From contig JAHBUL010000009.1 of the NCBI GenBank assembly GCA_019638085.1, positions 124,001 through 188,000 of the forward strand: a DNA stretch of 64,000 nucleotides. The letters are read 5' to 3'. Shown here piece by piece: positions 1 to 64,000 of the stretch. The translations under genes were made by a program, and so were the position numbers. Position 1 is the first letter of the stretch, and each line of letters opens with the position of its first letter. The notes beneath the pieces are model-generated. The model was not told the origin of the DNA. It worked only from the letters and a program-made list of their open reading frames with translations, and did not search any database. The DNA is from Flavobacteriales bacterium (GTDB lineage: Bacteria > Bacteroidota > Bacteroidia > Flavobacteriales_F > PHOS-HE28).

Positions 1-381
1 CAATGTGAGGTCAGCGTGCGCCGCATCGCCGAAAAAGAGCATGGATAACTGCTCTTGAAATACTGCACACAAGAGCACGATGCCCGCGCTCACTGCTGCC
101 AGGGGTCTCACCACCGCATGCAATAATCCTACGCGTTCCTCCCTTGTGGCAGCGATCGCGACAAAGCGAACCAATGCTACCCCCAGTCCGAAAAGAAGGA
201 TGGTCTGCAGAAAGGAAATAGTGCGGCGTACAACGGTATAGGGTTCGAAGCCTTCAGTTCCGAACTGGAGGACCGCCAGCTTATAGACCAGAACGGTGCC
301 TACGAGCACGAATCCTTCTGCCGCGTACGTAGTAACGTGAACGCGTTGATTCGAGGAGAGTCCGATCCGTGTGATCCTCAT
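1..381 (-). CDS. Polysaccharide flippase (Wzx/MATE-like), N-terminal part, cut by window edge
   Basis: The minus-strand reading frame starts with ATG at 381 and runs off the left edge, giving about 127 residues. It shows hydrophobic membrane segments and aligns by eye with the N-terminal third of the neighbouring complete flippase: both have a TVxRRTxSF stretch and then a LVRFVAxA or LTRFVAMS stretch at matching positions. Known members of this family move lipid-linked oligosaccharide units across the inner membrane during capsule, O-antigen or exopolysaccharide assembly. The ATG lies one base beyond the stop codon of the upstream gene, so the two are almost certainly cotranscribed. Only the N-terminus is visible, so the paralogy is well supported but the exact substrate is unknown. 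Confidence 0.75.
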   Translation of the reverse strand, partial: MRITRIGLSSNQRVHVTTYAAEGFVLVGTVLVYKLAVLQFGTEGFEPYTVVRRTISFLQTILLFGLGVALVRFVAIAATREERVGLLHAVVRPLAAVSAGIVLLCAVFQEQLSMLFFGDAAHADLTL

Positions 382-382
382 T

Positions 383-2194
383 TCACGGCTTCGTCTCATT
401 CGCCCCCTTATGCAAGGCCACCTCCCGCAAAAAGCTCAGCGTGCCTTCCATGCTCCCGTTGCCGTCCTCACCCAAGGGCAACACGGCCACTTCACTTTGT
501 CTCCACCACAGATGGTCCTTCACTTGCTCATCCGAGCAGATAATGCCGGAAGCGAAAAATGCGGCCACTTGGCTGAACAAGCCTCCCATCCATGGCTTTG
601 CGATGCCCTTTACCTCTCGCCGGTCCAGATCATCACCCATGAAAGTGACCACCACCGGCACTGTGCTGGTAAGCACACCGAAAAGGGCGGCCACGGAGCC
701 ATAGTGAACGTGTACGGCATCCGGTCGCTTTTCCCGAAGGAGTTTTTTGAACCTTCTGCGGGCCGCCCACAGTCGCATGAATGAGGTTCGGCTTTCCAAG
801 TGGAACAGTGTGACCTCGCAGCCCATATCGGCCAATGCTCGTGCTTGCTTCTTGGAGGCGGCGAAGGTGGTACCCTCAGCGCGGTCGGGGATCAGCACCA
901 CAAGCCTCAATTCACCTGTGGCCCTGGTGCTCAACCGCCTCAACTCACTACGCACGTATCGCACATCGCGCCATGTGGCCCAGCCCAGCCAGAACATGGA
1001 CAGGACCAGCACCACGCCCATGGTGTACCAGGGTGTGGGTATGGCCAAATGCACAACGCTTCCCAGCAACAGGATGCCAAAGGCTGCGGTCAAGTTCATG
1101 CCGTTGCGCGGTGTGTGGAAGTAGGCGTCCAGCACACTGCGCATACCGTTGAAAAAGGCAAAGGGCAAGGCACCGATGAAGATGATGCGGGCCATCGGGA
1201 TGTAGGCGGCACCAGAAGGCCCCAGATAGGCCAGCAACAACGGTTCCGAGAGCAGTTCGAAGCCCAGCATGAGCGCTACCGATGCGGCCAGTATTACCCA
1301 GGTCATCCGGCCGATGCTCTGTTCCAAGGAAGCATGTTCGCCAGCAGCCAGGCGCCCGGCCGTAGCAGGAAGCAGGAGCAGCGCCACAGGGGAGAACGCT
1401 GCTGCGGCCAGGTTCAACAAAGTGGCACCGAAGCCCACTTCGCCACTGACATCAAGCCCATGTGTACGCAGGGCCACATAGCCGGGCACCGTGAGCAGGG
1501 CACCCAAAGCGATATCACCCGGTACGCGCGGCAATCCGTAGCGCAGCAGTTCGCTTCGCTCCCGCCGCATCTTCTTCTTGCGCGGGGCCATGATCGCAGG
1601 CACGATGGAGAGCAGCGGGGTGGCCACCCATGCAATCCCGGTAGCCCATAGCACAGTGACCATGTCCGACCACAGTAGGAATGCTGCGCACGGCGCGATC
1701 GCCAGCACCATCAACTGGACGGCATTGGCGGACACCATGGCCTGCTTCCCACGGAGGAAACCGTAGGCAACACCGTGCAGGCTGATGCCCACCGTCATCA
1801 ATGCCAATGGAGGAATGAGTTCCGCACTGGCCTCCGAGCCGAACACAGCCCATGCCAATGGCTTGGCCAGAAGCACCGACAGCACCATGGTCAACACACT
1901 GAGGGGTACCACCCAGGCCAAAGCACCGCGTAGATAGCCACGCTGCTGTTCGGGCTCCCGGCTCATGGCCACGAAGCGGGTAAGACCTACCATGGCGCCC
2001 ATCAGGATCACGGGGAAGACGAAGGAAACGGTACGCCTCACGATCACATAGATATCCAAGTCCTGTTTCCCCAATTGGGAAGCCAGCCGATAGGTGAGCA
2101 CCATACCCAGCATGGAAAGCCCCTCAGTAAGGTAGGTCAGCAGGCTATCCCTTCCTTGCGGAGAATTAAGGAAGCCCTTGATCTTTCCGGCCAT
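383..2194 (-). CDS. Oligosaccharide flippase fused to a GT4-type N-terminal glycosyltransferase domain
   Basis: This is a 603-residue protein. Residues about 5-420 are a multi-helix flippase of the polysaccharide biosynthesis/MATE type. Residues about 430-600 are soluble and resemble the N-terminal Rossmann half of a GT4/GT-B glycosyltransferase, with LRLVVLIPDR, DAVHVHYGSVAALFG and VVVTFMGDD stretches. The C-terminal donor-nucleotide half of GT-B is absent, so the fused domain is incomplete as an enzyme and may only bind acceptor lipid or a partner. The ATG at 2194 is preferred over an upstream ATG at 2251 because a TACTTTCG -7 motif ends six bases before it and the upstream 19 residues look non-native. 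The following gene is a second flippase one base away. Confidence 0.8.
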   Translation of the reverse strand: MAGKIKGFLNSPQGRDSLLTYLTEGLSMLGMVLTYRLASQLGKQDLDIYVIVRRTVSFVFPVILMGAMVGLTRFVAMSREPEQQRGYLRGALAWVVPLSVLTMVLSVLLAKPLAWAVFGSEASAELIPPLALMTVGISLHGVAYGFLRGKQAMVSANAVQLMVLAIAPCAAFLLWSDMVTVLWATGIAWVATPLLSIVPAIMAPRKKKMRRERSELLRYGLPRVPGDIALGALLTVPGYVALRTHGLDVSGEVGFGATLLNLAAAAFSPVALLLLPATAGRLAAGEHASLEQSIGRMTWVILAASVALMLGFELLSEPLLLAYLGPSGAAYIPMARIIFIGALPFAFFNGMRSVLDAYFHTPRNGMNLTAAFGILLLGSVVHLAIPTPWYTMGVVLVLSMFWLGWATWRDVRYVRSELRRLSTRATGELRLVVLIPDRAEGTTFAASKKQARALADMGCEVTLFHLESRTSFMRLWAARRRFKKLLREKRPDAVHVHYGSVAALFGVLTSTVPVVVTFMGDDLDRREVKGIAKPWMGGLFSQVAAFFASGIICSDEQVKDHLWWRQSEVAVLPLGEDGNGSMEGTLSFLREVALHKGANETKP

Positions 2195-2200
2195 GGACGG

Positions 2201-2208
2201 CGAAAGTA
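2201..2208 (-). promoter_or_regulatory. -7 promoter element, TACTTTCG
   Basis: It matches the Bacteroidota TAnnTTTG motif at seven of eight positions and ends six bases before the flippase ATG at 2194. This implies a very short or absent 5' leader and helps decide the start codon. Confidence 0.5.
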
Positions 2209-2313
2209 GCCTATACAGGCACTTCCTGTGGGATCCATCAGCCCTCCGCACCGTTCATCCTCAATGCCGGAGACCACGCACGGCAGAGCGCCTATCTTTC
2301 GCATCGTATTCAG

Positions 2314-2766
2314 ATGGAAATGGAATTCTTTCAGTGGTATTGGTGGGCAGCGATCGCGCTGTTGATGATGATCTTGGAGATCTTTCTCCCCGGCTTCTTC
2401 CTTTTCTGCTTGGGGATAGGCTGCATCGGAGCGAGCATAACGGCCGGCCTCGGATTTGGTCCTGCTGGCCAGTTGCTTGTCTTCTCCGTCTTTTCATTGG
2501 TTGCCTTCTTTACTGTACGCCCCGTGCTAATGAAGCGCTTTTGGAAGAAGGACCACATACGCACCAATGCGGACGCGCTGGTCGGGATGCGCGGCTACGT
2601 TAGCCAGGACTTTGACCCCGGGCTCCGGTTGGGCCGTGTTCAGGTAGGTGGCGACGACTGGCGCGCAGAAAGTCTTTCCGACACCCCTTTACGGACCGGC
2701 GACTTGATCGCTGTGATCCGTGTTGAAAGCAACACCCTCATCGTGAAACCCCTAACCACCATTTGA
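2314..2766 (+). CDS. NfeD-family membrane protein
   Basis: This is a 150-residue protein with about three N-terminal membrane helices (residues 5-75) and a C-terminal soluble domain of about 65 residues beginning ALVGMRGYVSQ and including GRVQVGGDDWRAES, the pattern of the NfeD OB-fold. NfeD proteins pair with SPFH/stomatin proteins and are thought to organise membrane microdomains or support stomatin function. The partner gene begins three bases after this stop, so the two form an operon. A second ATG at 2320 could also serve as the start. A TATCTTTCG motif lies about 15 bases upstream, consistent with a short leader. Confidence 0.88.
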   Translation: MEMEFFQWYWWAAIALLMMILEIFLPGFFLFCLGIGCIGASITAGLGFGPAGQLLVFSVFSLVAFFTVRPVLMKRFWKKDHIRTNADALVGMRGYVSQDFDPGLRLGRVQVGGDDWRAESLSDTPLRTGDLIAVIRVESNTLIVKPLTTI

Positions 2767-2769
2767 ACC

Positions 2770-3765
2770 ATGACCCCCGGAACCATCATTCTGCTATTGA
2801 TCGCATTCTTCGTCATCTTCATCGTTGCCAAGGGCGTCCGCATCGTCCAGCAGAGCGAGGCCATGATCATTGAGCGCTTCGGCAAGTACCGCGAAACCCT
2901 AACGGCCGGATTCAACGTCATCATCCCGGTCTTCGACAAGCCACGCGAGATCATCTTCCGCTACTCGCGCGAACTGCCCGACGGGAACAAGTTCGTGCAA
3001 TTCGTGAAAAAGGAACGCATCGACCTGCGTGAAACGGTGTATGATTTCCCGAAGCAGAGCGTGATCACCAAGGACAACGTGGGTACGGAGATCAACGCCC
3101 TGCTCTACTTCCAGGTCATGGACCCCGTGAAGGCGGTGTACGAGATCGAGAACTTGCCACAGGCCATCGAGAAGCTCACCCAGACCACGCTGCGTAACGT
3201 GATCGGCGAGCTGGACCTGGACGAATGCCTCACCAGCCGCGACACGATCAACGCCAAATTGCGGCATATCCTCGATGAGGCCAGCAACAAGTGGGGCGTA
3301 AAGGTGAACCGTGTGGAGCTCCAGGACATCAACCCGCCACGTGACATTCGCGAGGCCATGGAGAAGCAGATGCGTGCCGAACGTGACAAACGCGCGCAGA
3401 TCATCGATGCCGAGGGTACGAAGCGTGCAGTGATCCTACAGGCTGAAGCCGTACAACAGAAGCAGATCAACGAAGCTGATGGCCAGAAGCAGGCCCAGAT
3501 CCTCGAGGCCGAAGGCGACGCTCAGGCACGTATCCGTCGCGCACAGGGCGAGGCCGAGGCCATCCGTCTGGTCACGGAAGCCATCTCAGGCGCACATGCC
3601 GACCCGGCCAACTATTTGATCGCGATGCGCTACTTGGAGACCCTGCAGGAAATGACCTCCGGCAAGGACAACAAGGTGGTATACATCCCTTACGAGGCCA
3701 CCGGAGTGCTGAGCAGTTTGGGAGGCATCAAGGATATGCTGGACGTTTCGAAAAAGCTGGTATAG
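2770..3765 (+). CDS. SPFH/stomatin-like protein (QmcA type)
   Basis: This is a 331-residue SPFH protein with an N-terminal membrane anchor (residues about 3-20). The band-7 domain follows (VQQSEAMIIERFGKYRETL, then DINPPRDIREAMEKQMRAER). After it comes a long alanine/glutamate/glutamine-rich coiled coil made of repeated QAEAVQQKQINEADGQKQAQ-like heptads. Length and order match QmcA/YbbK proteins, which form large oligomeric rings on membranes and associate with NfeD and with FtsH-type proteases. It is the second gene of the NfeD operon, and a rho-independent terminator follows it. Confidence 0.92.
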   Translation: MTPGTIILLLIAFFVIFIVAKGVRIVQQSEAMIIERFGKYRETLTAGFNVIIPVFDKPREIIFRYSRELPDGNKFVQFVKKERIDLRETVYDFPKQSVITKDNVGTEINALLYFQVMDPVKAVYEIENLPQAIEKLTQTTLRNVIGELDLDECLTSRDTINAKLRHILDEASNKWGVKVNRVELQDINPPRDIREAMEKQMRAERDKRAQIIDAEGTKRAVILQAEAVQQKQINEADGQKQAQILEAEGDAQARIRRAQGEAEAIRLVTEAISGAHADPANYLIAMRYLETLQEMTSGKDNKVVYIPYEATGVLSSLGGIKDMLDVSKKLV

Positions 3766-3787
3766 TCCATTCTTCATTTTTCATTGC

Positions 3788-3818
3788 AAAAAGGTCGCTT
3801 TCACCAGGCGACCTTTTT
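3788..3818 (+). terminator. Rho-independent terminator of the NfeD/SPFH operon
   Basis: Perfect 11-bp arms (3788-3798 and 3808-3818) flank a 9-base loop, and the right arm ends in five T residues. It lies 23 bases after the SPFH stop codon. Confidence 0.85.
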
Positions 3819-3874
3819 GTGTTGGGCCCGGAGTACAGCTGTAACCTCTGGTTTGAAGTGGTACCTTCGTGGGG

Positions 3875-4195
3875 ATGAAACGCACTTATGACACCCTGTC
3901 CTCAGCCGTGAACGACCTGCAAGTCCGCGGCTATACCGATGATCTGATCCTTCAGGACGAATGCTTGGTCTGCAGCGGTAAGAACACCTCTCTCCATCCG
4001 GACGAATTCCAGATCGATGAATTCCATCGCTTCGAGGGGGAGTCCGATCCCGGTGATTCCAGCATCGTATATGCGGTAAGCTCGGAGAAGCATGCCATCA
4101 AGGGAATACTGGTGAGCGCTTTCGGAGCTGAAGCTTCCCGCTTGACCCAAAGCATGGTGGCGAAACTGGCCACCCACCCGGCTCAACACACCTGA
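3875..4195 (+). CDS. Small conserved Bacteroidota protein (often mislabelled phosphoribosylpyrophosphate synthetase), copy 1
   Basis: This is a 106-residue soluble acidic protein starting MKRTYDTLSSAVNDLQVRG. The conserved core contains QIDEFHRFEGESDP and SIVYAVSSEKHAIKGILV. Members of this family from Bacteroidota are often given the name phosphoribosylpyrophosphate synthetase, but the protein is about one third the length of a real PRPP synthetase and shows no PRPP or ATP loop, so I treat its function as unknown. A conserved cysteine pair (CLVC) could bind metal or form a disulfide. The ATG at 3875 is chosen because TACCTTCG ends six bases before it. The next gene is a paralogue. Confidence 0.75.
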   Translation: MKRTYDTLSSAVNDLQVRGYTDDLILQDECLVCSGKNTSLHPDEFQIDEFHRFEGESDPGDSSIVYAVSSEKHAIKGILVSAFGAEASRLTQSMVAKLATHPAQHT

Positions 4196-4258
4196 GCCGC
4201 TTTGGCCAAGGGCCTGCATGGCAATACTTTCATCCCTGATCCAATAAAAGCCGTAGCG

Positions 4259-4573
4259 ATGGCACGTACATATGACACCCTGTCCCAAGCCGTGAACGAC
4301 TTACAAGCACGCGGCTATACCGATGATCTGGTGCTTCACGACGAGTGCGTCATTTGCAATGAGAGCAACGCAGCACTGAAGCCGGAAGAATTCAACATTG
4401 ATGAGTTTCATCGCTTCGAGGGGGAATCCAACCCCAGCGACGAGAGCATTGTATACGCGATCAGCTCCACAAAGCACAATGTGAAGGGTGTGTTGGTGAA
4501 TGCCTTCGGTCCGGGCGCCAGCAGCCTCAACCAAGCGATGGTGGCCAAGCTGGCCACCCATCGAGTTGCCTAA
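4259..4573 (+). CDS. Small conserved Bacteroidota protein, tandem paralogue (copy 2)
   Basis: This 104-residue protein is clearly homologous to the preceding one. It shares RTYDTLSxAVNDLQ, RGYTDDL, ECxxC, FxIDEFHRFEGES and MVAKLATH. It starts at ATG 4259 (MARTYDTLSQ), which matches copy 1 exactly, so upstream in-frame codons are not used. The two copies lie head to tail 63 bases apart and have diverged at many positions, so the duplication is old rather than an assembly artefact. No catalytic motif is recognised. The function is unknown. Confidence 0.75.
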   Translation: MARTYDTLSQAVNDLQARGYTDDLVLHDECVICNESNAALKPEEFNIDEFHRFEGESNPSDESIVYAISSTKHNVKGVLVNAFGPGASSLNQAMVAKLATHRVA

Positions 4574-4583
4574 GCGGATAAGC

Positions 4584-5174
4584 TCAGTTGGCCGATAGGT
4601 CGAAGGTGAGTTCCACCAGATCGTCGATCATCTTATCACCAAGGGCATCGAAGAACTGCCCTGAGCGATATTTGATGTCGTACAGGGTGCGATCGAAAAC
4701 AATGGTACCTGCAGCACGCACTCCGGCACTTTCCTTCCACGCCAGAACATCAAATGTTATCGGCTTGGTAATGCCCTTGATCGTGAGATCACCGGTAACG
4801 GTGTAGTTGGGCATCCCTGCCTCCACCCCATCCTTCTTCTCCACCAATTTTGTCTTAAAGCGCGCTGTTGCAAACTCACCCGTATTGAAGAAATCCTTCG
4901 ACTTGAGATGTCCTACGAGCCTCTCTGCACTTTCGGGATTCAGGTCCAGATTTGTAATGCTGGTCATGTCCATGACCACCTCGGCATGAGTAAGGCCATC
5001 GGCTGACCATCCGATGGCGCCACTTTGCACCTGTATGTTCCCATTGTGCTGACCGGTCACTTTCTTGCCTGTCCAAACAAGTTTGGCGGCGCTGGTATCA
5101 ACGGTGTGGGTGGTTTGGGCCATGATGGCCGTGGTGAAAGCCAAGGAAAGGGCAATGGAAAGTGCTTTGATCAT
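4584..5174 (-). CDS. YceI-family periplasmic lipid-binding-like protein
   Basis: This is a 196-residue protein with a signal peptide (MIKALSIALSLAFTTAIMAQ) and a YceI lipocalin-like beta-barrel. Typical features are WTGKKVTGQHNG near the N-terminus, then HLKSKDFFNTGEFATARF, VTGDLTIKGITKPITF and VELTFDLSAN at the end. YceI proteins bind polyisoprenoid lipids in the periplasm. The ATG at 5174 places the signal peptide directly at the N-terminus. A MarR regulator gene lies 60 bases upstream on the same strand, a pairing common in Bacteroidota, which suggests the regulator controls this gene or the whole unit. Confidence 0.92.
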   Translation of the reverse strand: MIKALSIALSLAFTTAIMAQTTHTVDTSAAKLVWTGKKVTGQHNGNIQVQSGAIGWSADGLTHAEVVMDMTSITNLDLNPESAERLVGHLKSKDFFNTGEFATARFKTKLVEKKDGVEAGMPNYTVTGDLTIKGITKPITFDVLAWKESAGVRAAGTIVFDRTLYDIKYRSGQFFDALGDKMIDDLVELTFDLSAN

Positions 5175-5234
5175 GTGTTGGTGTTTTGGCAAAGAGGAAA
5201 TGTGTGCGAATGAAGGTCAGGAAGTATGTTCGGC

Positions 5235-5687
5235 TCAAGAACGCAACTTGTCCAGCAAGGTGTTCATGGCCTCGGCCTCGTCCTTGGTCAATTTCTGTGC
5301 CACCAGGTCCACCACGCGCTCGGTCCCCTTGTCCATGGAATTGACCAGTTCCTTGCCTTTGGCACTGATCAACAGGTGAACCACGCGACGGTCATCGGTG
5401 CAGCGCTCACGGATCACAAGTCCTTTGGCGATGAGCTTATCGGTGAGCCTAGTGGCATTGGGTGCCCTGTCCAACATGCGTTGCAGTACGTCCCGCATGC
5501 TCATCTTCTTGCCATCGGCCCCGCGGAGGATCCTTAGGATATTGTACTGCTGTGGGCTGAGGTCATAGGGGCGCAACCGCTCGGCATCCATATGCTTCAA
5601 CCAATTGGAGGTGAACATGAGGTTGAGGAGGAGCTTTTGGTGCTCGCTCTTGAACTCCATGATGAGTTCCTTTTCGATCTTCACCAT
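5235..5687 (-). CDS. MarR-family transcriptional regulator
   Basis: This is a 150-residue winged-helix protein. The core reads LSPQQYNILRILRG, then APNATRLTDKLIAKGLVIRE (recognition helix) and CTDDRRVVHLLISAKGKEL (wing), the usual MarR layout. These proteins dimerise and usually repress their own promoter and a neighbouring gene until a small ligand or oxidation releases them. The YceI gene downstream is the likely target. A perfect TAACTTTG -7 box ends four bases before the ATG at 5687, so either the mRNA is leaderless from that ATG or translation begins at the second methionine (5660, MEFKSE). Confidence 0.9.
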   Translation of the reverse strand: MVKIEKELIMEFKSEHQKLLLNLMFTSNWLKHMDAERLRPYDLSPQQYNILRILRGADGKKMSMRDVLQRMLDRAPNATRLTDKLIAKGLVIRERCTDDRRVVHLLISAKGKELVNSMDKGTERVVDLVAQKLTKDEAEAMNTLLDKLRS

Positions 5688-5691
5688 GGTA

Positions 5692-5699
5692 CAAAGTTA
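5692..5699 (-). promoter_or_regulatory. -7 promoter element, TAACTTTG, abutting the MarR start codon
   Basis: It is an exact match to TAnnTTTG, four bases before the ATG at 5687. The expected transcription start falls on or within a base or two of the ATG. Confidence 0.6.
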
Positions 5700-5778
5700 G
5701 CTGATCATATTTTACATGGAGAATAATTTGGCCCAACTTTCCCAACAACCGTATTTTGGGCCCAAGAACAGAACACAC

Positions 5779-6444
5779 ATGCGCATCCTGCTTTCACTTT
5801 TCCTGACGACCGGGTTCCTTTACACGGCATGCACCCAGAATGAACCCGCACGAACGGGCGGCGCACCAGCCCCGGAGTCCACTACTGGGCAAATGGATGC
5901 TGTTGACCCCAAGGCCGGCGACTCCCTGCTCAAGGTAATGGGCCCCTTGGAAGGCAAGGTGGTAGCGGACATGTTCGCTGGCGATGGCTATTATACATGG
6001 AAACTGCTTGGCGCCGGTGCCCGCGTACTCGCCATTGATGATGATCCGGCCCACATCGCAGCTTTGGAGGCACGCAAGAAAAGCGAAGGCATTGAGGATG
6101 ACCGCCTGCTGATCCGTGAAACCACACCGGGCGTAACGGGGCTGATGCCGAATGAGGTGGACCTGGCCTTGATCACGCGGGAGTATTCCACCTTAGGGGA
6201 TCGCGCAGCTTGGTTCGCTCAGTTATTGGCCGGCGTGAAGGATCCCCATACCTTCTACATGGTAAATTACCTTCCTCAGCAATCACCGGGTGGTCCCCCA
6301 CTTTCCCAGCGCATGAACTACGAACGTGTGGCCGATGAGCTCATGGAGTTCGGATATGACGACGTAGGCATCATGTACAAGACGATCCCATACCGCTATA
6401 TCCTCTTCGGTTCCGTCCCGCCGTTGACCCCCGAAGACGAATAG
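5779..6444 (+). CDS. Lipoprotein with a class I SAM-methyltransferase-like domain
   Basis: This is a 221-residue protein. MRILLSLFLTTGFLYTAC is a lipoprotein signal with Cys18 as the lipid-bearing residue. The rest resembles a Rossmann methyltransferase: motif I VVADMFAGDGYYTWKLLGAG, then VLAIDDDP at the end of strand 2, and DLALITREY near motif IV. Extracytoplasmic location is odd for a SAM-dependent enzyme because SAM is not expected in the periplasm, yet lipoproteins of this kind recur in Bacteroidota. The substrate is unknown. The start is set at ATG 5779 by the signal peptide; an upstream in-frame ATG at 5716 would hide it. It diverges from the MarR gene. Confidence 0.75.
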   Translation: MRILLSLFLTTGFLYTACTQNEPARTGGAPAPESTTGQMDAVDPKAGDSLLKVMGPLEGKVVADMFAGDGYYTWKLLGAGARVLAIDDDPAHIAALEARKKSEGIEDDRLLIRETTPGVTGLMPNEVDLALITREYSTLGDRAAWFAQLLAGVKDPHTFYMVNYLPQQSPGGPPLSQRMNYERVADELMEFGYDDVGIMYKTIPYRYILFGSVPPLTPEDE

Positions 6445-6516
6445 CGCAATACGGACCGGACCTTTATGCCAACGCCAAGGCCGCTCCCGGCCCATTTGGG
6501 TAAAGGCACCTGAACC

Positions 6517-7308
6517 CTACTCGGCGGACTTCTCCTCGTGTACCTCCTTCAGGACGATGTTATCCAAGTAGTAGTACGCGTATTGGTTGTCGGGTCCTTC
6601 AATGATCCGCTCCGTATCGAAGATGGCCGTGGGGAATGTTCCGATGATCAAGTACTCCTCATCACCATCGGCCTTGAACCTACCTTTGATCTCCACCCAA
6701 ACTCCGCGCTCCTTCAGGATCGCCTCTTCCACCACCTGTGGTCGTTCACGCAGGAAACTGCGGTTCTGGTAATTCAGCTTCAGGGGTGAGAGATAGGCCC
6801 CGATACCCGCAACGGCCCGATCGCTATTGCCCGCTAAGGCCACGTAAAAACTGATCTCATACTCCTGACCTTCCTTCAAGAGGCGTGGCAATGCGATCCA
6901 TGGATATTCCGAATAGGCGCTCCACCCCGGCATGAACGGGTCCTCGGGATCGCCGTCATAATCCCGGCGTTGATCATCCTTCCATGCGAAGAAACCAGCA
7001 TACCGATCACCGTCCTGCGGCTCCATGGTCCCGTAAAAGTTCTCCGGGATCCCTACGGTCTTAGCCGAAGCCCTATTGCTGAAGAGTTCAGCCATCCCGA
7101 TGGTCACATTATCCCAACCTTCGGCCCGGCTTAATTGATCGAAGGTATTGGGCTCCTTGGTAATGTCCTCGAAACTACCGTTAGGTATAAGATTCGGCGA
7201 ATCAGTAGTTTGAGCCATCGAACTTCCAGCTATCATGCAGACGGACAGAAGCACTAGGGAGCCGGATTGAATTCGGTTATTCAAGGATCTGGTGGGGTGG
7301 AATATCAT
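6517..7308 (-). CDS. Secreted protein of unknown function with a carbohydrate-binding-like domain
   Basis: This is a 263-residue protein with a signal peptide (cleavage near SSMAQ, residues about 29-33). The mature protein begins NLIPNGSFED, an opening common to jelly-roll carbohydrate-binding modules and to OmpA-linked surface proteins of Bacteroidota. The text EISFYVALAGNSD and the late YYLDNIVLKEVHE also fit that fold. No OmpA domain or sorting tail is present. The gene overlaps the msrA stop codon by four bases, so it is cotranscribed with msrA, although no functional link is obvious. Confidence 0.6.
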   Translation of the reverse strand: MIFHPTRSLNNRIQSGSLVLLSVCMIAGSSMAQTTDSPNLIPNGSFEDITKEPNTFDQLSRAEGWDNVTIGMAELFSNRASAKTVGIPENFYGTMEPQDGDRYAGFFAWKDDQRRDYDGDPEDPFMPGWSAYSEYPWIALPRLLKEGQEYEISFYVALAGNSDRAVAGIGAYLSPLKLNYQNRSFLRERPQVVEEAILKERGVWVEIKGRFKADGDEEYLIIGTFPTAIFDTERIIEGPDNQYAYYYLDNIVLKEVHEEKSAE

Positions 7309-7868
7309 TTCAGTTGGTCTTTGAATGCCTTGCGGAATTGCTCCATTTTAGGCTGGATCACCATGCGGCAATACCCTTGTTCGGGATTGTTGGCAAAGTA
7401 ATCGTGGTGGTAGTTCTCGGCAGGGTAAAACTCTTCCATCGCCACGATCTCCGTTACGATGGGTCGTTCCCACGCGCCGCTTTTATTCAAGCGTTCCCGT
7501 TGATCGAGTGCTTTCGTTTTCTGATCATCATCGGTAAAGAAGATCGCGGAGCGGTACTGGGTGCCTACATCCCCTCCCTGCCGGTTGAGCGAGGTGGGAT
7601 CATGTGTCTTCCAAAAAACCTCCAGGAGCTGATCATAGGTGATCACCTGCGGGTCGAATATGAGCCGTGAAACCTCCGCATGTCCAGTATCACCTTCACA
7701 CACATCCTTATAGTTGGCACGTGCGGGATCGCCGCCCATATAGCCCGGCTTCACCTCCAGCACGCCCTTCAATTCAGTAAAAACCGCTTCGGAACACCAG
7801 AAGCATCCGGTGCCGAAGACCGCGATGGAACTCCGGTCGGAATTCACAGGGGGGACAGAGTTGGTCAT
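7305..7868 (-). CDS. msrA: Peptide-methionine (S)-S-oxide reductase
   Basis: This is a 187-residue protein. It carries the MsrA active-site motif GCFWCSE at residues 21-27, followed by VKPGYMGG, HAEVSRLIFDP and EEFYPAENYHHDYF, all typical of the family. It reduces methionine-S-sulfoxide in proteins and free methionine to repair oxidative damage in the cytoplasm. The start at ATG 7868 gives normal length; in-frame codons further upstream would run into the terminator of the tRNA-Gly gene. The downstream gene overlaps by four bases. A GACCTTTG sequence about 12 bases upstream is a candidate -7 box. Confidence 0.95.
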   Translation of the reverse strand: MTNSVPPVNSDRSSIAVFGTGCFWCSEAVFTELKGVLEVKPGYMGGDPARANYKDVCEGDTGHAEVSRLIFDPQVITYDQLLEVFWKTHDPTSLNRQGGDVGTQYRSAIFFTDDDQKTKALDQRERLNKSGAWERPIVTEIVAMEEFYPAENYHHDYFANNPEQGYCRMVIQPKMEQFRKAFKDQLK

Positions 7869-7901
7869 TATGCTTTGCAAAGGTCGTTCACGGAGACCTA
7901 A

Positions 7902-7936
7902 CAAAAAGGAGGCCCCGATTCCAAAAACCGGGGCCT
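7902..7936 (-). terminator. Rho-independent terminator of tRNA-Gly
   Basis: Perfect 8-bp GC-rich arms (7929-7936 and 7910-7917) are followed on the minus strand by a T-rich tract at 7903-7907. It lies directly after the tRNA-Gly 3' end. Confidence 0.85.
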
Positions 7937-7937
7937 G

Positions 7938-8010
7938 AGCGGGAAACGGGACTCGAACCCGCGACCCTCAGCTTGGGAAGCTGATGCTCTACCAACTGAG
8001 CTACTCCCGC
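7938..8010 (-). tRNA. tRNA-Gly(CCC)
   Basis: The minus strand folds into a complete cloverleaf. It has a 7-bp acceptor stem (GCGGGAG with TTCCCGC), a D-arm AGTTGGTA, an anticodon stem TCAGC/GCTGA with loop TTCCCAA giving anticodon CCC, and a T-arm GCGGGTTCGAGTCCCGT. The discriminator is T. CCA is not encoded. Total length is 73 nt. Confidence 0.95.
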
Positions 8011-8138
8011 TTATGGGGGCGAATGTAGTACTGGGTTCCATTCCTTTGTACACTTCCATGATGAGCAAGATCCAGCTTCATATGGGCTTAACCTATCATC
8101 CGGTAAAACATCGTCACTTTACAGGCGAACCAATTGAT

Positions 8139-8828
8139 ATGACGCGGGAAGATCCGATGCAGAAAGTACTGATAGTGGACGACGAGCAGGACATCCTGGA
8201 CCTGCTGCGTTACCATTTGGAACGCGAAGGTTTGCTGGTTTCCGTGGCGAACAATGGCAAGGCAGCCGTAGAGGTAGCCAAAAGCGAGCACCCGGACCTG
8301 GTGGTGCTTGACCTCATGATGCCGGGGATGGATGGTGTAGAGGTATGCCAAACACTGCGGCGAACACCGGGTATGGAGCATACGCTGATCGCCATTCTCA
8401 CCGCCCGGACGGAGGATTATTCACAGATCGCGGGCTTCGAGGCCGGAGCCGATGATTACATCACCAAGCCGGTGCGCCCCAAGGTGTTCGTCACCAAGAT
8501 CAAGGCGTTGTTGAAGCGGTCGCACCAAGGCTCTTCGCCGGGCCGGATATTGGAGGCGAATGGCATCCGGATCGACCTTGACCGCGTCAGCGTGAACAAT
8601 GGCGAGGAGGACCTTCAGCTCCCGAAAAAGGAGTTCGAGTTGTTGGCGTTGCTGATGAGCAACCCTGGCAAGGTGTTCCGCCGGGATGAGATCTATTCGC
8701 ACATCTGGGGTGACGGCCTTTTTGTCGGGGATCGTACGATCGACGTACACATCCGCAAGCTGCGCGAAAAGATCGGTGATGACCGGATCGGGACGGTGAA
8801 AGGCATCGGCTACCGCTTTGAAGCCTGA
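8139..8828 (+). CDS. OmpR/PhoB-family response regulator without a neighbouring kinase
   Basis: The protein is 229 residues from the chosen ATG at 8139 (223 if ATG 8157 is used). An N-terminal receiver domain (VLIVDDEQDILDLLRYHLE, phospho-acceptor in VVLDLMMPG, DDYITKPV) is followed by a C-terminal winged helix (KKEFELLALLMSNPGKVF, then GDRTIDVHIRKLREKIG and VKGIGYRFEA). This is the PhoB/PhoP/RprY architecture that binds direct repeats and controls transcription after phosphorylation. No histidine kinase gene adjoins it, so its partner must lie elsewhere. Longer in-frame starts would extend the protein with non-homologous sequence. Confidence 0.88.
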   Translation: MTREDPMQKVLIVDDEQDILDLLRYHLEREGLLVSVANNGKAAVEVAKSEHPDLVVLDLMMPGMDGVEVCQTLRRTPGMEHTLIAILTARTEDYSQIAGFEAGADDYITKPVRPKVFVTKIKALLKRSHQGSSPGRILEANGIRIDLDRVSVNNGEEDLQLPKKEFELLALLMSNPGKVFRRDEIYSHIWGDGLFVGDRTIDVHIRKLREKIGDDRIGTVKGIGYRFEA

Positions 8829-8873
8829 CAAAACATCGCGCATGCTTTTATATTTGCCGCCCCGAAGGGGCTA

Positions 8874-9008
<135 letters not shown>

Positions 9009-9108
9009 AAAGCTTGAGCGAAGGGGCGCATGAAAAGGACCCAGGGAGCGAAGCGAACAGGGGCGAGAACGATGCAGCTCCCCCCACCAAGGAAAGCCCG
9101 CCTCGGGC

Positions 9109-9184
9109 AATCCTCTCACCCCGACCAGCGTTTGAGACCTTGCGACGAAGTCGCAGGGGCTTTTTCATGAGCACCAAGCCAAGC
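9109..9184 (+). repeat. Direct repeat, copy 2: orphan tRNA-Pro 3' end plus terminator
   Basis: This copy starts at the T-arm of the tRNA and has no tRNA body in front of it. The offset from copy 1 is exactly 176 bp. It may be a tandem duplication scar or the remains of an integration event, since tRNA 3' ends are common attachment sites. The 8952-9325 stretch holds no other gene I can support; the reading frame open across it has biased, arginine/proline-rich content produced by the repeat. Confidence 0.8.
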
Positions 9185-9325
9185 TTGAGTGAATGGGTTA
9201 AAAAGGCCCCAGGAGCGAAAAGAACCCATTCCATACCGCTCACCGGTCGAATGGCACCGTTGCCCGGGTTCACGCATCAGACAGGCATCCCCAGCTGTGC
9301 ATGCTACGTCTATGAAGGTGAAGAG

Positions 9326-9526
9326 ATGCTCACGATGTCACGCTCCTACAAAATAGCCCTCATCCTGAAAAGCCGAAGCAGTCTTGCTGTGTATTCGGAT
9401 CTGAGCCGTTTAACTGACCGGGAGTTGGAGGAACACGTTCGCACCATGGTCCGTCGCATGCGCGCCAACGAAAGCCATGTGATCGCACGCATGGTGCTCC
9501 GCCAACCCACATTCAGTTTGAACTGA
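9326..9526 (+). CDS. Hypothetical small basic protein
   Basis: This is a possible 66-residue protein beginning MLTMSRSYKIALILKSRSS and ending RMVLRQPTFSLN. It is rich in arginine and serine and has a predicted helical middle (LTDRELEEHVRTMVRRMRAN). I do not recognise it. The frame is open much further upstream, but that part translates the tRNA-tail repeat and is unlikely to be coding. No -7 motif or ribosome binding site clearly marks a start, so this is a tentative call. Confidence 0.3.
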   Translation: MLTMSRSYKIALILKSRSSLAVYSDLSRLTDRELEEHVRTMVRRMRANESHVIARMVLRQPTFSLN

Positions 9527-9606
9527 GGAAGTGGATGTTCCGGACATCAACGTGTTCCCCAACTCGGTTCCCGGCTCTATATTCGCCGCACCAAATCATT
9601 GTATCC

Positions 9607-9732
9607 ATGTCCGATCACGAGCACGAAGGTCACTTCCCGGAACAAGCTGAACAGAACGAGATCGGTGGACCCGTTGTGTTGGCGATCATGATCTTAGGCA
9701 TGGTGATCCTGATCCTCTGGGCTAGTTGCTGA
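9607..9732 (+). CDS. Small single-span membrane protein
   Basis: This 41-residue protein has a charged, histidine/glutamate-rich N-terminus (MSDHEHEGHFPEQAEQNE) followed by one hydrophobic helix (PVVLAIMILGMVILILWASC). A TATATTCG motif 29-22 bases upstream is a reasonable -7 element. Small proteins with this layout often accompany respiratory or transport complexes, but nothing nearby shows which. The function is unknown. Confidence 0.55.
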   Translation: MSDHEHEGHFPEQAEQNEIGGPVVLAIMILGMVILILWASC

Positions 9733-9836
9733 CCGTACCTTCGGTTTCAGCCATTCCCGTTTTCTTCCGGTTTGAAGTTTCCTGTTTCAGGCATCCTTTT
9801 TCCTGTTTCAGGTTTCCTGCTTCCCCATTTCAAGTC

Positions 9837-10232
9837 TCAGCTGTCCCCTGCCCGCTCCAGGTATTCGTCCCGGCGCACCAAGGCATACCAGTTTTCGCTG
9901 AGTTCGAGATATCCGTGCTCAAAACAGAAGACGTACACGTTCCCCACCTTGGTGCGATAAATGTTGGTATGGAACATGAAATTGTAGCCGCGTTCCACCA
10001 GTTTATCGCGGTGCACCTTGGTCTTCCCTCCGGGGTTCAGCTCGCTTAATATGCGCCGATTTCGCTTCAAGGTATTCACCACGTTCCGCACGTAATTGAT
10101 GGGGGCATTGTTGGTCCGGTAGTGGAATAGATTGCGGCAGGCATCGGAACAGAACTTCTTGTCCGTGCGACCTTGAATACGTTCTCCGCATTCCAAACAG
10201 ACCTTTTTTCCAGTGGCGCGTTCCCCCAGCAT
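9837..10232 (-). CDS. Conserved zinc-ribbon protein of unknown function
   Basis: This is a 131-residue protein with an N-terminal zinc ribbon: VCLECGERIQGRTDKKFCSDACRN provides four cysteines as CxxC and CxxxC pairs. The rest includes NPGGKTKVHRDKLVERGYNF, YRTKVGNVYVFCFEHGYLEL and YALVRRDEYLE, a pattern I recognise from short conserved Bacteroidota proteins without assigned function. The ribbon suggests nucleic-acid or protein binding. The 100 bp beyond its stop (9733-9836) hold only short degenerate pyrimidine-rich repeats. Confidence 0.75.
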   Translation of the reverse strand: MLGERATGKKVCLECGERIQGRTDKKFCSDACRNLFHYRTNNAPINYVRNVVNTLKRNRRILSELNPGGKTKVHRDKLVERGYNFMFHTNIYRTKVGNVYVFCFEHGYLELSENWYALVRRDEYLERAGDS

Positions 10233-10258
10233 GAAGCCGAATGTAGTATTTGTCCACG

Positions 10259-10290
10259 AAAAAGCCCCCTCCGTTCCCGGAGAGGGCTTT
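10259..10290 (-). terminator. Rho-independent terminator of rpmE2
   Basis: A GC-rich hairpin of about 12 bp with one mismatch lies 24 bases after the L31 stop codon. On the minus strand it ends in CTTTTTC. Confidence 0.8.
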
Positions 10291-10313
10291 GTTATCGATG
10301 TTTTTGAACCGGT

Positions 10314-10646
10314 TTACTCGGCGGTCTCGTCGTTAGCGTCCTCCTTGGCATCACTTTCCTCCGGCTTGGCGGCAGCTGCGGCGGTGGTCTTCATTTCGGC
10401 GTGCTTCGCGAAACGCTTCTTGAACTTGTCCACGCGTCCGGCGGTGTCGATCAACATCATCTTACCGGTGTAGAACGGATGCGAAGTGCTGCTGATGTCC
10501 AGCTTGATCAAGGGGTATTCGTTGCCGTCCTCCCACTTCATGGTGTCCTTGGTGTTCGCACAGCTCTTGCCAAGGAACATGTCGTCATTGCTCATATCCT
10601 TGAAGATGACGATGCGGTAGTTGTCGGGATGGATGCCTGGTTTCAT
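10314..10646 (-). CDS. rpmE2: Large ribosomal subunit protein L31, type B
   Basis: This is a 110-residue protein beginning [20 protein letters not shown], with [21 protein letters not shown] before the tail. The family core is about 83 residues. It is the zinc-free form (the CxxC pairs of type A are absent and one cysteine remains), which usually replaces the zinc form under zinc limitation and is the standard form in many Bacteroidota. The last 25 residues are an acidic alanine/glutamate-rich extension. The transcript probably begins at a hairpin 43 bases upstream of the start. Confidence 0.95.
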
Positions 10647-10671
10647 CAGTGGTCTGCTTTACGGTGCTTCT

Positions 10672-10703
10672 GTTGGCATTTCCGCCAACGGGCCGCAAAT
10701 GTA
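10672..10703 (-). promoter_or_regulatory. rpmE2 promoter (-7 TACATTTG) and 5'-terminal leader hairpin
   Basis: On the minus strand TACATTTG (10703-10696) exactly matches the -7 consensus. About seven bases on, the transcript would open with GTTGGC (10689-10684), which pairs perfectly with GCCAAC (10677-10672) across a six-base loop. The start codon is at 10646. The hairpin could stabilise the mRNA or be an L31 autoregulatory element. Confidence 0.55.
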
Positions 10704-10812
10704 AGGAAAGATCCGATCCGGTGGATGTACTATAATAATACGTCCGCCCTCTGAAGGGCAATGATCCAACCCCTTCGTCGTAATAACAGCCGTCATCCCA
10801 TCTTTGCGCACC

Positions 10813-12303
10813 TTGAAGACCTTCCGCATCACCCTCCTGTTGCTCGTGCTGGCCGCCGTACTCTTCGGTTGCCGCAAAGATCAGCTCTTCACGGATTCTC
10901 CGGGCATCCAGCTGGAGTTCTCCCAGGATTCCATCCTCTTCGATACGGTATTCACCACCGTTGGTACGGTGACGAAACGTTTCACCGCACGCAATCCGAA
11001 CAGCGATGGCGTGCGGGTCAATATCGCCCTGGAAGGGGGCTCGCCCTCTCCTTTCCGCATCAATGTGGACGGCGCTTCGGGGATCAGCTTCAGTCAAGTG
11101 GAGATCGCTGGTGGGGATAGCATCTACATCTTCGTGGAGGCCACTTTGGGACCCGGGGGGATCAACACCCCGTTCATCATCGAGGACCACATCCTGTTCA
11201 ACACCAATGGCACTGAGCAGTTGGTAACACTGAACGCTTGGGGCCAGAATGCGCATTTTTACCGGCCAGACACGTACGTTCAAGGCTTCCCGCCCTTCAG
11301 CTACATCGCGGGTGGCTACGACGGTTCGGGCAACCAGATCTGTGAAACGGTCCATTGGACCAATGACTTGCCATACGTGATATACGGCTACGCCGTGGTG
11401 GACTCCTGTTGCACGCTCATCATCGACCCAGGGGTGAAAGTCTACTTCCATGGCGGCGGCGGGCTGTGGGTGTACCGGGGCGGGAACATCCTGGCGAACG
11501 GCACGCCCGAAGAGCGTATCACATTCCAAGGCGACCGCTTGGAGGCCATGTATGCGGATCTGCCCGGGCAGTGGGACCGGATCTGGATAAATGATGGGCC
11601 TGCGGACAACAAATTCGAGTACGTGGATATCAAGAACTCCTTGATCGGCATCCAACCACAAAGCTGGATCGGCACCCCCGGCCAACCCACCAGTGCCAAC
11701 ACTTTGGTGCTCAACAATGTGAGCATTCGGAACTGCTCCGCTGCGGGGATCCTTTCGGAGAACTACCGGATCAAGAGCACCAACCTACTGGTTGCAGACT
11801 GCGGGCAGTATTGCGTGGCCCTTACCGGCGGCGGCGAATACAATTTCAACCACAGCACTTTTGCCAACTATTGGAGCTACGACGTGCGTCAGGACCCGGC
11901 CTTCATCATGACCAATACGTTCCGGGATATCTCAGGGGCCACACAGGTCCGGGAAGTGGAAACCAGTATTATCCGGAACGGCATCATCTATGGGAACAAT
12001 ACGAACGAGTTCCAGTTGGCTTTCGACAACCAGCTCACACCTGATATCTTGTTCAAGAACTTCCTGTTCCGTACGGACCAAAGCACAGCGGATGAGACCC
12101 GTTTTGAGCAGTCCACCATTTACAGGAACCAGGATCCGGGCTTCGTGGACGCGGGGAGTGGCGACTACCACCTGAAGGAAAATGCCTATGCCCGGGGGAA
12201 GGGTTTCGATCCGTTCGGTCAGGATCCGATAGCCCAATTCGATCTGGACAACGTGCAGCGCCCAAGTGACGTTTCCGACCTGGGTTGCTACACCTTCCCG
12301 TGA
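10813..12303 (+). CDS. Lipoprotein with right-handed parallel beta-helix
   Basis: This is a 496-residue protein if it starts at TTG 10813. The N-terminus MKTFRITLLLLVLAAVLFGC is a lipoprotein signal ending at Cys20. An Ig-like region (residues about 25-150) is followed by a long beta-helix-like stretch with recurring N-rich rungs such as VLNNVSIRNCSAAGI, IIRNGIIYGNN and DILFKNFLFRT, as in pectate-lyase-like folds. The end VSDLGCYTF is common in such Bacteroidota surface lipoproteins. No catalytic residues can be named. CATCTTTG ends six bases before the TTG, supporting a nearly leaderless start; a TTG three codons upstream is the alternative. The 3' end overlaps the convergent gene by 16 bases. 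Confidence 0.7.
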   Translation: MKTFRITLLLLVLAAVLFGCRKDQLFTDSPGIQLEFSQDSILFDTVFTTVGTVTKRFTARNPNSDGVRVNIALEGGSPSPFRINVDGASGISFSQVEIAGGDSIYIFVEATLGPGGINTPFIIEDHILFNTNGTEQLVTLNAWGQNAHFYRPDTYVQGFPPFSYIAGGYDGSGNQICETVHWTNDLPYVIYGYAVVDSCCTLIIDPGVKVYFHGGGGLWVYRGGNILANGTPEERITFQGDRLEAMYADLPGQWDRIWINDGPADNKFEYVDIKNSLIGIQPQSWIGTPGQPTSANTLVLNNVSIRNCSAAGILSENYRIKSTNLLVADCGQYCVALTGGGEYNFNHSTFANYWSYDVRQDPAFIMTNTFRDISGATQVREVETSIIRNGIIYGNNTNEFQLAFDNQLTPDILFKNFLFRTDQSTADETRFEQSTIYRNQDPGFVDAGSGDYHLKENAYARGKGFDPFGQDPIAQFDLDNVQRPSDVSDLGCYTFP

Positions 12304-13373
12304 TCCAATTCGAGCAGGAATTTCAACGTATCCACATTGTCGGCGTAATCGCCTGGGCCGGGGAATTGGCCTGAGCCAAAGGGCAAGTAACCGTGACCTA
12401 CAATGCATTGGAGCTTGTCCTCCACTTCCTTCAGCTTCGCGTCCACGGATGAGGCGTCCGTGTATCGCTCATAATAGAGCGCAGCCACCGGGCTGGTGAG
12501 TCCCTGCTCCTCCTTCATTATCAGGAAACCGTTCTCCAGGATCGGTGCGCGATCCAGCATCCATACGGCCCTGTTGTAGTCGTAATTGTTCGCGTACTTG
12601 TTGTGGTTGATGATCCCCTTCCATGGAAAGAACGCACCGAAGAGCCTGTCCAGATCGAAGCTCTGGGGAATGAAGACCTTGCCAACGTTGCGGCAACCCA
12701 AGCCGAAATAGCGGAACACATCCTCACCGAGCGCAGCCAGTTCTACTTCCGTCTCGGTACCGTCCAACACGGCCACGCTGGTGCGGCTTTTGCGAACGAT
12801 GCGCGGCAGGTGGCCGAAGTAATGCTCGAAATAACGGGCGGTATTGTCGCTGCCTGTGGCGATGATGGCATCCACATCACCGAGCTTGCCGGTGCTCAGT
12901 TCCACCTGATCGGCGAGTTCCGGGGCAAAATGGGCCAAAAGGGTGAGCAAGGCCGGGGTGAGCCCCGCATCATCAGAGGCCACTTTCACCTTGGCGCGGT
13001 GGCCGCTCAACAGGACGCACATCAGATCATGGAAGCCAACAAATGGAACATTGCCGGCCATGATGATGCCGACGGTCTTGGATGGATGGTTGCTTTCAAG
13101 TTCCGGATAGCGCGCTAGCCAAGTCTCCAGTGCCGGCCCGGCCAACATGGATGAAAGACCTTTGGCCGCGTGCCGTACCTGTTCCTCGGTGAACCACCCG
13201 TTGCGGATGTGCGCCTGGAACAGTGCAGCCTCGAATGCGGTGTGTTCGTCTTCGGTCAGCCCGCTGGAATGGCCAGGCCACGGGCTCTTTACAGCGAATG
13301 CGCCCAAGGCACGGCCGAGCTGTTCGAATGCCGATCTGCGCGTGGCGATGGCGGGCGTTCGGGTGTCTTTCAT
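12288..13373 (-). CDS. Acyl-CoA reductase (LuxC family)
   Basis: This is a 361-residue protein of the LuxC/aldehyde-dehydrogenase superfamily. It shows TVGIIMAGNVPFVGFHD (nucleotide-binding region), IIATGSDNTARYFEHYFG, and FGLGCRNVGKVF with the likely catalytic Cys227. The family reduces fatty acyl-CoA to aldehyde with NADPH. In Bacteroidota this gene is frequently divergent from a 2x[4Fe-4S] ferredoxin, exactly as here, and its physiological role there is unsettled. The ATG at 13373 is preferred over 13385 because of protein alignment at MKDTRTP. A shared intergenic region of about 97 bp contains both promoters. Confidence 0.88.
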   Translation of the reverse strand: MKDTRTPAIATRRSAFEQLGRALGAFAVKSPWPGHSSGLTEDEHTAFEAALFQAHIRNGWFTEEQVRHAAKGLSSMLAGPALETWLARYPELESNHPSKTVGIIMAGNVPFVGFHDLMCVLLSGHRAKVKVASDDAGLTPALLTLLAHFAPELADQVELSTGKLGDVDAIIATGSDNTARYFEHYFGHLPRIVRKSRTSVAVLDGTETEVELAALGEDVFRYFGLGCRNVGKVFIPQSFDLDRLFGAFFPWKGIINHNKYANNYDYNRAVWMLDRAPILENGFLIMKEEQGLTSPVAALYYERYTDASSVDAKLKEVEDKLQCIVGHGYLPFGSGQFPGPGDYADNVDTLKFLLELDHGKV

Positions 13374-13390
13374 CGTGTTGCTCACAAGGT

Positions 13391-13411
13391 GCCTACTTTT
13401 GTGGCACCTAA
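13391..13411 (+). promoter_or_regulatory. -7 box TACTTTTG inside an inverted repeat between divergent genes
   Basis: GGTGCC (13391-13396) and GGCACC (13406-13411) flank TACTTTTG, an exact match to the TAnnTTTG motif pointing right toward the ferredoxin gene. The dyad could be an operator that covers the promoter in this divergent region. Confidence 0.45.
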
Positions 13412-13470
13412 ACCAAGATGCCCGAAAGAACGGGTCTTCTATTCAAGGGTGCGAATTTACCGGAGTTGCC

Positions 13471-13818
13471 ATGGCTATCATCATCACCGAGGAATGTATC
13501 AATTGTGGGGCATGTGAGCCCGAATGTCCGAACAATGCGATCTATGAAGGCGGGGCGGAATGGAAACTGAGTGACGGAACCAATCTGCATGGTGAGCAGA
13601 CCATGCCAACGGGTAACACGTACGATGCGGATGCAGTGCAGGCACCAGTGGAAATGGATATCTACTACATCGTCCCGGACAAATGCACCGAATGCACCGG
13701 CTTCCATGATGAGCCTCAGTGTGCTGCTGTTTGCCCGGTGGATTGCTGCGTGGACGATCCCGATCACCGGGAGACGAAGGAGCAACTGTTGGCGAAGAAG
13801 GAGTTCATGCACCTCTGA
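13471..13818 (+). CDS. 2x[4Fe-4S] ferredoxin
   Basis: This is a 115-residue protein. Cluster 1 comes from CINCGACEPECP (residues 9-20). Cluster 2 comes from CTECTGFHDEPQCAAVCP (72-89), whose first loop is expanded, as in YfhL/Alvin-type ferredoxins. These proteins carry electrons at low potential in the cytoplasm. The start at ATG 13471 gives the usual MAIIITEEC opening. It is divergent from the acyl-CoA reductase gene, a repeated arrangement in the phylum. Confidence 0.93.
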   Translation: MAIIITEECINCGACEPECPNNAIYEGGAEWKLSDGTNLHGEQTMPTGNTYDADAVQAPVEMDIYYIVPDKCTECTGFHDEPQCAAVCPVDCCVDDPDHRETKEQLLAKKEFMHL

Positions 13819-13995
13819 GCCGGGGTTGTAGTGATCGGTGGCAGCGCCGAAGGCACATAACTCCGTTGCACGCGTTCCATCCTTCAGCCTTCAGCTTTCA
13901 TGTTTCAAGAAACAGTTGCCTATCAACACGGGATGCGTGAAACATTCCCGTGAACAACCGTTCTTGTCCACGTTATTCAACTCACTTTGCCGGGG

Positions 13996-14412
13996 ATGGC
14001 AAAAGCCAAGGTCACGATAGGTCGGTTGGAGTACATCGCATTGCCAAAACTGGGTGTGGATCGCGTGGAGGCCAAACTGGATACGGGTGCCTACAGGAGT
14101 GCATTGCATTACCAAAAGCTCAGCCTACGCACGGTGAACGAACGTGAAGAACTCGTGGTCACCTTCGCCATGGGCCGCAAACGCACCAAGATGGTGTTCA
14201 AGCGCTTCAGTTTGGTGACGGTAAAAAGTAGCACGGGGCATCGCACCGAACGCTATTTGATCACCACACCGGTTAAGCTCAACGGCTTCACGGTGAACAC
14301 GCAGTTCACCCTGTTCGACCGCAGCGATATGAAATACCAGGTATTGCTGGGGCGTAAGTTCATGCGCGGCCGTTTCATCGTGGATGTGGCCCGGAAGAAC
14401 GTGTTGGGCTAA
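13996..14412 (+). CDS. Retropepsin-like protein (RimK-associated zinc-protease family)
   Basis: This is a 138-residue protein with the aspartic-protease-like motif EAKLDTGAYRSALHY (catalytic Asp-Thr-Gly-Ala) near residue 30 and a second conserved part LLGRKFMRGRFIVDV. This is the family often labelled ATP-dependent zinc protease (DUF785/PF05618), which often neighbours RimK-like ligases; here the RimK-like gene is about 11 kb away. Real substrate and activity are uncertain. CACTTTG ends six bases before the ATG at 13996, which fixes the start. The next gene follows after seven bases. Confidence 0.8.
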   Translation: MAKAKVTIGRLEYIALPKLGVDRVEAKLDTGAYRSALHYQKLSLRTVNEREELVVTFAMGRKRTKMVFKRFSLVTVKSSTGHRTERYLITTPVKLNGFTVNTQFTLFDRSDMKYQVLLGRKFMRGRFIVDVARKNVLG

Positions 14413-14419
14413 GGAGGCC

Positions 14420-14881
14420 ATGGAGGATCTTTTCAGCCTGAAACAGGCGGTGCATGCGGCCTGTACCCTGAACCTCCGCGAGCGGATACTTCACGCCGAG
14501 GCTGGCATGGAGGAAGCCCGACTATCGGGACTTTCCGATACCAAGAGCAGTGCCGGTGACAAGCATGAGACGGCCCGCGCCATGGCGCAGCAGGAATTGG
14601 AGAAGCAAGCGACCGCCTTGCAGCATCTACAAACGATGGAGGCCCTTCTGATGCGGATCGACCCCACACGTCGATTCTCCCGCGTTATGCCGGGTTCACT
14701 GGTATCCACTGACCAAGGCCTCTTTTACGTGAGTATCGCCTTGGGGAAGATGGAGGTGGAAGGCAACATGGTGATGGCGATCTCCATGCAGGCACCGATC
14801 CTTACCCTGTTGAGCACCTTGGCCGTTGGTGGGTCCGGAACCTTCAATGGTCGCCAGCAGCACTTGTTGGCGATCGTGTAG
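14420..14881 (+). CDS. GreA-C-terminal-like protein (often mislabelled 3-oxoacyl-ACP synthase)
   Basis: This is a 153-residue protein. The helical N-terminal half contains TKSSAGDKHETARAMAQQEL, a signature of a Bacteroidota family frequently annotated as 3-oxoacyl-ACP synthase. The C-terminal half (PGSLVSTDQGLFYVSIALG, ISMQAPILTLL) looks like the FKBP-like C-terminal domain of GreA/GreB rather than any ketosynthase, which would need about 400 residues and a Cys-His-His triad. A role near RNA polymerase is plausible but unproven. It has a rare clear Shine-Dalgarno sequence (AAGGAGG at 14411-14417), three bases before the ATG. Confidence 0.8.
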   Translation: MEDLFSLKQAVHAACTLNLRERILHAEAGMEEARLSGLSDTKSSAGDKHETARAMAQQELEKQATALQHLQTMEALLMRIDPTRRFSRVMPGSLVSTDQGLFYVSIALGKMEVEGNMVMAISMQAPILTLLSTLAVGGSGTFNGRQQHLLAIV

Positions 14882-14890
14882 TGTCGCCTC

Positions 14891-15547
14891 TTATCGCAGC
14901 AGGAAGGCGTTCATCGCAGCCATCGCGGAATAGTGCTCCATGAGGATATCGGGCAACTTCGGGCTGGTCACCAGTTTAGGCGGCAGTTCAGCACCGTAAT
15001 AGAATTGCTTGTTGAACAGCAACGGTTCCTTGGCAGCCGCCTCGCGCAATTCCGGAGGAAGCCGCTTGTTGGTTTCGCCCTGCACGGTCCCGAAGTATTT
15101 CACGAAATCCTTGTCTTGGTATAGCGCCTTGAACCGGCGGAGATTTTCGGCGATGCGGGTGCGGATGCGCTCCAGGTCGTCCTTTTCAGGCCGATAAGCC
15201 CCGCCGTAGACCGCCACATGTTCCGGCCCCAGCTCAAAGTAGATACCCGGGATACCGTTGTCCTTCCGACCGGCTGCTGAAATGACGGCGGAGCGATTCA
15301 GCTTGTACGGCTGCTTGTCCCTACTGAAGCGGATATCCCGATTAATGCGGAAGATGGCTTCCTTCGGCTCAATGCGCACCTTGGGATCCACCCCGGCCAC
15401 GCGGCGGATCATCTCGCCCACAAAGCGTTCGAACGGTTGCTTCACTTCACGCAGATAGCGCTCGCGGTTCGCATCGAACCATTCCTTGTTGTTATTCCCC
15501 GCCAGTTCGATGAAGAATCGATTGTAATCCGGACTGAACCAAGCCAT
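14891..15547 (-). CDS. DUF2461-family protein
   Basis: This is a 218-residue cytoplasmic protein. Family marks are NNNKEWFDANRERYL near the N-terminus, FRINRDIRFSRDKQPYK and GIYFELGPEHVAVYGGAYRP in the middle, and LVTSPKLPDIL at the end. The function of DUF2461 is not established. ATG 15547 (MAWFSPDYNRFF) is preferred over 15568, whose extra residues overlap the divergent promoter region. It is divergent from ogt. Confidence 0.85.
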   Translation of the reverse strand: MAWFSPDYNRFFIELAGNNNKEWFDANRERYLREVKQPFERFVGEMIRRVAGVDPKVRIEPKEAIFRINRDIRFSRDKQPYKLNRSAVISAAGRKDNGIPGIYFELGPEHVAVYGGAYRPEKDDLERIRTRIAENLRRFKALYQDKDFVKYFGTVQGETNKRLPPELREAAAKEPLLFNKQFYYGAELPPKLVTSPKLPDILMEHYSAMAAMNAFLLR

Positions 15548-15582
15548 TGATCTGTATTTTGGCACCAAGATACCGGTGCATC

Positions 15583-16092
15583 ATGCGCACACAGCGGAAG
15601 AAAATGGAGCCCGAACTCTTCGGACCGCAATACGTGGCTTCACTGGATACGCCCATCGGCAAGCTTTGGGTGGAATCAGATGGTGAACTGATCACGCGCA
15701 CCTCCTTTACCAATCCCGGGCGCGGCCGTAACGTTCCCCGCCCCAAGGTGCTCACCGAGGCATTGACGCAGCTGAAGGCGTACTTCGCTGGCAGGCGGAA
15801 GAAATTCGACCTCCCGCTTTATCATGTGGGTTCTGCGTACCGTCGTCAGATCTGGGGCGAGCTGGAAAAAGTGCGACAGGGAGAGCTGATCACCTATGCA
15901 CAATTGGCGGAGCGCGCAGGTGGTGTGGCCCGTTCAGCGGGTGCCGCCTGTGCCGTGAACCCCTTGCTGGTGATCGTGCCATGCCACAGGGCGGTCGGCT
16001 CCAGCGGATTATTGACCGGGTATGCAGGTGGACTGTGGCGTAAGAAATGGTTGCTGGAGCATGAGGGTGCACTTGCGAAGGAGCTGTTCTGA
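15583..16092 (+). CDS. ogt: Methylated-DNA--protein-cysteine methyltransferase
   Basis: This is a 169-residue protein with the active-site motif IVPCHRAVGS (Cys134) and the preceding helix-turn-helix GELITYAQLAERAGGVARSAGAACA. It transfers alkyl groups from O6-alkylguanine in DNA to its own cysteine in a single-turnover repair reaction. The N-terminal domain is short but normal for Ogt-like forms. ATG 15583 is chosen; 15604 is an alternative. A GTATTTTGG sequence 24 bases upstream may be its promoter. Confidence 0.93.
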   Translation: MRTQRKKMEPELFGPQYVASLDTPIGKLWVESDGELITRTSFTNPGRGRNVPRPKVLTEALTQLKAYFAGRRKKFDLPLYHVGSAYRRQIWGELEKVRQGELITYAQLAERAGGVARSAGAACAVNPLLVIVPCHRAVGSSGLLTGYAGGLWRKKWLLEHEGALAKELF

Positions 16093-16223
16093 GCTTTTTG
16101 TTGAATTTGGAGGGAGCCGGGCCAGAGGCCCTATCAGGTGTAGCCACTCGGCAAAAAGCCGAGCGGAAGCATCAAGGAAAAGCCGGGCGGCAGCATCATG
16201 GAGCAACCCGTACGTGTATCTCC

Positions 16224-16649
16224 TTAACCCAGCTCCCACTCCTTCCCTGTGCGGAACACCGTACCCTTGAACAAGGCCACGGTACTACCCTCCTGGTTGG
16301 TCACAGCAATATGGTACACCGCGATACGGTTGCTTCGGCTGAGCTCTTCCGCCTTGGCCGTGAGCACATCACCGCTGCGCACGGGCTTCACGTGGGAAAT
16401 GGACGTTTCTATGGAGACCGCGTGGCTGCCATGGGAATTGGATGCAAACGCCAAGGCGCTGTCCGCTAAACAGTAGGTAATTCCGCCATGGGTGATCCTG
16501 AAACCGTTGTTCATTTCCTCGCGAACGGACATTTTCAGCTCGCAGCTGCCGGGTGTCACGGATACTACCGTGATGCCCAACCATTGGCTGAAGGCATCAT
16601 GCTCCATCATCCGCGCCACTATGCGAGCGGCAAGCTCCTGTGGTTCCAT
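16224..16649 (-). CDS. paaI: Hotdog-fold thioesterase, PaaI family
   Basis: This is a 141-residue hotdog protein. The PaaI pattern MNNGFRITHGGITYCLADSALAFASN includes the HGG motif with catalytic Asp in the following helix. PaaI hydrolyses CoA thioesters of the phenylacetate degradation pathway, notably hydroxyphenylacetyl-CoA and dead-end products. The divergent neighbour is a PaaJ/PcaF-type thiolase, which supports a role in aromatic catabolism, but the central paaABCDE genes are not in this window. TACTTTCG ends four bases before the ATG. Confidence 0.88.
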   Translation of the reverse strand: MEPQELAARIVARMMEHDAFSQWLGITVVSVTPGSCELKMSVREEMNNGFRITHGGITYCLADSALAFASNSHGSHAVSIETSISHVKPVRSGDVLTAKAEELSRSNRIAVYHIAVTNQEGSTVALFKGTVFRTGKEWELG

Positions 16650-16653
16650 CCGG

Positions 16654-16661
16654 CGAAAGTA
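16654..16661 (-). promoter_or_regulatory. -7 element TACTTTCG next to the paaI start codon
   Basis: It matches TAnnTTTG at seven of eight positions and ends four bases before the ATG at 16649, implying a leaderless or nearly leaderless transcript. Confidence 0.5.
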
Positions 16662-16765
16662 GCGATGGCGATGACGGGCGCCGCCTCACGGTCCTTTACC
16701 AACCTCCTCGACCTCACCATTCGAACCCCTTCCTTGTTTTCAGGACATCAACGACCTTTGGCCCC

Positions 16766-17971
16766 ATGAAGGACGCATTCATCATCGATGGTATCCGCAG
16801 CCCGATCGGTTCCTTGGGCGGTGGATTATCGGCCGTTCGTGCGGACGATCTCGCTGCACATGTGATACGCGCATTGGTGACCCGTCACCCTGATCTTGAC
16901 ACGGCCGCCATTGACGATGTGATCATGGGCTGTGCCGGGCAAGCCGGTGAGGACAACCGCAATGTGGCACGGATGGCCTCGTTGCTGGCGGGCCTTCCGG
17001 TAAGCGTGCCGGGCGAGACGGTGAACCGCCTTTGTGCTTCGGGCATGAGCGCGGCCGTACAGGCAGGTCGTGCGATCGCCGTAGGACATGGCGACGTGTT
17101 CATCGCCGGAGGCGTGGAGCACATGACGCGCAGCCCATGGGTGATGAGCAAGACCAGCACGCCGTACGGACGCGATGCTAAGCTCTATGACAGCAGCTTC
17201 GGCTGGCGTTTCGTGAATCCGCGGATGGAAGAAAAATTCGGCGTTGAGGCCATGGGTGAAACGGCGGAAAACCTGCTGGAGACCCGTTCCATCACCCGGG
17301 AGGACCAGGATCGTTTCGCGCTTTGGAGCCAACAGAAAGCCACTGCGGCACAGCGTGACGGACGGCTTGCGCTTGAGATCGCCACGGTGAGCATTCCACA
17401 GCGAAAGCAGGACCCCGTCCAATTTTCCCAGGACGAGTTCATCAAGCCCAATACCACCTTGGAGGTACTGGCCGGCCTTCGGCCTGCATTCCGCAAGGGC
17501 GGCAGCGTTACCGCCGGGAATTCCAGCGGATTGAATGATGGGGCAGCCGCCTTGCTGATCGCAGGCGAGGCGGGTATAAAGACCCACGGACTCTCCCCGC
17601 TTGCACGGATCGTGAGCAGTGGAGTGGCCGGTGTGGAGCCGCGCATCATGGGTATCGGACCGGTCCACGCCACCGAGTTGGCGCTGAAACGTGCCGGGCT
17701 CACATTGGACCAGATGGACATCATCGAACTGAACGAGGCTTTCGCGGCCCAAGCACTGGCATGTACCCGTACATGGGGCATTTCCGACGACGACCCCCGG
17801 TTGAACCCCAATGGCGGTGCCATCGCCTTGGGCCATCCCTTGGGCGTTACCGGAGCCCGCCTGCTGCAGACCGCTGCCCTGGAATTGCATCGCACCCGGA
17901 AACGGTATGCACTTTGCACCATGTGCATCGGCGTGGGCCAAGGCTACGCCACCATCATTGAGCGGGCCTGA
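16766..17971 (+). CDS. pcaF: 3-oxoadipyl-CoA / 3-oxo-5,6-dehydrosuberyl-CoA thiolase
   Basis: This is a 401-residue type II thiolase, the normal length. Catalytic residues are Cys90 (NRLCASGM), His357 (GHPLGVTGAR) and Cys387 (CTMCIGVGQG). Stretches such as DDVIMGCAGQAGEDNRNVARMA, split as in the family, and GWRFVNPRMEEKFG are typical of PcaF/PaaJ rather than AtoB or FadA. It cleaves 3-oxoadipyl-CoA to succinyl-CoA and acetyl-CoA, the last step of the beta-ketoadipate or phenylacetate routes. The substrate choice (pcaF or paaJ) cannot be decided here. GACCTTTG ends five bases before the ATG. Confidence 0.9.
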   Translation: MKDAFIIDGIRSPIGSLGGGLSAVRADDLAAHVIRALVTRHPDLDTAAIDDVIMGCAGQAGEDNRNVARMASLLAGLPVSVPGETVNRLCASGMSAAVQAGRAIAVGHGDVFIAGGVEHMTRSPWVMSKTSTPYGRDAKLYDSSFGWRFVNPRMEEKFGVEAMGETAENLLETRSITREDQDRFALWSQQKATAAQRDGRLALEIATVSIPQRKQDPVQFSQDEFIKPNTTLEVLAGLRPAFRKGGSVTAGNSSGLNDGAAALLIAGEAGIKTHGLSPLARIVSSGVAGVEPRIMGIGPVHATELALKRAGLTLDQMDIIELNEAFAAQALACTRTWGISDDDPRLNPNGGAIALGHPLGVTGARLLQTAALELHRTRKRYALCTMCIGVGQGYATIIERA

Positions 17972-18019
17972 TCCATTGGTCCGGCTATCTTCACATTTCC
18001 AAACCGACCCTCGACCCGA

Positions 18020-19621
18020 ATGACCATCACCACCCTGTTCCGTCCTGTTGCCCTCGCTTTCCTCTCCGCCACCTTCCTTTCCATGAGCCATGCTCAAGTG
18101 AACAAGGTGCGGGTAAAAGTGAAGGCCGACCTGAATGCCCAACCCGACCGCGAACTCGGTCTTTCCAAAACGGTCTATGGCGATGCCGGTAGCTTCGTAG
18201 CATTGAAAACATTGGGCGGTAAGCGCATGATCGGTGGCATTTCCGATGCCGACCTCGGCTGGCGGCTTTATGTGATCGACTCCAAGACCATGGTGGACAT
18301 CAAGCACGACAAACCCAAATTCGTTTGGGGGATCGGGCCTGTTGCCATGGAGACCATTGAGACCTTCAACAAGGAATTCCGCGTGATCCTCACCAAGCCC
18401 GAAAAAGGTAAATTATTACTGCTCGAACAAGTGCTCAGTTCCCGAAGCCTGACGGGCCGGGCGGCAGCGTTGATCGGGGAGGTGCCATACGACCTCTTCG
18501 GGAAGGGTCCGGAATACTTCCAACCCGGCATGGCTGTCGGTTTCACTACCACGAAATCCGCTGATGGGAAACATATGTTGATCGGTATCGACCCCTCCAC
18601 CACCGTGCGCTCGGCCGGATGCCCGATCCTGGGTGTGATGGTGGATAGCAAAATGCAGCCCATCTGGACCAAGACCTTGGCCACGGAACCAGGCAATGTT
18701 CGCACGGACGTGGTGACCACCATGGTGGACAAGAACGGATCCGCCTGGTACCTGATCAAGAACGTGAACGATGCCGACCCCAAAGCTGCGGACAAGGTGG
18801 GCTATAGCTATAGCCTCTATCGATTGGACAGCCTGGGACAGCAAGCCTATCCGTTGGACCTCGGCAAAAAGGACTTCGTACAGGAAGCCGGTTTCGCCTT
18901 TCTGCCCAGTGGCAGGCTTGTTTGTGGTGGTGTCTATTCCAACGGAGAAGCCAACCGAAGTGAATCCATCGGAACATTCTCTTTCACCCTGAACCCCGAG
19001 GATGGAGCGTGGTCCGCAGCCACCCGTACACCCTTCAACCTCCAAGTGGTGAAAAAAGTGGAGCGCTTACAGACGAACATGCACTTGGAACATGTATGGC
19101 CCAAGAGCGATGGTGGAGTGTTCGTAGTGACCGAGCGCTCGGGTATTGAGACCCACCAGGTGAGCGACCTGAGCGGTAAGAAATTCGACAAGACGGAATG
19201 GGTGAACGGGGCATTCCACGTGATGGAACTCGATGCTGCAGGGGAACTGAAATGGTACACTGAGGTACCCCGCGAGATGAGCTTTACGAATGACGGCCCC
19301 GGCAAGGCCTTCTCCATTGCATACAACGACATGCTGTTCCTCTTTTATAATGACGCTGAGGCCAACATGGATCTGCGGAAGAAGAGCACACCCGTGGACC
19401 CCGTGGATAAACCGAAAGACGCCTTAATGCTCGAATTCAAGGAGAATGGCGAGTACAAGGAGAAGGTCGTGCTGAAGGAAGGATACAAACAGGGTTATTT
19501 TGATGCGGATGCGGTATGGTCGATGGGCGATGGCCTATACGGCTTGGAGGGTGCACCGGACTTCCGGAAAGACCGTACCTTTCCTGTATTGATAGAAATG
19601 AGTGACGGAGGTCGCCGCTAA
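18020..19621 (+). CDS. Secreted protein of unknown function
   Basis: This is a 533-residue protein with a signal peptide cleaved after MSHAQ (residue about 25). The mature protein is rich in beta-strands with repeating segments such as GWRLYVIDSKTMVDI, GYSYSLYRLDSLGQQAY and GAFHVMELDAAGELKWYTE, suggesting a beta-propeller-like repeat protein. There is no T9SS sorting tail and no catalytic motif that I can identify. It stands alone between the thiolase and a DUF1801-type gene. Confidence 0.6.
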   Translation: MTITTLFRPVALAFLSATFLSMSHAQVNKVRVKVKADLNAQPDRELGLSKTVYGDAGSFVALKTLGGKRMIGGISDADLGWRLYVIDSKTMVDIKHDKPKFVWGIGPVAMETIETFNKEFRVILTKPEKGKLLLLEQVLSSRSLTGRAAALIGEVPYDLFGKGPEYFQPGMAVGFTTTKSADGKHMLIGIDPSTTVRSAGCPILGVMVDSKMQPIWTKTLATEPGNVRTDVVTTMVDKNGSAWYLIKNVNDADPKAADKVGYSYSLYRLDSLGQQAYPLDLGKKDFVQEAGFAFLPSGRLVCGGVYSNGEANRSESIGTFSFTLNPEDGAWSAATRTPFNLQVVKKVERLQTNMHLEHVWPKSDGGVFVVTERSGIETHQVSDLSGKKFDKTEWVNGAFHVMELDAAGELKWYTEVPREMSFTNDGPGKAFSIAYNDMLFLFYNDAEANMDLRKKSTPVDPVDKPKDALMLEFKENGEYKEKVVLKEGYKQGYFDADAVWSMGDGLYGLEGAPDFRKDRTFPVLIEMSDGGRR

Positions 19622-19653
19622 ACCGCATCTTAGCCCCCCATTAACCGATCATC

Positions 19654-20265
19654 ATGCTAAGTCCAGAACAGATCAACCTATACATAGCCGGGCATCCGGA
19701 ATGGCAACGAAAGCTGTTGGTGCGTTTACGCCAACTCATTCATTCGGTGAATGAGGACGTGGTTGAGACATGGCGTGCGCAAAGCCCTCATTTTGAACTG
19801 CTCGACCTGCCGTTACTAGGCATGAGCGCCTCGAAGACCTCGGTCAGCGTGATCTTTGCAAAAGGTGCACAGTTCAAGTCCACACGGATGCCTTATGAGC
19901 CAAGCGCCGAGGACAAACCCAGCCGCACGGTGAAATTCCGTGAGGGTGATACCATCAACGAGGCGGCCTTCACCACCTTGGTACAGCGTGCGATCGCATT
20001 GAACGTCAAGTTGGCCAAAGGCGAGAACTTGGCGGCTGGCAATAAAGAACCCGTTTTCACCGAGTTGGAAAGCGTGCTCCGCAAGGATCCTAGCGCATGG
20101 GCGAATTGGGAATCCTTCAAACCGGCCGTCCGTGAGGAGTATGCCGAATGGGTGGCTGACGGAAGAAAGGAGGAAACACGAAAGCGCCGGATCGCCCAGG
20201 CATTGGAGTCGATACGTGAAGGGCTCACCAAGGAAGAGGAGGAACGCCGGGTGTCGGGCGCCTGA
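19654..20265 (+). CDS. YdeI/OmpD-associated, DUF1801-type protein
   Basis: This is a 203-residue protein. The N-terminal half is DUF1801/YdhG-like (EQINLYIAGHPEWQRKLLVR, later VSVIFAKGAQF). The C-terminal half has the YdeI signature FKPAVREEYAEWVADGRKEE followed by TRKRRIAQALESI. Such proteins are cytoplasmic and without established biochemistry; they are common stress-associated genes in Bacteroidota. The gene ends 58 bases before the ABC-transporter operon. Confidence 0.78.
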   Translation: MLSPEQINLYIAGHPEWQRKLLVRLRQLIHSVNEDVVETWRAQSPHFELLDLPLLGMSASKTSVSVIFAKGAQFKSTRMPYEPSAEDKPSRTVKFREGDTINEAAFTTLVQRAIALNVKLAKGENLAAGNKEPVFTELESVLRKDPSAWANWESFKPAVREEYAEWVADGRKEETRKRRIAQALESIREGLTKEEEERRVSGA

Positions 20266-20323
20266 CCCTGGGGCGGACACGCTGGGCATAGGCCGGGTCA
20301 CTGCCGTCCTTGATAGACCACCG

Positions 20324-21247
20324 ATGGATATTCGTACCGAGCATCTTACCAAAAGCTACGGTAACCAAGCCGCCGTAGCCGATGTGTCCTTCCGCGTACA
20401 GGCAGGTGAAGTGCTTGGCTTCCTCGGCCCCAACGGTGCCGGAAAGACCACCACCATGCGCATGATCTGCGGGCTGATCGCTCCGGACAGTGGCCAGGTC
20501 CTTCTCGGCGGAAAGGTCATGGACCCGCAGGCGGTGGAACTGCGTCGTGCCATTGGCTACCTGCCCGAGGCCAATCCGCTTTATGAGGATATGCCTGTTC
20601 TGGACCTGCTTCGTTTTGGGGCACGTTTGCAAGGTGTGCCCTCCAATGAAATTCAGGGTCGCATCCGCTTGATGGTGGATGCTTGTGGGCTGGGTGATGA
20701 GAAGCACAAGCGTACAGGTGAACTTAGCCGAGGCTACCGCCAGCGGGCGGGCTTGGCGTTCGCCATGGTACACGACCCCGCCGTACTGGTACTTGATGAA
20801 CCCACTACCGGCCTGGATCCGAACCAGATCATTGAGGTGCGGTCTTTGATCAAGGACCTCGGACGTACCCGGACCGTGGTTTTCAGCACCCACATTTTGC
20901 CCGAGGCCGAGGCGGTGTGCGACCGCATCCTCATCATCAACAAAGGGCGCATCGTAGCCGATGGAACCTCGGAACAGCTCCGCGCGCAGGTTCTTGGACG
21001 TACGCTTTTCCAGGTCCGGATCACCGGGGCCAGTCCCGAGGAAGTACTTCCCGTTCTTCGTGCGATCAAGCATGTGATCACTGCTACCCCCGTAGTGGAT
21101 AGCAGGGACCGATTCGAGGTCTTGATGTCCGGCGCGGGAGGGGAGCGGATCGCGGCTGCCTGTACTGCGAAAGGCTGGAGCCTTGGTGAACTGCGCCCGC
21201 AGGAAAGCCGCCTGGAGGATGTATTTCGAGATGCCACCCAAAGGTGA
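20324..21247 (+). CDS. gldA: ABC transporter ATP-binding protein (GldA-like)
   Basis: This is a 307-residue ATPase. It has Walker A (GPNGAGKTTT), Q-loop (GYLPEANPLYEDM), the signature LSRGYRQRAGLAFAM, Walker B (VLVLDEPTTGLDP) and the switch His in VVFSTHILPEA, then a C-terminal extension of about 85 residues. It matches GldA of the gliding-associated GldAFG exporter. ATG 20324 (MDIRTEHLTKSYG) is used because the upstream frame lacks similarity. The permease gene follows six bases later. GldA-type ATPases also occur in organisms that do not glide, so gliding cannot be concluded. Confidence 0.85.
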   Translation: MDIRTEHLTKSYGNQAAVADVSFRVQAGEVLGFLGPNGAGKTTTMRMICGLIAPDSGQVLLGGKVMDPQAVELRRAIGYLPEANPLYEDMPVLDLLRFGARLQGVPSNEIQGRIRLMVDACGLGDEKHKRTGELSRGYRQRAGLAFAMVHDPAVLVLDEPTTGLDPNQIIEVRSLIKDLGRTRTVVFSTHILPEAEAVCDRILIINKGRIVADGTSEQLRAQVLGRTLFQVRITGASPEEVLPVLRAIKHVITATPVVDSRDRFEVLMSGAGGERIAAACTAKGWSLGELRPQESRLEDVFRDATQR

Positions 21248-21253
21248 TCGACC

Positions 21254-21982
21254 ATGCGCGCAGCTCTCATCATCGCCCGCAAGGAACTGGCCTCCTACTT
21301 CGACTCGCCGATGGCCTACTTGGTCATCGTTGCCTTTTTGGGTACCAGCGGCTTCTTCACGTGGTGGTTCGGTATGGATGTGTTCATCCGCGGTATCGCC
21401 GATCTCAGCACGTTCTTCAATGTGGCCAATTGGTCATTCTTCATCCTGATCCCTGCGCTCACCATGCGCACCTTGGCCGAGGAACGCAAGAGCGGCACGT
21501 TGGACCTCCTGCTCACCCGCTCCATCACCCCGCAGCAGGTGGTCACCGGTAAGTTCTTCGCCTGCCTTGCATTGATCGCGCTTACGCTGATCTGTACCCT
21601 ACCCTACTACTTCACGGTGGCAAGTCTGGGTCCGGTGGACCACGGCACCGTTATCTGCGGTTATCTCGGGCTGCTCCTGATGAGCGCTGCATACATTGCA
21701 TTGGGCTTGTTCGCCAGTAGCCTCACGGCCAACCAGATCACCGCCTTCATCCTGGCCTTGGTCTTCATGGCCTTCTTCCATTTTGGAGCATCGGTAGTGG
21801 CTGCGAACGTCACGGGGACGATCGGACAGGTGTTCCGCTATCTCAGCACGGGCAGCCACTATGAAAGCATGGGGCGCGGAGTGATCGACAGCCGTGACCT
21901 GGTGTTCTTCATCACATTCACCTTGGTCGGCCTACTACTCGCCGGCCATGAACTCGCCCGACGTGGGGCACGTCACGCATGA
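21254..21982 (+). CDS. gldF: ABC-2 type permease (GldF-like)
   Basis: This is a 242-residue permease with six predicted membrane helices. Recognisable parts are ELASYFDSPMAYLVIVAFL, FILIPALTMRTLAEERKSGT and the loop LDLLLTRSITPQQVVTGKF, diagnostic of ABC-2/GldF permeases. It overlaps the next gene by four bases (ATGA), indicating translational coupling. Confidence 0.88.
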   Translation: MRAALIIARKELASYFDSPMAYLVIVAFLGTSGFFTWWFGMDVFIRGIADLSTFFNVANWSFFILIPALTMRTLAEERKSGTLDLLLTRSITPQQVVTGKFFACLALIALTLICTLPYYFTVASLGPVDHGTVICGYLGLLLMSAAYIALGLFASSLTANQITAFILALVFMAFFHFGASVVAANVTGTIGQVFRYLSTGSHYESMGRGVIDSRDLVFFITFTLVGLLLAGHELARRGARHA

Positions 21983-23493
21983 GCAGGCGCGCCGTCCCGT
22001 TGATCACGCTGCTCCTGTTGCTGGTGGCCGCCGTCTTCGTGAACCTACTGGCACAACGCCATAAATTCCGTCTGGACCTCACGGGGGATAAACGCTATAC
22101 GTTGGACCGGGCCACATTGGAACTGATCCAAGGGTTGCCGGAAGCGGTGACCGTAACCGCCTATTTCACCGAGGACCTTCCGCCGGAACTGGCTGTTGCT
22201 CGGCAGGATTTCAAGGACCTGCTCGTGGAATATGCGGAGCGCTCCGGTGGCAAACTGGTCTTCGAGTTCGAGGATCCGGGAAGTTCGGAACGGATAGCTG
22301 CGAAGGCCATGCAGGAAGGCGTGCGCCCCTTGCTTGCACAAACCAGGCAGAAGGACCGCAGTGAAAATATCCAAGTCCTCATGGGTGCCGTGGTGCGCAT
22401 GGGCGAACGCAAGTCGGTGATCCCCGCATTGCAGGAAGGACCGGGAATGGAATGGATCCTTTCCTCAGCGATCGCCCAGGTGACCCGGGTCGAAAAACCG
22501 TTGATCGGCGTGATGCAGGGGCACATGGAACCTTCGACACAAGCCGTGGATGAACTGGCCACCCTGCTCAATGCCCAGTACGATGTGGAGGCTACGCGGA
22601 TCTACGATTCGTTCCCGATCAACGAGCGCTTCACCTCCCTTCTAGTGATCGATCCCAAGGACAGCATTTCCGCATGGCACCAGCGGTTGATAGATGACTA
22701 CATGGCAAAAGGCCATGGTGTCGTGATGGCATTCGGGGCCGTGGAGACGAACCTCGCGGTTTCACCACAAGCAAGCATGCGCGACATCGGCATCGGCCCA
22801 TGGCTGGCGCGGCATGGCATACGCATCGGCCCGGGCCTTGTGGTGGATGAGCATTGCGGACAAGTGGGTGTAATGCAGAGCGCCATCCAGCAACCGATCT
22901 CCGTTCAATTCCCGTACTATCCGCTTCTGGAGCAGTTCAACGAGCATCCCGTGGCCCATGGCCTGGACATGGTGTTGTTCCAGTTCGCTTCACCCATATC
23001 CTTTGTCGGCGACAGCACGAAACTGCGGTTTTCCCCCATACTCAGCACCAGTGCCCGGAGCGGGTTGAAATACACGCCCTTGACCATCGACCTGCGGAAG
23101 AAATGGACCGATGCGGATTTTCCCTTGGGTCCTCAAGTAGTGGGGGCAGCGGTGGAACCCGTGGATACTTCGGCGGGCCGATTGGTGGTATTCAGCAATG
23201 GCAATTTCTGCGTTGGTGACCAAGGCGGACAGCGATCGGCTCTACCCAAAGGCAACCTGGACCTGATGGTGAACGCCGTGGATTGGGTGACCCACAACAC
23301 GGAGTTGCTTTCCATCCGGGGGAAGCAGAGGAACTATCGCCCGATCACGGACCCTGGTGATGCTGAGCGCACCTTCCTGAAATGGTTGAACCTGCTCCTG
23401 CCGATCGCCTTGGTCCTGCTTTACGGCCTGTTCCGCGGACAATGGCGTCGCCATCAGCGCAAACGCCGCATGGCACCAGGCCATGTCCGATAA
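21979..23493 (+). CDS. gldG: GldG-like extracytoplasmic ABC accessory protein
   Basis: This is a 504-residue protein with an N-terminal helix (LITLLLLLVAAVFVNLLA), a large extracytoplasmic region and a C-terminal helix (LLPIALVLLYGLFRG). The opening FRLDLTGDKRYTLDRATLEL and the ABC_transp_aux part VTAYFTEDLPPELAVARQDF are characteristic of GldG. In the GldAFG complex its cargo is unknown. It overlaps the DUF4340 gene by 11 bases. Confidence 0.85.
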   Translation: MSRRAVPLITLLLLLVAAVFVNLLAQRHKFRLDLTGDKRYTLDRATLELIQGLPEAVTVTAYFTEDLPPELAVARQDFKDLLVEYAERSGGKLVFEFEDPGSSERIAAKAMQEGVRPLLAQTRQKDRSENIQVLMGAVVRMGERKSVIPALQEGPGMEWILSSAIAQVTRVEKPLIGVMQGHMEPSTQAVDELATLLNAQYDVEATRIYDSFPINERFTSLLVIDPKDSISAWHQRLIDDYMAKGHGVVMAFGAVETNLAVSPQASMRDIGIGPWLARHGIRIGPGLVVDEHCGQVGVMQSAIQQPISVQFPYYPLLEQFNEHPVAHGLDMVLFQFASPISFVGDSTKLRFSPILSTSARSGLKYTPLTIDLRKKWTDADFPLGPQVVGAAVEPVDTSAGRLVVFSNGNFCVGDQGGQRSALPKGNLDLMVNAVDWVTHNTELLSIRGKQRNYRPITDPGDAERTFLKWLNLLLPIALVLLYGLFRGQWRRHQRKRRMAPGHVR

Positions 23494-24412
23494 GGTCCGC
23501 ATAACCCTGCTGGCCGCCTTAGTGGTGGTTCTCGCCTTGATCTGGTGGATCGGTGGGCGCACTCCGTTGGAAGCAGAGCAGCGTAGTTTCCGCCAACAAC
23601 TTCTGGCCGTGGATACCGCTGCGTTACGCTCCTTCTCCATCAGCCCAGCAGGCGCACGGCACGGTTCCCCGATCCAGTTTTACCGGGACAGCCTTGGATG
23701 GACCGCCAGCCAAGGCGAGCATGCCACACCTGCATTTTTCGAGCCCATGAACAGCCTGCTGGCTGCGCTGGTGGACATGCGCCCGCAAGCGATGGCCGGT
23801 TCCGATGCCGCCACCATTGATCGCTACGGCCTGAACGACAGCCTCGCGACCACCTTGATACTCCACGACCCGAAAGAGATCAAGCTCCACGTTGGGACCA
23901 CCACCGGAGGACAGGACCCGGTGACAGCCGTGATCTTGGAAGGCGACCCCAATGTCTATCTCGTACCTGGTGCGATCACGTGGATCATGGACCTTGATTT
24001 CAATGGCTGGATACCGAAGCCGATGGTGAATGGCGATCCAGCGAACTGGGACCGCATCACCTTCGTCTTCCCCGGTAGTGTGGGGTATTCCTTGGAGCGA
24101 AGCGGCAATGACTGGATCGTGAACGGTCAACCAGCGGATAATGTCAAAGTGGAGAAGTACCTGCGAAACTTGTCGATCTATTACGGCCGAGGGCTGGAGG
24201 ACCCGAATGACACGCTCGGTGCCCGCTTGATCTATAGCTTGCGGGTGGAGGACAACTCCCGGAAGGACCCGATCATCTTGGGGATCTTTGATGCGGGGGG
24301 CAAGCTGATCGCACGGAGCACCTTGGCACCGCCATGGCTGGTGATGCCCTTTGATGCTGAGCAGGAACTGCCACGCATGTTCCGCCCACCAAGCGCTTTC
24401 CAGCCGCACTGA
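23483..24412 (+). CDS. DUF4340-domain membrane-anchored protein
   Basis: This is a 309-residue protein with one N-terminal helix (ITLLAALVVVLALIWWIGG) and a DUF4340-like extracytoplasmic region (FSISPAGARHGSPIQFYRD, DRYGLNDSLATTLILHD, VYLVPGAITWIMD, WDRITFVFP). DUF4340 proteins are commonly the fourth member of GldG-type ABC operons in non-gliding bacteria. Its presence suggests that this is that general exporter rather than, or in addition to, the gliding GldAFG complex. Confidence 0.8.
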   Translation: MSDKVRITLLAALVVVLALIWWIGGRTPLEAEQRSFRQQLLAVDTAALRSFSISPAGARHGSPIQFYRDSLGWTASQGEHATPAFFEPMNSLLAALVDMRPQAMAGSDAATIDRYGLNDSLATTLILHDPKEIKLHVGTTTGGQDPVTAVILEGDPNVYLVPGAITWIMDLDFNGWIPKPMVNGDPANWDRITFVFPGSVGYSLERSGNDWIVNGQPADNVKVEKYLRNLSIYYGRGLEDPNDTLGARLIYSLRVEDNSRKDPIILGIFDAGGKLIARSTLAPPWLVMPFDAEQELPRMFRPPSAFQPH

Positions 24413-24545
24413 GCCAAGATACCTGGATATTCCTCTGGGCCAATTATGAACCAGGCACGTGGACCGATCGTTGTTCAGACGAACTTTGTACCCACGGAAT
24501 TCCTGGTCGGTACTGTTGTGCCCCTTGCTCCGGCATTCTTGGAAC

Positions 24546-25253
24546 ATGCGAAACCTTCGGATCGAAGCGCAGCCTGACGATGACACCTGTGGCGCCACGG
24601 CGCTCCATGCCGTCTATGGCCATTTCGGCGATAAGCAGCCCTTGCGGCAAGTGATCGACGAAGTACACCACATGGAAGAGGGCGGCACCTTGGCGGTGTT
24701 GCTGGGGATCCATGCGCTGCTGCGTGGCTACCACGCGCGACTGTACAGCTACAATCTCGCCGTCTTCGATCCCTCATGGGACGGTCTGTCTTCGGCTGCC
24801 CTGCGCAAGAAACTGATCGCTCAAACACGGATAAAGGAGGGAAAGAAGCTGCATGCGGCAAGTTTGGCGTACGCCCGATTCCTGAAGGAGGGCGGGGAGA
24901 TCCGATTTGATGACCTCTCACCGGAACTTCTGAACTCCTACTTCAACGCGACCCTTCCCATTCTGGCCGGCCTCAGTGCCACATACCTCTATAAGAGCAA
25001 ACGCGAATATGCGGATTCCAAGGGCCGAAGCATATACCACGATCTACGAGGCAAGCCCATGGGGCACTTCGTGGTACTGCGCGGTATGGAGAAAAAGCGC
25101 GTGCTCGTGGCGGATCCCTATCACGATAATCCCATGGCCGAAGGACGCACCTATGAAGTGCCCGTTGGCCGCTTGATCAACAGCATCATGCTCGGCATCG
25201 TCACCTATGACGCCAACTTGCTCGTCCTCTCCCCAACCCCGTTCGCTGAATGA
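24546..25253 (+). CDS. C39-like cysteine peptidase, first gene of the amidoligase cluster
   Basis: This is a 235-residue soluble protein. The peptidase C39-like signature is visible: DDDTCGATALHAVYGHFG with catalytic Cys15, and GHFVVLRGMEKKRVLVADPY with His174 and a following Asp. There is no signal peptide, so it acts in the cytoplasm, unlike bacteriocin-leader peptidases fused to ABC transporters. The start ATG 24546 (MRNLRIEAQPDD) fits the fold. Its stop overlaps the RimK-like start by four bases. In this context it probably cuts or edits a peptide product of the two ligases, or acts as a transpeptidase. Confidence 0.8.
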   Translation: MRNLRIEAQPDDDTCGATALHAVYGHFGDKQPLRQVIDEVHHMEEGGTLAVLLGIHALLRGYHARLYSYNLAVFDPSWDGLSSAALRKKLIAQTRIKEGKKLHAASLAYARFLKEGGEIRFDDLSPELLNSYFNATLPILAGLSATYLYKSKREYADSKGRSIYHDLRGKPMGHFVVLRGMEKKRVLVADPYHDNPMAEGRTYEVPVGRLINSIMLGIVTYDANLLVLSPTPFAE

Positions 25254-26770
25254 AAAAGATCATCGTAGTGCATGATCCAAAGGCCTTCAAATTGGGGGCA
25301 CCGGGGGTGGAAGTTGTCTCCAGCAAGGACTATCTGACCGACCCGCGTTTCGCGCAACTGAAGAACACACGGATCTTCAACCTGGCGCGCAGCTTCGTGT
25401 ACCAGAGCAGGGGTTACTATGTGAGCCTGTTGGCCGAAGCCCGGGGCCAAAAGGTGATCCCGAGCGCAAAGACCATCCTGGACCTGAAGAACCCCAGCAT
25501 CGTGAAAGTGCTTTCGCGCGACCTGGACGAGGTGATCCAGCACAGCTTGGGGCACAAGGACAAGCATGACTTCACGCTCAGTATGTACTTCGGCCGGAAC
25601 GTGAACCCCCGCTACGATAAGCTGGCGCACGAGTTGTACAAGGTATTCGAGGCCCCCCTGCTCCGGGCGCGCTTTGTAAAGGGCGAAAAATGGGAGTTAC
25701 GCTCCGTACGTCCGGTGCCATACAAGGATATAGAGGAGGAGCATATTCCCATTTTGAAGGAATTCGCAGCGGAATACTTCTCCAAGAAACGGTACGACAC
25801 AGCGCGCGAAGACCGGAGCGCATACGATCTGGCCATCTTGGTGAACCCGGACGACAAGGCCGCACCCTCCAACCGCCGGGCCATCGTGAAATTCAGGCAG
25901 GCTGCGGAGGAAATGGATTTCCGGGTGGACATCATCGGGCCGGATGGCATCGACCGCATCAGCGAATACGATGCCCTGTTCATTCGGGAGAACACCCACG
26001 TGAACAACCACACCTACCGTATGGCACGAAAAGCCGAACAGGAAGGATTGGCGGTGATGGACTCACCGGAAGCGATCCTCAAATGCAACAACAAAGTGTA
26101 CTTGGCCGAGGTGATGGAAGCCCATCATGTGCCAACACCACGCACCATGATCGTTCACAGTGAGAACCGCCACGAAGTGGGGGATCGGCTTGGATTCCCC
26201 GTGGTGCTGAAGCTGCCGGACAGCACCTTCAGCATTGGTGTAGTGAAGGCCAAGACCCCGGAGGAACTGGAGGAAAAGCTGGATGTGATCCTGGCGGAGA
26301 GCGACCTGGCCGTAGCGCAGGAATACATGTTCAGTGATTTTGACTGGCGGATCGGTGTGCTGGACGGCAAGCCGCTCTATGCCTGCAAATACTATATGGC
26401 GCAAGGCCATTGGCAGATCTACAATTGGGGCAGTTCCACCAAGCGCGATGAGACCGGCAATTTCGACACCGTGAAGGTGGAAGACTGCGCTAAACATGTG
26501 ATGGACGCTGCCCTCAAGGCCGTCCGCTCCATGGTAGGTGACCACGGCTTATTCGGTGTGGACGTGAAAGAGAAGGATGGCAAAGCTTACGTGATCGAGG
26601 TGAACGAGTGCCCGAACATCGATCACGGGATCGAGGATGTGGAACTGGGTGATGAGATCTACCGTCGCATTATCGCTTCGCTGAAGCGCACCATCGAGAA
26701 GAAGATCGGTATTGCCCCCACCCCTGCGGGGTCCGATAAGGATCGGTCGAATACCCCGGTGAAAGCATGA
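25250..26770 (+). CDS. RimK-type ATP-grasp ligase with RLAN N-terminal domain
   Basis: This is a 506-residue protein. Residues 1 to about 170 resemble the RimK-like ATP-grasp N-terminal (RLAN) domain (KIIVVHDPKAFKLG, SKDYLTDPRFAQLKN). The ATP-grasp core runs from about 210 to 490 with NNKVYLAEVMEAHHVPTPRT, FPVVLKLPDSTFSIGV, AQEYMFSDFDWRIGVLDG and the metal-binding end VIEVNECPNIDHG. Such ligases join a carboxylate, activated as acylphosphate, to an amine, often adding glutamate or another amino acid to a protein or small molecule. Stops and starts overlap by four bases on both sides. The substrate is unknown. Confidence 0.88.
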   Translation: MKKIIVVHDPKAFKLGAPGVEVVSSKDYLTDPRFAQLKNTRIFNLARSFVYQSRGYYVSLLAEARGQKVIPSAKTILDLKNPSIVKVLSRDLDEVIQHSLGHKDKHDFTLSMYFGRNVNPRYDKLAHELYKVFEAPLLRARFVKGEKWELRSVRPVPYKDIEEEHIPILKEFAAEYFSKKRYDTAREDRSAYDLAILVNPDDKAAPSNRRAIVKFRQAAEEMDFRVDIIGPDGIDRISEYDALFIRENTHVNNHTYRMARKAEQEGLAVMDSPEAILKCNNKVYLAEVMEAHHVPTPRTMIVHSENRHEVGDRLGFPVVLKLPDSTFSIGVVKAKTPEELEEKLDVILAESDLAVAQEYMFSDFDWRIGVLDGKPLYACKYYMAQGHWQIYNWGSSTKRDETGNFDTVKVEDCAKHVMDAALKAVRSMVGDHGLFGVDVKEKDGKAYVIEVNECPNIDHGIEDVELGDEIYRRIIASLKRTIEKKIGIAPTPAGSDKDRSNTPVKA

Positions 26771-27999
26771 GCGTGAAGAAACCCTTCGGTCTGTTCGAGG
26801 TCACGGGCATCGAACTGGAATACATGGTGGTAGACAGGGAGACCTTGAAGGCCAGCCCTACGGTAGACCTGCTCTTCAAGGATGTTACCGGCGCGATCAC
26901 AAGCGATGTGGAGCGAGGTGACGTGGACTGGAGCAACGAACTGGTGGCCCATGTGGTGGAATTGAAGACCGCTCGTCCCACCGAGGACATCGCTTCCTTC
27001 CGCAGGAAATTCGCCTCGGAAGTAAGTGCCATCGATACCGTATTGGCCAAGCGCGGCCTGATGCTGCTCCCCACCGCGGCCCATCCCCTCTTCGACCCCT
27101 TTACGGAAACCGTGATCTGGCCGCACGACAACAACGACATCTACGCGCTCTACAACCGCATCTTCGATTGCCGGGGCCACGGCTGGAGCAACCTTCAGAG
27201 CGTTCACCTTAACCTGCCCTTCGCCAACGATACGGAATTCGCCAAGCTGCATACCGCTATCCGGCTACTGCTTCCGATCATTCCCGCGCTCAGCGCCAGC
27301 TCGCCGATACTCGATGGCAAGCCTACCGGGCACATGGATGCCCGCATGGAAGCCTACCTGCGTCACCAAGAGCGCCTCCCCCAGCTGATGGGTGCGTTGA
27401 TCCCCGAAGCGGTGCTCAACCAGGAGGAATACTATCGCGAGGTCTTCGGACCGATCGGAAAAGCCCTTGCGCCTTTCGATCCAGATGGCATCATGGACCA
27501 CCAGTTCGCCAATTCGCGCGGGGCAATCGCCCGCTTCGACCGCAACGCCATCGAGATCCGTGTGGTGGATATCCAAGAGTGCCCAAGTGCCGACCTCGCC
27601 ATTGCGGAACTGATCGTGGAAACGCTGAAGGCATTGGTGGACGAACGCTGGGCAAGCAACTACCTGCAGCGCGCCTGGCATCAGAATGACCTGCTCTCCA
27701 TCTTCAAGGAGGTGATCAAAGCAGCCGGGGATACGCCCATCACGCGCAAGGAATTCCTGCTCATGTTCAACATGCATCGTGAGCAAGCCACCGCGAATGA
27801 GCTGTGGAAACACATATTCCATGAAGTGAGTCATGGAATGAGCACCAATGCTCAAGCCAGTATCATGCATATACTGGATCACGGCTGCTTGGCCCGGCGC
27901 ATCCTCGCCAGAACAGGCGCAGAACCCGATCCAGAGCGGATAATAGCTGTGTACAAGGAATTGGCACTCTGCCTGCGGGAAGATCGGCAACTGGCATGA
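26767..27999 (+). CDS. Glutamate-cysteine ligase family 2 (GCS2) enzyme
   Basis: This is a 410-residue protein of the GCS2/YbdK carboxylate-amine ligase superfamily, with TGIELEYMVVDRETL at the N-terminus, later LQSVHLNLPFANDTEF and SRGAIARFDRNAIEIRVVD. The family is related to glutamine synthetase and forms amide bonds via acylphosphates. Together with the RimK-like ligase it gives the operon two independent amide-forming activities. It need not make gamma-glutamylcysteine. Four-base overlaps bind it tightly to both neighbours. Confidence 0.88.
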   Translation: MSVKKPFGLFEVTGIELEYMVVDRETLKASPTVDLLFKDVTGAITSDVERGDVDWSNELVAHVVELKTARPTEDIASFRRKFASEVSAIDTVLAKRGLMLLPTAAHPLFDPFTETVIWPHDNNDIYALYNRIFDCRGHGWSNLQSVHLNLPFANDTEFAKLHTAIRLLLPIIPALSASSPILDGKPTGHMDARMEAYLRHQERLPQLMGALIPEAVLNQEEYYREVFGPIGKALAPFDPDGIMDHQFANSRGAIARFDRNAIEIRVVDIQECPSADLAIAELIVETLKALVDERWASNYLQRAWHQNDLLSIFKEVIKAAGDTPITRKEFLLMFNMHREQATANELWKHIFHEVSHGMSTNAQASIMHILDHGCLARRILARTGAEPDPERIIAVYKELALCLREDRQLA

Positions 28000-28688
28000 C
28001 CGTGCTGTTCCTCAGTTGCGAGCATGGCGGCAATGAGGTGCCGCAGGAACTGCAGTCCTGCTTCATCGGTCATGCCGATGTACTGGAAAGCCATCGTGGG
28101 TTGGATATCGGTGCGCTGGACCTCTTCCAGCGGTTGGTTCCTGTGGCCGAAGAGACCACCTCCGCCACACTTTCCCGCTTATGCATTGAACTGAACCGTT
28201 CGGAAGGACACCCGCAGCTTTTTTCCGTTTACACCCGAACACTGGATCCAGCGCGCAAGGCAGAGCTTCTTGCCTTCCATCGTAGCTATTGGACCAACTT
28301 CGGCGAGCGGATACAAGCGCGGATCAGCGTAGAACAGGAAGTGATGCACGTGGCCGTACACAGCTTCACACCGGTATGGGATGGCGTAGTGCGGACCGTG
28401 GACATCGGCCTCCTGTATGATCCCGCCCGAAGCGACGAACGTTCGTTCTGTATGGCTTGGCGGAAGGCACTTTCAACACGCTTGCCTCAGCTAACGATCC
28501 GGATGAACCAACCCTATAAAGGTGTTTCCGATGGTTTTCCCACGGCATTGCGCAAGATCTTTCCTGCTCATTATGGGGGAATAGAGTTGGAGGTGAACCA
28601 ACGTTTCGCACCCAACGGCCTCATGGAGCCGAGCGTCGCGCAGGCGGTGAAGGACAGCCTTGCAGAAGTAATGGCCACCTATCAGTGA
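27996..28688 (+). CDS. N-formylglutamate amidohydrolase-like enzyme, last gene of the cluster
   Basis: This is a 230-residue protein of the FGase family: LSCEHGGNEVPQEL holds a likely zinc-binding His/Glu, VHSFTPVWDG is the conserved HSFTP motif, and IELNRSEGHP and GIELEVNQRF are also typical. FGases hydrolyse N-formylglutamate in histidine breakdown, but no hut gene is here, so it more likely cleaves an amide made by the operon's ligases or removes an N-acyl group. It overlaps the GCS2 gene by four bases. Confidence 0.85.
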   Translation: MTVLFLSCEHGGNEVPQELQSCFIGHADVLESHRGLDIGALDLFQRLVPVAEETTSATLSRLCIELNRSEGHPQLFSVYTRTLDPARKAELLAFHRSYWTNFGERIQARISVEQEVMHVAVHSFTPVWDGVVRTVDIGLLYDPARSDERSFCMAWRKALSTRLPQLTIRMNQPYKGVSDGFPTALRKIFPAHYGGIELEVNQRFAPNGLMEPSVAQAVKDSLAEVMATYQ

Positions 28689-28808
28689 CCAGTGGAGGCT
28701 TGGCAACTTGGCCCCAGCCAGAGCACTGACCGTTCGTGATCCCGCTCAGTTCATACCAAATTTAAGAATCGCAATTTCGCGCCCTCATCCTTCAATCTTC
28801 CGCATTGC

Positions 28809-30152
28809 ATGCGCTCCATCCTTCTTCTCGGCGCCGGCCGCTCGGCATCCTCCCTGCTCAAGTACTTGATCGACCATGCCAAGGCACAGGAATGGCACAT
28901 CACGGTAGCGGAGCGCGACATCGCCCTGGCCACTCGTTTGACGCAGGGCAGTGAGGAAGTGGCCAAGGCCGTGGAACTGGATGCCACCGATGCCAAGAAG
29001 CGTGCAGCACTGATAGCCACGCATGATCTGGTGATCAGCATGCTACCCGCCTTCATGCACATGGATGTACTGAAGGACTGTCTACGGCTGAAAAAGAACG
29101 TGATCACCCCGAGCTATGTCCCCGATGCGCTCTGGCCGCTGGATGCTGAATTCAAGAAAGCGGGCCTGATCGTGTTGAACGAGATGGGTGTGGATCCGGG
29201 GATCGACCACATGAGTGCCATGCGCATCCTGGACGACCTGCGCTCGAAAGGCGCTACGATGGAAGCCTTCGAAAGCTATTGCGGTGGTCTGGTAGCGCCG
29301 GAAAGCGATGATAATCCGTGGGGCTATAAATTCAGCTGGAACCCTCGGAACGTGGTACTGGCAGGGCAAGGGAATGCGGCCAAGTACATCCATAACGGCG
29401 AATTGAAGTACATCCCCTATCACAAGCTCTACCAACACACCACACGTGTGCAGCTCACGGACCTCGGCAGCTTTGACGGATATGCGAACCGGGATTCCTT
29501 GAAGTATCGCGAACCGTACGGCATCAGCGACATTCCAACCATGAAGCGCGGCACGTTACGCAAGGGGGGATACTGCGAAGCGTGGGACGCCTTTGTGCAA
29601 CTGGGCTGCACGGAGGACGGCTTCGCCATGGAGCTGCCTGCCACTGCTACCTGGGCCGACTACGTGCTCTCCTTCCTCCCGGAAGAGGCGACCAAAGAGA
29701 ATCTACACGTATCACTCGCGAACTACTTGGGTATCGCCCCGGACGGTCCAGTGATCAAGCGACTCCACTGGCTGGGTCTTTTCGGCAACGGCGCCATCGG
29801 CAAAGCGGGCCTTTCGCCGGCCGCCACCTTGCAGCGATTGCTGGAGAAAAAATGGCAGCTCGGCCCGGACGACAAGGACATGCTGGTGATGTGGCATCGG
29901 TTCCGGTACTCGCTGGACGGCGGAAGCAAAGAGCTGCAGGCTTCCTTGGTGGTAAAGGGCTTGAACACCACGTACACCGCCATGGCACAGACCGTGGGCC
30001 TGCCGATGGGTATCGCTGCGAAATTGCTGCTGAACGGTAGGATCAGCGATCGCGGTGTGCTGCTCCCGTTGAAACCAGAGCTCTATGACCCTATCCTCAA
30101 TGAGCTTGCATCACTTGGCATTGCCTTTACCGAGCGGGAAGAAGCGCTCTAA
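28809..30152 (+). CDS. Saccharopine dehydrogenase family oxidoreductase
   Basis: This is a 447-residue protein. Its N-terminal Rossmann domain begins SILLLGAGRSASSLLKYL, and the middle holds NEMGVDPGIDHMSAM and ESYCGGLVAPESDDNPWGYK, which match the saccharopine reductase/dehydrogenase type active in lysine metabolism. It interconverts saccharopine with lysine or with aminoadipate semialdehyde plus glutamate. Its position just after the amidoligase cluster (120 bp gap) may be coincidence. It overlaps the convergent TrmN6 gene by four bases. Confidence 0.88.
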   Translation: MRSILLLGAGRSASSLLKYLIDHAKAQEWHITVAERDIALATRLTQGSEEVAKAVELDATDAKKRAALIATHDLVISMLPAFMHMDVLKDCLRLKKNVITPSYVPDALWPLDAEFKKAGLIVLNEMGVDPGIDHMSAMRILDDLRSKGATMEAFESYCGGLVAPESDDNPWGYKFSWNPRNVVLAGQGNAAKYIHNGELKYIPYHKLYQHTTRVQLTDLGSFDGYANRDSLKYREPYGISDIPTMKRGTLRKGGYCEAWDAFVQLGCTEDGFAMELPATATWADYVLSFLPEEATKENLHVSLANYLGIAPDGPVIKRLHWLGLFGNGAIGKAGLSPAATLQRLLEKKWQLGPDDKDMLVMWHRFRYSLDGGSKELQASLVVKGLNTTYTAMAQTVGLPMGIAAKLLLNGRISDRGVLLPLKPELYDPILNELASLGIAFTEREEAL

Positions 30153-30859
30153 AAGTGCAGATCCAAGTCGCTGAGCAAGGCCCGATATTCCGGACTGAAT
30201 TCACCGGGCACCAGTTGCACGTTCAATTCCGAGAGTTCCTCCGCTTGATCGAACTTCCTTGAAAATTCCAGCAGCACACGCTTGGGGAGCTTGTTGGCCA
30301 TGAAGTACACGAGGCATTTTCGCGAGGGATTGAACCGGCGTGAGGCCGCCAGAGCGATCACCTCCGCCAGGCGATCTGTCGGAATGATCATCGAAATGCG
30401 GCCATTCATCGCGCACCGGACATCCATCGCCTCCATCAGCTCGGTGATGGTCAGGGAGAGATCGTGCTTGGCCACAGCCTTACGGACATCGGCCGAAGGC
30501 AGGTAACGTGAATAAAAGGGTGGGTTGCAGAGCACCAGATCGTAATGGTCCTTGCATGCCCATTGCCGAATATCACCTTGATGGATGTTGATCCGATCAG
30601 GCCATGGACCGGCCGCGACGTTCTCCATCGCTTGTTCGGCGGAGGCAGGGTCGATCTCCACTGCATCGATCATAGCGTTCGGATTTCGCTGAGCGGCGAT
30701 CAAAGCCAATAAACCGGTTCCGGTCCCGATATCCAGAATACGCTCGGCAGGAGTGTATTTCGTCCATGCACCCAGGAGCAAACCGTCCGTTCCCACCTTC
30801 AAGGCGCAACGATCCTGCCGGATGGTGAACTGCTTGAAACGAAAATAGGCGTTCGCCAT
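30149..30859 (-). CDS. trmN6: tRNA1(Val) (adenine(37)-N6)-methyltransferase
   Basis: This is a 236-residue class I methyltransferase (YfiC/TrmN6). It opens FRFKQFTIRQDRCALKVGTD, followed by motif I RILDIGTGTGLLALIAAQ, and by the N6-adenine catalytic motif CNPPFYSRYL. It uses SAM to methylate A37 of tRNA-Val in E. coli. The gene ends by overlapping the convergent saccharopine dehydrogenase gene, and lies 17 bases downstream of rimM on the same strand. Confidence 0.9.
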   Translation of the reverse strand: MANAYFRFKQFTIRQDRCALKVGTDGLLLGAWTKYTPAERILDIGTGTGLLALIAAQRNPNAMIDAVEIDPASAEQAMENVAAGPWPDRINIHQGDIRQWACKDHYDLVLCNPPFYSRYLPSADVRKAVAKHDLSLTITELMEAMDVRCAMNGRISMIIPTDRLAEVIALAASRRFNPSRKCLVYFMANKLPKRVLLEFSRKFDQAEELSELNVQLVPGEFSPEYRALLSDLDLHF

Positions 30860-30876
30860 GCCGACAAGGGGACCTC

Positions 30877-31422
30877 TTACATGCTCCGGTACAGATCCAC
30901 CAATCCTGCTGGTGTCCGTACTACCAAGTATCCCGTATCGAGGTCGATCCCGGTGATCACATCATCCACGATGGGGATCAAGATCTCCTGATCACCCTTG
31001 CGCACCACCATCACGGGATGATCCTCCGTGCCTTCCGTTCCGGTGATCTCACCAAGCTCCCCGTATTCTTCATCCAATACGTGCATCCCGATGAGTTCCT
31101 CCGGATCGAGGTTCTCTTCTTCCTCTTCTGCTTCCTGCTCGAACTGCTTTTGTCCAGGCGGTGCATAGACCTCGCAATTCACTAGAAAGCTTCCCGCCTG
31201 GGGATCATTGATGTCCTCGAACTTCACCACAGCACCAACACGGGGATGCTCACGCATATGACTCACATGGAACGGCACGCGGAGTCCATCGATCTCTGCA
31301 AAGAGCACACCCAAGGACAACACCTCCTCGAAAGCGGCATTCGCCAGCTGGAAGGAAAGTTCTCCGCGATGGCCCCACGGCTTCCCCAACCTTCCAAGAT
31401 GCTGCAGTTTGCTCAAGTCCAT
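30877..31422 (-). CDS. rimM: Ribosome maturation factor RimM
   Basis: This is a 181-residue protein. The N-terminal RimM domain begins LQHLGRLGKPWGHRGELSFQ; the C-terminal PRC-barrel part contains LIGMHVLDEEYGELGEITG and EILIPIVDDVITGID. RimM helps 16S rRNA processing and 30S head assembly and binds S19. Between the domains there is an acidic linker (EQEAEEEEENLDPEE). ATG 31422 (MDLSKLQHLG) is used; an earlier in-frame ATG at 31464 would begin within the terminator stem. rpsP lies directly upstream, the usual order. Confidence 0.93.
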   Translation of the reverse strand: MDLSKLQHLGRLGKPWGHRGELSFQLANAAFEEVLSLGVLFAEIDGLRVPFHVSHMREHPRVGAVVKFEDINDPQAGSFLVNCEVYAPPGQKQFEQEAEEEEENLDPEELIGMHVLDEEYGELGEITGTEGTEDHPVMVVRKGDQEILIPIVDDVITGIDLDTGYLVVRTPAGLVDLYRSM

Positions 31423-31470
31423 TTCGCCGGTGAAAGTAGATCCCTCGAAGGCACGGACCTGCACAAAGAA

Positions 31471-31503
31471 AAAGGCCCGCCCCCATTTCGGGATCGGGCC
31501 TTT
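31471..31503 (-). terminator. Terminator or attenuator between rpsP and rimM
   Basis: Nine-base perfect arms (31495-31503 and 31471-31479) are followed on the minus strand by CTTTG-like T-rich sequence. It sits 19 bases after the S16 stop, so rimM expression depends on readthrough or a separate promoter. Confidence 0.75.
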
Positions 31504-31521
31504 CGTTGATCAGCTTTTGAA

Positions 31522-32130
31522 CTACTCCTTCTCGGCAGTATCGCCTTCGGCCGAAGCAGTAGGTTCACTTGCCTCGGGAGTTGCTTCTGGAGCAGCTTCG
31601 GCAGTGGCCTCTGGGGTTGGTTCCGTACCAGCCTCCGGAGCGGCCTCACTTTCGGCAGCAGCCGGAATGGATGCGGCAAGCTTGGCGGTCAAGGCATCGG
31701 CACGGTCGTGCGACTTCTTGGTCTCCAATGCCAAACGCTCCTTGAAGGCCGTAGCAGCGCTTACCTCCAAGTTCTCGCGTTTTGCTTCGATCTTGGTCTT
31801 CTTATCGTTCAACCAAGTATCAAAACGGCGATCGGCCTCTTCCTGGTCGAAAGCACCTTTCTTCACACCGTTCTGCAGGTGGTTCTTGTACACCACGCCG
31901 CTGTAGCTCAGGATGGCACGGGCCGTATCGCTGGGCTGCGCACCTTTTTGGAGCCAGTCCATCGCCCTATCGCGGTCCACCTCTACCAAGGCGGGATTGC
32001 GGTTGGGGTCATAGGCACCGATACGTTCGATGTATTTGCCATCGCGCGGGGCGCGCTGGTCAGCCACTACCAAATGGTAGTATGGCTTGCCTTTCTTGCC
32101 TTTTCTCTGAAGGCGGATGCGGGTCGGCAT
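31522..32130 (-). CDS. rpsP: Small ribosomal subunit protein S16 with long acidic tail
   Basis: This is a 202-residue protein. The S16 core (residues 1 to about 80) reads PTRIRLQRKGKKGKPYYHLV, then RDGKYIERIGAYDPN and DTARAILSYSGVVYKNHL. The family core is about 80 residues, so more than half of the protein is extension: a lysine/glutamate-rich helical stretch, then a low-complexity tail made of alanine, glutamate, proline and threonine. Extended S16 is common in Bacteroidota. The transcript probably starts with a hairpin about 35 bases upstream. Confidence 0.95.
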   Translation of the reverse strand: MPTRIRLQRKGKKGKPYYHLVVADQRAPRDGKYIERIGAYDPNRNPALVEVDRDRAMDWLQKGAQPSDTARAILSYSGVVYKNHLQNGVKKGAFDQEEADRRFDTWLNDKKTKIEAKRENLEVSAATAFKERLALETKKSHDRADALTAKLAASIPAAAESEAAPEAGTEPTPEATAEAAPEATPEASEPTASAEGDTAEKE

Positions 32131-32149
32131 GTCGCGTTGTTTTTTAAAT

Positions 32150-32178
32150 CCCCTTTTCGTTAAGGGGTTGCAAATGTC
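32150..32178 (-). promoter_or_regulatory. rpsP promoter region (GACATTTG) and 5'-terminal leader hairpin
   Basis: On the minus strand GACATTTG (32178-32171) resembles the -7 motif. About seven bases further the transcript would begin near CCCCTT (32167-32162), which pairs with AAGGGG (32155-32150) over a six-base loop. The start codon is at 32130. The layout mirrors that of rpmE2. Confidence 0.45.
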
Positions 32179-32474
32179 GGCATTTCCTTCGAATTGACAA
32201 ACGAAGACGGGAAAGGGTATCTGAGCACATGGGCGATCGGTTCCTGTAGAACAGGAGTTCGAACCTCGGACCGTGGGGCGCTCGTGAGGCGGATGGCCTT
32301 AGGACCGTATAGGAATTCCCACTTTGAGGTACCTTCGCGGCAATCGGGACTGAAAGTGGCATACGATCCGTGATCTGCACACGGACCGTTTGTGATCAGG
32401 CAGGGCCCTGAAAAGGATCCCGCCGCGTTCAGTTGACCACTTTTCAGGAACCTTGAACATTTATTCAACCCAAC
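32179..32474. other. Intergenic region between rpsP and the DksA-like gene
   Basis: No gene is supported in these 296 bases. A TACCTTCG motif at 32330-32337 on the plus strand could be a promoter for the DksA-like gene with a leader of about 130 bases. GAACCTTG near 32450, about 20 bases before the ATG, is a second candidate. Confidence 0.35.
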
Positions 32475-32924
32475 ATGGGAAATACACCCCTGACATCCAA
32501 ACCGCGCTATTCGGCGGCTGAGCTACAAGAGTTCGAAACATTGATCCACGCCAAACTTGCCCAAGCGGAGGAAACACTCCGCTTGGACAAGGACTCGTTG
32601 ATGCGCCTATCGGCAAACAGCACGGACGACACCTACCTCGGCCAATCCGAGTTGGAGGATGGCACGGCGATGATGGAACGCGAAGATCTGACGCGCTCCG
32701 TAGTGCGCCAAGAGAAGTTCATTGGTCAATTGAAAGGTGCCTTAGGCCGGATCCGTACCGGAGATTACGGGGTGTGCCGGGCTACCGGTCAATTGATCCC
32801 GAAGGAGCGTTTGCGTTTGGTGCCCCATGCTACACTGACCGTGGAAGCTAAGAACACACGCCCCGAGCCGAGGCCCGAGCCAAAGCAAACGGGCAGGGTG
32901 CAGTCGGAGACCGAGGAGGATTGA
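32475..32924 (+). CDS. TraR/DksA-family protein without zinc-finger cysteines
   Basis: This is a 149-residue protein. A coiled-coil region (residues about 15-85) is followed by the DksA-type segment GRIRTGDYGVCRATGQLIPK and RLVPHATLTVEAK. The canonical four-cysteine zinc site is reduced to one cysteine, with the fold's other residues kept, as in other Bacteroidota members. DksA proteins enter the RNA polymerase secondary channel and tune transcription with ppGpp. The C-terminal 20 residues are basic and proline-rich. It is probably functional despite zinc loss. Confidence 0.85.
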   Translation: MGNTPLTSKPRYSAAELQEFETLIHAKLAQAEETLRLDKDSLMRLSANSTDDTYLGQSELEDGTAMMEREDLTRSVVRQEKFIGQLKGALGRIRTGDYGVCRATGQLIPKERLRLVPHATLTVEAKNTRPEPRPEPKQTGRVQSETEED

Positions 32925-33067
32925 TCGCGCCTGCTTCCCTGCTTCGCCGTGATCATGCGCCAATACAGGGTCAGACTCTCCTGCTTTGCCGCTAAAACGG
33001 GGTCTTGGTGAAGGCGATACAGGCTATCGCGACATGCCTGTGATGATCCTCTTGAATACCGCAAGAC

Positions 33068-33286
33068 TCACTTCTTGCTTTCCTCCTTGATGCCGATGCG
33101 CCGTGCTTTTCGCTCAGCCGCTTCACTCATATCCTTTCTTCCTTCCTTGCCCGGGGTCTTGCTTCCGACTGTGGATTGAGGACGGTTGCCCGTTGCAGGC
33201 TTGGCTCGTTCCATCTGCTCAGGCAAAAGGATGGCACCATGCTCGTCCTTGCGCGGTTCCTGTTTTTTATTCTTCGTGGCTTCCAT
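33068..33286 (-). CDS. Hypothetical small hydrophilic protein
   Basis: This is a 72-residue, strongly charged protein (MEATKNKKQEPRKDEHGAIL, later KTPGKEGRKDMSEAAERKAR) with no hydrophobic segment. It looks intrinsically disordered, like small stress or DNA-associated proteins. The start at ATG 33286 is chosen because residues encoded further upstream are unlike the rest. I do not recognise the family. Confidence 0.5.
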   Translation of the reverse strand: MEATKNKKQEPRKDEHGAILLPEQMERAKPATGNRPQSTVGSKTPGKEGRKDMSEAAERKARRIGIKEESKK

Positions 33287-33490
33287 TGTGAGATGGGATT
33301 TTGACCTGAATACCCTCCTAATAATATGCCGGAACAAAGGCTTTCGTACGGACACCATGGCCTTACAGGATGTTCACCACTTCCCAGTCTCCATCCGATC
33401 ATCGCCCCCCGTGGAGAATTCGCCACAGTTCCGGGTCGGGCTATCGCCGTATCACTGCTCGATCTGAGCGAAAGGCGCTAACCTTGTATC

Positions 33491-34258
33491 ATGAAGTTCC
33501 TGCGTTTCCTTCCCTTGCTTTTGATCCTACAGCCACTCGCGGTTCATGCGTGGGGCGCCACTGGACATAGAACTGTAGGCGCCATAGCTGAAAAGCACCT
33601 GTCGAAAAAGGCCCGCAAGGCGGTGCATCGCATTCTTGGCGATGAATCCATGGCGATCGCCTCCACGTGGATGGATGATGTGCGCAGCGATCGCAAGTAT
33701 GCGTTCACAAGGGATTGGCATTGGGTGACGATCCCTGATGGAAGCACGTACGCCGCAGCGGAGAAGAACCCCAATGGGGACGCGGTGGAGGCGATTGGCC
33801 GAATGGTGGAGGGCTTGAAGAGCGGAACACTTTCCAAGGAGGAAGAGGTCGTCAATCTGAAGGTCCTGATCCATTTGATCGGCGACCTGCACCAGCCGTT
33901 ACACGTAGGTCGGGGGGATGACAAAGGAGGCAATGCGTTCCAGGTGCAATGGTTCAATAAGGGTTCCAACTTGCACCGCGTCTGGGACAGTGGGATGATC
34001 GACCATAGCCAGTTGAGCTACTCGGAGCTGGCGATCAGTGTGGACCGTTCCACGGCGAAGCAAATGACCGATTGGGCGCGGGGCGATGCTGCCAGCTGGG
34101 CACAGGAGAACTTGGCCTACCGGGAGCAGATCTATCCATCGGAGGCCGGTGCGGAATTAGGCTATGAGTACCAGTACTTGAACTGGCCGTTGGTGGAGCA
34201 ACAACTCCAGAAAGCCGGGATCCGTTTGGCAGGGGTGCTCAACTCGATCTTTGGCTAG
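33491..34258 (+). CDS. Secreted S1/P1-type nuclease
   Basis: This is a 255-residue protein. The signal peptide ends at VHA, leaving Trp as residue 1 of the mature protein (WGATGHR), which is required because the amino-terminal Trp ligates zinc in S1/P1 nucleases. Other zinc ligands lie in WMDDVRSD, RDWHWV, HLIGDLHQPLHVGRGDDKGG and NLHRVWDSGMIDH. It cleaves single-stranded nucleic acids and 3' nucleotides outside the cytoplasm. TAACCTTG ends four bases before the ATG, indicating a short leader. Confidence 0.93.
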   Translation: MKFLRFLPLLLILQPLAVHAWGATGHRTVGAIAEKHLSKKARKAVHRILGDESMAIASTWMDDVRSDRKYAFTRDWHWVTIPDGSTYAAAEKNPNGDAVEAIGRMVEGLKSGTLSKEEEVVNLKVLIHLIGDLHQPLHVGRGDDKGGNAFQVQWFNKGSNLHRVWDSGMIDHSQLSYSELAISVDRSTAKQMTDWARGDAASWAQENLAYREQIYPSEAGAELGYEYQYLNWPLVEQQLQKAGIRLAGVLNSIFG

Positions 34259-34426
34259 AGCGCATCTCAAATTTGCTTTTGGATGCGAGCGGGTTGGATC
34301 ATGCGACCGGATGAGGCGCAAAAACCGAGCATAGCATGAGCTACCTAAGGCTTTTTGCAACGAAATAAGGGCGCATGAGTCTCCCCGCAGCCCGATGGAT
34401 CATTTTGAGATGCGCTCCAGGATTGC

Positions 34427-34831
34427 TCAAGCTGCGGGCCTCGCTGCCACATAAAGCTTGGCTAAACGTGTCATTTCGTGCAGATCGAACGGTTTCGTGA
34501 GATAACCATCCGCCCCGCATCGTTCCGCCACGGCACTCAACTTGTCCTTGGAGTGGCTGGAGATCAGGATCACCGGTGTCCGTGTTACAGCCTTGGAGCG
34601 CTTGATGCGGCCACATACCTCTTCCCCACTTTCCTGCCCGATCTCCACATCCAAGAATAGAACCGCAGGATGGATCCTGTTCACCATATCCATTGTAGGA
34701 GCGCTGGAAAAACTCTCGACCTGTAGACCTTCCTTTACAAGTACCCGGTGCAGTAACCAAAGCAGGTCCTTATCGTCATCCACCACCATCACGGTGGGGG
34801 CCGCACTGTGAGTTGTTGACAAGGGTTCCAT
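34427..34831 (-). CDS. Stand-alone response-regulator receiver domain
   Basis: This is a 134-residue receiver domain: VMVVDDDKDLLWLLHRVL with the acidic pair, VLFLDVEIG with the phospho-acceptor Asp, SSHSKDKLSAVAERCGADGY and LTKPF with the conserved Lys. No output domain is attached, so it probably works as a phosphate relay or by protein contact. No kinase adjoins it. ATG 34831 is preferred to 34885, whose extra 18 residues are unlike a receiver N-terminus. Confidence 0.85.
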   Translation of the reverse strand: MEPLSTTHSAAPTVMVVDDDKDLLWLLHRVLVKEGLQVESFSSAPTMDMVNRIHPAVLFLDVEIGQESGEEVCGRIKRSKAVTRTPVILISSHSKDKLSAVAERCGADGYLTKPFDLHEMTRLAKLYVAARPAA

Positions 34832-34930
34832 GCTTTCAGGAATCACAAACAACGGGCCACGGCATTCCAGGCACCAGCTGTCCACAAAACGGAATTTATA
34901 GCCCCATATCGTGGCCGTGGACCGGGGTGG

Positions 34931-35152
34931 TTACTCCCCGTTCGAGGTCCCCGAAGAATCGGGCGTGGTCTTCTCAGACGTTCCCACACTATCCATCGAG
35001 GGCACCAAGTGGTCCTCACTACGGAGTTCATAGGCTTCACCGCTGTTCCCATCGGAGGATCCAGCGGCCCCGTCCTGGTTGGTGCATGCAGTGATGGAAA
35101 GGCAGGCGACAAAAAGAGCGCCGAGGGTCAAACGAACGTACGCGGTTTTCAT
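34931..35152 (-). CDS. Small lipoprotein of unknown function
   Basis: This is a 73-residue protein: signal MKTAYVRLTLGALFVACLSI followed by lipobox ITAC, then a hydrophilic acidic tail rich in Ser, Gly, Asp and Glu with no visible fold. It starts at ATG 35152 and diverges from the Spy-like gene at 35267. Confidence 0.55.
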   Translation of the reverse strand: MKTAYVRLTLGALFVACLSITACTNQDGAAGSSDGNSGEAYELRSEDHLVPSMDSVGTSEKTTPDSSGTSNGE

Positions 35153-35266
35153 TTTGAAGGATTTTGGGAATACCGGTATGAAACAAAGCTGTCCATGGAC
35201 CTGTTCGCTTGCCATGCACATACTGCTCTCACCCTTAATTTGGCGGACCATAAACACACACCGATC

Positions 35267-35653
35267 ATGAAATACGTGATGACCTTGATGATGGCCGCGC
35301 TGCTGATGACCACAGCAACCGCGCAAGAGAAAAAAGGCGAGATGACGGAAGCAAAAAGCGCTGCTGAGATGTTGACGGAACGAATGACCACGGAACTCGG
35401 CTTGGATGCAGCACAAGCAAAAGAGGTACAGGCCATCAACGTGAAATATGCGGAAAAGGCCTTGGGGCGCGCCTCCGCCAAGGCCAATCTGGAAACCCGA
35501 TCAGGTGACCCGGAGGCCATGGTGGAAATGAACGGCGCGCTCAAGGAAGTGCTGACCCCGGACCAGTACGAGCAGTGGATCAAAGCCCAAGAAGGCAAGA
35601 AGAACACTACCCCGGATGGTAGAAAGATCAATTCGGTGCAGGAGGTAGAGTGA
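35267..35653 (+). CDS. Secreted Spy/DUF4890-like small helical protein
   Basis: This is a 128-residue protein with a signal peptide (TLMMAALLMTTATAQ) and a helical body (MTTELGLDAAQAKEVQAINV, KYAEKAL, VLTPDQYEQWIKAQEGKKN). The layout of a helix, an LTxxQ-type motif before the last helix and many Lys/Glu residues resembles Spy/CpxP-like and DUF4890 proteins, which are periplasmic chaperone-like. A related gene lies at 40480-40881 on the other strand. Its stop is followed by a long perfect palindrome. Confidence 0.65.
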   Translation: MKYVMTLMMAALLMTTATAQEKKGEMTEAKSAAEMLTERMTTELGLDAAQAKEVQAINVKYAEKALGRASAKANLETRSGDPEAMVEMNGALKEVLTPDQYEQWIKAQEGKKNTTPDGRKINSVQEVE

Positions 35654-35665
35654 TCCTCCCATCAT

Positions 35666-35713
35666 CTGAAAACAAGAACGGCCCGGTGATCACCGGGCCG
35701 TTCTTGTTTTCAG
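35666..35713. terminator. Bidirectional terminator, 48-bp perfect palindrome
   Basis: Two 24-base arms (35666-35689 and 35690-35713) are perfect reverse complements, with A-rich and T-rich outer ends in both directions. It serves the convergent Spy-like gene and the M56/TonB gene, whose stop codon begins two bases beyond it. Confidence 0.85.
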
Positions 35714-35714
35714 A

Positions 35715-36878
35715 TCAATCCTCGTCCGGTCCGTCCTCTCCCTTCAGTTTGAAATCGATGGGAACAGTAAAGCGCGTCGCAACCGCCTTACCGTTCATTT
35801 GCCCCGGTTTCCAATCCGGCATGGTGCTTATCGCACGCACCGCCTCATCATCCAGATCCTTGCGGACGCCCCGTCGTACTTCCGCATCCCGCACCTTCCC
35901 ATCGCTGCCCACTACGAATTGGACGAAGACCTTGCCTTGCACATTCTCCTTTAATGCGCCGTCGGGATATTGGATCGTGGAGGCCAGGTATTCATACATG
36001 GCTGCCATCCCGCCCGGAAATTCAGGTTGAACACCCAGCTTACTGAGGTCATACACGGGTTCCTGCACAAGAGGAAGGTCGAAGGCCGCACGTGGTGAAA
36101 CTGCAACGAAGGCCAAGGCCAGCAGTGGGATGGACAATGCATATTTCAGTTTGGCGTACCTGGAGGTCGTGATGTTCAACATGGCGATGCGTGTTTTAAG
36201 GTTTGGTGAACGGAAACTGTTGACGAGAGAGCTGACGGGGATGCCAAGGGCGCGGGAAAGCAGCAATCGGCCATAATCGGGATGAAGGGTACTGGCCACG
36301 GCATCGGCCTGCAGCTCATGCACTGTACGCAAGTAGCTCAACGCCAAGCGCCAGAGCGGATTCCACCAGGAGGCTGCGGCAAGAAGCTCGTAGTACAGCA
36401 CATCATAGCTGTGCCCTTTCCGTGCATGCACCTGCTCGTGTGCGGCCAGGGAGCGCTGCTCATCCCCATTCAGGTCGGCAGGAAGCACGATATGACCAAA
36501 GAAGGAAAGTGCCTCACCGTGAGGGCTCCTGCTGAAGCGCCATGCACGGACATAGCGGATGGCCAGCACCAGCAAGGAGATCAGTACACCTGCTACATAG
36601 ATCGCGAAAACCACATCCCCCATCCCCAGGTGGGATGTCGTCCGCTCCGTTACAAACCCACTGGAACCATCGCTGAAAGACAGCAAATCCATCGTTCCGG
36701 CCATAGGCACCGAAGCAGGAAGCCGGACCAGGGGAACCATGAAGGCAACCACTGGCATCAGCAGGAGCCAGGCACGATTTGCGGCAAACAAAGGACTCTT
36801 CCGGAACGCCAAGTAATAGGCACCAAGGAGCACAGCGAATACGATGTTCACCTTCAACAGAAAAATGAGCGTTTCCAT
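35715..36878 (-). CDS. M56/BlaR1-type membrane metalloprotease fused to a TonB C-terminal domain
   Basis: This is a 387-residue protein. Membrane helices near residues 5-25, 38-55 and 88-110 flank the M56 peptidase segment with zinc motif HEQVH (AAHEQVHARKGHSYD) and the downstream ELQADAVA Glu. After a further helix near residue 255, residues about 290-380 form a TonB C-terminal domain (YPDGALKENVQGKVFVQFVV, MPDWKPGQMNGKAVATRFTV). BlaR1 proteins sense cell-wall stress and cleave the BlaI repressor; here BlaI is the gene upstream (2-base gap). The sensor domain of classic BlaR1 is replaced by the TonB domain. Confidence 0.88.
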   Translation of the reverse strand: METLIFLLKVNIVFAVLLGAYYLAFRKSPLFAANRAWLLLMPVVAFMVPLVRLPASVPMAGTMDLLSFSDGSSGFVTERTTSHLGMGDVVFAIYVAGVLISLLVLAIRYVRAWRFSRSPHGEALSFFGHIVLPADLNGDEQRSLAAHEQVHARKGHSYDVLYYELLAAASWWNPLWRLALSYLRTVHELQADAVASTLHPDYGRLLLSRALGIPVSSLVNSFRSPNLKTRIAMLNITTSRYAKLKYALSIPLLALAFVAVSPRAAFDLPLVQEPVYDLSKLGVQPEFPGGMAAMYEYLASTIQYPDGALKENVQGKVFVQFVVGSDGKVRDAEVRRGVRKDLDDEAVRAISTMPDWKPGQMNGKAVATRFTVPIDFKLKGEDGPDED

Positions 36879-36880
36879 GA

Positions 36881-37246
36881 TCAGCGCTTTTTATGGGCCT
36901 TCAACAGGTCCATGATTTCATCGAGTTCTTCAACATCCAACTCATTCTTCTCCACGAACGAGGAAACGAGCCCGTGCAGCGACCCATCGAAATAGTCCTT
37001 CACCACCTTGTTCACTTGGCGCTTGCTGTAGGCTTCCTTCTTCACTAAGGGGTGGTATTGATGGCTCTTCCCAAAAGAAGTGTGGCCCACGAAACCTTTC
37101 TGCTCCAGGATGCGGATGACGGTACTCACCGTGGTGATGGCCGGCCTGGGTTTGGGCAGCTCCGCCAGAACGTCCTTGGCGAAGCCCTTTCCAAGCTTCC
37201 ACAACACTTGCATCACCTGCTCCTCGGCACGGGTCAACTGTTCCAT
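36881..37246 (-). CDS. BlaI/MecI-family repressor
   Basis: This is a 121-residue winged-helix repressor. It begins LTRAEEQVMQVLWKLGKGFA, then ITTVSTVIRILEQKGFVGHT (recognition helix and wing); the C-terminal half (residues 75-121) provides dimerisation and contains the site normally cleaved upon BlaR1 signalling. It regulates its own operon with the M56/TonB gene. A cluster of TAACTA/TAGTTA half-sites covers its promoter. The TATATTTG -7 box ends four bases before the ATG. Confidence 0.9.
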   Translation of the reverse strand: MEQLTRAEEQVMQVLWKLGKGFAKDVLAELPKPRPAITTVSTVIRILEQKGFVGHTSFGKSHQYHPLVKKEAYSKRQVNKVVKDYFDGSLHGLVSSFVEKNELDVEELDEIMDLLKAHKKR

Positions 37247-37250
37247 GGTG

Positions 37251-37293
37251 CAAATATAACTATGTTTTTAGTTATGTAACTAATGACCTAGTT
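37251..37293 (-). promoter_or_regulatory. blaI-type promoter (-7 TATATTTG) overlapped by four operator half-sites
   Basis: On the minus strand TATATTTG occupies 37258-37251. Alternating half-sites TAACTA (37257-37262), TAGTTA (37269-37274), TAACTA (37277-37282) and TAGTT (37289-37293) overlap or lie just upstream of the box. Their placement fits autorepression by BlaI. Confidence 0.6.
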
Positions 37294-37355
37294 GATTTTC
37301 TTCGGCGTCCTCGGGATCCGCAGTACGGCGGAGATCGCTGAGGGAGCTTCAGGCT

Positions 37356-37820
37356 TCAATTCGTAACGAAATTGATCGGGATCACATAGCGCGTAGCAAC
37401 AGGCTTGTCTTGCAGCCGACCGGGCTCCCATATTGGCATCGCCTGGATGGCCCGCACGGCTTCCGCATCCATGGCCGGAGTGGCACTTCGACGCACCTTT
37501 ACCTGATCTACATGTCCGTCCTTGCGCACGACAAATTCTACGTACACCTTTCCCGCTATCATCTTGTCCGCTTCTTCCTCCGGATAAATGATGGTCCTTG
37601 CCAAGTAACTGTACATGGCCGTATCGCCACCTGGGTATCGCGGCTGAACCTCCACGGCAGCCAGGTCCCAGATGGTATCGGTCGGCACTTGGGTTCGGCC
37701 ATCGAAAACATGTTGCGCGGCATCCGACGCTTTGCCCAAAGCACCTACACTGGATTGCGCATATGACATCACACCAATGAGCATCGCGGCGATCGAAAGG
37801 AATGGTCCGGATATAGGCAT
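37356..37820 (-). CDS. Stand-alone TonB C-terminal-domain protein
   Basis: This is a 154-residue protein with an N-terminal signal or anchor (ISGPFLSIAAMLIGVMSYAQ) and a TonB C-terminal domain (YPEEEADKMIAGKVYVEFVV, MPIWEPGRLQDKPVATRYVI). The domain is closely similar to that of the neighbouring M56 protein, so one probably arose from the other. It likely works in the periplasm as a TonB-like energy or signalling partner. TATTTTTG ends three bases before the ATG at 37820. Confidence 0.75.
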   Translation of the reverse strand: MPISGPFLSIAAMLIGVMSYAQSSVGALGKASDAAQHVFDGRTQVPTDTIWDLAAVEVQPRYPGGDTAMYSYLARTIIYPEEEADKMIAGKVYVEFVVRKDGHVDQVKVRRSATPAMDAEAVRAIQAMPIWEPGRLQDKPVATRYVIPINFVTN

Positions 37821-37823
37821 GCT

Positions 37824-37831
37824 CAAAAATA
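37824..37831 (-). promoter_or_regulatory. -7 element TATTTTTG next to the TonB-domain gene start
   Basis: It is an exact match to TAnnTTTG, three bases before the ATG at 37820, so the transcript is expected to be leaderless. Confidence 0.55.
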
Positions 37832-37871
37832 CACATTGAGCACTGTGAGGAGGCAGCACTCCTGCCCCTAT

Positions 37872-37879
37872 TACATTTG
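37872..37879 (+). promoter_or_regulatory. -7 element TACATTTG of tryptophan dioxygenase
   Basis: It is an exact match to TAnnTTTG, ending 23 bases before the ATG at 37903. Confidence 0.6.
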
Positions 37880-37902
37880 GCGAACACCCTATTCCCCATA
37901 CA

Positions 37903-38904
37903 ATGAGCAACGTGTACTATCCAGACTACCTCCAACTAGAGAAGATATTGGGCGCCCAAGAGCTCGAAAGTGACAAGGCCGGCACACACGCCCATGATGA
38001 GATGCTCTTCATCATCATCCACCAGGCTTATGAACTGTGGTTCAAGCAGGTACTATACGAAGTGAACAGTGTGATGGAGATCTTCAAGCACCAAAAAGTG
38101 GATGACAACAGTGGCGAACTGAACATCGCCGTCCACCGTTTGCAACGTGTAAAAACGATCCTCGATGTACTGGTCCATCAGTGGGAGATCATTGAGACGA
38201 TGACCCCCTTGGACTTCTTGGACTTCCGCGACCTGCTTCGGCCGGCGAGCGGCTTCCAGAGCATGCAGTTCAAGATCCTGGAAGCCCGCCTTGGCTTGCG
38301 CATGGAGGCCCGCTTCGGAAAGCAGTATTACACCAGCCAGTTGCGCCCGGACCATAAGGCCCAGATCGAGGAGTTGGAGACCGAACCCACCTTGCTGGAA
38401 CTGGTGAACGCCTGGTTGGAGCGTATGCCCTTTCTCGAAGAGCGATTCTGGCCGGGCGAACCCGCCTTCTTCGAGCGCTTGGAAAAGCTGTATGTGGCCA
38501 GCTTGGTAAAAGGCGAGGAAGGCAATGCGGAATTGTGGCGCAAGATCTTCGTGGATGGCTCCGGGGAGCGGCACTTCTCCCCTTCCGCGGCCCGCAGTGC
38601 CTTGTTCATCATGCTCTATCGCGATGAGCCGATCTTCCAGCAGGCCTTCCGCTTCCTGGATTCATTGCTGGACATTGATACCGTGATGGCCTCATGGCGC
38701 GCACGCCACATCAGCATGGTCCACCGCATGATCGGCCTGCGCGTAGGAACTGGCGGCAGCACGGGCCAATCCTATCTGAAAGGTGCCATGGACAGCCATC
38801 ACATCTTCTCGGAGATCGCGGACCTCAGCAGCTTCCTTTTCGAGCGGCGCAAACTCCCGCCATTGCCGGAGGCCTTGAAAAAGGCGGTAAAGTTCGCCGG
38901 TTGA
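37903..38904 (+). CDS. kynA: Tryptophan 2,3-dioxygenase
   Basis: This is a 333-residue haem enzyme. Clear marks are VYYPDYLQLEKILGAQ, THAHDEMLFIIIHQAYELWF with substrate-binding His and Phe/Tyr, RLVGTGGS-like LRVGTGGSTGQSYLKG, and DSHHIFSEIADLSSFL near the haem-ligating His. It opens the indole ring of tryptophan to N-formylkynurenine, the first step of the kynurenine pathway. No other pathway gene is near. Its end is four bases from the convergent MBL gene. Confidence 0.95.
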   Translation: MSNVYYPDYLQLEKILGAQELESDKAGTHAHDEMLFIIIHQAYELWFKQVLYEVNSVMEIFKHQKVDDNSGELNIAVHRLQRVKTILDVLVHQWEIIETMTPLDFLDFRDLLRPASGFQSMQFKILEARLGLRMEARFGKQYYTSQLRPDHKAQIEELETEPTLLELVNAWLERMPFLEERFWPGEPAFFERLEKLYVASLVKGEEGNAELWRKIFVDGSGERHFSPSAARSALFIMLYRDEPIFQQAFRFLDSLLDIDTVMASWRARHISMVHRMIGLRVGTGGSTGQSYLKGAMDSHHIFSEIADLSSFLFERRKLPPLPEALKKAVKFAG

Positions 38905-38907
38905 AGT

Positions 38908-40320
38908 TCACACCTCGAAGCGCTGCCCTTGCTCGGGGATCCGGATGTTCCGGTACCCATGCTCGGCATACAGATCACGCAGGCCATGCAGTGCAGGCTC
39001 CGCACCGTGCACCAGGAAAACCTGTTTCACCAACGCTGGATCCTGGCAGCTGATCCATTGAAGCAATTCGTTGCGGTCGCCATGTGCGCTGTAACTGTCC
39101 ATGGTAAGAATGGCCGCACGGACCTGCACCACATCACCGTACATCTTCACGGTTTCCGGGCGCTGAAGCAGGCGTTCGCCGAATGTGCCCGGTGCGCAGA
39201 AACCTACGATGAGGATGGCGTTGTTGGGATCCGGAAGGCCATGAAGCAAATGGTGCCGGATGCGGCCGGCATCCATCATACCGCTGGCCGCAATGGTGAT
39301 GCTCGGCCCTTGGCGCGTGTTCAACTCCTTGCTGCGGCGGGCCTCCCGAACGAACTCCACGCCGGGGAAACCGAACAGGTCCGCGTCCGTCTCCAACTCC
39401 TTCCGGATATCCGGGCGTAGCAGCCCCGAGTGCTTGCGGTAGATACCGGTGGCATTGATGGAAAGTGGGCTATCGACGAAGACCGGCACCTGTGGCAGCA
39501 GTCCTTCGTTGAAGAACTTGTTCAGCTGGTATAGGATCTCCTGCGTACGGCCCACGCTGAACGCGGGGATGATCAAGCGGCCTTGCTGCTCCACACATAC
39601 GCGCTGCACATGGCCCAGCAACTCCTTCACGGATCCGCTCGGTTCGGAATGGTCGCGATCTCCATAGGTGCTTTCGCAGATGATGACATCCGCCTGTGGA
39701 AATGGCTTGGGAGCCGACACGAGACGCGCCACATAGCGGCCCACATCCCCACTGAAGCTGATCTTGCGCTCGCCTTCCGGGGTGGCCACGGAAAGGTGTA
39801 CGGATGCACTGCCCAGGATATGGCCTGCATCGATGAAGGTGAGGGTAACACCGGGCAGGATCTCCGTGGGGGCATCGTAGGGTATGATGCGGAACAGGTT
39901 CATCGCCGCATCCACATCAGCAGAGGTGTACAACGGCCCGATCTCGGTCATCGCCCGTTTCTGCTTCTTGGCGCGCTTGGCGTCGTAGCGGAAGTCGCTC
40001 TCTTGGATATAGGCACTATCGGCAAGCAGGATCTCGCAGAGGTCCAACGTGGCGGGCGTGGCGAAAATGGGGCCTCGGAAGCCCTCCGCCACCAAGCGCG
40101 GGATCAGGCCACTGTGGTCGATATGCGCATGGGAGAGCACGAGCACATCAATGCTCTTGGGATCGAAGCCGAAGCGCCGGTTGAGGGCATCGCTCGCCGG
40201 TCCTTCGCCTTGGAACATGCCGCAATCAAGCAATACACGTTTGCCATCGGGCAGGTCGATCAAGTGTTTGCTACCGGTAACCATGCCGGCGGCACCATGG
40301 AAGGTGATGGAGAGGGACAT
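38908..40320 (-). CDS. MBL-fold beta-CASP RNA hydrolase
   Basis: This is a 470-residue protein. Metallo-beta-lactamase metal motif VLSHAHIDHSGLIPRL is followed by DAGHILGSASVHL and FSGDVGR. The beta-CASP region reads IICESTYGDRDH and LIIPAFSVGRTQEILYQLN, and the C-terminal RMMBL part has YSAHGDRNELLQW. Such enzymes (YsaA/CPSF73-like) cut RNA. There is no signal peptide. It is convergent with kynA. Confidence 0.92.
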   Translation of the reverse strand: MSLSITFHGAAGMVTGSKHLIDLPDGKRVLLDCGMFQGEGPASDALNRRFGFDPKSIDVLVLSHAHIDHSGLIPRLVAEGFRGPIFATPATLDLCEILLADSAYIQESDFRYDAKRAKKQKRAMTEIGPLYTSADVDAAMNLFRIIPYDAPTEILPGVTLTFIDAGHILGSASVHLSVATPEGERKISFSGDVGRYVARLVSAPKPFPQADVIICESTYGDRDHSEPSGSVKELLGHVQRVCVEQQGRLIIPAFSVGRTQEILYQLNKFFNEGLLPQVPVFVDSPLSINATGIYRKHSGLLRPDIRKELETDADLFGFPGVEFVREARRSKELNTRQGPSITIAASGMMDAGRIRHHLLHGLPDPNNAILIVGFCAPGTFGERLLQRPETVKMYGDVVQVRAAILTMDSYSAHGDRNELLQWISCQDPALVKQVFLVHGAEPALHGLRDLYAEHGYRNIRIPEQGQRFEV

Positions 40321-40421
40321 GTGGGCCTTACGCTGTTGGGATCATCCGAAAAACGAATGCTGGCAAGGTAAGCTGCACATGAATGGCTGTGCTTCCCCGG
40401 AGGACCTGCCATCCACCAACG

Positions 40422-40458
40422 GCAAGGCCCCGTACCGGTGATCGGTGCGGGGCCTTGC
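40422..40458 (-). terminator. Hairpin after the DUF4890-like gene
   Basis: Near-perfect 15-base arms (40422-40436 and 40444-40458, one mismatch) flank a seven-base loop, 22 bases after the stop at 40480. It lacks a strong T tract on either strand, so termination is likely but not certain. Confidence 0.55.
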
Positions 40459-40479
40459 GCTGTTCTTATGGATCGATGT

Positions 40480-40881
40480 TCAGTCGTTCTTGGGGCCACG
40501 CATTTCCATCTGTTTCTCCATGCGCTTCTCCTTGTGCCTTTCCTTCATGGCCTCCTGCTTGGCCACCAACTTTTCATACTGCTCAGAAGTGAGCACGGCC
40601 TTGAACTCCTCCATTTGGGCTTCGCGTAATTCAGCGCTCTTGCTTTTGTTGGCTTTTGCCATGGCTTGGCGCTGTGCGCGGATAACCTCGTTCTTTTCAG
40701 CGTAGCGGATATTGATATTCCCTACCTTCTCCGTTTGTTCTGCGTTGAGGGCAAGTTCCTTTACCATGCGTTCCGTACGCTTCTCTGCGCGTTCCTGTGC
40801 GGTTTTCTGCTGGCCTTGCTGCGCTTGGGCAACGCCCATTCCGAATAGCAGCAATGCCGCTCCTGCAAGTAGTTTCTTCAT
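40480..40881 (-). CDS. DUF4890/Spy-like secreted helical protein
   Basis: This is a 133-residue protein: signal peptide LLAGAALLLFGMGVAQAQ, then a highly charged helical body with KRTERMVKELALNAEQTEKV, then VLTSEQYEKLVAKQEAMKER. It is the second Spy-like member in this window (see 35267-35653): both have a TERM motif, an L-x-x-x-Q helix and an LTxxQYE motif. Likely role is periplasmic, chaperone-like. The start is ATG 40881; an ATG two codons upstream (40887) is possible. Confidence 0.75.
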   Translation of the reverse strand: MKKLLAGAALLLFGMGVAQAQQGQQKTAQERAEKRTERMVKELALNAEQTEKVGNINIRYAEKNEVIRAQRQAMAKANKSKSAELREAQMEEFKAVLTSEQYEKLVAKQEAMKERHKEKRMEKQMEMRGPKND

Positions 40882-41385
40882 GTTCATTCCGCCCAAAGCA
40901 GACGGTGCTGTTTGTTGTTCACTGCGTAGGACGTGTTCCATGCCAATTGGTTTGATCGCAGTGGTCCTTTCAGTCCTCTCCGCCTTGCGTCCCTATCCGG
41001 GAGATCTTTCGGGAACCGGGTTAAAGCTCCTCGGTGTTCCGCTCACGGACCATAATGGGGTCCTTGGTCAAGTGGCCCCATAAAGTGCCAAGCCTGCCAT
41101 CCCCACACACGCCATGATGACCAGCACCAGCGCACTATTTCGTTCCGCCCATTTCGTTACTGGGTAAATGATCATGTCCATGGCCTGGTCCTACGCAAGC
41201 CACATGCCAGATCGTGGGGAGCGTGTAGGTCAGTCCAGTAGACCCATATTGGGGAAGTCGGTGCCCATTGCCAGGGATCGGACGGGGCGGACCATCTCGA
41301 TATATGCCCCTTGTTAGTGCCAAATTGGTATCTTCGACATGTACGGCATGGTTTGGGAAGGCTCTATCGAAACACACTAATAGCT
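40882..41385. other. 504-bp interval with one possible small gene
   Basis: No standard-length gene is supported. A 37-codon minus-strand frame at 41068-41181 encodes a plausible single-span membrane peptide. TATCTTCG near 41330-41337 on the plus strand may be the promoter of the copper storage protein gene. CTGCTTTG about 20 bases upstream of 40887 may drive the DUF4890-like gene. Confidence 0.35.
41068..41181 (-). CDS. Possible 37-residue single-span membrane protein
   Basis: The frame starts MDMIIYPVTKWAERNSALVL and continues with a hydrophobic stretch VIMACVGMAGLALYG before its stop. The short cytoplasmic head with positive residues and one continuous helix fit a small membrane protein. 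It was found by reading the reverse strand of an otherwise empty interval. No homologue is known to me. Confidence 0.35.
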   Translation of the reverse strand: MDMIIYPVTKWAERNSALVLVIMACVGMAGLALYGAT

Positions 41386-41985
41386 ATGACTACCGGAAAA
41401 TCCACCGATCAAGTTTCTCGCTCCGCACCGGACAAGGCACGCGCTGTACCACTGGATACCTCGGAAAAACCGATGCCCGAATTCCCCATGGAGAAAAAGG
41501 AGCTTGTCTATCCGGGTGAGGGTTCTCCTTTTCCAACAGCCAGCCCGAGTGAAAGCTCATCGGGAGGTCCTCATCAGCCCGGCGTTCCCGCCCATCCCGC
41601 CGTTCCACCAACGGAATTACCTCGGAACAAGATCCATCTATCAGCCGTGGAGAGCAAACCACTTCTTGATATTCTGTCCCATTGCATCGCGGCGTGTGAG
41701 CGCTGCATCACCGGATGTGAGCAGGCTTTGGAACCGCATAAGTATGCGGACTGCATCGCCACCAGCCGGGCCTGTGTGGACATCTGCAAACTGCTGCAGA
41801 GCTATGTGACCGCCGCTGAAAAAGCGGACCTCGCCATGTTGGCCGTGGACCTCGCGATGGTCACCGCGCGAGTGTGCGAGGCCTGCGCCTTGCAGTGCAG
41901 CAAGCACCCGAATATGGAACATTGCGTGGCCTGTGAAAGGGCCTGCCGGGAAGCCGCCAAGGAGTGCAGGAGCTTCGCTAAGTGA
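41386..41985 (+). CDS. Four-helix-bundle copper storage protein (Csp) with Pro-rich N-terminus
   Basis: This is a 199-residue protein. Residues about 85-199 match the Csp four-helix bundle with cysteines pointing inward: HCIAACERCITGCEQAL, CIATSRACVDICKLLQSY, VCEACALQCSKHPNMEHC and VACERACREAAKEC, which give at least 13 cysteines. Csp proteins hold many Cu(I) ions. The first 80 residues are unusual: hydrophilic, rich in Pro, Ser and Glu, without a signal peptide, so the protein is expected in the cytoplasm. Csp family members are typically 110-150 residues. The start at ATG 41386 has a -7-like motif about 50 bases upstream. Confidence 0.85.
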   Translation: MTTGKSTDQVSRSAPDKARAVPLDTSEKPMPEFPMEKKELVYPGEGSPFPTASPSESSSGGPHQPGVPAHPAVPPTELPRNKIHLSAVESKPLLDILSHCIAACERCITGCEQALEPHKYADCIATSRACVDICKLLQSYVTAAEKADLAMLAVDLAMVTARVCEACALQCSKHPNMEHCVACERACREAAKECRSFAK

Positions 41986-42243
41986 GCCGTGCCCCACTGG
42001 TCCTTGGCTAGTGGAACCTTGTCCATTTTCCCCGAATGGCGCTTGGCTCGATGTAAAGCGGCATACCACCAACAATATTGTGGGCGGGGCGCGGCACGAA
42101 TGTGCTCGAGGAAGACGGCTACCATATTGCGCAAATGAATACCAGCGGACGGTGGATAAATAGTATGCACGCACATCCATCCGCTTCGGATCGTGCCGTT
42201 ATATTGGCTCCGTTCCCACGCATACAACCAATCCACTTTTCCT

Positions 42244-45120
42244 TTGAGGCTGCTCATCTCACTACTCTTCATCGCCGGTTTTCTTTTCTGCAACACCGCA
42301 AATGCGCAGGTGCTCAAGTTGAAGGGCACTGTGACTGACGCAGGCAGCGGTGAATCCATCATTGGTGCGGTGGTGAAGGTGAAGGACATGCCCGGTGGCG
42401 TAGTAACGGATCTGGACGGCCACTTCAACCTCAGTGTGGAACGCCCACCTCCATTCACGCTCACAGTGGTCTATTACGGCTATGTATCCCAAGAGCTACC
42501 TATCAAGAGCCTCGACCAGGAGGTAAAGGTGAAAATGCTCCCTGATGCGGTGCTGTTGGGCGATGCCCAGGTCGTGCGGCAACGCATCAGCGACAAGCAG
42601 AAGCAGGCACCACTCACCGTGGAGACGATGGATCTGCTGGCGATCAAGGAAGTGGCAGGTGGTGATTTCTATGAGGGCCTAGGCAATTTGAAGGGTGTGG
42701 ACATGACCGCAGCGAGCTTCGGCTTCAAGGTGATCAACACCCGTGGCTTCAACAGCACCAGCCCGGTCCGCTCGTTACAGCTGATCGATGGGGTTGACAA
42801 CCAAAGCCCCGGACTCAACTTCTCCCTGGGAAATTTTCTCGGGGCCAGTGATCTCGATGTTTTGAAAGTGGATGTGATCGCAGGCGCCAGCACGGCCTTT
42901 TACGGTCCCGGCGCTTTCAACGGAGTGATCAACATGACCACGAAAAGCCCGTGGAACTTCCCTGGATTAAGCGTGAGCGTTAAGGGCGGCGAGCGGAATA
43001 TGCTGGAAGCGGCCGTGCGTTGGGCAGAAGTGATCGGGGACTCCACCACCAAACAGCGCTGGGCCTACAAGGTGAACGCGTACGCCTTGCGGGCCGATGA
43101 TTGGCAAGCGGAGAATTACAGCCCAACGGAGGACAGTCCCACCGGAGTCGATAATCCCGGACGGTATGATGCCGTGAACATCTATGGGGATGAGGACGTG
43201 AGCTTCAATAACAACTACGCCACCTTTTCCGGGCGACGCAGCTATCCCGGTTTAGGGAAATTCCTGCGGAACGGCTATACCGAAAGCGAATTGGTGGATT
43301 ATGGCACACAGAACCTCAAACTCGGAGGATCACTTCATTACCGCATCAATGACAGCTTGGAGGTGATCGGAGCCAGCAACTTCAGCACCGGCAATACGGT
43401 CTATCAAGGTGATAACCGCTATCGTTTGAAGGACATCATGTTCTTCCAGCACCGCTTGGAGATCAATCAGGAAGGGAAGTGGTTCGCTCGGGCCTATGTA
43501 ACGCACGAGGATGCAGGCCGGACCTACGACATCTATACCACGGCCCTACGATTACAGGATGCGGCCGGACAAACGGGCAGTATTACGGGATGGAACGTTC
43601 CCTACACCAACTTCTGGGGCGACAACATCACCCCGCAAGTAGAGGCCATGCCTGGCTACATCACCGCTACCCAAGCAGCTGGCCTTGGCTGGAACCAAGC
43701 CACATGGATCACTTGGTAAGACCAGTTCATCCAAGATAACTTGAGCCTTTTCAAGGGCTTCCATCAACAGGCCCAAGACTATACGAACAGCGTGGACAAT
43801 GCCTATCTCGATCCCTTTTATGTTCCGGGCACCGAACGCTTCAATGAGAAATACAATGAGATCACCAGTAAGCGATTCAATGATGGGGGCTCACTCTTTT
43901 ACGATAAGAGCATTCTTGCCCATGCCATGGGTGAATACAAGTTCAAGCCTGCCTTTGGCGAAATAACCGTGGGTGGCAACTTCCGGCAGTACCTGCCCAA
44001 TAGCGCGGGCACGATCTTTCGGGATACAGGCGATGTGAAGATCCGCAACAGCGAGTTCGGCCTCGTTGCCGGCCTGGAGAAGAAGTTCATGGACGATAAG
44101 CTCACGGCCACTGCTACCGTGCGCATGGACAAGAACGAGAACTTCAAGGCACTCTTCTCCCCTGCCCTTTCCTTGGTCTATGCCAACAGTCCGGCACACG
44201 TGTGGCGCGCTGGTTTCAGCAGCGCCATACGGAACCCTACCCTGGCCGACCAATACCTGTACTACAACGTAGGCCGTGCATTACTCCTGGGCAATGTGGA
44301 CGGCCAGTTCGAGGCCGGGCGCGACTCCATGTTCACGGTGGAAAGTTTTCAAGTGTACCGCAACAACAACCTGCAACGGAGCCTGCTGGATTATTTCAAT
44401 GTGGACCGGGTCCGTCCGGAGCAGGTGAAAACAGTGGAGATCGGCTACCGCGGTACACATTGGGAGAATGTCTATGTGGATCTCGGTGCTTACAACAGCT
44501 GGTACACGGACTTTATCGGTTACATCATCGGATTGCATGCTGACTTCCCCCAAGCCGGGAACATTCCTCCGGTGGGACTACAGGCCTATCGCGTGGCTGC
44601 AAATGCCGTTTCCACCGTGGTGACACGAGGGGTGAACGCGGGCCTCACCTTGTACCGGCCCAGGCTTACCTATACCTTCAACTACAGCTACAACAAACTG
44701 ATCAGTGGTGATGACGACCCGATCATCCCCGCCTTCAACACACCGGAGAATAAATTCAACGCGGGTCTAAGTGCACGTGACCGGAAGATCCCCTTCACTG
44801 AATTGAAGCGCTTCGGCTACGGGTTCAATTGGAAGTACGTGGAGGGGTACACCTTTGAAGGTTCACCACAGTTCACAGGCCCCATCACCAGCTACGATAT
44901 GGTGGATGCTCAGTTGAGCGTAAAGTTCCCGAAGCAGGACCTCACGGTGAAAATCGGAGCGAGCAATCTTTTCGGGCTGATGCCATTGTGGGACAAGAAC
45001 GTACCGGACGACGACCGGTTGGATCGTGTCTTCAATAACGATGTCTACCTGGTATACGGTGGCCCACGGATCGGTCGATTGGCCTATGTGCAACTCTCCT
45101 ATGAACTAAGCAAGCGTTAA
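42244..45120 (+). pseudogene. TonB-dependent receptor interrupted by one in-frame TAA
   Basis: The frame encodes about 958 residues with one stop. A signal peptide (RLLISLLFIAGFLFCNTANA), a carboxypeptidase-regulatory-like domain (VTDAGSGESIIGAVVKVKDM), a plug domain (VINTRGFNSTS, LIDGVDNQSPGLN, GASTAFYGPGAFNGVINMTT) and a long beta-barrel are all in one reading frame. TAA at 43717-43719 (codon 492 from TTG 42244) is the only break, between ITW and DQFIQDN. Downstream the protein resumes at once in the same frame and continues to YVQLSYELSKR at the C-terminus. Start TTG 42244 is preferred by the signal peptide; GTG 42193 is an alternative. It could be a recent nonsense mutation, a sequencing error, or recoding. 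Confidence 0.8.
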
Positions 45121-45158
45121 ACAACTAACTTTCGGAAATCAATAAAAACCATGCTCTC

Positions 45159-46850
45159 ATGACCAGAAAACTACTCCTTGCCCTCCCGCTTGCGGCAGTG
45201 GCTCTTTCAACCCATGCGCAGGAGCGCTACCTCTCGGAGGTATTCACTCCTGCCCAAGTGATGATCACGAACGATGTGATCTTCGGAACGAACATCGACT
45301 TCCTGACCTCGGATTTCTCCAGTCCGGCCGCATATGGTCCTGAAGTGGCCCAACTACAAGGTCTGGTCAGTTCCGGCCAACCGATCCCCGCTGAGTTCTT
45401 CAACCCTGGGGACGCCAGTACAGTTGTGAAGGTGACCAACCTGCGGATGGATATCTATGAGCCTGACCAAGGTGTTGACAGTGAGACGGCTCGGCCGGTA
45501 TTCATCTATGTGCACACAGGAAATGCCTTGCCTCCGCCGATCAATGGCAGTCCGATGGGCACGCGCAAGGATAGCAGTGCGGTGGAGATCTGCAAACAAA
45601 TGGCTCGGCGAGGCTATGTAGCGGTAAGTATGAGCTACCGCGCTGGCTGGAATCCATTGGGTTCCACGGTAGAGGTGCGGCGTGGCACGTTGCTCAATGC
45701 CATCTACCGTGCCATTCACGATGTGAAGCAATGCATACGGAACATCAAAGCCGATGCAGCTGATGCCAATACGTATGCGATCGACCCGAACAAGGTGATC
45801 TTGTTCGGTGAGGGCACGGGCGGCTACATCACATTGGCATCGGCCACGTTGGATGAACCCTCAGAACTCTTGATCGATAAATTCCTACCTGACCCCTTCG
45901 ACCCTACCACCGGCTATGTTGACTCCACCGTTGTGGGGAACATCGAGGGCTTTGGTGGATCGTTGGCACTATACCGCCCCAATGGCTTCTCCAGCGACTT
46001 CAACTTCTGTGTGAACGCCGGAGGCGCTTTGGCCGATACCAGCTGGCTGGCCCAAGGCGATGTGCCCATGGTGGCCTTCCACACGGTGTTCGACCCTTAC
46101 GCCCCATTCAGCGAAGGCATCGTGATCGTGCCCACAACAGGCGAACAAGTGGTACCGGTGCAGGGCAGCAACGTGTTCATGGAATTGGTGAACGCGTACG
46201 GGAACAACTCCAGCTTCGCCACAATGGAAGGCGGTGACCCGTATACGGACCGTGCCCGCAGTCTTTACGACAGCGACCAGGTCCACAGTGCAAATACCGT
46301 TCACATCAACAGTGATGTGGAAGGTCTCTACCCCTTGGTTACGCCCGATTGGCCGGGTATGAGCGTTGCCCCGTTCGAAGAGGCCGGACCGTGGCAGTGG
46401 TGGGATCCCACCAGCGCTATTGCACAGACCATTGTAGCCCCCGGTCCTCCGCCTGTTACCGCCAGCCAGGCCAGCCAGGCCAGCAATCCGAATTTCAGCG
46501 GTACCAAGGGCCGCACGTATATCGACACGATCATGGGCTACATGAACCCAAGGATCGTATGTGCATTGGAATTGGGTCCCTGCGCATTGGTAGGCATCGC
46601 GGAAAGCGACCCGATCGCCGTTGGTGTTGACCTGTTCCCGAACCCTGCACATGATGTAGTGCGCATCAGCAGCGCCAATGCGACCATCCGCATGGTGGAT
46701 GTGTACGACATCAATGGTCGCCGCGTGCATTCGGAGAACGTGGAGAACAAGGCGTTCAACCTGCACCGCAACGGTCTGAAGACCGGTGCCTACTTCGTTA
46801 CCCTCACCTTCGACCAAGGCACGGTGACGCGGAAGCTGATGCTGGACTAA
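45159..46850 (+). CDS. T9SS-secreted alpha/beta-hydrolase-like protein with altered nucleophile elbow
   Basis: This is a 563-residue protein with signal peptide (LLALPLAAVALSTHAQ), an alpha/beta-hydrolase domain (ARPVFIYVHTGNALPP, SMSYRAGWNP, LFGEGTGGYITLAS) and a C-terminal T9SS sorting domain (VDLFPNPAHDVVRISS, GAYFVTLTFDQGTVTRKLML). The elbow reads GEGTG where carboxylesterases have GxSxG, so the usual nucleophilic Ser is not present. It begins 38 bases after the TonB-dependent receptor, so the receptor and this surface protein probably formed one nutrient-uptake unit. It may be a binding protein instead of an active esterase. Confidence 0.75.
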   Translation: MTRKLLLALPLAAVALSTHAQERYLSEVFTPAQVMITNDVIFGTNIDFLTSDFSSPAAYGPEVAQLQGLVSSGQPIPAEFFNPGDASTVVKVTNLRMDIYEPDQGVDSETARPVFIYVHTGNALPPPINGSPMGTRKDSSAVEICKQMARRGYVAVSMSYRAGWNPLGSTVEVRRGTLLNAIYRAIHDVKQCIRNIKADAADANTYAIDPNKVILFGEGTGGYITLASATLDEPSELLIDKFLPDPFDPTTGYVDSTVVGNIEGFGGSLALYRPNGFSSDFNFCVNAGGALADTSWLAQGDVPMVAFHTVFDPYAPFSEGIVIVPTTGEQVVPVQGSNVFMELVNAYGNNSSFATMEGGDPYTDRARSLYDSDQVHSANTVHINSDVEGLYPLVTPDWPGMSVAPFEEAGPWQWWDPTSAIAQTIVAPGPPPVTASQASQASNPNFSGTKGRTYIDTIMGYMNPRIVCALELGPCALVGIAESDPIAVGVDLFPNPAHDVVRISSANATIRMVDVYDINGRRVHSENVENKAFNLHRNGLKTGAYFVTLTFDQGTVTRKLMLD

Positions 46851-46874
46851 CCCACGCTATTCCACTCTCCTCGT

Positions 46875-46901
46875 GAAAGGGCCGCAGATCGCGGCCCTTT
46901 C
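46875..46901 (+). terminator. Rho-independent terminator of the receptor/hydrolase unit
   Basis: Perfect 11-base arms (46875-46885 and 46891-46901) flank a 5-base loop, then CTTGTTG-like T-rich sequence. It lies 24 bases after the hydrolase stop. Confidence 0.85.
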
Positions 46902-46966
46902 TTGTTGTCCTCAGCGTTACCCCTCTCTCGTTGCGCTCTTCACGCGGAGCATCCGTTCATCACAAA

Positions 46967-46993
46967 ATGGTACTTTGTTTTGCATAGTACCAT
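46967..46993 (+). promoter_or_regulatory. Candidate PadR operator, ATGGTACT-N11-AGTACCAT
   Basis: Eight-base perfect arms at 46967-46974 and 46986-46993 are separated by 11 bases. The dyad lies about 11 bases before the TATATTTG -7 box, where it would cover the -33 region. A dyad in that place suggests autorepression by the PadR protein. Confidence 0.55.
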
Positions 46994-47003
46994 CCTACGC
47001 CCA

Positions 47004-47011
47004 TATATTTG
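47004..47011 (+). promoter_or_regulatory. -7 element TATATTTG of the padR-pspC operon
   Basis: It is an exact match to TAnnTTTG, 49 bases before the ATG at 47061. Confidence 0.6.
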
Positions 47012-47060
47012 CATCGTCAGCTACCGGGTACCACCCAATGGCAGCATAGAAGACCAAGCG

Positions 47061-47396
47061 ATGAAAGTGGAGAACACCAAGGCACAGATGCGCAAAGGCG
47101 TACTGGAGTATTGCATCCTGTCGCTACTGGCGTCGGAGGAGATGTATCCCTCGGATGTGATCGCGAAGTTGAAGGACGCCAAGCTGATCGTGGTCGAAGG
47201 CACGCTCTATCCCCTGCTCACCCGGTTGAAGGATGCCGGATACTTGGCCTACCGCTGGGAGGAAAGCCGTTCGGGGCCACCCCGCAAGTATTACAAATTG
47301 ACCCCTGTAGGCCGTAAATTCCTCAAGGAACTCGATGAAACTTGGGACGACCTCGTGCAAGCCGTGAAGAAAGCAACCCGCAACAACCCCTCGTAA
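47061..47396 (+). CDS. PadR-family transcriptional regulator
   Basis: This is a 111-residue winged-helix regulator. It reads MRKGVLEYCILSLLASEEMY, then VVEGTLYPLLTRLKDAGYLA (recognition helix), and RSGPPRKYYKLTPVGRKFLK (wing). It is a PadR-s1 type: short with one C-terminal dimerisation helix. It is the first gene of an operon with a PspC-domain protein, the common arrangement in Bacteroidota, and probably represses both. The ATG 47061 (MKVENTKAQM) is used. The operator candidate lies at 46967-46993. Confidence 0.93.
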   Translation: MKVENTKAQMRKGVLEYCILSLLASEEMYPSDVIAKLKDAKLIVVEGTLYPLLTRLKDAGYLAYRWEESRSGPPRKYYKLTPVGRKFLKELDETWDDLVQAVKKATRNNPS

Positions 47397-47408
47397 CGCC
47401 ACTCAAGA

Positions 47409-49184
47409 ATGAAGAAGACATTCACCGCAAACCTCAATGGGACCGTGTTCCACATTGAAGAGGATGCTTACGACCAGCTGCAACGCTACCTCGCCAATAT
47501 CCGGGCGAAGTTCAGCGGCAGTGCCGAAGCGGAAGAGATCATGGCGGACATCGAGGCGCGCATCGCTGAGCTCTTCCATGAGCGTCTACAAGGGCGCCAA
47601 GCCGTTTCCATGGCCGATGTGGACCACGTGAAGCAGGTGATGGGCCAGCCGGAGGATTATGTGGACGGAGATACTGCCGACGGCCCTGCCGACACCGAGG
47701 AGCGCGCCTACCGCCACTATGGACCACGCAAGCACAAGCGCCTCTTCCGCGACCCTGACGATCGCTGGCTGGGCGGGGTGATCAGCGGTCTTGCGAATTA
47801 TTTCGGTACCGATCCGCTCTGGTTCCGCATCGCCTTCATCGTAGTGTTGATAGCGGGCTGGGGATCTCCGGTGCTGATCTACCTGATCATGTGGGCACTG
47901 ATCCCCGAAGCGATCACGGCGGCGGAAAAGCTGGAGATGCACGGTGAGGAAGTGACCGTGGACAACATCAAACGCATGTTCGATGAAGGTGCGGAGCGCT
48001 TCAAGAGCGGGGCGGAAAAGGTGGCCAGTGAAGCCCGTGAAATGGGACGCAAGTACTGGCATCGAAGCAGTGATCCACGCAAGGATATGGGCTACCGTGC
48101 CGAGAGCTTGGGCCACCGGGTGCTCGATATCTTGGGCAAAGTGGTGGGTGCATTCCTGCTTTTGCTGGCGATCATCCTCGGCCTTTCGCTTATTGCCGCG
48201 CTGCTGAGCGGCACGGCCACTTGGACCAACGGTGCGTTCACCGGCGGCACGGGGCTGATGGGACTGATGGGCTTCATTTTCCCCAGTGGTGGGCAGGCGG
48301 TGGGATTCTTGCTTTCTACAATTGTCCTGGGACTGGTCCCCGTGGTATTGATCCTGCTCGCGGCTCTCTGGCTGCTATTCCGGGTCCGTACACCGCGTTG
48401 GGCCGGCTGGGGCCTTACCACGTTGTTCATCGTTGCCCTGGTGGCCGCCACTTGGTTCAGCATCCGCCTCGCCGCCGATTTCCGGGCAAAGGGTGCTGAG
48501 CGGACCCCGATGTCCATACCCACCCCGGCGAATGGTGTACTGGAGGTGAAGCTGGATAATGGAGACAACACCACGTCCTCATTGGGTTGGGGCTACCGCC
48601 GAGGCATCGTCCAGTTCGACATGGACCTGGTGAAGTTCGATGGGGAACTTGTTCACCTGCGCTTTGCCCGCTTGCAAGTACAACAAAGTCCGGACAGCGC
48701 GTTTCACCTGTTCACCGAGCGTATCGCACGTGGCTATTTGCCTGAACAGGCCAAGGAACGAGCCAAGCACATCCAGACAAACTACGTGTGGAGCGACGTT
48801 GACGGGCTGAGCCTCTCTAGCCTGTACACGATCCCTGTAGGTGACAAGATCCGCGCACAGCAAGTGATCTACATCCTACAGGTCCCACTGGGTGGTAAAG
48901 TGTATTTCGCCCCGGGTACAAAAGCCTTGATGCACGATCTGTGGGATGGGTTCAACGACGACCACGAACTGGAAACCGACATGGCAGGAGGTACTTGGGA
49001 GATGACGACCCGAGGGTTGCAGGAAGTAAAGCGCGGAATGGATCAACCTTCACAGCCACCGGTAGCACCGGCATCACCGAAGCGGGATGACACTTCAGCG
49101 GATGCGACCTCGCTCCGTGCTCCCCAGCAAGATCCCGCCTATCCGAACCTGTTCCACCTGCTCACGAATTTTGTTCGGACCTAG
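47409..49184 (+). CDS. PspC-domain membrane protein
   Basis: This is a 591-residue protein. Residues 1-90 form an N-terminal region (MKKTFTANLNGTVFHIEEDA, AEEIMADIEARIAELF) typical of PadR-linked PspC proteins. The PspC domain is KRLFRDPDDRWLGGVISGLA then ADYFGTD-like ANYFGTDPLWFRIAFIVV and YLIMWALIPEA. Three or four further helices follow (residues about 240-360), and a soluble C-terminal region of about 230 residues with a Pro/Ala/Ser-rich end. It is thought to respond to membrane stress. It starts 12 bases after padR. Confidence 0.88.
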   Translation: MKKTFTANLNGTVFHIEEDAYDQLQRYLANIRAKFSGSAEAEEIMADIEARIAELFHERLQGRQAVSMADVDHVKQVMGQPEDYVDGDTADGPADTEERAYRHYGPRKHKRLFRDPDDRWLGGVISGLANYFGTDPLWFRIAFIVVLIAGWGSPVLIYLIMWALIPEAITAAEKLEMHGEEVTVDNIKRMFDEGAERFKSGAEKVASEAREMGRKYWHRSSDPRKDMGYRAESLGHRVLDILGKVVGAFLLLLAIILGLSLIAALLSGTATWTNGAFTGGTGLMGLMGFIFPSGGQAVGFLLSTIVLGLVPVVLILLAALWLLFRVRTPRWAGWGLTTLFIVALVAATWFSIRLAADFRAKGAERTPMSIPTPANGVLEVKLDNGDNTTSSLGWGYRRGIVQFDMDLVKFDGELVHLRFARLQVQQSPDSAFHLFTERIARGYLPEQAKERAKHIQTNYVWSDVDGLSLSSLYTIPVGDKIRAQQVIYILQVPLGGKVYFAPGTKALMHDLWDGFNDDHELETDMAGGTWEMTTRGLQEVKRGMDQPSQPPVAPASPKRDDTSADATSLRAPQQDPAYPNLFHLLTNFVRT

Positions 49185-49235
49185 CATTCAGTGCCGCGAG
49201 CGCGACGAGGGGTTTCGTTCTACCGGCCAGCGACG

Positions 49236-49257
49236 GCCCCGGGATCTTTTCCGGGGC
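49236..49257 (+). terminator. Possible terminator after the PspC gene
   Basis: GCCCCGG (49236-49242) pairs with CCGGGGC (49251-49257) around an 8-base T-rich loop, followed by TGTTCGC. The T tract is weak. Confidence 0.45.
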
Positions 49258-49383
49258 TGTTCGCATTTCCATGCTCAACCTTAACGCATCCCTGCGTATC
49301 CGCGTTCCTGCGTCACATCCTCTTCAACATAGCGCTGCCATCCACTGCCAGTACCGACCTTCGCGCCCTCAACACCGAATACC

Positions 49384-50433
49384 ATGACCAAAGCAGCAAA
49401 GATCAAGTCCTTCGACCCCAATACCCCTGGTAATGCCAACGCGGGTATCTACGGTCTGCCCTTCACGGCGGAGGAAAGCGATATCGTTCTCGTACCTGCT
49501 CCTTGGGAAGTGACCACGAGCTATGGTGGTGGTACCTCACAAGGGCCGGCTGCTATCCTGGAAGCTTCGTTCCAAGTAGACCTGTTCCATCCGGAATTCG
49601 GCGACCTCTGGAAGCGCGGCATTGCCATGGACGAGATACCTGATGCCCTGCTGCAGCAGAGTGATGCCTTGAAGAAGGAAGCAGCGCACGTGATCGATGT
49701 GCTGGTGAATGGAGGAACGAAAACGAAGCAGGACCGGGCAGCCAAGGCCCTTACGCTGGTGAACGAGGAAAGTGCCGTGATGGAGGAATGGGTGGAACAA
49801 CGCACCGGCTACTGGCTGGATCAAGAGAAGCTCGTAGGCCTCGTAGGTGGTGACCACAGCACGCCATTGGGCTTCTACCGTGCCTTGGCACAGCGCTATG
49901 AAGGGTTCGGCATCCTGCATTTGGATGCGCACCTCGATCTTCGGAATGCCTACGAAGGTTTTTCCGGAAGCCATGCGAGCATCATGCACAATGCGTTGGC
50001 CATTCCTGAGGTGGAGACCATCGTCTCCGTTGGCATACGCGATTTCTGCGAGGAAGAAGCCCGCGTGTTCGCGGAACAGGATCTTCGTGTGCGCATACAC
50101 CGCAGTGCCGAGCTCCGCCGCGAGCAATATGAAGGCATGACCTGGCAGAAGCAGTGCGATCGGATCATTGATCAACTGCCGGAATTCGTCCACATCAGTT
50201 TCGACATTGATGCCTTGGATCCCTCCCTCTGCCCGAACACGGGTACACCCGTTCCGGGAGGTTTCGCTTTCGAGGAGGCCACCTACCTCCTCTCCGGCGT
50301 GGCGGCCAGTGGCCGCAAGATCATCGGCTTCGACCTTGTGGAAGTGACTCCGGGGCCGACCGGGGATTGGGATGCCAACGTGGGCGCCCGACTGCTTTGG
50401 CACCTCTGCGGCGTAATCGCCAAGACGAATTAG
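49384..50433 (+). CDS. Agmatinase/arginase-family ureohydrolase
   Basis: This is a 349-residue protein. Binuclear manganese motifs are present: GGDHST (residues about 155-160), LHLDAHLDLRN (near 178) and SFDIDALDPSLCP (near 275). Further, GGGTSQGPAAILEAS and GFDLVEVTPGPTGDWDANVG are family features. It hydrolyses a guanidino compound to urea plus amine; agmatine is most likely in Bacteroidota, but arginine or formimidoylglutamate are possible. The gene stands alone between two terminators. ATG 49384 is clear. Confidence 0.88.
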   Translation: MTKAAKIKSFDPNTPGNANAGIYGLPFTAEESDIVLVPAPWEVTTSYGGGTSQGPAAILEASFQVDLFHPEFGDLWKRGIAMDEIPDALLQQSDALKKEAAHVIDVLVNGGTKTKQDRAAKALTLVNEESAVMEEWVEQRTGYWLDQEKLVGLVGGDHSTPLGFYRALAQRYEGFGILHLDAHLDLRNAYEGFSGSHASIMHNALAIPEVETIVSVGIRDFCEEEARVFAEQDLRVRIHRSAELRREQYEGMTWQKQCDRIIDQLPEFVHISFDIDALDPSLCPNTGTPVPGGFAFEEATYLLSGVAASGRKIIGFDLVEVTPGPTGDWDANVGARLLWHLCGVIAKTN

Positions 50434-50481
50434 ACCGGTTCGCTTTCAGCGTGGATACACCTTACGGTGCATAGCGGCTTG

Positions 50482-50514
50482 AAAAGGGTTGGTCCCTTCA
50501 ACCCTTTTTTTTTT
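50482..50514 (+). terminator. Rho-independent terminator of the agmatinase-family gene
   Basis: AAAAGGGTTG (50482-50491) pairs with CAACCCTTTT (50499-50508), and the T run extends to ten residues at 50505-50514. On the minus strand its A-rich side also ends 34 bases beyond the universal stress protein stop. Confidence 0.9.
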
Positions 50515-50547
50515 CGAGTTCACCAAAGCAGCAAGCTCGGATCGACC

Positions 50548-51372
50548 TCAGCTGCGATCCGTATCGTAGGCCTGCAATACAAGCAGTGGCAGGTTGGTGT
50601 GCAACGCCAAACGCTTGGCGGTGCTGGTGCGGAAGAGGCTTTCGAAGAAACCGGTATGCCTGTGCAACACCGCGATCATATCCGCGCCTTCCTTCTCCGC
50701 GAGAAAGTCCAGAACACCGGCGACATCCTTTCCTTCCCCTGCAATGAAGCGATGGGGAACGGCCTGGAGCAATTCCCCGTACATGCCAACGATCTCTGGA
50801 TCGGGCAGATCATCCGGGTTTTGGAGCACATGCGCCAGCACGATCTCCGACATGGAGCGCAAAGCGATGTGGAGCAACATGCGCGTACCGGCCACCTCCA
50901 CTCCTTTCTGGTCGTCCGCGTACAGGATCCTCGTCACCGGGCGGAGTTCAGCCCTATTGGGCACCACCAACACGGGGATCTTGCTATGCTTCACCGTGGC
51001 TCCCGCATTGCTCCCCATGATCCCAGCCCCGGAATGGCCTTCGGTGCCCATCACGATCAGGTCCGCCTTCTTCTCCTTTCCCAGTTCATTGAGCATGTTC
51101 GTCAGAGGCCCATAGAGCACTTCGGTATTCACCGTTGCGCCCTCGAAGAGCTCGGAAGCACGTATTCGTCCTTCCCAGTCCTTCATGCCATCCACTGCAG
51201 CCTTGTATAGACTCTCGGCCATGCCGGCCCATGAGGTAACGGTCGGATCGGCATCGAGGTAGGTATGTACCAACGTGTAGGTAACCTCCTGCGTACCGAG
51301 CAAACGCGCACCATACATGGCGGCGTGCAAGGAATTATCACTGAAATCGGTGGGGAGCAGAATGTGGACCAT
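50548..51372 (-). CDS. Universal stress protein, two tandem UspA domains
   Basis: This is a 274-residue protein with two Usp domains: residues 1 to about 150 begin VHILLPTDFSDNSLHAAMYG and end with an ATP-binding-type motif VMGTEGHSGAGIMGSNAGAT; residues about 155-274 are a more divergent second copy (RILYADDQKGVEVAGTRMLL). Usp proteins build up under starvation or low oxygen. The start ATG 51372 is set by homology. A TAAGTTTG -7 box lies 18 bases upstream, and a TGATnnnnATCA box sits about 60 bases above the predicted transcription start. Confidence 0.92.
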   Translation of the reverse strand: MVHILLPTDFSDNSLHAAMYGARLLGTQEVTYTLVHTYLDADPTVTSWAGMAESLYKAAVDGMKDWEGRIRASELFEGATVNTEVLYGPLTNMLNELGKEKKADLIVMGTEGHSGAGIMGSNAGATVKHSKIPVLVVPNRAELRPVTRILYADDQKGVEVAGTRMLLHIALRSMSEIVLAHVLQNPDDLPDPEIVGMYGELLQAVPHRFIAGEGKDVAGVLDFLAEKEGADMIAVLHRHTGFFESLFRTSTAKRLALHTNLPLLVLQAYDTDRS

Positions 51373-51390
51373 GTTGTGCTGGATATGAGG

Positions 51391-51398
51391 CAAACTTA
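51391..51398 (-). promoter_or_regulatory. -7 element TAAGTTTG of the universal stress protein
   Basis: It is an exact match to TAnnTTTG, ending 18 bases before the ATG at 51372. The transcription start is expected near 51384. Confidence 0.65.
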
Positions 51399-51440
51399 GG
51401 GTTGCGGCTCCATCCCGCCAGCTCTTCCAAGACGGCAACC

Positions 51441-51452
51441 TGATGAAGATCA
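51441..51452. promoter_or_regulatory. FNR/CRP-type box TGATGAAGATCA
   Basis: It has the palindromic core TGATnnnnATCA. The centre is 55.5 bases from the end of the usp -7 motif and about 62 bases above its predicted transcription start, a class I activator position. It is also about 41 bases before the cysteine dioxygenase ATG. Confidence 0.55.
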
Positions 51453-51487
51453 TTCACCGGACCAAGGAGTAGCTCTATCCTTGACCG

Positions 51488-52033
51488 ATGGCACTGCTGC
51501 TTGACAACCACCAAATGGCCGGAACGATAGAAACCCTCGAGGAATTGGTACGCGTCCTCGACGTCGAATCGCGTCCGGCCGGCTATATGGATGCCTTGTT
51601 GCGCTTGTCGATCACACCTGAAATGCTGGCTCCCTTCTGTCAGTGGAACACACGCCACTACACTCGGCAATGCATCCACCGCACGCGCGAGCACGAGCTG
51701 ATACTGATCTGCTACGAAGAAGGCCAACGCACGAGCATACACGACTACGACAGCCAGATGGCCTGGATCAAGCCGTTGATGGGCACTGTGCAGGAGGAAC
51801 GCTTCAAGATCGCCACCGGTGGAAGCTTGAAGCGCCATGGGCAGCGCGTATTGGAAACCGGGCGGTTGGCGTACATGGCCACCAAGAGCTGCATCCATCG
51901 GCATTCCAACGCCGGTCCCGGGAGGGCTGTCACCCTCAACCTGTATGCACGGCCCATCCGAAGTTGGCGCGTGTATGACGAGCGCACCGGCCTCGCATCC
52001 CTTTTAGGCACTACGGAGGCTGGAGGTGAATAA
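51488..52033 (+). CDS. Cysteine dioxygenase family protein
   Basis: This is a 181-residue cupin. The CDO type I segment NTRHYTRQCIHRTREHEL is followed by SIHDYDSQMAWIKPLMGTVQ, in which the HxH-type iron ligands of CDO and the conserved substrate-binding residues lie, though the first His of the usual HxH motif should be checked. CDO oxidises cysteine to cysteine sulfinate. It lies 14 bases upstream of the PAS kinase gene on the same strand, so it may share its transcript. Confidence 0.8.
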   Translation: MALLLDNHQMAGTIETLEELVRVLDVESRPAGYMDALLRLSITPEMLAPFCQWNTRHYTRQCIHRTREHELILICYEEGQRTSIHDYDSQMAWIKPLMGTVQEERFKIATGGSLKRHGQRVLETGRLAYMATKSCIHRHSNAGPGRAVTLNLYARPIRSWRVYDERTGLASLLGTTEAGGE

Positions 52034-52047
52034 CTTCGCCGGCACGA

Positions 52048-53256
52048 ATGCCACAAGGGGATACCAATGTGAACCCGGTCCATTTGGATCGAGTGCGCGA
52101 AATGCTTTTCGCCAGCGCTGCGGAAGGGTTGGTCCTCGTTGACCGCTCGGGCGCCATACGCATGAACAATCCGCGGTTGCTGGAATTGTTCGGTTACGCG
52201 GAAGGCGAACTCCTGGGCCGCTCCATTGAATTGCTGCTTCCTGAAAGCTTCCGCCATGCGCATGCCTCGCAGCGCGAAGGCTACAATGCGCGGCCGGCAA
52301 AACGGCATATGGGACGCGGCCGTGAACTGAACGGCCTGCGCAAGGATGGAACCATCTTTCCCGTGGAAGTGGGCCTGAACCACTTCACCGTGGACGATGA
52401 ACTTTACGTGATGGCCCTGGTAACGGACATTACGGAACGGAAAAGTGCCGAGGAAGCCCTGAAGCGCAATACGGCCGAGTTGGAGAAACGGGTGGAAGAG
52501 CGGACCGCGGAACTGGCCAAGGGTGCGCACGCCGTGGAGATCGCTTATGAACGAGAGAAGGAACTGCATGCGTTGAAGTCGCGCTTTGTTTCCATGGCCT
52601 CACATGAGTTCCGCACGCCGTTGAGCACCATCATGGGATCTGCCGACCTGATCGCGCGCTATACCGAAGGCCCGGGCAATGAAAAGGTACACAAGCATGT
52701 GCAGCGGATCCGCACCAAAGTGCGCGACCTTACCGCCATACTCAACGATTTTCTCTCTTTCGAACGCATCGGCCAAGGCGATATATCCACAGAACCGGAA
52801 GAGATCGATATCATCCATTTATGCATCGGGCTGATCGAGGAGCTTCGTGGCATGGCCAAGGCTGGCCAAGCACTGAAGTACGAACATACCAGCGATACGC
52901 GTACCGTGGTGTTGGACCGGAACATGTTGGTGAACACCATCACGAACCTGGTGACCAACGCCATCAAGTATTCACCCGAGGGCAGCCCGGTGACACTGCG
53001 GACAGCCATGGACGACGGCTGCCTGCGCATTGTAGTGATCGATAAGGGCATAGGCATCCCTGTCACGGATCAGCCCCAACTGTTCGACCCCTTCTTCCGT
53101 GCACAGAACGTGCTCACCATCCAAGGCACCGGCCTTGGGCTACATTTAGTGAAACGCTATCTGGACCTGATGGGTGGCGAGATCAACTACACCAGTACTC
53201 CGGGACAAGGCAGCACCTTCAATGTGCGCATTCCCGGAAAACACTACCGAACATGA
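52048..53256 (+). CDS. PAS-domain sensor histidine kinase
   Basis: This is a 402-residue soluble kinase without membrane helices. A PAS domain (residues about 14-130: AEGLVLVDRSGAIRMNNPRL, DITERK) is followed by a coiled coil, HisKA (SMASHEFRTPLSTIMG, phospho-His186) and HATPase (NLVTNAIKYSPEGSP, DKGIGIP, GTGLGLHLVKRYLDL). The PAS resembles those that hold haem or flavin in oxygen-sensing FixL-like kinases, but no ligand can be assigned. Its stop overlaps the response regulator start by four bases, so they are a pair. Confidence 0.92.
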   Translation: MPQGDTNVNPVHLDRVREMLFASAAEGLVLVDRSGAIRMNNPRLLELFGYAEGELLGRSIELLLPESFRHAHASQREGYNARPAKRHMGRGRELNGLRKDGTIFPVEVGLNHFTVDDELYVMALVTDITERKSAEEALKRNTAELEKRVEERTAELAKGAHAVEIAYEREKELHALKSRFVSMASHEFRTPLSTIMGSADLIARYTEGPGNEKVHKHVQRIRTKVRDLTAILNDFLSFERIGQGDISTEPEEIDIIHLCIGLIEELRGMAKAGQALKYEHTSDTRTVVLDRNMLVNTITNLVTNAIKYSPEGSPVTLRTAMDDGCLRIVVIDKGIGIPVTDQPQLFDPFFRAQNVLTIQGTGLGLHLVKRYLDLMGGEINYTSTPGQGSTFNVRIPGKHYRT

Positions 53257-54314
53257 AGACCCTACTACTGATCGAGGATGATGCCGATGTGCGGGACAAC
53301 ACCGCAGAGATCTTGGAACTCGCACATTACCGTGTGCTGAAAGCGGAGAACGGAAAGAAGGGCGTGGACCTCGCCCGGAAGGAATTGCCGGACCTGGTGC
53401 TTTGCGACATCATGATGCCTGAACTGGACGGCTATGGTGTACTGCACATGCTGGGTCGCTCGCCGGAGACCGCCGAGATCCCCTTCATTTTCCTCACGGC
53501 GAAGGCCGAACGCAGCGATGTGCGGCGCGGGATGGATCTAGGTGCCGACGATTACCTGACCAAGCCCTTTGAGGAAAGCGAATTGCTGAACGCCATTGAA
53601 GGTCGGCTAAAGCGTAGCGATCTTTTCCGCAAGGGCTTCGACCGTACGCTCAGTGGGCTCAACGACTTCATGGAGCAAGCGCGCGGTGTGGCCGCTTTGG
53701 AGGACCTGAGCAAGGACCGCAAGAACCGGAACATCGAGCGCAAGGGGATCCTTTTCCACGAAGGGGACGAAATGCGGTATGTGCCGTTCCTGGTCTCGGG
53801 TAAGGTGCGCACGTTCAAGGTGAACAACGACGGCAAGGAATTCGTGACCGGCCTGCACATCCCCGGAGATTTCATCGGCTACCTCGGCACCCTGGAAGGC
53901 GGCCATGCCATGGAGACCGCCGAGGCCATGGAGGACAGCGAAGTGGCCATGGTACCCCGGGACGACCTGATGCGCTTGCTCTACCGCGATCGCGATGTCT
54001 CCATGCGTTTCATCCGTATGCTGACCCATGAAATGGGCGAGAAACAGGAACGATTGCTGCAATTGGCCTATGCCAGCGTGCGGCAACGGGTGGCCCAAGC
54101 GCTCGTGTATCTCCATGATCGTTTCAGCGCAGAGCAATCAGAAGACCTTGGCGTTCGCATCAGTCGCGACGATCTGGCGGCCATTGTGGGTACGGCCACC
54201 GAATCCTTGATACGCTGCCTGACCGACCTGAAGGATGAAGGACTGATCACCACACAAGGTCGCGACATCCGCATCGCCGATCGGCGGAGATTGGAAAGGC
54301 TGGGGAACGCGTGA
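53253..54314 (+). CDS. Response regulator fused to a CRP/FNR-type DNA-binding module
   Basis: This is a 353-residue protein. Residues 1 to about 120 are a receiver (LLLIEDDADVRDN, LCDIMMPE with Asp52, LTKPF). Residues about 150-260 are a cyclic-nucleotide-binding-type jelly roll (ILFHEGDEMRYVPFLVSGKV, GDFIGYLG). Residues about 275-350 form the HTH_Crp winged helix (RDDLAAIVGTATESLIRCLT, LITTQGRDIRI). In the recognition helix the Glu and Arg that contact TGA half-sites in FNR are kept, while FNR's Ser is Ile. This combined architecture lets the kinase control an FNR-like output. It overlaps the kinase gene by four bases. Confidence 0.9.
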   Translation: MKTLLLIEDDADVRDNTAEILELAHYRVLKAENGKKGVDLARKELPDLVLCDIMMPELDGYGVLHMLGRSPETAEIPFIFLTAKAERSDVRRGMDLGADDYLTKPFEESELLNAIEGRLKRSDLFRKGFDRTLSGLNDFMEQARGVAALEDLSKDRKNRNIERKGILFHEGDEMRYVPFLVSGKVRTFKVNNDGKEFVTGLHIPGDFIGYLGTLEGGHAMETAEAMEDSEVAMVPRDDLMRLLYRDRDVSMRFIRMLTHEMGEKQERLLQLAYASVRQRVAQALVYLHDRFSAEQSEDLGVRISRDDLAAIVGTATESLIRCLTDLKDEGLITTQGRDIRIADRRRLERLGNA

Positions 54315-54452
54315 GTTCCAGCCCGGAAGTGTCCTAACCTCGGTTCTGATCGATCGAGATGGATGCCGAACGTCGCACTCACGAAATGAGCATTGTCACT
54401 TTTCATACCTGCCTAACTGGCTAGGTTGCACCATCGTTGAAGAAAACCACTC

Positions 54453-56111
54453 ATGCATACACGCTATTTCACCTTACTCGGAGCACTTTCTTCGTTCGTA
54501 GTTCTCGCACAGCAACCCTTGGCCATTCCACCCTTGTTGGAACAGGACACGTTCATGCTGAATGTCGGCCCGCACACCCACCAATTCTATCCCGGTGTGA
54601 CCACTCCAACCTTGGGTGTGAACGGTGAGTTCCTTGGCCCCACGCTGCTCTTCAACCATGGCGATACGGCCCGTCTCCGGGTGCAGAACGACATGTCGGA
54701 GATCACCACCATGCACTGGCACGGCATGCACGTGAGCGGCGATCAGGATGGCGGGCCGCAACGGATCATCGAACCCGGTGAATACTGGGATGCGAAGTAC
54801 AAGGTGGTCAATCCGGCAGGCACATACTGGTACCATCCACATCCGCACATGATGACCGCCTCACAGGTCACGCGTGGAGTTGCCGGTATGATCATCGTGC
54901 GGGATGATTTAGAGAGCGCGCTTGACCTACCGCGCACCTACGGCGTGGATGATATTCCCGTGGTCATTCAGGATCGGCGTTTCCTGGCCAACGGCAACAT
55001 GGTGGTAACGGCATACGGTGATTCGCTCCTGGTGAACGGTACGCCCCGTCCCTTTGTGGACCTGCCCGCACAGGTGGTCCGCTTGCGTTTGCTCAATGGC
55101 TCCAACTCGCGGGTGTACCGGATCGGGCTCCAAGGTGACAGCACCTTCCACATGATCGCTGGTGACGGCGGCATGTTGAATGCCACCGTCCCCTTACAGC
55201 GATTGAGCCTGAGCAACGGTGAACGGGCTGAGATCCTGCTCGACCTCAGCGGTATGGAAGGCGACAGTCTGTTGTTGATGAGCTTTGGAAGTGAGCTTTC
55301 TGAAACCGTGCCCGGCAGCGCCAACATCCTGTGGGAGACCAGTGCACTGAACGGGATCGACTTCCCCGTGCTTCGCATCCGGGTACAAGCTCCCACGTCG
55401 GAGCCGGTGACCACCCTACCCACCAGCCTCGTCAGTGTAACGCCGATCCCGGAAACCCAAGCCACGCGCACCCGGGTGAAGACGATCACGGGGAACGGCA
55501 TGGTGAGCATGGGCATGTTCCTGATCAACGGCCAAGAGTTCAACATGGATGTGGTGAACGATACGGTAGCCCTTGGTAGCACGGAGATCTGGACCTTCGT
55601 GAACAACTCGAACATGGCCCACCCCATGCATATCCATGGGGTTTCGTTCTACGTGATCGACCGCAATGGCGTGCCCGTTGCGCCTGAGGAGGCCGGCGCC
55701 AAGGATGTAGTGCTGGTGGAAAGGAGCGAGACCGTGCGCACGATCATGCGCTTCGACCACCCCACGAATGGATACCCTTACATGTACCATTGCCACAACC
55801 TGATGCATGAGGACCACATGATGATGCTCCAGTTCAACGTGACCGACATGACCACCTCGATCCCGGAAGCAGGGATATCCACGAAGGTTCATGTGTTCCC
55901 GAACCCAACAACGGCATCGGTCCGCTATGAAGCCCCGTTCGCCGTGGAGTCCGTCCGAGTTATGGACCTTATGGGCCGTGTGCTTCAGCGCATTCCGGGA
56001 ACCGGAAGTACCGCTGGCATCATTGACATGGGCTCGTTGCCAGCCGGCCTGTACACACTTACACTGGAAGGGAATGATGCATCCGCACGTGTGCGGGTAG
56101 TTCGGGAGTAA
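54453..56111 (+). CDS. Multicopper oxidase with T9SS sorting domain
   Basis: This is a 552-residue protein with signal peptide (ending VVLAQ, residue 20). Copper motifs in order: MHWHGMH (residues 87-93), YWYHPHPHMM (126-134), HPMHIHG (390-396) and YHCHNLMHEDHMMM (445-458), covering types 1, 2 and 3 copper. The length and arrangement suit a CueO/CotA-type oxidase acting on Cu(I), Mn(II) or phenols. From about residue 475 a T9SS C-terminal domain follows (VHVFPNPTTASVRYEA, LYTLTLEGNDASARVRVVRE). It is secreted or held on the cell surface. It is the first gene after the two-component pair but separated by 138 bases. Confidence 0.95.
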   Translation: MHTRYFTLLGALSSFVVLAQQPLAIPPLLEQDTFMLNVGPHTHQFYPGVTTPTLGVNGEFLGPTLLFNHGDTARLRVQNDMSEITTMHWHGMHVSGDQDGGPQRIIEPGEYWDAKYKVVNPAGTYWYHPHPHMMTASQVTRGVAGMIIVRDDLESALDLPRTYGVDDIPVVIQDRRFLANGNMVVTAYGDSLLVNGTPRPFVDLPAQVVRLRLLNGSNSRVYRIGLQGDSTFHMIAGDGGMLNATVPLQRLSLSNGERAEILLDLSGMEGDSLLLMSFGSELSETVPGSANILWETSALNGIDFPVLRIRVQAPTSEPVTTLPTSLVSVTPIPETQATRTRVKTITGNGMVSMGMFLINGQEFNMDVVNDTVALGSTEIWTFVNNSNMAHPMHIHGVSFYVIDRNGVPVAPEEAGAKDVVLVERSETVRTIMRFDHPTNGYPYMYHCHNLMHEDHMMMLQFNVTDMTTSIPEAGISTKVHVFPNPTTASVRYEAPFAVESVRVMDLMGRVLQRIPGTGSTAGIIDMGSLPAGLYTLTLEGNDASARVRVVRE

Positions 56112-56118
56112 CGCGAGT

Positions 56119-56580
56119 TCAATTATTCAACGCTCCTTGATCGATCCAGTCCTGGATGGTCTGGAGCTCTTCCAGCGTCAATTGTGTGTATCCCGGCGGT
56201 GGCATCATGGTACCGTAGATCCCGTCCCCGGACACTTTATGCCAGAGGACCGAAGCATCCAAGTTGCCTGGCACCACACGCTTCTCCGGGGCATAATTGG
56301 TGCTGGTCACGTTCACCAAGTTAACGTATGCCTCAGATGGGATCAGGTCCATACCGCCATAAGGAGGATGGCAAAGCCAGCACTTCGCGTGGAATATGGC
56401 GGCCACCTCCGTGAAGTAGGCCGTGTCGATCGTTACGATGGTGGTGTCAGTGGTGGTATCGATGGGCGCCACGGGCGGCACCGGCCTGGGCATCGGCACC
56501 GGTCCTTCATCCTTGGCACAAGATGCTATTACCAGTATCACACCGATGGTGATGAACCATTTCATTCGACGGGATCTCAT
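56119..56580 (-). CDS. Cytochrome c-type lipoprotein, last gene of the lysyl oxidase operon
   Basis: This is a 153-residue lipoprotein (signal KWFITIGVILVIASC, lipid Cys21). After a proline/threonine-rich linker a haem motif CWLCH (residues 67-71) and a possible axial Met in GTMMPPPGY follow, as in the small PSCyt1-like or c-type haem domains often found near surface-exposed proteins. Its ATG overlaps the DUF5777 gene's stop by four bases; an alternative start is ATG 56565. It probably passes electrons at the outer membrane. Confidence 0.82.
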   Translation of the reverse strand: MRSRRMKWFITIGVILVIASCAKDEGPVPMPRPVPPVAPIDTTTDTTIVTIDTAYFTEVAAIFHAKCWLCHPPYGGMDLIPSEAYVNLVNVTSTNYAPEKRVVPGNLDASVLWHKVSGDGIYGTMMPPPGYTQLTLEELQTIQDWIDQGALNN

Positions 56581-57497
56581 GGGCGCGGCATTCGGGGCTT
56601 GACAAAGAGCGTACGCGAGATATTGAAGCCGAGGAGGATATTGCCCTCATCGTATCGCACGGCAGGCGAAGTGTACAGGCGCTGCTCCACGATCTCCCCG
56701 CTGGATGCAATGATGATCTGGAATACGTGCCCCAGCGTGGCAAGCTCATATGCAATGGCCAGCGGGTTCAGGTGGTCAACCTGTTGCTGCCCTTGAACAA
56801 TGGGGGCATACTCAAAGAGGATGGAACCTTTGGGGGTGACCTTGACCCGCCCACTTAGTGGCACGGCCACCGTGAGGTTCTCTCCACCAGCCGGCGCCAG
56901 GTTCCGGTACTCGAAGGCGGCCGCTGCCTGTAGCGACAACACATCATTGAAGCGGCGGGCCACAATGAGTTGCGTATTGTAGTACATGCGGTGCTTGAAG
57001 GAATACTCGAACGGGGTGGTCAGATCCGCGAAGTAGTAGTTCTCCCGGACAGGAGGAAAGGCATCGGTCATCACCGCCGCATCAAAAAAGCCGGTGACCG
57101 AGATCGGCATGGAATTGTCCACCGTCTGCCGGAGCAGTCTGGCCTTCACCGCCAAGTCCACCAGCTTACCGTTCTTGCTGCGGCCAGCCTCCAGATGGAT
57201 CCGATCGGTCAAGGCATACTGGAAACCGAACCGGATATTGGCCGGCAGATCCAAGCCGAAGAACTGCTTGTAGGCCTGCTCATCCATACCGAACGCACCG
57301 AAGCGATGCTGGATCATAAAGCCGAAGGAGCGCTTCCTGGGCACCACCTCAACGGATTGGGCATTGATCACCTGCGACCACGAGAACGTGTTCGTCACCA
57401 GCTCACGTGGCATGTTCTCTTGTGCTAGTAGCGCGCTGCCTCCAAATGCCAGAAGCGCTGCAATGGCCGATCGTCCGAGTAAACTTCGATCGCTCAT
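56577..57497 (-). CDS. DUF5777-family outer-membrane beta-barrel protein
   Basis: This is a 306-residue protein with a signal peptide (IAALLAFGGSALLAQ) and regularly alternating beta-strands (SFGFMIQHRFGAFGMDEQAY, NIRFGFQYALTDRIHLEAGR, ILLGFNISRTLFVK at the C-terminus). It fits the DUF5777 barrel family that occurs beside cytochromes and YceI proteins in Bacteroidota. It may be a porin-like pore or scaffold that lets periplasmic electron carriers reach the surface. It overlaps both neighbours by four bases. Confidence 0.78.
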   Translation of the reverse strand: MSDRSLLGRSAIAALLAFGGSALLAQENMPRELVTNTFSWSQVINAQSVEVVPRKRSFGFMIQHRFGAFGMDEQAYKQFFGLDLPANIRFGFQYALTDRIHLEAGRSKNGKLVDLAVKARLLRQTVDNSMPISVTGFFDAAVMTDAFPPVRENYYFADLTTPFEYSFKHRMYYNTQLIVARRFNDVLSLQAAAAFEYRNLAPAGGENLTVAVPLSGRVKVTPKGSILFEYAPIVQGQQQVDHLNPLAIAYELATLGHVFQIIIASSGEIVEQRLYTSPAVRYDEGNILLGFNISRTLFVKPRMPRP

Positions 57498-57898
57498 TCG
57501 TGGGCAAGGGTTCGTATATAATGCACTAAGGCCCAGCGCTGCTCACGTGAGATCACCTGTTCGTAGGAAGCCATATCGCCTCTTCCGTGCGTGATCTTCC
57601 AGTACAGTGCACCATTGGATTGGGCCTGCACGAAGGGTGAACCCAGGTCGGCCGGGAGAACCGAAAGTGAAGTCGCGTTCGGACCATCACCCTTGCCTTG
57701 GGGACCATGGCAGGTCCAGCAGAGCGATGAGAATAGCCGGGCTCCCTTCGCTGCGGCCTTGGCATCATTCGCCAATGGATCCACCAGGGCATCCGCTTCC
57801 TTCGGTGCCTTCCACGGATCACTTGTGCCCGGGGCGATCCTGAAGGCAGAGACCAGCAGTACAACCAGGAGCACCAATGGTATGTATCGATAATTCAT
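57494..57898 (-). CDS. Periplasmic mono-haem cytochrome c
   Basis: This is a 134-residue cytochrome with an N-terminal signal or anchor (YIPLVLLVVLLVSAFRIAPG) and one class I haem motif CWTCHG (residues 60-65), with a possible axial Met in GRGDMASYEQVI near residue 110. The fold is close to that of alternative electron carriers of the SorB/CycA type. It lies between the polyferredoxin/TPR protein (3-base gap) and the DUF5777 gene (4-base overlap). Confidence 0.88.
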   Translation of the reverse strand: MNYRYIPLVLLVVLLVSAFRIAPGTSDPWKAPKEADALVDPLANDAKAAAKGARLFSSLCWTCHGPQGKGDGPNATSLSVLPADLGSPFVQAQSNGALYWKITHGRGDMASYEQVISREQRWALVHYIRTLAHE

Positions 57899-57901
57899 GG
57901 T

Positions 57902-59893
57902 TCACGGTTCATTAACTGCATTCCCCGGGCCTCCACCCTCCTGCGCCAGCACGGCCAATGCCTGCCGCGCGCGTGCATTTCCGGGATCCAATGCAAGCGC
58001 CTGCTGCAAGCTCGATCGAGCACCAATGGGGTCTCCGGTACGGGCCAACACCACGCCCAAAGTGTATTGAGCATTGCTGTCAGTGGGACGCAACTGCACC
58101 AGTCTGTCATACTGATAGAGCGCTTCCTTCCAGCGCCCTTGCCGGAGGTGAAGGGCACCGAGGTTATTCCGTACCAGTGCCTCATCTGCACCGTTGCGCA
58201 TGGCCTGCTCCAGCAGATCGATGGCCGCATCGTCATGTCCTTCCGCACTTTCCAGCGCGGACAGGGCCAGCTTCGGGCGTGGGTCGGACGGTGATCCTTG
58301 AAGGGACCGTTCGAACATCCCCCGTGCTTCCTCGATCCTGCCCGCACCAGCCAGGTCTATCCCCACTTGCAGCGCAGCATTCCCCAGCAGTTCATCGTCC
58401 CTCCCATGAGGGCGGGGTGTTCCCACCACGATGGCCGTCCTCCAAAGATCCAAGGCCCTCCTTTGGTCCCCTGCTGCCATGGCCAGTTCCGCCAACCGGC
58501 AGCGGGCTTCCACATGCTCGGGATCCTGCTCCACAATGCCTTCAAGCATGGCAATACCCTCGTCCATCCGGCCCGAAAGCAGATAGAGGTTCGCCAGTTC
58601 CTTGCGGCGATCGAGAGGGGCCACTATTCCCCAGGCCAATGCCTGCTCGTAATGTGCGATGCCCGCCTTCAGGTCCTCCTGATCGATCTTCGCCCCGCTC
58701 GCAGCTACAGCGGCCAGCTGCTTCATGGCGGACTTTCCACGCCAGGTGTGGATTTGCACAACAGCACTGTGTGCCAGCACCAGGACCAACAATATGGTGG
58801 ACCCCGCGTAGACCAGCCCAGCGGGAGCCATGCGTCCTTCTTTCCGCAGCACCACCCCTCGCACCTGCATGGTCTTCCGTTTCAAAAGCCGGTAACCCAC
58901 CAACACGAGGTAGGCGGAGCACACCGCGAGGCCAACAGCCAGGAGGAAGGCGACCGCGTCGTACAGCCCCCGGAAAATGAACATCGCGATCAGAAAGGTC
59001 ACCGCCAGCAGGATATCCTCACCCCAGGTGAAACTGTAACGGCCCTCATACGTGCCCAGTGGATGGCCCTTTCGGAACATCGGCGGCTTCCGGAATCCAT
59101 AGGTGATCGCATCCTCGGGACAGGCAGCGATGCAATCGAGATCCTTCAGGCAGCGCGGATTGGTCACCATGCCATGCTCGGCCAGTTCCTTATGGACGAG
59201 GATATCCGACGTGCAGGCCTTGGTACACAAGCCACACGAGGTGCAATCCTTGGCCACGTTGAGGGCAATGCGCCCCGGTGCGAACTGGTCCGCGATGCTG
59301 AAGATCGCGCCGTAGGGACAGGCTTGATAGCAGAAGCCGCGGCTGCCCAGTAGGTAGACGATGAGGAAGCCACAGATAAAGAAGGTGAGCACCGCAATGC
59401 CCGGAGGCGGCAGGTTCCGCCAGAGGTTGTCGGTACTGAAGGAGGACCACCCCCCTGCTGCACTGGCCTCCACCACATGGAGCGGCGTGGGATCCAATCC
59501 GTGGAACAGGGCCAGGATCTGTGGCCAGATGAAGAGGTAGCCCATCACCACGAAGGGGATCCATACCAAGGTGCGCGATCGGATCGAGGTCCGCGGGATA
59601 CGCAGCTTCTCCATCAGCCAACCGCAGGAATCCTGCAGGGCCAGTATATGGCATCCCCAAGAACAGAAGAAGCGACCGAAGAACAAGGTGGCCACGATCA
59701 CCAAGGCCATGAAGATGAAGCCGGCCGTGACGATGCCTTGGTGGATCGTGTACAGCACCTCGTTGAACTCCAGTGGCGCCAAGGTGGTCCCGCGCAACTT
59801 CCAGTGGACGAAATGTGCGATGAAAAGCACGTGCACGCCCACGAGCGTCGCAGTGCGCCACTTGCCGTATGAGCGGGTACGTTCAGTCGCCAT
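57902..59893 (-). CDS. NapH/CcoG-like polyferredoxin fused to TPR repeats
   Basis: This is a 663-residue membrane protein. The N-terminal part has about four helices with FCSWGCHILALQD (residues 76-88) and GFCYQACPYGAIF (187-198), typical of NapH/CcoG/NosR proteins. Two [4Fe-4S] clusters follow from CTSCGLCTKACTS (217-229) and CLKDLDCIAACPED (248-261). After two or three more helices, residues about 400-650 hold six or so TPR repeats (for example DPRPKLALSALESAEGHDDA, ALYQYDRLVQLRPTDSNAQY). The TPRs would lie on the side opposite the cytosol only if the helix count is odd, which needs topology prediction. It likely moves electrons from quinol or cytoplasmic ferredoxin to the periplasmic cytochrome. 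Confidence 0.88.
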   Translation of the reverse strand: MATERTRSYGKWRTATLVGVHVLFIAHFVHWKLRGTTLAPLEFNEVLYTIHQGIVTAGFIFMALVIVATLFFGRFFCSWGCHILALQDSCGWLMEKLRIPRTSIRSRTLVWIPFVVMGYLFIWPQILALFHGLDPTPLHVVEASAAGGWSSFSTDNLWRNLPPPGIAVLTFFICGFLIVYLLGSRGFCYQACPYGAIFSIADQFAPGRIALNVAKDCTSCGLCTKACTSDILVHKELAEHGMVTNPRCLKDLDCIAACPEDAITYGFRKPPMFRKGHPLGTYEGRYSFTWGEDILLAVTFLIAMFIFRGLYDAVAFLLAVGLAVCSAYLVLVGYRLLKRKTMQVRGVVLRKEGRMAPAGLVYAGSTILLVLVLAHSAVVQIHTWRGKSAMKQLAAVAASGAKIDQEDLKAGIAHYEQALAWGIVAPLDRRKELANLYLLSGRMDEGIAMLEGIVEQDPEHVEARCRLAELAMAAGDQRRALDLWRTAIVVGTPRPHGRDDELLGNAALQVGIDLAGAGRIEEARGMFERSLQGSPSDPRPKLALSALESAEGHDDAAIDLLEQAMRNGADEALVRNNLGALHLRQGRWKEALYQYDRLVQLRPTDSNAQYTLGVVLARTGDPIGARSSLQQALALDPGNARARQALAVLAQEGGGPGNAVNEP

Positions 59894-59910
59894 GGCCCAT
59901 CATCGCTTTG

Positions 59911-61962
59911 CTATTGGACCACCAGCCGCCGCTGGAACAAGCGCCCTTCGATCCGCAGGGATAGCAGGTAGATGCCTTTGGGCAACACGCTGGTGTCAAG
60001 CGGCTGCAGCACTTGGCCACTTGCTGCGCGGAAACGTTCCGAGCGCACATTCCTTCCCAGCGCATCCGTAAGGTCCAAAAGCACCTCGGCAGGTGCCAGC
60101 AAGTGCAGGGAGATCTCGGAGAAACCGTTGCTCGGGTTCGGATAGACCTCGAAACCACGCAACGAAAGCGGCTCGTTCACACCCGTACACACCTCCACGT
60201 CCACCTGTACCGTGGTAGGTGTACTGGCGCATTGCCCACCGCCCACTTCCACTTCCCAATCGAAGAAATAGGGGTAGTAGGACGTACCCACGCTTGATGC
60301 GGTGAGGGTGGCCACATCACTGATGACATAGGGATAGGAAACCCCGCTTGTGCTGCGCCAGAGGTCCACTTTACCCGCTACGGTCAGTGTGTATCCCGCT
60401 CCCGGAAGGATATCGAAATCCAGGTCCATCCGCGATTCGCCAGCTGGCACCATGGCCGAACGGGTGTGGCGTACCACACCGATCACATCCACCACCTCGA
60501 TGGTACGCATGCCCGCACTGCCTGCATATAGCTTCACCGACTTCAGGCGGAAGGATCTGTTCGCATCAAAGTTCATGGCAATACCACCGGGATGGTAGCT
60601 GCCGCCACCACTCTTGTCCGGCCTGCCGCCATATATCAACGCACCTGGGGCGGCACTGATGCTGCTCACCTGATAGGTGGTGGAGGCATACAGCGGAGGT
60701 GTTTCGAAGCTGGCTCCGGTCCCCAGTGTATTCCCCTGCGCATCGGCCCAGATCGCATCCGGATCATCGGCGTTCAGCACGGCGGTCCCACCTTCACAGA
60801 TCGTTACGCTCTCCGCAACGGGTGGCGTGGGTTGTGGCAGTTCAGCAACAGTGAACGCGGGAGATGTGGCGGTACCGCAATAGGTGGATACCATCACTGT
60901 ATAAGTGCCGGGACCCGCCATGATGGAATTGGTAGTGGCCCCGTTGGACCACAGGTAGGACACGCCCGCAGATGCTTGGAGCTTCACCTGCCCGCCCGGA
61001 CATACGAACGCCTGCTCGTTACAATGGATGGCAGCAATGGGTGAGCCGGATGAGGATTGCTGGGTGAGCGTGATCGGCACCGCGGTGAAGTTGTTGTCTT
61101 CATTGGCTTCCTTCAACACATCGAGCGGGTCCACCTCGTACACGATCCAGTAATCGCCGTTGCATGTATTGGCGGGGATGTTGATCCACATGCCATCGAG
61201 GTACTCGCTGTAGATATCCGTATAACCGGAAGAGATCCCTTGCCGTGCCATGCTGCAGTTATAGGGTCCGCCGAGGCCGTAGTTCGGAAAGGAGGATATC
61301 GGCAGGGTGTTCCCCGCGTTGTACACGGTGTTGTCATCCTTGCAATGGTTCGTCACGGATGCGCTACCGCAACTGTTGTAGTCCATCAGGCAAAAGCCAA
61401 GCTTGTAGCCTTGGCCCACGATCGGCCATTCCCGCGGATCGCTCACACCTGCCTCGGGCATTCGTAGGCTATAAATACCCCATTGATCGTAGTGGGTGTG
61501 CCCGTGGGTGGGGTGATAGGTCATGCCGTGCGGCATCACGCGCTCATAGGATGACATTGCGGATCCATTCTTGCGGAAGATCCGTTGGGTGGTGAGTTGT
61601 TTGGCCGTGCCGCCATTGGGGCAAGCGAACTGCTGTTGCGCACTCGGGTCGTATACCACGAACGTATCCGTTCCACACGTGAAGCGCCGATAGCCATTGA
61701 GGTCCACACCCCGCACCTCCAAAGGTCCCAGGCCGATGTTCGGCGTGGAACCGCTCACATAGAGGCGACCGGCCGTTTCATTCGGGCCATTCAGGTAATT
61801 CAACAGGGCGTACCATGAGATCGTCACGTCCGGAAGCAGGTCGCATTCCTGGCTACCATCCGGACACACGCAGGAGGTCGCATTGGTAGTGGTGCATTGG
61901 GCCTTGGCGGTGCTTGAGCAGACCGCGGCCAGTAGCAGCAAGGGGAAGTAGAGGTAGCGCAT
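59911..61962 (-). CDS. Lysyl oxidase homologue with T9SS sorting domain
   Basis: This is a 683-residue secreted protein. After the signal peptide (LYFPLLLLAAVCSSTAKA) the lysyl oxidase domain spans residues about 60-290. Copper talon YHPTHGHTHYDQWGIY gives His150, His153, His155 and His157 in the LOX spacing H-xx-H-x-H-x-H. GYKLGFCLMDYNSC places Lys187 where human LOX has Lys320, and QGISSGYTDIYSEYLDG places Tyr251 at human Tyr355, so the lysine tyrosylquinone pair is kept. An Ig/PKD-like segment (residues about 310-390) and another beta domain precede the T9SS tail (FEVYPNPSNGFSEIS, LLSLRIEGRLFQRRLVV). ATG 61962 is set by the signal peptide. It is the first gene of a five-gene operon. Confidence 0.9.
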   Translation of the reverse strand: MRYLYFPLLLLAAVCSSTAKAQCTTTNATSCVCPDGSQECDLLPDVTISWYALLNYLNGPNETAGRLYVSGSTPNIGLGPLEVRGVDLNGYRRFTCGTDTFVVYDPSAQQQFACPNGGTAKQLTTQRIFRKNGSAMSSYERVMPHGMTYHPTHGHTHYDQWGIYSLRMPEAGVSDPREWPIVGQGYKLGFCLMDYNSCGSASVTNHCKDDNTVYNAGNTLPISSFPNYGLGGPYNCSMARQGISSGYTDIYSEYLDGMWINIPANTCNGDYWIVYEVDPLDVLKEANEDNNFTAVPITLTQQSSSGSPIAAIHCNEQAFVCPGGQVKLQASAGVSYLWSNGATTNSIMAGPGTYTVMVSTYCGTATSPAFTVAELPQPTPPVAESVTICEGGTAVLNADDPDAIWADAQGNTLGTGASFETPPLYASTTYQVSSISAAPGALIYGGRPDKSGGGSYHPGGIAMNFDANRSFRLKSVKLYAGSAGMRTIEVVDVIGVVRHTRSAMVPAGESRMDLDFDILPGAGYTLTVAGKVDLWRSTSGVSYPYVISDVATLTASSVGTSYYPYFFDWEVEVGGGQCASTPTTVQVDVEVCTGVNEPLSLRGFEVYPNPSNGFSEISLHLLAPAEVLLDLTDALGRNVRSERFRAASGQVLQPLDTSVLPKGIYLLSLRIEGRLFQRRLVVQ

Positions 61963-61982
61963 GGTGGAAGTATTTATACGGG

Positions 61983-61990
61983 GCAAGGTA
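61983..61990 (-). promoter_or_regulatory. Candidate -7 element TACCTTGC of the lysyl oxidase operon
   Basis: It has the TA and T-rich parts of the motif but matches TAnnTTTG only partly. It is supported mainly because its distance to the FNR-type box (35.5 bases from box centre) equals that at the MbnP promoter. Confidence 0.4.
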
Positions 61991-62012
61991 AAGGAACAAG
62001 GGCTCTTATATA

Positions 62013-62024
62013 TGATATACATCA
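62013..62024. promoter_or_regulatory. FNR/CRP-type box TGATATACATCA upstream of the lysyl oxidase operon
   Basis: It has the core TGATnnnnATCA with flanking A and T. It lies about 50 bases before the lysyl oxidase ATG and about 41.5 bases above its predicted transcription start, the class II activator position of FNR-type regulators. Confidence 0.55.
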
Positions 62025-62129
62025 TTTTTGTTTCAACAGCCCATACCGCATCTTACAGCCGATGGCCTTATTTAGAGGCATTATAGCGAATTTCAGCCAG
62101 AGCGAAAACCCGAAGACCCAGTCATTATG

Positions 62130-62141
62130 TGATACATATCA
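62130..62141. promoter_or_regulatory. FNR/CRP-type box TGATACATATCA upstream of the MbnP-like gene
   Basis: It has the core TGATnnnnATCA with flanking G and C, giving a 14-base dyad GTGATA/TATCAC. Its centre is 35.5 bases before the end of a TTTCTTTG element and 60.5 bases before the ATG at 62196. Confidence 0.55.
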
Positions 62142-62163
62142 CCATTTATACCCGGGTAAGGTT

Positions 62164-62171
62164 TTTCTTTG
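62164..62171 (+). promoter_or_regulatory. Candidate -7 element TTTCTTTG of the MbnP-like gene
   Basis: It keeps the TTTG half of the motif but has TT in place of TA. It ends 24 bases before the ATG at 62196. Confidence 0.45.
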
Positions 62172-62195
62172 CAACACATCCAACCTACCGCCAGC

Positions 62196-62930
62196 ATGCT
62201 CCGTCGCCTGTTTCTTCCCGCCGCCCTCCTTGCCTTGATCGTGTCCGGTTGCAAAAAGGACGAGGCTGTTCCACCTGAGACCGCCCCACCCGACCCGGCT
62301 GTTCTGCAGGTGGCTCATACGGTGGACGGTCAAAGCTTGATCTACGACACCTTGCTGTATGTGAATGAGGCGGGGTCGCTCTTCAGCGTCACCCGGGTGG
62401 AGTACTACCTAAGCGAACTGGTGCTGATCGGTACGGGTGGTACTGCGAATGACACACTGCACGGTCCCTGGTACGTGAATGCCGCCGGCATAACGGACTT
62501 CGACCTGAGCGGTCTGCGGGCCGGCACGTATAGCGGGGCTACCATGCTGCTTGGCCTGCCACCTGCGCTGAACACCACCGGGGCTTTACCAAATACGCTG
62601 TCGAACATTAACATGGCCTGGCCCGACCCGATGGGGGGCGGCTACCACTTCATCAAGTTCGAAGGTCATTTCATCTCCAACGGCATCTCAGTGGGTTATG
62701 CGATGCACATCGGCAAGGATGCCTTCCTGCCCCGTTGTGACATGCAACAAGGCTTCAGCATTACCGGTACGGGTGGAAAGCTCCTGCTCACCTTCAACCT
62801 GAACGAAGTGTTCCGCACGCCGCACACCTATGACCTGGCCACTGGCAATTACTCCATGGGCAACATGGGACTAATGACCCAACTGCAGGAGAACTGTGCC
62901 AATGCCTTCACCATCGCCTACCAACCATGA
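62196..62930 (+). CDS. MbnP-family lipoprotein (copper-binding-like)
   Basis: This is a 244-residue lipoprotein (signal LLALIVSGC, Cys19 or so). The MbnP-like domain shows LLYVNEAGSLFSVTRVEYYL, SELVLI, NMAWPDPMGGGYHFIKFEGH and SNGISVGYAMHIG. In studied MbnP proteins a conserved Trp is oxidised to kynurenine by the partner MbnH, enabling copper binding; the Trp of the MAWPDP motif is a candidate here. Its stop overlaps the partner's start by four bases. It diverges from the lysyl oxidase operon across a 233-bp regulatory region. Confidence 0.85.
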   Translation: MLRRLFLPAALLALIVSGCKKDEAVPPETAPPDPAVLQVAHTVDGQSLIYDTLLYVNEAGSLFSVTRVEYYLSELVLIGTGGTANDTLHGPWYVNAAGITDFDLSGLRAGTYSGATMLLGLPPALNTTGALPNTLSNINMAWPDPMGGGYHFIKFEGHFISNGISVGYAMHIGKDAFLPRCDMQQGFSITGTGGKLLLTFNLNEVFRTPHTYDLATGNYSMGNMGLMTQLQENCANAFTIAYQP

Positions 62931-63970
62931 GGAAGATCCTTCTGCCGGGATTGCTCATTGCCCTAACATTCCTCGCCCTCTCATGCAAGCGGGATACGGC
63001 TGATCCGCCGCCCCCGGTCAGCCATTCTTCCGGCACGCCGGTGGACCTCGCAGGCCCGTGGTACTTCCCGCAAATGACCGTACCTGCAAACAATCCCACT
63101 ACGGAAGAAGGTATCCAATTGGGGCGGAGGCTTTATTACGACCCCATCCTTTCCACCGGCGGTCCCATGGAAGGCCGATCGTGCAGCAGCTGCCACTCCC
63201 AGGAACTTGGCTTCACCGTTCCGAACACGCCCGCCAACTTCCATAACGTGCTGCCCCATGTGAACCTCGGCTGGAGCAGCAATTTCCTTTGGAATGGGAA
63301 GGTGCAGGGTTCCCTTGAGGACATCATGCGCTTCGAGGTGGAGGAATTCTTCGCCGTGGATGTGGGCGTACTGCAGCAGCATCCCGAGTATCCGCAACTG
63401 TTCCAAACGGCCTTGGGCAGCTCCACTATCACACCGGATGCAGTGGGCAAGGCCCTCGCACAATGGTTCCGCAGCATGATCTCCTCCAACAGCCGCTTCG
63501 ACCAATATGTGCGGTACGAAATATCGCTCACCCCCTCCGAGATCAACGGCATGATGCTGTACCTCACGGAGACCGGCGATTGCTTCCACTGCCACGGCAT
63601 GCCGTTGCTCACGGACAATGGCTTCCACAACATCGGGCTGGATTCCGTCTTCACCGGAAATGACCAAGGGCGCTTCCTGGTAACAGGCAATGCAGCGGAC
63701 CTTGGCGCCTTCAAAGCACCAACCCTGCGGAACATTGCACAGACCGGCCCTTACATGCACGACGGGCGGTTCACTACCTTGGAGGAAGTGATCGAGCATT
63801 ACAACTCCGGTGTGAAGCACTCCGCCAGCTTGGACCCCATAATGACCAAGCCCGGCAAGGAGACCGGCCTGAACCTTTCGCCTCAACAGAAGGCCGATCT
63901 GGTGGCCTTCCTGCACACCTTCACCGACCAGACCTTCCTGACGGATACCGCCCTCGCCAGTCCGTTCTGA
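62927..63970 (+). CDS. MbnH-like di-haem cytochrome c peroxidase family lipoprotein
   Basis: This is a 347-residue lipoprotein (signal LLIALTFLALSC). Two haem motifs, CSSCH (residues 86-90) and CFHCH (219-223), and stretches GRRLYYDPILSTGG, FLWNGKVQGSLEDIM, DLGAFKAPTLRNIAQTGPYM and HDGRFTTLEEVIEHYN are those of the MauG/bCcP/MbnH superfamily. Given its translational coupling to MbnP, MbnH activity (oxidising a protein Trp with peroxide) is more likely than general peroxide removal. Confidence 0.9.
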   Translation: MRKILLPGLLIALTFLALSCKRDTADPPPPVSHSSGTPVDLAGPWYFPQMTVPANNPTTEEGIQLGRRLYYDPILSTGGPMEGRSCSSCHSQELGFTVPNTPANFHNVLPHVNLGWSSNFLWNGKVQGSLEDIMRFEVEEFFAVDVGVLQQHPEYPQLFQTALGSSTITPDAVGKALAQWFRSMISSNSRFDQYVRYEISLTPSEINGMMLYLTETGDCFHCHGMPLLTDNGFHNIGLDSVFTGNDQGRFLVTGNAADLGAFKAPTLRNIAQTGPYMHDGRFTTLEEVIEHYNSGVKHSASLDPIMTKPGKETGLNLSPQQKADLVAFLHTFTDQTFLTDTALASPF

Positions 63971-63996
63971 GCCCGCCACCTGTTACCTTGGCGGCC

Positions 63997-64000
63997 ATGG
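63997..64000 (+). other. Possible start of a further gene at the window edge
   Basis: An ATG at 63997 follows TACCTTGG by six bases, the same spacing seen at several leaderless starts in this window. Only one codon is visible. Confidence 0.25.

Follow-up and report, generated by a model that had tools for sequence, protein, structure and literature searches.

Can a protein of the lysyl oxidase (LOX) family act as a copper amine oxidase on the surface of a bacterium, and what connects it to the electron-transfer genes that lie next to it? This question is raised by a gene in the window analyzed here (the whole stretch of 64,000 nucleotides from a Flavobacteriales bacterium, contig JAHBUL010000009.1, positions 124,001 to 188,000), which the initial annotation had read as an active copper amine oxidase, delivered to the cell surface by the type IX secretion system (T9SS) and tied to an electron-transfer operon. 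Judged from its sequence, the product is a LOX-family domain on a T9SS cargo protein, in which both the copper talon and the residue pair that forms lysine tyrosylquinone (LTQ) are complete (Table 1). We consider, with a probability of about 0.5, that this copy is a working Cu/LTQ amine oxidase set within a surface redox unit. The main interest of the locus would reside in an obligate LOX-NapH pairing with a dispensable copper site, more than in the combination of a LOX with a T9SS tail.

Table 1. Coordinates in the window of the LOX-like gene, its domains and key residues, and the genes around it.
Feature	Position	Strand	Remarks
LOX-like T9SS cargo gene	59911..61962	minus	683 aa
LOX-like catalytic domain	61057..61899	minus	residues 22-302; alignment A1, AlphaFold2, VIA match 5ze3_A
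Copper talon HPTHGHTH	61492..61515	minus	His150, 153, 155, 157
Lys187 (human LOX Lys320)	61402..61404	minus	invariant in 93/93 domains
Tyr251 (human LOX Tyr355)	61210..61212	minus	invariant in 93/93 domains
Ig_7 domain (CHU_C associated)	60652..60831	minus	residues 378-437, Pfam
T9SS type A sorting tail	59914..60147	minus	residues 606-683; Pfam and NCBIfam
NapH/MauN-like membrane ferredoxin with C-terminal TPR repeats	57902..59893	minus	663 aa; 17 bp past LOX stop
c-type cytochrome CYT2	57494..57898	minus	one CxxCH
DUF5777 outer-membrane beta-barrel	56577..57497	minus	219 bits
c-type cytochrome lipoprotein CYT1	56119..56580	minus	one CxxCH
MbnP-family lipoprotein	62169..62930	plus	divergent neighbour, window genus only; mature start C-K-K-D-E, surface-export-like
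MbnH/MauG-like di-heme enzyme	62927..63970	plus	divergent neighbour, window genus only

The annotation had given the talon histidines the H-xx-H-x-H-x-H spacing of human LOX and had placed Lys187 and Tyr251 at the positions of the human LTQ residues. The numbering proved exact, and multiple and profile-profile alignments agreed on these assignments: the human LOX segments WHSCHQHYH, GHKASFC and SPGCYDTY were aligned with YHPTHGHTH, GYKLGFC and SSGYTDIY of the window protein, with His289/292/294/296 as the human counterparts of the talon. A Gemmatirosa row in the wrong frame was disregarded in one multiple alignment. Residue 150 of the window protein is the first of HPTHGHTH, Lys187 is located inside GYKLGFC and Tyr251 closes GISSGYTDIY. 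Set against a profile of 15 canonical LOX sequences, a profile of 25 homologues aligned with a probability of 99.2 and an E-value of 1.6e-19. The Pfam Lysyl_oxidase family (PF01186) scored 35.4 bits (cut-off 20.4), over profile positions 128-197 only, and 31.9 bits in the whole-genome search. A claim that PF01186 misses the Bacteroidia homologues was dropped: the family scores these homologues in hmmscan, and the counts that had been compared (4/395 genomes of the phylum with PF01186 and 109/395 genomes of the class with our profile A1) come from different genome samples. The AlphaFold2 model of the LOX-like domain (pLDDT 87.9) had human LOXL2 (5ZE3) as its best match in VIA, with a Z of 15.1 and 2.7 Å over 161 residues; the next match reached a Z of 7.7. 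Foldseek also placed 5ze3 among its top matches, with the best E-value (1.4e-6), yet with a low TM-score (0.36), and the structural match is taken from the VIA alignment and not from the Foldseek TM-score. A search of the PDB with the single window sequence found no LOX, but the search with a profile did. On these sequence comparisons, the similarity of the window protein to LOX is one of homology and not of chance, and the domain is predicted to adopt the LOX fold.

The export route named in the annotation was borne out as well. The C-terminus was recognized by both Pfam (Por_Secre_tail, 32.5 bits) and NCBIfam (T9SS type A tail, 37 bits; cut-off 23), and the genome encodes the T9SS translocon protein SprA (2550 bits). 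At the N-terminus, we identified by eye a hydrophobic, signal-peptide-like leader that ends in AKA followed by QC; the open frame extends upstream of position 61962 to a first ATG at 62025, which would give a protein of 704 aa.

Bacterial LOX homologues were already known, as the annotation had stated: they were reported in 2015, with Bacteroidetes as one of five bacterial clades (Grau-Bove et al.; PMC4448552), and the archaeal HTU-LOX of Haloterrigena turkmenica is an active, BAPN-sensitive amine oxidase that is stimulated by copper (PMC6452851). The window protein is therefore a member of a known family. It shares with human LOX and LOXL2 (PF01186; PDB 5ZE3) the fold, the H-xx-H-x-H-x-H talon, the LTQ Lys and Tyr and both cysteines of the FCL.D..C motif (C191/C198 in the window protein), but the identity is only ~23%, three cysteines of LOX (Cys291, Cys351 and Cys361) have no conserved counterpart, and the Lys motif is followed by a long insertion. 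The human proteins have a propeptide or SRCR domains, whereas here we find a T9SS tail, an Ig_7 domain and a redox operon. HTU-LOX is likewise a prokaryotic LOX, but it is archaeal, with neither a T9SS nor a redox operon reported (PMC6452851). With the proteins of the 2015 survey, the window protein has in common a secreted LOX domain that bears the Cu and LTQ residues. In that survey, the first talon His was absent from bacterial LOX and architectures were mostly simple (PMC4448552); in contrast, the first His is common here (79/82 of the Bacteroidia homologues with a talon), the protein is a multidomain T9SS cargo and one subfamily has an obligate NapH partner. In our alignment, this His is missing from Streptomyces LOX and from the other LOX class of the genus. 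It is not essential in LOXL2, where its mutation lowers LTQ below 50% (PMC9694262). In the open-access papers searched, the terms "lysyl oxidase" and "T9SS" co-occurred only in an unrelated review; surface-displayed LOX chemistry would join the cargo of this secretion system.

Other genomes of the same genus carry up to four LOX genes of two further classes (L013-L042, L059-L065): one of ~900-1200 aa with CHxHxH and without the first His, and one of ~870 aa. The window genome has neither. In G028, G041, G021 and G012, the two further classes are found within ~10 kb of each other.

The LOX-like gene is the first of a minus-strand unit of five genes, followed by NapH/TPR, a cytochrome c (CYT2), the DUF5777 barrel and a cytochrome c lipoprotein (CYT1), with gaps of 17 and 3 bp and then two overlaps of 4 bp. 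The mature N-terminus of CYT1 is C-A-K-D-E-G, which fits C-X-K-(D/E)2-X, the experimentally defined surface-export signal of Bacteroidetes lipoproteins (PMC5080379); the C-X-K-(D/E) part is kept across homologous loci and the exact signal within the genus. Based on the component types and these export signals, the five-gene unit may span the cell envelope. At the inner membrane, NapH/TPR would exchange electrons with the quinone pool, CYT2 would ferry electrons across the periplasm, and the DUF5777 barrel together with the surface-type lipoprotein CYT1 would bring them to the outer face, where the LOX-like protein, anchored by T9SS, would constitute the outermost, partner-facing component. Not every linked locus holds the full conduit: L009, L151, L157 and L165 lack the DUF5777 barrel and at least part of the cytochrome set. 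The last three, which belong to one genus, have a unit cut down to the LOX-like and NapH/TPR genes in a tail-to-tail arrangement, with both the cytochromes and DUF5777 missing.

The association of the LOX-like gene with NapH/TPR, which the annotation had noted as a tie to an electron-transfer operon, extends far beyond the window and is conserved across genera. Throughout Bacteroidia, a LOX-like gene lies beside every NapH/TPR gene with a readable neighbourhood (24/24). Within the genus, NapH/TPR is found in 11 of the 45 genomes, which are exactly the genomes with the LOX class of the window, and the two genes are adjacent in all 11. The rest of our 390-genome sample of the class contains NapH/TPR in 14 genomes, 13 of which have an adjacent LOX-like gene; in the fourteenth (L166), only 146 bp of contig remain upstream of the NapH start, on the side where LOX would be expected. 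Linked loci usually also hold two cytochromes c and a beta-barrel. The distance matrices of LOX and NapH/TPR are strongly related (Mantel r 0.85; 22 pairs; r reached by 0/5000 permutations), but part of this r comes from shared genome ancestry and it therefore shows co-inheritance and not contact. The LOX-like gene and its NapH/TPR neighbour are co-inherited. The best-studied prokaryotic LOX has been described as cryptic, and this constant pairing offers a handle on the native role of bacterial LOX.

We surveyed the talon in 93 distinct LOX-like domains from Bacteroidia, L165 included. The conservation of catalytic residues expected from the annotation held for Lys187 and Tyr251, both invariant, but not entirely for the copper site: HxHxH is kept in 82/93 domains and missing in 11/93. 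All 11 talonless domains are NapH-linked, and the 23 linked domains are thus divided into 12 with the talon and 11 without it. The 12 linked sequences with the talon, that of the window among them, keep all four His as well as Lys and Tyr. The talon is also present in 45/45 unlinked domains with visible flanks and in 25 domains at contig edges. What stands in its place differs by lineage: L047/L048 have QNNTR, L009 a deletion, L007/L116/L117/L123 a GGGSLY-type sequence and L151/L157/L165 still other sequences. Assembly error is unlikely, as QNNTR is common to two genomes of the genus and the other lineages differ. Two trees built without the talon columns require a minimum of four talon changes, and a single ancestral loss, with one talonless clade, was rejected (p-AU 9.5e-8; AU test). 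All four losses map to linked branches, which represent 4.7 of the 21.6 assigned branch-length units (~22%). For the association of talon loss with linkage, a post hoc calculation on only four events gives P ~0.002 (~0.02 when all ambiguous branches are counted as linked). An independent-pairs test had too few pairs for significance, and the association therefore relies on the four losses out of four on linked branches.

The talonless proteins do not appear to be decaying. Their genes have intact frames and dN/dS values of 0.07-0.18, like those of taloned proteins, which indicates purifying selection and led us to reject pseudogene decay. They also keep the operon, and the T9SS tail is present in linked homologues, talonless ones included. 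Across the 37 positions conserved in at least 97% of the taloned proteins, systematic changes in the talonless group are limited to His153, His155, His157 and, within a single clade, Trp161; two other near-invariant positions change once each. Lys187, Tyr251 and Asp249 are unchanged in 11/11 talonless proteins. Conservation of Lys and Tyr alone is therefore no proof of LTQ chemistry in this subfamily. A change in any of the three Cu ligands abolishes LTQ biogenesis in LOXL2 (PMC9694262); by analogy with this need for each ligand, conventional LOX catalysis is not expected of the talonless proteins. Their Lys/Tyr pair may have been kept for a structural role, after a recent loss of activity, or for a copper-independent use. 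At one talonless locus, the CYT1 homologue (L123:2965-3381) presents CX5CH (CALPGNCH) in place of CXXCH, and its heme attachment is uncertain. L151 carries two talonless LOX-like genes in tandem.

These results leave the prediction of an active surface copper amine oxidase partly supported: the window protein has all the residues and the T9SS export signal, but 11 linked homologues, two of them in its own genus, have no talon. We nevertheless favor the reading that the window protein has most likely remained a Cu/LTQ amine oxidase, which would act on surface or environmental amines. The absence of HxHxH from 11/23 linked domains argues against this reading, and the probable sister of the window protein is among them (L047/L048, of the window genus; support 84/92, not decisive). 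It is also the case that LOX chemistry uses O2 and needs no redox partner, which counts against it. The NapH/TPR partnership appears independent of copper-site chemistry, since sister proteins repeatedly dropped the site and the partnership persisted.

The alternative that survives best gives the NapH-linked LOX domain a mainly non-enzymatic role at the surface, as a module for docking or adhesion or as an electron-transfer scaffold; the talon of the window protein would then be a leftover or serve an optional activity. This would fit the at least four independent losses, all of them on the small linked portion of the tree, and the selection that maintains talonless genes together with their operon and T9SS tail. 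However, 12 distinct linked sequences preserve the entire set of four His, Lys and Tyr, and all the talonless proteins retain Lys187 and Tyr251, which a pure scaffold does not obviously require. We regard this alternative as unlikely, if a serious one. It seems improbable that the window protein is an ordinary O2-dependent LOX amine oxidase whose gene merely shares a promoter with an unrelated respiratory operon. Its canonical residues are all present, and Bacteroidia commonly have LOX homologues that lie outside the operon and that carry the talon wherever their flanks are visible; but each readable NapH/TPR gene has a LOX-like neighbour with which it co-diverges, and talon loss is concentrated in operon-linked proteins.

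A further possibility, which we consider a long shot, is that a LOX-derived, T9SS-displayed protein serves as the outer partner of the NapH/TPR-cytochrome unit and no longer needs copper. Its retained Lys/Tyr pair would work as a copper-independent quinone or in another Lys-Tyr function, electrons would be exchanged with the cytochromes instead of O2, and taloned members such as that of the window would be intermediates. Orthologues with an intact or a lost talon, in the same operon and with Lys/Tyr unchanged, constitute a natural series for probing copper-independent functions of the LOX fold.

The surroundings of the LOX-like gene recall mau clusters, with a NapH/MauN-family ferredoxin, c-type cytochromes and a MauG-like di-heme enzyme near a quinone-cofactor candidate, but this likeness is one of component class only. 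No methylamine dehydrogenase subunit was found among the scanned neighbouring proteins. In every member of the genus with visible flanks, and not elsewhere, the MbnP/MbnH pair lies divergent to the LOX operon, and we therefore rejected it as a part of the core unit. We judge it very unlikely that the LOX-like protein is an amine dehydrogenase-like redox protein, handing substrate electrons to the cytochromes through an LTQ made via copper in taloned members and via another route (e.g., the MauG-like enzyme) in talonless ones: the two cytochromes c, the NapH/MauN-type protein, the divergent MbnH of the genus and, in the talonless proteins, the retention of Lys187, Tyr251 and Asp249 with systematic loss of only the Cu ligands and Trp161 would suit it, but the LOXL2 mutants make LTQ dependent on every ligand (PMC9694262), MbnH does not adjoin the talonless genes of other genera, and structural reasons could explain the retention of Lys and Tyr.

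Facing the end of the LOX operon, the window also encodes a CueO-like multicopper oxidase (54453-56111), which carries a T9SS tail of its own and is likewise seen in several relatives (L050, L005, L006 and L055). Just past the operon (49384-54314), we identified an arginase-family gene and genes for a universal stress protein, a PAS histidine kinase and a response regulator that carries a fused CRP-type DNA-binding domain.
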